Positions 1 to 13,360 of a DNA stretch of 13,360 bases are shown in pieces (within the stretch, counting starts at the first letter, position 1; each line of letters opens with the position of its first letter). This DNA is from Streptococcaceae bacterium (lineage in GTDB: Bacteria; Bacillota; Bacilli; Lactobacillales; Streptococcaceae): assembly GCA_031259195.1 (NCBI GenBank), contig JAIRLR010000091.1, positions 1 to 13,360 on the forward strand, given 5' to 3'. The notes beneath the pieces are model-generated. The model had not been told where the DNA came from. It did not search any database and saw nothing but the letters and a program-made list of their open reading frames with translations. Both the position numbers and the translations under genes were made by a program.

Positions 1-2
1 TT

Positions 3-38
3 CTCTTAATCCATCATTACCTAAAAGCTTATGCTTAG
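3..38 (+). CDS. Possible C-terminal tail of an upstream gene (cdsA?)
   Basis: Frame 3 reads LLIHHYLKAYA and then a TAG stop at 36-38. In Bacilli the gene just upstream of dxr is usually cdsA (phosphatidate cytidylyltransferase), whose C-terminus is hydrophobic and often ends in a short His-rich tail, so this could be its end. Eleven residues are too few for a firm call. Frame 2 is also open from the edge to a TGA at 71-73 and cannot be excluded. The proposal rests on gene order rather than on sequence recognition. Confidence 0.2.
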   Translation, partial: LLIHHYLKAYA

Positions 39-60
39 TCTCAAATTGTGAAAAAATAGC

Positions 61-114
61 TCAAAAGACCTGACAAGTTTACCAAATCGTTTCAAGCTTT
101 GCTGGATTTACAAA
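61..114 (+). repeat. Decayed ~55-bp hairpin module (third copy)
   Basis: This stretch matches the two modules at 1350-1411 and 1478-1541 in the same order of parts: TCAAAA, a degenerate ACCTG-A-CAAGT mini-palindrome (69-79), then TTTCAAGCTTTGCT around a former stem loop. The loop has one change (GCTGG instead of GCTTG) and only a short AAATC/GATTT stem remains, so it looks like an old copy. It ends right at the dxr ribosome binding site (AAAGGA, 114-119). Confidence 0.6.
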
Positions 115-126
115 AGGAAAATAAAA

Positions 127-1290
127 ATGAAAAAAAAAATTGGTCTATTGGGAGCAACGGGTTCAATCGGAACAAGCGCTTTAGATGTTTTACGTAATAA
201 TCCGGAAAGTTTTGAATTGGTAGCTTTTTCTTTTTATTCAAATATCGAACTGGCAAAAAAGATCATTGAAGAGTTTCAGCCTGTAGTTGTTGGTGTTCGC
301 ACTAAGGCGATGGTGCAGGAGCTTTCTTTACTATATCCGCAAATTAAGTTCCAAGCAGGAATGGAAGGGTTGGTGGCCGTTGCAACAGCAAAAGCGGCGG
401 ATATTGTTTTAACAGCGCTAACAGGGTCTGTTGGTTTATTACCAACGATGGCCGCCATTGAAAGCGGAAAAGATATTGCTTTAGCGAATAAAGAAACTTT
501 GGTGATGGCTGGTCAGTGGGTTATGCAAGCGGCAAAAGAAAAAGGCGTTAAAATTCTGCCGGTGGACAGTGAGCATTCAGCGATTTTTCAGGTGTTGCAA
601 AGCCAAGATAATAAAAATGTGAAAGAGTTGATTATCACCGCTTCTGGTGGGAGTTTCCGTGATTTAACGCGGGAAAAATTAAAGCAGGTCACTTTAGAAG
701 ATGCATTAAAACATCCCAATTGGTCCATGGGCAAAAAGATTACCATTGACTCTTCGACGATGGTGAATAAAGGGCTAGAAGTGATTGAGGCGCATTGGCT
801 ATTTGATGCATCTTATGATAAAATTAAAGTTGTTTTACACCGTGAAAGTACTGTTCATTCAATGATTAAGTTGGTTGATGGAGCGTACTTTGCCCAACTT
901 GGTCCAAGGGATATGCGTGAGCCCATTCAGTACGCATTGACTTTTCCAAAGCGTACGCTTTTAAAAAATGAAAAAGACTTTGATATAGCTGATGTTTCTA
1001 CGCTTCATTTTGATAAGTTAGATGAGGAACGCTTTCCAATGTTGACTTTAGCATTTGTTGTTGGCGGCAAAGGTGGAAGTTTTCCAACGGTGTTTAATGC
1101 TGCTAATGAAGTGGCGGTAAATGCCTTTATTGATGGGAAAATAAAATATTTAGAAATTGAAGAGTTGATTAAAAGAGCTGTTAGTAAACACCAAGAAGAG
1201 ATTAACTTAACACTTGAGATGGTGATTGAAATCGATAAAAAAACGCGGCAGAAAGTTTATAAGTGGATTGAAGAACTAAAAAGTATTTAG
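127..1290 (+). CDS. dxr: 1-deoxy-D-xylulose 5-phosphate reductoisomerase
   Basis: Dxr (IspC) converts DXP to 2-C-methyl-D-erythritol 4-phosphate with NADPH and a divalent metal, the first committed step of the MEP isoprenoid pathway, in the cytosol. At 387 aa it has the usual family length. Visible features are the NADPH-binding loop GATGSIG (residues 9-15), the metal-ligand motif PVDSEHSAIFQ with D147 and E149, the substrate loop ASGGSFR (Ser where many homologues have Pro), HPNWSMGKKITIDSSTMVNKGLE with N214, K215 and E218 (matching the E. coli Asn/Lys/Glu set), and the C-terminal NAANEVAV segment. The start is set by AAAGGA at 114-119. Its TAG stop is formed by the last two bases of the TTA border repeat and the first base of the inserted repeat that follows. 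Gene order matches the Bacilli cdsA-dxr-rseP-proS cluster. Confidence 0.97.
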   Translation: MKKKIGLLGATGSIGTSALDVLRNNPESFELVAFSFYSNIELAKKIIEEFQPVVVGVRTKAMVQELSLLYPQIKFQAGMEGLVAVATAKAADIVLTALTGSVGLLPTMAAIESGKDIALANKETLVMAGQWVMQAAKEKGVKILPVDSEHSAIFQVLQSQDNKNVKELIITASGGSFRDLTREKLKQVTLEDALKHPNWSMGKKITIDSSTMVNKGLEVIEAHWLFDASYDKIKVVLHRESTVHSMIKLVDGAYFAQLGPRDMREPIQYALTFPKRTLLKNEKDFDIADVSTLHFDKLDEERFPMLTLAFVVGGKGGSFPTVFNAANEVAVNAFIDGKIKYLEIEELIKRAVSKHQEEINLTLEMVIEIDKKTRQKVYKWIEELKSI

Positions 1291-1349
1291 AACCTGTTAA
1301 CGATCTCCGTAATTGTGACTTTTCTGGTAATTTTTTGCCTTTCTTCGTC

Positions 1350-1411
1350 AAAAAACCTGTCGGGTTCTTTACGATTTGTTCAAGCTTTGCTTGATTACAA
1401 ATCGTTAGAAC
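1350..1411 (+). repeat. Hairpin module A inside the 280-bp MITE copy
   Basis: This block is absent from the 160-bp copy at 6432-6591. It consists of A-run, ACCTG-T-CGGGT mini-palindrome (1355-1365), then a long hairpin. The hairpin stem is GTTCT (1364-1368) plus ACGATTTGT (1371-1379), pairing with ACAAATCGT (1397-1405) plus AGAAC (1407-1411). The inner stem-loop is CAAGC-TTT-GCTTG (1381-1393). Confidence 0.75.
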
Positions 1412-1477
1412 GAAAGCCTCGATTTAGCACCGCTAAACCTACGTTTTTTTTCCTAGAAATGCACAAAAATTTCTCAA

Positions 1478-1541
1478 AAAAACCTGGCAGGTTTACAAGT
1501 TGTTTCAAGCTTTGCTTGATTACAACTTGTATAACGGGATC
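1478..1541 (+). repeat. Hairpin module B inside the 280-bp MITE copy
   Basis: This is the second block absent from the 160-bp copy. It has the same design as module A: AACCTG-G-CAGGTT (1481-1493), then stem ACAAGTTGT (1495-1503) pairing with ACAACTTGT (1522-1530) around the identical inner hairpin CAAGC-TTT-GCTTG (1506-1518). The outer stem sequence differs from module A, yet both are perfectly self-complementary. Confidence 0.75.
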
Positions 1542-1589
1542 CATCAATAGAGAGATCGTTAACAGGCTCTTAGTTATGAGGGAAAAATT

Positions 1590-2867
1590 ATGAAAGCTAT
1601 TATTACTTTTATTATTGTCTTTGCCATTCTTGTGATTGTACATGAGGCAGGTCATCTTTTTTTTGCAAAACGTGCAGGGATTTTGGTGCGTGAGTTTGCT
1701 ATTGGCATGGGACCGAAACTTTTTTATCATCGCGACAAATCAGGGACAGCATATACTATTCGTCTATTGCCTATAGGAGGGCATGTGCGCATGGCTGGTT
1801 GGGCCGATAAAATGGCGGAGATTAATCCAGGGATGCAGCTCACTCTTTTACTGGATGAAAACAAAGTGGTTAAGAAGATTAATCTCAGCCATAAAGTGGT
1901 AATGGAAAGTGGCTTGCCTTTTGAAGTTGAAAAGATTGATTTGGAAGATAAGTTATTTATTCAAGGATTTATTAATGGCGATGAAGCAAAATCAGTTACC
2001 TACAATGTTGATCATGATGCTTTGCTTGTCGAGGAAGACGGGACAGAGATCCGTATTGCTCCTAAAGATGTGCAAATGCAATCAGCAAGTGTGCCAGACC
2101 GAATTCTAACGAACTTTGCTGGGCCGATGAATAATTTTATTTTAGGTATTTTCTTGTTTATCTTGCTTGCCTTTATGCAAGGCGGCTCTCCTGTTGCTAA
2201 TACAAATCAGATCGGTTCTGTGCAAAAAAATAGTTTGGCTCAAAAAGTTGGTTTAAAAGCCAAAGACTATATTGAATCAGTTAATGATATTAAGATTGCT
2301 AATTGGAATGATCTTTCAGCGACTTTTCGTAAACATCTGGATAAAACAGTGACGTTAAAAGTTAAACGTGGAGGCAAGATTCTTTCTTTAAAACTGCCGC
2401 TTAAAACTAGAACTTATAAAAATGAAAAGTTTGGGATGATCATTGGGATCGGACAACCAATGGATCATTCTTTAGTTAATGGGATTATCTTGGGAGGCTT
2501 TAAAAAAGCGTGGTTGACTTCAGTTGGTATTTTAAAAGCGTTAGCAAGCTTATTAACTGGCTTTAGTTTAGATAGATTAGCCGGCCCTGTAGGGATTTTT
2601 CAAATGAGTCAAAGGGCGTCTCAAGCAGGTTTAATGACGATAATTTCTTTGATGGCGATGCTGTCGATGAATCTTGGCTTTGCTAATTTGTTCCCTATTC
2701 CAGCCCTAGATGGGGGAAAGATTATTTTAAATGTAATCGAAGGTATTCGTGGGAAGCCAATCAGTCATGAAAAAGAGGGCATGATCACACTTGCAGGGGT
2801 CGTCTTTATGTTGTTATTAATGATTGCCGTTACTTGGAATGATATCGCAAGCTTTTTTAGGAAATGA
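1590..2867 (+). CDS. rseP: Site-2 intramembrane zinc metalloprotease, RseP/RasP family
   Basis: Membrane protease of the site-2 family, which cleaves transmembrane substrates such as anti-sigma factors, signal-peptide remnants and, in some lactic acid bacteria, peptide pheromone precursors (Eep). At 425 aa the length is typical. The zinc motif HEAGH is at residues 18-22 in the first membrane segment. A second hydrophobic segment follows the conserved FAGPMNN (about residues 175-200), then a PDZ domain (about 205-275), and the C-terminal membrane segments contain NLFPIPALDGG with the third zinc ligand D374. The start is set by GAGGG at 1578-1582, six bases from ATG; this lies only a few bases past the inserted repeat, which therefore left the ribosome site intact. 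Its substrates here cannot be read from the sequence. Confidence 0.96.
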   Translation: MKAIITFIIVFAILVIVHEAGHLFFAKRAGILVREFAIGMGPKLFYHRDKSGTAYTIRLLPIGGHVRMAGWADKMAEINPGMQLTLLLDENKVVKKINLSHKVVMESGLPFEVEKIDLEDKLFIQGFINGDEAKSVTYNVDHDALLVEEDGTEIRIAPKDVQMQSASVPDRILTNFAGPMNNFILGIFLFILLAFMQGGSPVANTNQIGSVQKNSLAQKVGLKAKDYIESVNDIKIANWNDLSATFRKHLDKTVTLKVKRGGKILSLKLPLKTRTYKNEKFGMIIGIGQPMDHSLVNGIILGGFKKAWLTSVGILKALASLLTGFSLDRLAGPVGIFQMSQRASQAGLMTIISLMAMLSMNLGFANLFPIPALDGGKIILNVIEGIRGKPISHEKEGMITLAGVVFMLLLMIAVTWNDIASFFRK

Positions 2868-2901
2868 TTGTATAGAGTTGTTATATAAATTCACTTCGCT
2901 A

Positions 2902-2922
2902 GAGATCGTTAACAGGTTCTTA
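2902..2922 (+). repeat. Solo end of the MITE family
   Basis: GAGATCGTTAACAGGTTC (2902-2919) followed by TTA is the right-hand terminal repeat of the family with no matching left end nearby. It sits between rseP and the proS ribosome binding site. It is best read as a deletion remnant. The 34 bases before it (2868-2901) hold nothing I recognise. Confidence 0.65.
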
Positions 2923-2943
2923 GGGACAGATCTAATTTGATAG

Positions 2944-4698
<1,755 letters not shown>

Positions 4699-4722
4699 AA
4701 ATTTCAAGAAAGCGAGGATATC

Positions 4723-6432
4723 ATGAGCTATCAAGCGTTATATCGAACTTTTCGTTCACAGCGTTTTGATGAGATTGTTGGGCAAAGGGCTGTTTCAGTA
4801 ACTTTAAAACAGGCCATTTTGCAAGAGAAGGTCAGTCATGCGTATTTATTTACGGGTCCTCGTGGAACGGGAAAAACAAGTACTGCTCGCATTTTTGCTA
4901 AAGCTTTAAATTGTCATCACTTGCAGAATGGTGAGCCATGCAATCAGTGCGAAATGTGCACAGCAATTACTGAAGGTCGCATAGAAGATGTTTTGGAGAT
5001 CGATGCAGCTAGCAATAATGGCGTAGATGAAATTCGTAATCTTCGTGATACAGTGAGATATCCACCAGTATTGGCAGATTATAAAGTTTATATTATTGAT
5101 GAAGTTCACATGCTTTCAACGAGCGCTTTTAACGCGCTTTTAAAGACGCTGGAAGAACCGCCTGCTAAGGTTATTTTTATTTTAGCGACAACGCAAGTGC
5201 ATAAAGTATTGCCGACAATTGTTTCTAGAACACAACGTTTTGACTTTAAGCGAATTGGCATAGAGGATATTGTTCAGCACTTAGAAGATATTTTGGCAAA
5301 GCTTAATATTAAGTTTGAAAAAGAAGCGCTTTTCATTATTGCTCGCGTAGCTGAAGGTAGTATGCGAGATGCATTGTCAATTTTAGATCAAGCTGTCTCT
5401 TTTATCGAAGACACTTTAACAAGTGAAGCTGCCATGATGATAACTGGCAGTTTAACCAAAGATATGATGGATAAGTATATGTTGGCGGTTTATGAAAAAA
5501 ATGTTGAAGTTGCTCTTAAGATTTTAAGCAAAATCTTTTCGCAGGGAAAAGAAGCCCGACGTTTTTTAGAAGATATGATTTTATACAATCGAGATTTACT
5601 GATGCACAAGCATGCTGCGCAGTTCGTTCTTGAGGCACGAGGAGTGCTAACAGACACGTTTAAAAAGTTGGCTACAGAACTTTCTTCTAAAGATATCTAT
5701 GCCTATATCAAGCTTTTGAATGAAGCACAGCAAGAGATTCGTTTAAGCAATCTGACAAGCACATATTTAGAAATTGTAACTGTCAAATTAGCAACTTTTT
5801 CGCAAGATTCATCGTCTGTTCAACTTGAAAAAGATAATAAAGACTTCGACTCTTTACGTGAAGAGCTGAGTCAACTGCGAAGTATAGTTGAAAATTTACA
5901 AAAAGGTCAAACTGATTTTTCTAAGGAACGTTTAACAACTAGTTCAAGTACAGATAAAGCTGATTATAAAAATCCAACTGAGCAGATTCATCAAGTGTTG
6001 TTATCAGCTACCAAAGCGCATTTAACAGCTTTAAAAGAGGTATGGCCGGACTTTTTGGCCTCTTTGGATGCAAGATGCAAAGCCATGATGAAGGCCAGCA
6101 AGCCAGTAGCTGCTAGTGATACACAGATGGTTGTTGCCTATGATTATGATATTTTGGCGATGACAGCTAATCAGGATGAAGCGTTAAAACAAATTGTTGG
6201 TGAGAGTTTAGACAAAATGATTGGCTTTGCGCCAAATTTGATCATTGTTACAAGCAGTGAATGGCCAAAACTACGACGTACATTTATTGAAAAAAATCGG
6301 GAAAAATTGCAGTTAGATAAGACTGATGTGACGCAAAAAACAGCTTCCGAAGATCATAAAAATGCCGACATTGTTGAAAAAGCGATTGATTTATTTGGTA
6401 AAGATATGGTGAAAGTAATAAGAACCTGTTAG
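4723..6432 (+). CDS. dnaX: DNA polymerase III subunits gamma/tau (clamp loader ATPase)
   Basis: DnaX is the ATPase of the clamp loader that places the beta clamp on primed DNA and ties the replicase together. It is 569 aa. Seen: MSYQALYRTFRSQRFDEIVGQ at the N-terminus, Walker A GPRGTGKTS (45-53), zinc cysteines C64, C73, C76 and C79, Walker B DEVH (126-129), and the R169 arginine finger in SRT, where most homologues have SRC. AAA+ domains I-III span about 1-365; the rest is a low-complexity tau-like tail. SD-like GCGAGG lies just before the ATG. The last codons (AGA ACC TGT TAG, giving RTC) come from the repeat inserted at its 3' end. Its usual Bacilli partners, a YbaB-type gene and recR, do not follow; a repeat and ftsK do. 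I saw no convincing programmed frameshift signal. Confidence 0.97.
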   Translation: MSYQALYRTFRSQRFDEIVGQRAVSVTLKQAILQEKVSHAYLFTGPRGTGKTSTARIFAKALNCHHLQNGEPCNQCEMCTAITEGRIEDVLEIDAASNNGVDEIRNLRDTVRYPPVLADYKVYIIDEVHMLSTSAFNALLKTLEEPPAKVIFILATTQVHKVLPTIVSRTQRFDFKRIGIEDIVQHLEDILAKLNIKFEKEALFIIARVAEGSMRDALSILDQAVSFIEDTLTSEAAMMITGSLTKDMMDKYMLAVYEKNVEVALKILSKIFSQGKEARRFLEDMILYNRDLLMHKHAAQFVLEARGVLTDTFKKLATELSSKDIYAYIKLLNEAQQEIRLSNLTSTYLEIVTVKLATFSQDSSSVQLEKDNKDFDSLREELSQLRSIVENLQKGQTDFSKERLTTSSSTDKADYKNPTEQIHQVLLSATKAHLTALKEVWPDFLASLDARCKAMMKASKPVAASDTQMVVAYDYDILAMTANQDEALKQIVGESLDKMIGFAPNLIIVTSSEWPKLRRTFIEKNREKLQLDKTDVTQKTASEDHKNADIVEKAIDLFGKDMVKVIRTC

Positions 6433-6605
6433 AGCCTGTTAACGATCTCTCTATCGATGAATTTTTTGAGAAATTTTTACGCGTTTCTAGGAAAAAAACG
6501 CAGGTTTAGCGGTGCTAAATCGAGGCTTTTTAACGAAGAAAAGCAAAAAATTACCAAAAAAGGCGCGATTACGGAGATCGTTAACAGGCTCTTAGCAGGT
6601 TCTTA
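6419..6605 (+). repeat. 24-bp palindrome interrupted by a MITE copy
   Basis: The left arm TAAGAACCTG (6419-6428) and right arm GCAGGTTCTTA (6595-6605) flank the 160-bp element and its TTA repeats. Removing the element and one TTA joins the arms into a sequence one base different from the intact 24-bp palindrome at 10416-10439. The left arm supplies the codons for the last residues of DnaX. Confidence 0.75.
6429..6594 (+). mobile_element. MITE-like element, compact 160-bp copy
   Basis: The body is 6432-6591, bordered by TTA at 6429-6431 and 6592-6594. Its ends GAGCCTGTTAACGATCTC (6432-6449) and GAGATCGTTAACAGGCTC (6574-6591) are perfect 18-bp inverted repeats. It is in the opposite orientation to the 280-bp copy at 1290-1569 and lacks the two hairpin modules. 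Internal hairpins are GCGTTT/AAACGC (beginning about 6480) and TTTAGC-GGT-GCTAAA (6505-6519). It has no coding capacity. It fills most of the dnaX-ftsK gap. Confidence 0.82.
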
Positions 6606-6624
6606 AAGAAAGAAGGATTAGAGT

Positions 6625-9021
6625 TTGGCGCGTAAAACAAAAGCACAAAAGTTAAAAAGCAAAAAGATTCGTGCTGGACTTTTTGTTGTTTTATTTATCA
6701 TGGGGATGTTAGTAGCGATTTTTCGTTTAGGCTTTCTTGGTGTTTGTTTGGCTAATATTTTGCGTTTTTTTGTAGGTAATACTTTTCAGCTTTTGGCTGT
6801 TTTATTGATTTTTTTTGCAGCTAAATATTTTCTGAAAGTTCGCCAAATGAAAACGCGTAAAACAAGCAAAAAACTAGCGCACTCTAAAAGTAAAATCCAT
6901 TTTGTAGGGATCATTCCTTTTTATTTAGGTTTATTGCTTTTTTTGCATATTAGAATGTTTGAAAATGTAGCAAAAAAAAGGCCACATATTTTTGGAACAA
7001 CAGTTGATTTGTGGTTCCAGGATTTTTTTCATCTTAAGATGAAAAATTATTTGGGTGGAGGTCTCTTTGGGAGTTTTTTATATACCTTTGCTCGTTTTTT
7101 AGTTTCACAGATAGGCAGTTATATTGTAGCTGTAATCTCTATGTTTGTGGGTGCGTTTTTATTATTGCCAATTGACTGGGAATTTTTAGTAAACATCTGG
7201 AAGAAAGTTTTAGTAATTTTTCGAAATTTATTTATTCGTGATCATTTGACAGAAGAAAAAAATAAAGTAAAAAAACAAAGACCTACCGTTAAAGATAAAA
7301 AAACATTTAAAGAGAAATTTACTAATCTTGTACGTCCTTTTACTCCTGGCGAGATTTTAGTAGAAGAGGAAAAGGATCATTTTACTCAGGAAGAAGCATC
7401 AGAACAAACAAATCTTCCTATTATCACTAACTTCAAAGATACGTCGACGCCAGACTATGATGTAGTTTCTGAAGATAAAGCAAATGAAGATCTTCCATTA
7501 GTTGAAGAGGAAGATGATGAGCCATTAGAAATTGATATTAAAGAAGAGCCTGAGAATTTTGATTATATCCTGCCTTCGATTTCTTTATTTTCCCGTATTC
7601 CAGAGGCTGATCAATCAGATGAGCATAAACAAGCAGTGGAAAATACAAGAAAATTAGAGAGAACCTTTGCTAGTTTTGGGATTGATATTCGTATAACAGG
7701 AGTTAGCATTGGCCCTTCAGTGACCAAATACGAAATGAAGCCGCCGATTGGCGTTAAGGTAAGCCGTATTATTAGCTTAACGGATGATATCGCACTGGCT
7801 TTAGCTGCCAAAGATGTGCGTATGGAAGCGCCTATCCCAGGAAAATCTTTGATTGGAATTGAAATTCCCAATACGCATATTAGTATGGTTTCATTTCGTG
7901 ATGTGGCAGAACATACTTTTAAGCATTTCGATAAACTTTTGGAAGTGTCGTTAGGTCGAGATATTGCTGGGGAGATTCAAGTTATGGATCTTGAGCGCAT
8001 GCCTCACGTTTTAATTGCCGGCTCAACTGGTTCAGGAAAATCCGTGGCGGTAAATGGGATTATCTCGAGTATTTTGATGAAAGCAAAGCCTAATGAAGTA
8101 AAACTAATGATGATCGATCCAAAGATGGTTGAGCTTTCGATTTACAACGGTATTCCGCATTTATTGACACCTGTGGTAACTAATCCTAGAAAGGCAGCCC
8201 AAGCTCTAAACAAAGTTGTTGAAGAGATGGAAAGGCGTTATGAATTATTTTCACAATTTAATGTACGAAAAATTTCTAGTTATAACGCTATGGTGCAGAA
8301 AAAGAATGTGGAAGATGGCGAAAATCACCCAACAATTCCGCTTATTGTCGTAATTGTAGATGAGCTAGCTGATTTAATGATGGTTGCTAGTAAAGATGTT
8401 GAAGAGGCAATTATCCGCTTAGGACAAAAGGCGCGAGCTGCAGGGATTCATATGATTTTAGCAACACAAAGGCCGTCAGTTGATGTAATATCTGGTTTGA
8501 TCAAAGCTAATGTTCCTTCAAGAATTGCCTTTGCCGTCTCTAGCGGAACGGATTCGCGAACAATTTTAGATAGCAATGGTGCAGAAAAGCTGCTTGGTCG
8601 AGGAGATATGCTTTATAAACCAATTGACGGAAACAATCCGATTCGTGTGCAAGGCTCGTTTTTAAGTGATGAGGAAGTTGAACGTTTGGTTGACTTTGTT
8701 AAAAATCAGCAAGAAGCTAGCTATAATGAACGATTTGATCTAGGTGAAGTTACCCAAGATTCAACAAAGAGTAATGGCTCAGCTGGAAGTAATGATCATG
8801 ATGAGCATTTTGAAGAAGCTAAACGTGTGGTAATTGAAACGCAAACAGCAAGTGCTTCATTTATTCAACGCCGCTTTAAAACAGGATATAACCGTGCGCT
8901 ACGTATTGTTGAAGAGCTTGAAAAAGCTGGTGTAATTGGTCCGTCAGTAGGTACAAAACCACGTGAAGTTTTGATAAAACCAGACCTTGAAGAAATAGAA
9001 GATGACTTAGAATCGATTTAA
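6625..9021 (+). CDS. ftsK: DNA translocase FtsK/SpoIIIE
   Basis: Membrane-anchored hexameric motor that pumps DNA through the division septum and helps resolve chromosome dimers. At 798 aa the length suits Bacillota. The basic start is followed by several hydrophobic membrane segments (about residues 15-190), a charged acidic linker (about 215-320), the alpha/beta motor with Walker A GSTGSGKS (466-473), Walker B VIVDELAD (D579, E580), LATQRPSVDVI and GRGDMLY, and a C-terminal winged-helix gamma domain (about 735-790) that normally reads polar KOPS/SRS sequences. The start is TTG: AGAAGGA at 6611-6617 is seven bases upstream, and the ensuing MARKTKAQKLK matches the basic start expected of the family. 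No ATG in that frame has a better site. It lies directly downstream of the repeat-filled gap after dnaX. Confidence 0.96.
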   Translation: MARKTKAQKLKSKKIRAGLFVVLFIMGMLVAIFRLGFLGVCLANILRFFVGNTFQLLAVLLIFFAAKYFLKVRQMKTRKTSKKLAHSKSKIHFVGIIPFYLGLLLFLHIRMFENVAKKRPHIFGTTVDLWFQDFFHLKMKNYLGGGLFGSFLYTFARFLVSQIGSYIVAVISMFVGAFLLLPIDWEFLVNIWKKVLVIFRNLFIRDHLTEEKNKVKKQRPTVKDKKTFKEKFTNLVRPFTPGEILVEEEKDHFTQEEASEQTNLPIITNFKDTSTPDYDVVSEDKANEDLPLVEEEDDEPLEIDIKEEPENFDYILPSISLFSRIPEADQSDEHKQAVENTRKLERTFASFGIDIRITGVSIGPSVTKYEMKPPIGVKVSRIISLTDDIALALAAKDVRMEAPIPGKSLIGIEIPNTHISMVSFRDVAEHTFKHFDKLLEVSLGRDIAGEIQVMDLERMPHVLIAGSTGSGKSVAVNGIISSILMKAKPNEVKLMMIDPKMVELSIYNGIPHLLTPVVTNPRKAAQALNKVVEEMERRYELFSQFNVRKISSYNAMVQKKNVEDGENHPTIPLIVVIVDELADLMMVASKDVEEAIIRLGQKARAAGIHMILATQRPSVDVISGLIKANVPSRIAFAVSSGTDSRTILDSNGAEKLLGRGDMLYKPIDGNNPIRVQGSFLSDEEVERLVDFVKNQQEASYNERFDLGEVTQDSTKSNGSAGSNDHDEHFEEAKRVVIETQTASASFIQRRFKTGYNRALRIVEELEKAGVIGPSVGTKPREVLIKPDLEEIEDDLESI

Positions 9022-9054
9022 TAATTAGACCTCTTGCGAAACTAAATTCATGAA

Positions 9055-9117
9055 AATTGCGAACTGCCTTAACGATTGGCAAGCGTTAGCTTGACAGAGT
9101 TTAGGCAGTTCGCAATT
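9055..9117. repeat. Long perfect hairpin between ftsK and purM
   Basis: AATTGCGAACTGCCT (9055-9069) is the exact reverse complement of AGGCAGTTCGCAATT (9103-9117). The 33-base loop holds a second hairpin CAAGC-GTTA-GCTTG (9080-9093). The loop shares TAACGATT and the CAAGC/GCTTG design with the hairpin modules in the dxr-rseP gap, so it may be another, more diverged member. It lies 33 bases after the ftsK stop and could act as a transcription barrier, but no U-run follows on either strand, so I do not call it a classic terminator. Confidence 0.7.
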
Positions 9118-9125
9118 GGAGACAA

Positions 9126-9139
9126 GTTAACAGGCTTTA
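9126..9139 (+). repeat. Degenerate MITE end
   Basis: GTTAACAGGCT followed by TTA resembles the right terminal repeat GTTAACAGGCTC-TTA with one base lost. No full left end is seen, although TTAGACCT at about 9025 is a distant match. It lies between the long hairpin and the purM promoter region. Confidence 0.4.
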
Positions 9140-9159
9140 ATACATCCTTTAGTTTCATC

Positions 9160-9188
9160 TTGTTTTTTAGTAACATGAAAAATATAGA
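9160..9188 (+). promoter_or_regulatory. Candidate sigma-A promoter for purM
   Basis: TTGTTT (9160-9165) and TATAGA (9183-9188) are separated by 17 bases, and the purM start lies about 30 bases downstream. Both hexamers match the consensus only partly in AT-rich DNA. purM appears to need its own promoter, because it is separated from ftsK by a large hairpin. No PurR-type operator (CGAAC inverted pair at the usual spacing) was found here. Confidence 0.35.
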
Positions 9189-9204
9189 TTTAGTGAACAT
9201 GTTA
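9171..9204 (+). promoter_or_regulatory. Inverted repeat abutting the purM ribosome binding site
   Basis: TAACATG (9171-9177) and CATGTTA (9198-9204) are a perfect 7-bp inverted repeat with a 20-base loop. The right arm ends immediately before the AAAGGAG Shine-Dalgarno sequence (9205-9211). It could be an mRNA hairpin affecting initiation or a protein site; it overlaps the proposed -10 box. It may also be chance in AT-rich sequence. Confidence 0.3.
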
Positions 9205-9217
9205 AAAGGAGCTAGAT

Positions 9218-10261
9218 ATGACAAACGCTTATGCAAAAGCAGGGGTAGATGTTAAGGTTGGCTATGAAGTAGTAAGCCGGATAAAAAAACATGTTGAGAA
9301 AACGACACGACTAGGTGTAATGGGAACACTTGGTGGCTTTGGCGGCTGTTTTGACTTGTCTTTGTTAAACATTAAAGAGCCAGTGTTAATCTCAGGAGCA
9401 GATGGTGTTGGCACAAAGCTTTTGGTTGCAATTAAAGAAGATAAGCACGATACAATTGGTGTGGATTGTGTGGCGATGTGTATTAATGATATCGTGGCGC
9501 AAGGTGCTGAGCCGCTTTATTTTTTGGATTACATCGCAACAGGAAAGAATCTTCCCAGCCGCTTAGAGCAAGTAGTCGCTGGCGTTGCTGAAGGATGTTC
9601 CCAAGCAGGCGCGGCGCTCATTGGTGGTGAAACTGCTGAAATGCCTGGAATGTATAAAGAAAATGATTATGACTTGGCTGGTTTTGCAGTTGGCGTAGCA
9701 GAAAAATCACAATTGATTACAGGCAAGAATATCAAGGCAGGGGATATTTTGTTAGGGCTTGCTTCTTCAGGTGTTCACTCAAACGGTTACTCCTTGGTAC
9801 GAAAAGTTTTCTTTGAGCAAAATAAATTCGACGGCTCAACTTTACTACCCGAGTTAAATGGAAAAACGCTAGCCAACGAACTGCTAACGCCAACGCGCAT
9901 CTATGTGAAAACTTTACTGCCATTGATTAAGAAAAACTTAGTTAAAGGAATTGCACACATAACAGGTGGTGGCTTTATTGAAAATATCCCGCGAATGTTT
10001 AGTAAAGGCTTAGCTGCAGAAATTACTGAAGGCACATGGCCAATATTGCCCATTTTTAAAGTGTTAGAAAAATACGGAGAAATCCCTCATAGTGAAATGT
10101 TTGAAATCTTTAACATGGGCGTGGGGATGGTATTAGCAGTAGATGTAGAACAAAAAGCTGCTGTTGAAGCAGAGCTTCAAAGTCAAGAAGAAATGGTTTA
10201 TGAGATTGGCAAAATTATTGATCAAAAAGAAGGAAAGCGCATTTTATTTAAGCCAAGTTAA
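9218..10261 (+). CDS. purM: Phosphoribosylformylglycinamidine cyclo-ligase (AIR synthetase)
   Basis: PurM closes the imidazole ring, converting FGAM to AIR with ATP, in step five of de novo purine synthesis in the cytosol. At 347 aa the length is standard. Seen: [11 protein letters not shown] near the N-terminus, DGVGTK (62-67), [29 protein letters not shown] (136-146), [14 protein letters not shown] and [14 protein letters not shown]. The start is fixed by the strong AAAGGAG site at 9205-9211. In Bacillota purM normally follows purF on the same strand; here it faces purF and stands alone after ftsK, flanked on both sides by repeat sequences. No clear rho-independent terminator follows, although the palindrome at 10416 could form a hairpin in its transcript. 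Confidence 0.97.
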
Positions 10262-10307
10262 AAGATGATGAATATTTTTTGCTCTAGCTATAGCAATTTG
10301 CGAAAAG

Positions 10308-10409
10308 TTAGTTAGAGTAAGTAGTTTGTCCCCAAGCTGGAGTGATATCTACACCGCCAAAAATCATTAAACAGCCCTGGCGTCCAAGCTCCTGTTGTTT
10401 TAATACGAG
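10308..10409 (-). pseudogene. Possible C-terminal gene remnant, function unknown
   Basis: Between the convergent purM and purF the minus strand has a 33-codon open stretch preceded at once by a TAG. It includes ELGRQGCLMIFGGVDITPAW and ends in TTYSN and a TAA at 10308-10310. The composition reads like protein rather than AT-rich spacer, and an in-frame ATG (10367) would give 19 residues. There is no good ribosome site. I do not recognise it. It may be the tail of a lost gene left by the rearrangement that separated purM from purF, or chance. Confidence 0.25.
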
Positions 10410-10415
10410 CTAATT

Positions 10416-10439
10416 TAAGAACCTGTTAACAGGTTCTTA
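10416..10439. repeat. Intact 24-bp perfect palindrome at the purF 3' end
   Basis: TAAGAACCTGTT joined to its own reverse complement AACAGGTTCTTA. It looks like two MITE ends (variant with AACC) fused at their shared GTTAAC with no interior. Read on the minus strand it encodes the last residues of PurF and its TAA stop. A near-identical copy was the insertion target at the end of dnaX. As RNA it would fold into a tight hairpin in both transcripts and might help end the convergent purM and purF messages; no strong U-run follows. Confidence 0.8.
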
Positions 10440-11853
10440 GTGATTTTTGATAATCTTTTTCATAATCATAAAGCGGTGTTGGGTAGTCTCCATTAAAATA
10501 TGCCAGACACAACCCAGAATAAGGCGCATTATTTTGCAAACCAATCGCTTCAATCAATCCTTGCTCACTTAGAAAATGCAAACTATCCGCACCAATAATT
10601 TGGCGAATTTCTGCCAACGAATGATTGGCGGCAATCAACTCTTTGCGTGTTTGAATATCAATGCCGTAAAAACACGGATACTTCAAAGGCGGCGATGAGA
10701 TCGCCACATGAACTTCACTAGCACCAGCTGCTTTTAATAATTTCACAATCCTGCGACTGGTTGTTCCGCGGACAATTGAATCATCGACCATCACCACTCG
10801 CCTGCCCTTTACAACCCCGCGCACCGCTGAGAGTTTCATGCGCACGCCTTGCTCACGCAAGTGTTGTGTAGGTTGAATAAAGGTTCGCTGAATATACTGA
10901 TTTTTTACCAAACCAAGCTCATACGGCAAGCCGCTTTCTTCGGCGTAACCACTAGCTGCTGATAAAGAAGAGTTGGGCACGCCAACAACGATGTCTGCCT
11001 CAATCGGATATTCTTTAGCCAGTTTTCGTCCCATTCTTTTACGCGCAGTATGCACATTAATCCCTGCAATATTGGAGTCAGGTCTGGCAAAATAAATATA
11101 CTCCATCGAGCAGATTGCCAGCTGTGTTTGCTTCGTATAAGTTTCAATGCGCATACCCTCATCATTGACAATCACGATCTCACCAGGGTTTACATCGCGT
11201 ACAAACTGCGCACCTACCGCATCTAATGCACAAGTTTCTGAGGCAAAAACGTACGCGCCATTTTGCATCTTCCCCATCGCTAGCGGACGGAACCCATTAG
11301 GATCAAGGGCTGCGATCATCTCGGTTTTATTTAGCAGTAAATAAGCAAAACCGCCTTTAATTTGCTGCAAGGATTTTTTCACTTTTTCTAAAAAGGTTGT
11401 CTGCTTTGAGTGACGAATCAAATGCATCAATACTTCTGTATCGGAGTTAGACTGAAAAATCGCGCCAGCCTCCTCTAATTTTCGTCGCATGGAGCACGCA
11501 TTGGTCAGATTGCCATTATGCGCCATCCCTAAATTGCCATCATAAAAGCGAAATAAAAACGGTTGGACATTGTTCACACCATCGCCACCAGCGGTTGCAT
11601 AACGAACATGACCAACTGCTGCCTGCCCTGAGAGCTGCGCCAAGCTTTGATCGTCTTGAAAAACGGTTGATAATAAACCTAAGCCACGGTGACTGTGCAA
11701 CGCTCCCGCATCATTTGCGACAATGCCAGCACCTTCTTGTCCGCGATGTTGCAAGCTATGAAGTCCAAAATAAGTGATCCGACTTGCCTCGGGATGTCCC
11801 CAAACACCGAAAAGACCGCATTCTTCATTTAAACTCTTCATTTCGACAGACAA
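10426..11853 (-). CDS. purF: Amidophosphoribosyltransferase (glutamine PRPP amidotransferase)
   Basis: PurF makes 5-phosphoribosylamine from PRPP and glutamine, the first committed step of purine synthesis. It is 475 aa. A short propeptide precedes the catalytic cysteine C12 in NEECGLFG; the glutaminase domain runs to about 240 and the phosphoribosyltransferase domain follows with [14 protein letters not shown] (PRPP loop, D357-D358). Equivalents of three B. subtilis Fe-S ligands are present (C248, C394, C449), but the fourth is Tyr452. I chose the TTG start at 11853: AAGGGG lies seven bases upstream, and [13 protein letters not shown] matches the start of homologues as I remember them. The alternative ATG at 11841 overlaps the purL stop as ATGA but has no SD. 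The TTG start overlaps purL by 16 bases, implying translational coupling. The C-terminal RTC and stop come from the palindromic repeat. Confidence 0.96.
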
Positions 11854-13360
11854 TTAATTGCCCCTTCCCATAATTTTTTCGCCTTGCTAAGCTCTACTTC
11901 AATTTTCCCATCATTTGCTTGAATTAGCAACAGGTCATCTGAGATAACTTGCCCAAAAAAAATAAGATTATCATCAAAATGCTGCAATATGGCCTTTTTA
12001 TGTTCAGGTTTTACGGAAATTAAAAAACGCGATTGCGTCTCAGAGAAAAGCCAAGCTTTCGGAAAATTAACTTTGACCTTTACGCCCAACTCATGCCCAA
12101 AAGCTGACTCTGCTAACGATACTGCCAATCCTCCTTCAGATAAATCATGGCATGATGCTAAGAGCCCTTTTTGAATTGCCGTCAACACCTTTTCTTGCAT
12201 GGCTTTTTCATAAGCCAAGTCAAAGTCAAATAACTTTCCTTCAATGTGCCCAAGCAACATTTTTTGCAACTCTGAACCATTGAAATCATCTCTTGTTTGA
12301 CCAACTAAGAAAATTTCGTCACCCACCTTTTTAAACTCCGAAGTCATAATCTGTTTAACATCCTCGATCAGTCCTACCATACCAATCACAGGTGTTGGGT
12401 AAATTGATTTACCAGAAGTTTCATTGTAAAGTGAAATATTTCCCGAAATCACCGGCGTATCAAACGTCTCGCAAGCTTTAGCAATTCCATCCGCAGACAT
12501 CCACAACTCCCAAAACTGTTTGGGTTTCTCGGGCGAACCAAAGTTCAAACAATCCGTAATCGCTAACGGCTTCCCACCGCTCGCTACGATATTGCGCGCC
12601 GCCTCTGCCACCGCGATCTGAGCGCCCACTTCTGGATTCAAATACAAATAGCGCGCGTTGCAATCCGTCGTCATCGCCAATGCTTTTTTCGTTCCTCGCA
12701 CCCGAAGCACTGCCGTGTCACTTCCAGGCAATACTACTGTATTGGTTAACACTTGAGCATCATACATTTCATAAATCGACCGCTTACTGGCAATAGTTGG
12801 CTGTTGTAAAAGTTGCAAAAATGTCTCGTTGACATTTTCAATTTCAGGCTCAAAAGCTGGCAAGGCGGCAAATTCTTTTATTCGCGCCGGCTCAACATAT
12901 TTTTGATAATAAACAGGGGCATTTTTAACTAGCGCATCTACTGGTAAGTCGGCGACCACCTCCCCTCGATGAAATAAAGTATATGTAAAGTCATCCGTCA
13001 CTTCACCGATCACTGCCGCATCTAGATCGTATTTTGCAAACAACTCGACCACTTCTGCTTCACATCCTGCTTTTACACAAATCAGCATCCGCTCTTGTGA
13101 CTCCGAAAGCATCATCTCATAAGGAGTCATTCCGCTCTCACGCTGGGGCACATTATCCAAATACAACTTCAAACCAGATCCCGCTTTTGAGGCCATTTCT
13201 GCAGATGAAGACACTAGACCTGCCGCACCCATATCTTGAATGCCAATCAACAAATCCGAATGCTCCAAAATCAATTCCAGACAAGCTTCCAGCAACAATT
13301 TCTCCATAAAAGGATCGCCGACCTGCACCGCGGAACGCTGGGTTTCATTGCCATTGCCAA
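11838..13360 (-). CDS. purL: Phosphoribosylformylglycinamidine synthase subunit PurL (5' end outside window)
   Basis: PurL, with PurS and PurQ, converts FGAR and glutamine to FGAM, step four of purine synthesis. The frame stays open to the right edge ([20 protein letters not shown]), so the gene is cut by the window and not started at the GTG at 13328. About 507 residues are present of roughly 740 expected for the Bacillota-type PurL. Seen: [75 protein letters not shown] and [18 protein letters not shown], the paired AIR-synthase-like half-domains. It lies directly upstream of purF with overlapping ends, the usual pur operon order (Q-L-F). The purF-proximal end terminates in LSK and TGA at 11838-11840. 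Confidence 0.97.

Follow-up and report, generated by a model that had tools for sequence, protein, structure and literature searches.

IS-like ends and target duplications mark BOX elements, which contain a variable number of foldable boxB modules (PMC3049150). In the parts of that report drawn on here, one boxB module of Streptococcus suis occurs in two different frames; BOX, RUP and SPRITE elements insert into one another; and a BOX repeat supplies gene stop codons in pneumococcus (PMC3049150). Such modular repeats have long been known, and how single modules enter and leave them is unsettled. The GC clusters of yeast mitochondria are palindromic units of ~40 nt that spread, merge and shuffle, their loops changing more than their stems, by a mechanism described as unsettled in the sections used (PMC4478555). 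The palindromic elements of Rickettsia (~150 bp) lie inside protein genes, sometimes in frame, and the portion of the source relied on places them in unrelated metabolic genes (PMC10969869).

Here, we describe hairpin modules carried by a MITE in a 13,360-nt stretch of a Streptococcaceae genome (contig JAIRLR010000091.1; the window) and in related genomes. By analogy with the published description, the element is closely akin to the BOX repeats of streptococci and, for a modular repeat of this sort, unusually rich. BOX elements (S. pneumoniae, S. suis), the nearest precedent and from the same family, share with it modules set in IS-like ends and the supply of stop codons, and their logic as given in the excerpted text (PMC3049150) means that the initial annotation went too far in proposing an undescribed element type. 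Whereas the BOX elements so described have one tandem core, the element reported here has at least five separate module sites in one palindromic MITE, and its module H0 is also found in an IS5 transposase gene and in other frames, with nested hairpins; the likeness is judged by description, not by BOX sequence (PMC3049150). A MITE with five module sites and a related module in its partner’s transposase gene was not found in the literature searched, as far as the consulted parts of the sources go.

In bacteria, the modules appear to parallel the hairpins that shuffle in mitochondrial genomes. GC clusters differ, in the passages available, in being GC-rich organelle DNA with an AG target duplication and in not being tied to a MITE or IS frame (PMC4478555). 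Like the elements of Rickettsia as excerpted, H0 can be read through in frame, in one case here: the transposase reading frame of one related genome (G013:C70; L273, 249 to 788) is open through its H0 insert. The transposase is the one gene known to bear a module here, and this comparison is confined to that gene. The palindromes of the REP/RAYT system are likewise short hairpins at high copy number; the modules reported here are larger and MITE-borne, no Y1 partner was found for them, and neither the GTAG nor the CGTC tag (PMC3733652) was noticed by eye. Five related genomes contain sites both filled and empty, as well as hybrids and nested or snap-back forms, and module gain, loss and pairing can thus be tested by comparison.

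Results and Discussion

Two copies of one MITE (MITE-1) lie in the window: a 280-bp element at 1290 to 1569 (forward strand), between dxr and rseP, with terminal repeats GAACCTGTTAAC and GTTAACAGGCTC and a TTA target-site duplication to its left (1287 to 1289) and right (1570 to 1572), and a module-free 160-bp element at 6432 to 6591 (reverse strand), a long imperfect hairpin by itself (−38.5 kcal/mol folded as DNA; z −7.8 for 6431 to 6592). The dxr stop codon TAG (1288 to 1290) consists of target-duplication bases plus the first MITE base. Two extra blocks of about 60 bp had been noticed in the longer copy, and alignment to the 160-bp form recovers both, as +61 nt past base 62 (module M1, site B; 1352 to 1412, forward strand) and +58 nt past base 129 (module M2, site D; 1481 to 1538, forward strand). 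M1 is made up of an A-run, a near mini-palindrome, a stem (GTTCT..ACGATTTGT / ACAAATCGT..AGAAC) and the inner hairpin CAAGC-TTT-GCTTG; M2 has ACCTGGCAGGT, the stem ACAAGTTGT/ACAACTTGT and the same inner hairpin. The plan attributed to both blocks thus stands for the outer stems and inner hairpin, but the mini-palindrome is exact in M2 (ACCTG-G-CAGGT) and imperfect in the M1 of the window (ACCTG-T-CGGGT).

The decayed right half of a MITE-1 relative (1 to 114, forward strand) comprises an H3-like trace at ~3 to 39 (by eye) and an M2-like remnant at 61 to 114; the latter, first taken for a third copy, is a relative (74% identity over 57 nt) but does not fold (z +0.99). The hairpin at 9055 to 9117 (forward strand), first noted for its shared loop design, is an H0-type module, now an almost perfect snap-back hairpin with a strong fold (−36.4, z −8.7); the MITE right end comes next, its terminal repeat GTTAACAGGCTT lying 3′ of the hairpin at 9126 to 9137 (forward strand). 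A right-end remnant of a MITE-1 relative is found between rseP and proS (2890 to 2920, forward strand), and a solo terminal-repeat palindrome (GAACCTGTTAACAGGTTC, 10419 to 10436) adjoins the 3′ end of purF. At the dxr-rseP junction, G013 has no insert, so that the simplest reading is insertion of the window MITE after the split from G013. The more distant genome G021 (L392) has there a gap of ~300 bp with a decayed TIR-like end and, by eye, an H0-like stretch ~45 bp past dxr; this insert, at another point than the window MITE, is probably an independent event. None of the inspected junctions showed orthologous MITEs with differing modules.

The window element is a non-autonomous IS5-family MITE with short terminal inverted repeats (GARCCTGTTAAC/GTTAACAGGYTC). 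In 83 of 126 distinct TIR pairs, a set that includes ten far-apart pairs enclosing genes, the two 3-bp flanks are identical and almost always TAA or TTA, and the same TAA/TTA triplet stands on both sides of 93 of 120 elements that had been preselected for TAA/TTA on both sides. The lengths of these 120 elements (120 to 413 bp, from a script that admitted 100 to 460 bp only) fall below the MITE limit of ~500 bp, and the ORFs overlapping 1290 to 1569 are of 92 and 111 aa only. A 3′-proximal anchor of the IS5-type transposase gene gave nine distinct matches: five have GTTAACAGGYTC 85 to 86 bp downstream, then TTA/TAA, one has a variant repeat (GTAGACAGGCTC, 72 bp) and three have no repeat; the left terminal repeat was seen for one transposase copy (L254). 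Two transposase proteins match NF033580 (IS5 family), at 116 bits (cut-off, 110) and, just below, 107 bits. No intact full-length IS was found, and the six inspected of ten pairs of ends more than 600 bp apart enclose other genes or short ORFs only and no transposase. The IS5 transposase probably powers the host MITE.

The window genome (1.03 Mb, 186 contigs, 84% complete) has 141 places that match the module core TTCAAGCTTTGCTTGATT with at most 3 mismatches (100 of them among the matches listed) versus 2 for the reversed control, and the core is therefore not a product of chance. Queries of 284 bp and 162 bp gave at least 68 and at least 63 matches in this genome, with 40 of 243 and 40 of 206 first-look candidates scored, respectively. 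Across 196 Streptococcaceae genomes drawn evenly from a larger group, the core (at most 2 mismatches) was found 127 times in the window genome (G000), 59 times in G013, 37 in G028, 11 in G003 and once in G021; genomes of other genera had 0 to 7 each (reversed control, 0 to 1), every one with 1 or 2 mismatches among the matches listed. The MITE body matched in 7 of 58 genomes, namely the five of the genus (own included) and two with weak short matches, and the other Streptococcaceae genera sampled gave no match beyond one such weak short one. The exact 22-base core was found in the Lactobacillales MAGs Cd354_bin51 (G028) and Gsp477_bin117 (G013), in the Streptococcaceae MAG Nc350_bin42 (G003) and on one contig of an Elusimicrobiota MAG (L190; JAIRLV010000131.1), which carries two module cores, H0, a typical element and a Mur ligase C-terminal domain and is probably a misbinned Lactobacillales contig. 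We take MAGs with such isolate codes to be from termite guts. The 5′ motif of H0 occurred 74 times in the window genome and once each in four of the other 394 genomes of an order-wide sample of 395, which left out the other four of the genus (G003, G013, G021, G028), and had 4 exact matches in viral contigs; these stray matches all lack the module 3′ half and are therefore ascribed to chance. The MITE had no match in plasmid and phage records, and the module core was absent from viral contigs. The module-bearing MITE is found here in one genus of Streptococcaceae.

The 120 TIR-bounded elements step in length by ~60 bp (160/220/280/340/400), a ladder that tracks module count; 34 of them, mostly of 160 bp, have no recognised module (one of 324 bp carries another insert), and the longest (400 to 413 bp) hold three or four modules by the patterns used. 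Loci were fetched around matches, and module class frequencies differ in meaning from genome-wide frequencies. There are five discrete module sites: A (H0, 65 to 66 bp), B0 and C (H3, a double hairpin of ~57 bp), B (M1) and D (M2). The cleanest pair, at site D in one genome (Gsp477_bin117), consists of a filled 220-bp element (L160) and an empty 160-bp element (L233) that differ by one substitution in 160 backbone positions and by exactly one 60-bp module; the junction CAAAAA|ATCC shows no duplication and, by eye, no microhomology. Site B is filled in the 280-bp copy of the window and empty in L009, at a backbone divergence of 2.5%. Another module subtype, with the core CCAAGC-TTT-GCTTGG and the stem AGCTTA/TAAGCT (which varies in some copies), was found paired with different sequence at L010, L037, L113, L168 and L294.

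On a backbone tree of 94 copies, from which elements covering fewer than 145 of the 160 base columns were left out (which removes deletion hybrids), module presence needs at fewest 7 (A), 17 (B), 16 (C) and 26 (D) state changes, against means of 9.6, 20.9, 27.0 and 31.6 and minima of 8, 16, 21 and 23 in 200 shuffles. For sites B and D, the best of these shuffles clusters module presence at least as well as the tree does; presence there is hardly clustered, which fits frequent gain and loss and also fits recombination between copies, which inflates the counts.

Whole H0 was found in at least five sequence contexts: at site A of MITE-1; inverted, near site D, in three loci of G021 (L292, L239, L386); in a chimeric MITE starting with GACCTCTTGCGAAACT; in the unrelated G021 repeat MITE-2; and within the IS5 transposase gene. 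It also occurs in tandem, and its 5′ part adjoins a GCAGC..GCTGC hairpin in G003 (L299, L302, L344). Between two fixed codons of the transposase gene there are 9 bp in two empty copies (L254 in G028, L251 in G013), 73 to 75 bp in five filled copies (G000, G003, G013) and 147 bp in one copy with two H0 in tandem (L095), a net insert of 64 to 66 bp per H0 with no target duplication. This site decides polarity for H0; one ancient insertion may account for every filled copy. The modules prefer A-runs in most contexts, not all. The description of the modules as mobile-looking is borne out by their presence and absence at precise sites and by related H0 in other contexts, the transposase gene included. 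MITE-2 likewise has copies with and without H0; it was set aside as a test of polarity, since a direct repeat flanks the filled state and deletion between the AAGCTTTT repeats could explain the empty ones. In G021, a small hairpin (~28 to 35 bp around GCGATTTTTAATCGC) is nested in H0 loops and in MITE terminal repeats (L292, L303, L387), once as two tandem units, and one MITE-2 copy (L372; G021:C35) contains four H0 in tandem, three with the nested small hairpin.

H0 resembles the reverse complement of M1, with a mean local score of 23.6 over 45 M1 copies versus 15.3 (sd 1.9, max 22.6) in 300 shuffles, a test that used the distinct sequences of classified M1 copies. M1 and M2 are clearly related (0 of 5,000 shuffles as good, with an M1 variant picked for its CCTGCCTAA start). 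M2 and H0 showed no significant similarity (19.7 versus 15.7, sd 2.3; 1,694 of 5,000 shuffles as good), and the link between them therefore runs through M2 with M1 and M1 with H0. On these comparisons, M1 and M2 belong to a family of hairpin modules to which H0 is related. A consensus structure for H0 was weak (RNAalifold, −0.4), leaned on G-T pairs and was set aside.

With moderate confidence, we read the palindromic body of the MITE as a landing platform for modules of ~57 to 66 bp. On rare occasions a module would insert into an A/T-rich stretch without duplicating its target; the modules would then be amplified as passengers during transposition of the host MITE, and would be reshuffled among MITE copies by homologous recombination; stem pairing would be kept largely by hairpin-promoted template-switch copying from arm to arm, with or without added structure selection. 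With one assembly per species, the comparison caught no insertion between strains, so that polarity is inferred at sites B, C and D, and several of the MAGs are fragmented, often exactly at modules or repeats (contigs ending in a module). More doubtful is a broader possibility, namely that the ~60-bp hairpins are a mobile DNA class of their own, independent of the MITE and without terminal repeats or target duplication, which would enter A/T-rich stretches and the loops of hairpins, each other’s included, as folded single strands (or hairpin DNA), with MITEs and the transposase gene as vehicles and the small hairpins of G021 as a second family.

It is unlikely that the long form is instead ancestral, with all hairpins present at the start, the short forms being deletions and the modules not mobile units. 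Deletions do happen: 33 modules join an M1 (or M1-like) left half to an M2 right half, and no reciprocal was found among the classified modules (the classification covered 268 core-like matches with full context, 9 unclassified on one side and 117 on both, the latter mostly chance matches in genes, with a few real variants among them). This one-sidedness is what core-to-core deletion predicts, and many one-module elements of 155 to 160 bp are accordingly deletion products. Sites A and D occupy near mirror positions of the MITE palindrome, as if one symmetric ancestor had both, and the many state changes on the backbone tree also fit module loss. Against an ancestral long form, H0 interrupts a conserved transposase gene of which empty copies exist and is found in other frames, pairing between the two arms of the empty form runs in register through sites A and D (i+j 162 to 164), and what separates L160 from L233 is exactly one module, beside which no microhomology was seen by eye. 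A deletion origin of the short form, raised from the start as the finding that would tell against mobile modules, thus fits the hybrids of ~155 to 160 bp, but the evidence goes against it for the module-free 160-bp form, and for that form we keep to the landing platform.

Both modules fold as RNA better than any of 200 shuffles (M1, minimum free energy −22.8, z −6.2; M2, −22.4, z −4.9). Stem cells are paired in 96.5% (47 M1) and 97.6% (53 M2) of cases versus 22 to 62% in slid controls, figures favoured by structures derived from the same alignments. Both sides have changed at six pairs (25/67 and 44/48 in M1; 20/66, 24/63, 25/62 and 29/58 in M2); each of these shows 8 to 15 state changes when the stem columns are left out of tree building. 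The outer stems had been seen to differ and yet to be perfectly paired in the two window modules; across copies, the stems covary, with 96 to 98% of cells paired. Such pairing could reflect selection on a folded RNA, transcribed from the MITE or module (e.g., a transcript processing site, terminator or regulator), and M2 alone leans to G-T among half-changed pairs (G-T 23, A-C 7). M1, in contrast, has no such lean (G-T 15, A-C 16), and with totals of 38 and 23 the two classes are not clearly different, so there is no clear sign favouring RNA over DNA. The 33 hybrids persist despite imperfect outer stems and weaker folds (mean −15.9 versus −23.4 and −20.5), and Rfam covariance models at the gathering cut-off gave no match in the window. 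Selection on RNA is, on this evidence, distinctly improbable.

Template switching is well established as a source of mutations at quasi-palindromes, according to the portions of two reports used here (PMC7202029, PMC8604942). Snap-back forms, elements whose one half is an inverted copy of the other with the inner hairpin at the turn, were found at L045, L072, L004 and, in the window, at 9055 to 9137. A template-switch-like process thus acts here, and it offers a selection-free way to paired stems. As the cause of the paired stems, we infer chiefly template switching and rank selection on the fold behind it. The suggestion that the folded form matters is weakened accordingly: the stems do covary, but the G-T and A-C counts, the imperfect stems of the hybrids and the snap-back route all temper it.

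Transposition of single strands by a Y1 enzyme (IS200/IS605 or RAYT), the type of partner that the initial annotation had suggested, is very unlikely to have moved the modules, for although the lack of target duplication, the hairpin-bearing units and their mostly fixed orientation relative to the A-run would suit it, Y1_Tnp had no match in two module carriers (G003, 100% complete, and G021, 88% complete) and one match each in G028, G000 and G013 (covering part of the domain only in the last two), no module-like ends were seen by eye around these genes, and the MITE is of the IS5 family. A Y1/RAYT partner was rejected on the same grounds, and no module-moving enzyme was found. The one complete Y1_Tnp gene (L258; G028:C87) lies on a contig that looks foreign to G028 by eye, and contamination is possible.

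Several arrangements of ends were noted in the window. The solo palindrome at 10419 to 10436 is the expected leftover of an element that collapsed from one of its two GTTAAC motifs to the other, and a similar solo palindrome was found at L033. At 6420 to 6606, an older solo terminal-repeat palindrome appears to have been split at its central TTA by insertion of the 160-bp MITE (AAGAACCTGTTA, MITE, TTAGCAGGTTCTTAA). The end of a second IS/MITE family, TAGACCTCTTGCGAAACT (9027 to 9045), precedes the H0 module and the MITE-1 right end, and this chimera of TAGACCTCTTGCGAAACT, H0 and MITE-1 right end is common to other copies in the genome.
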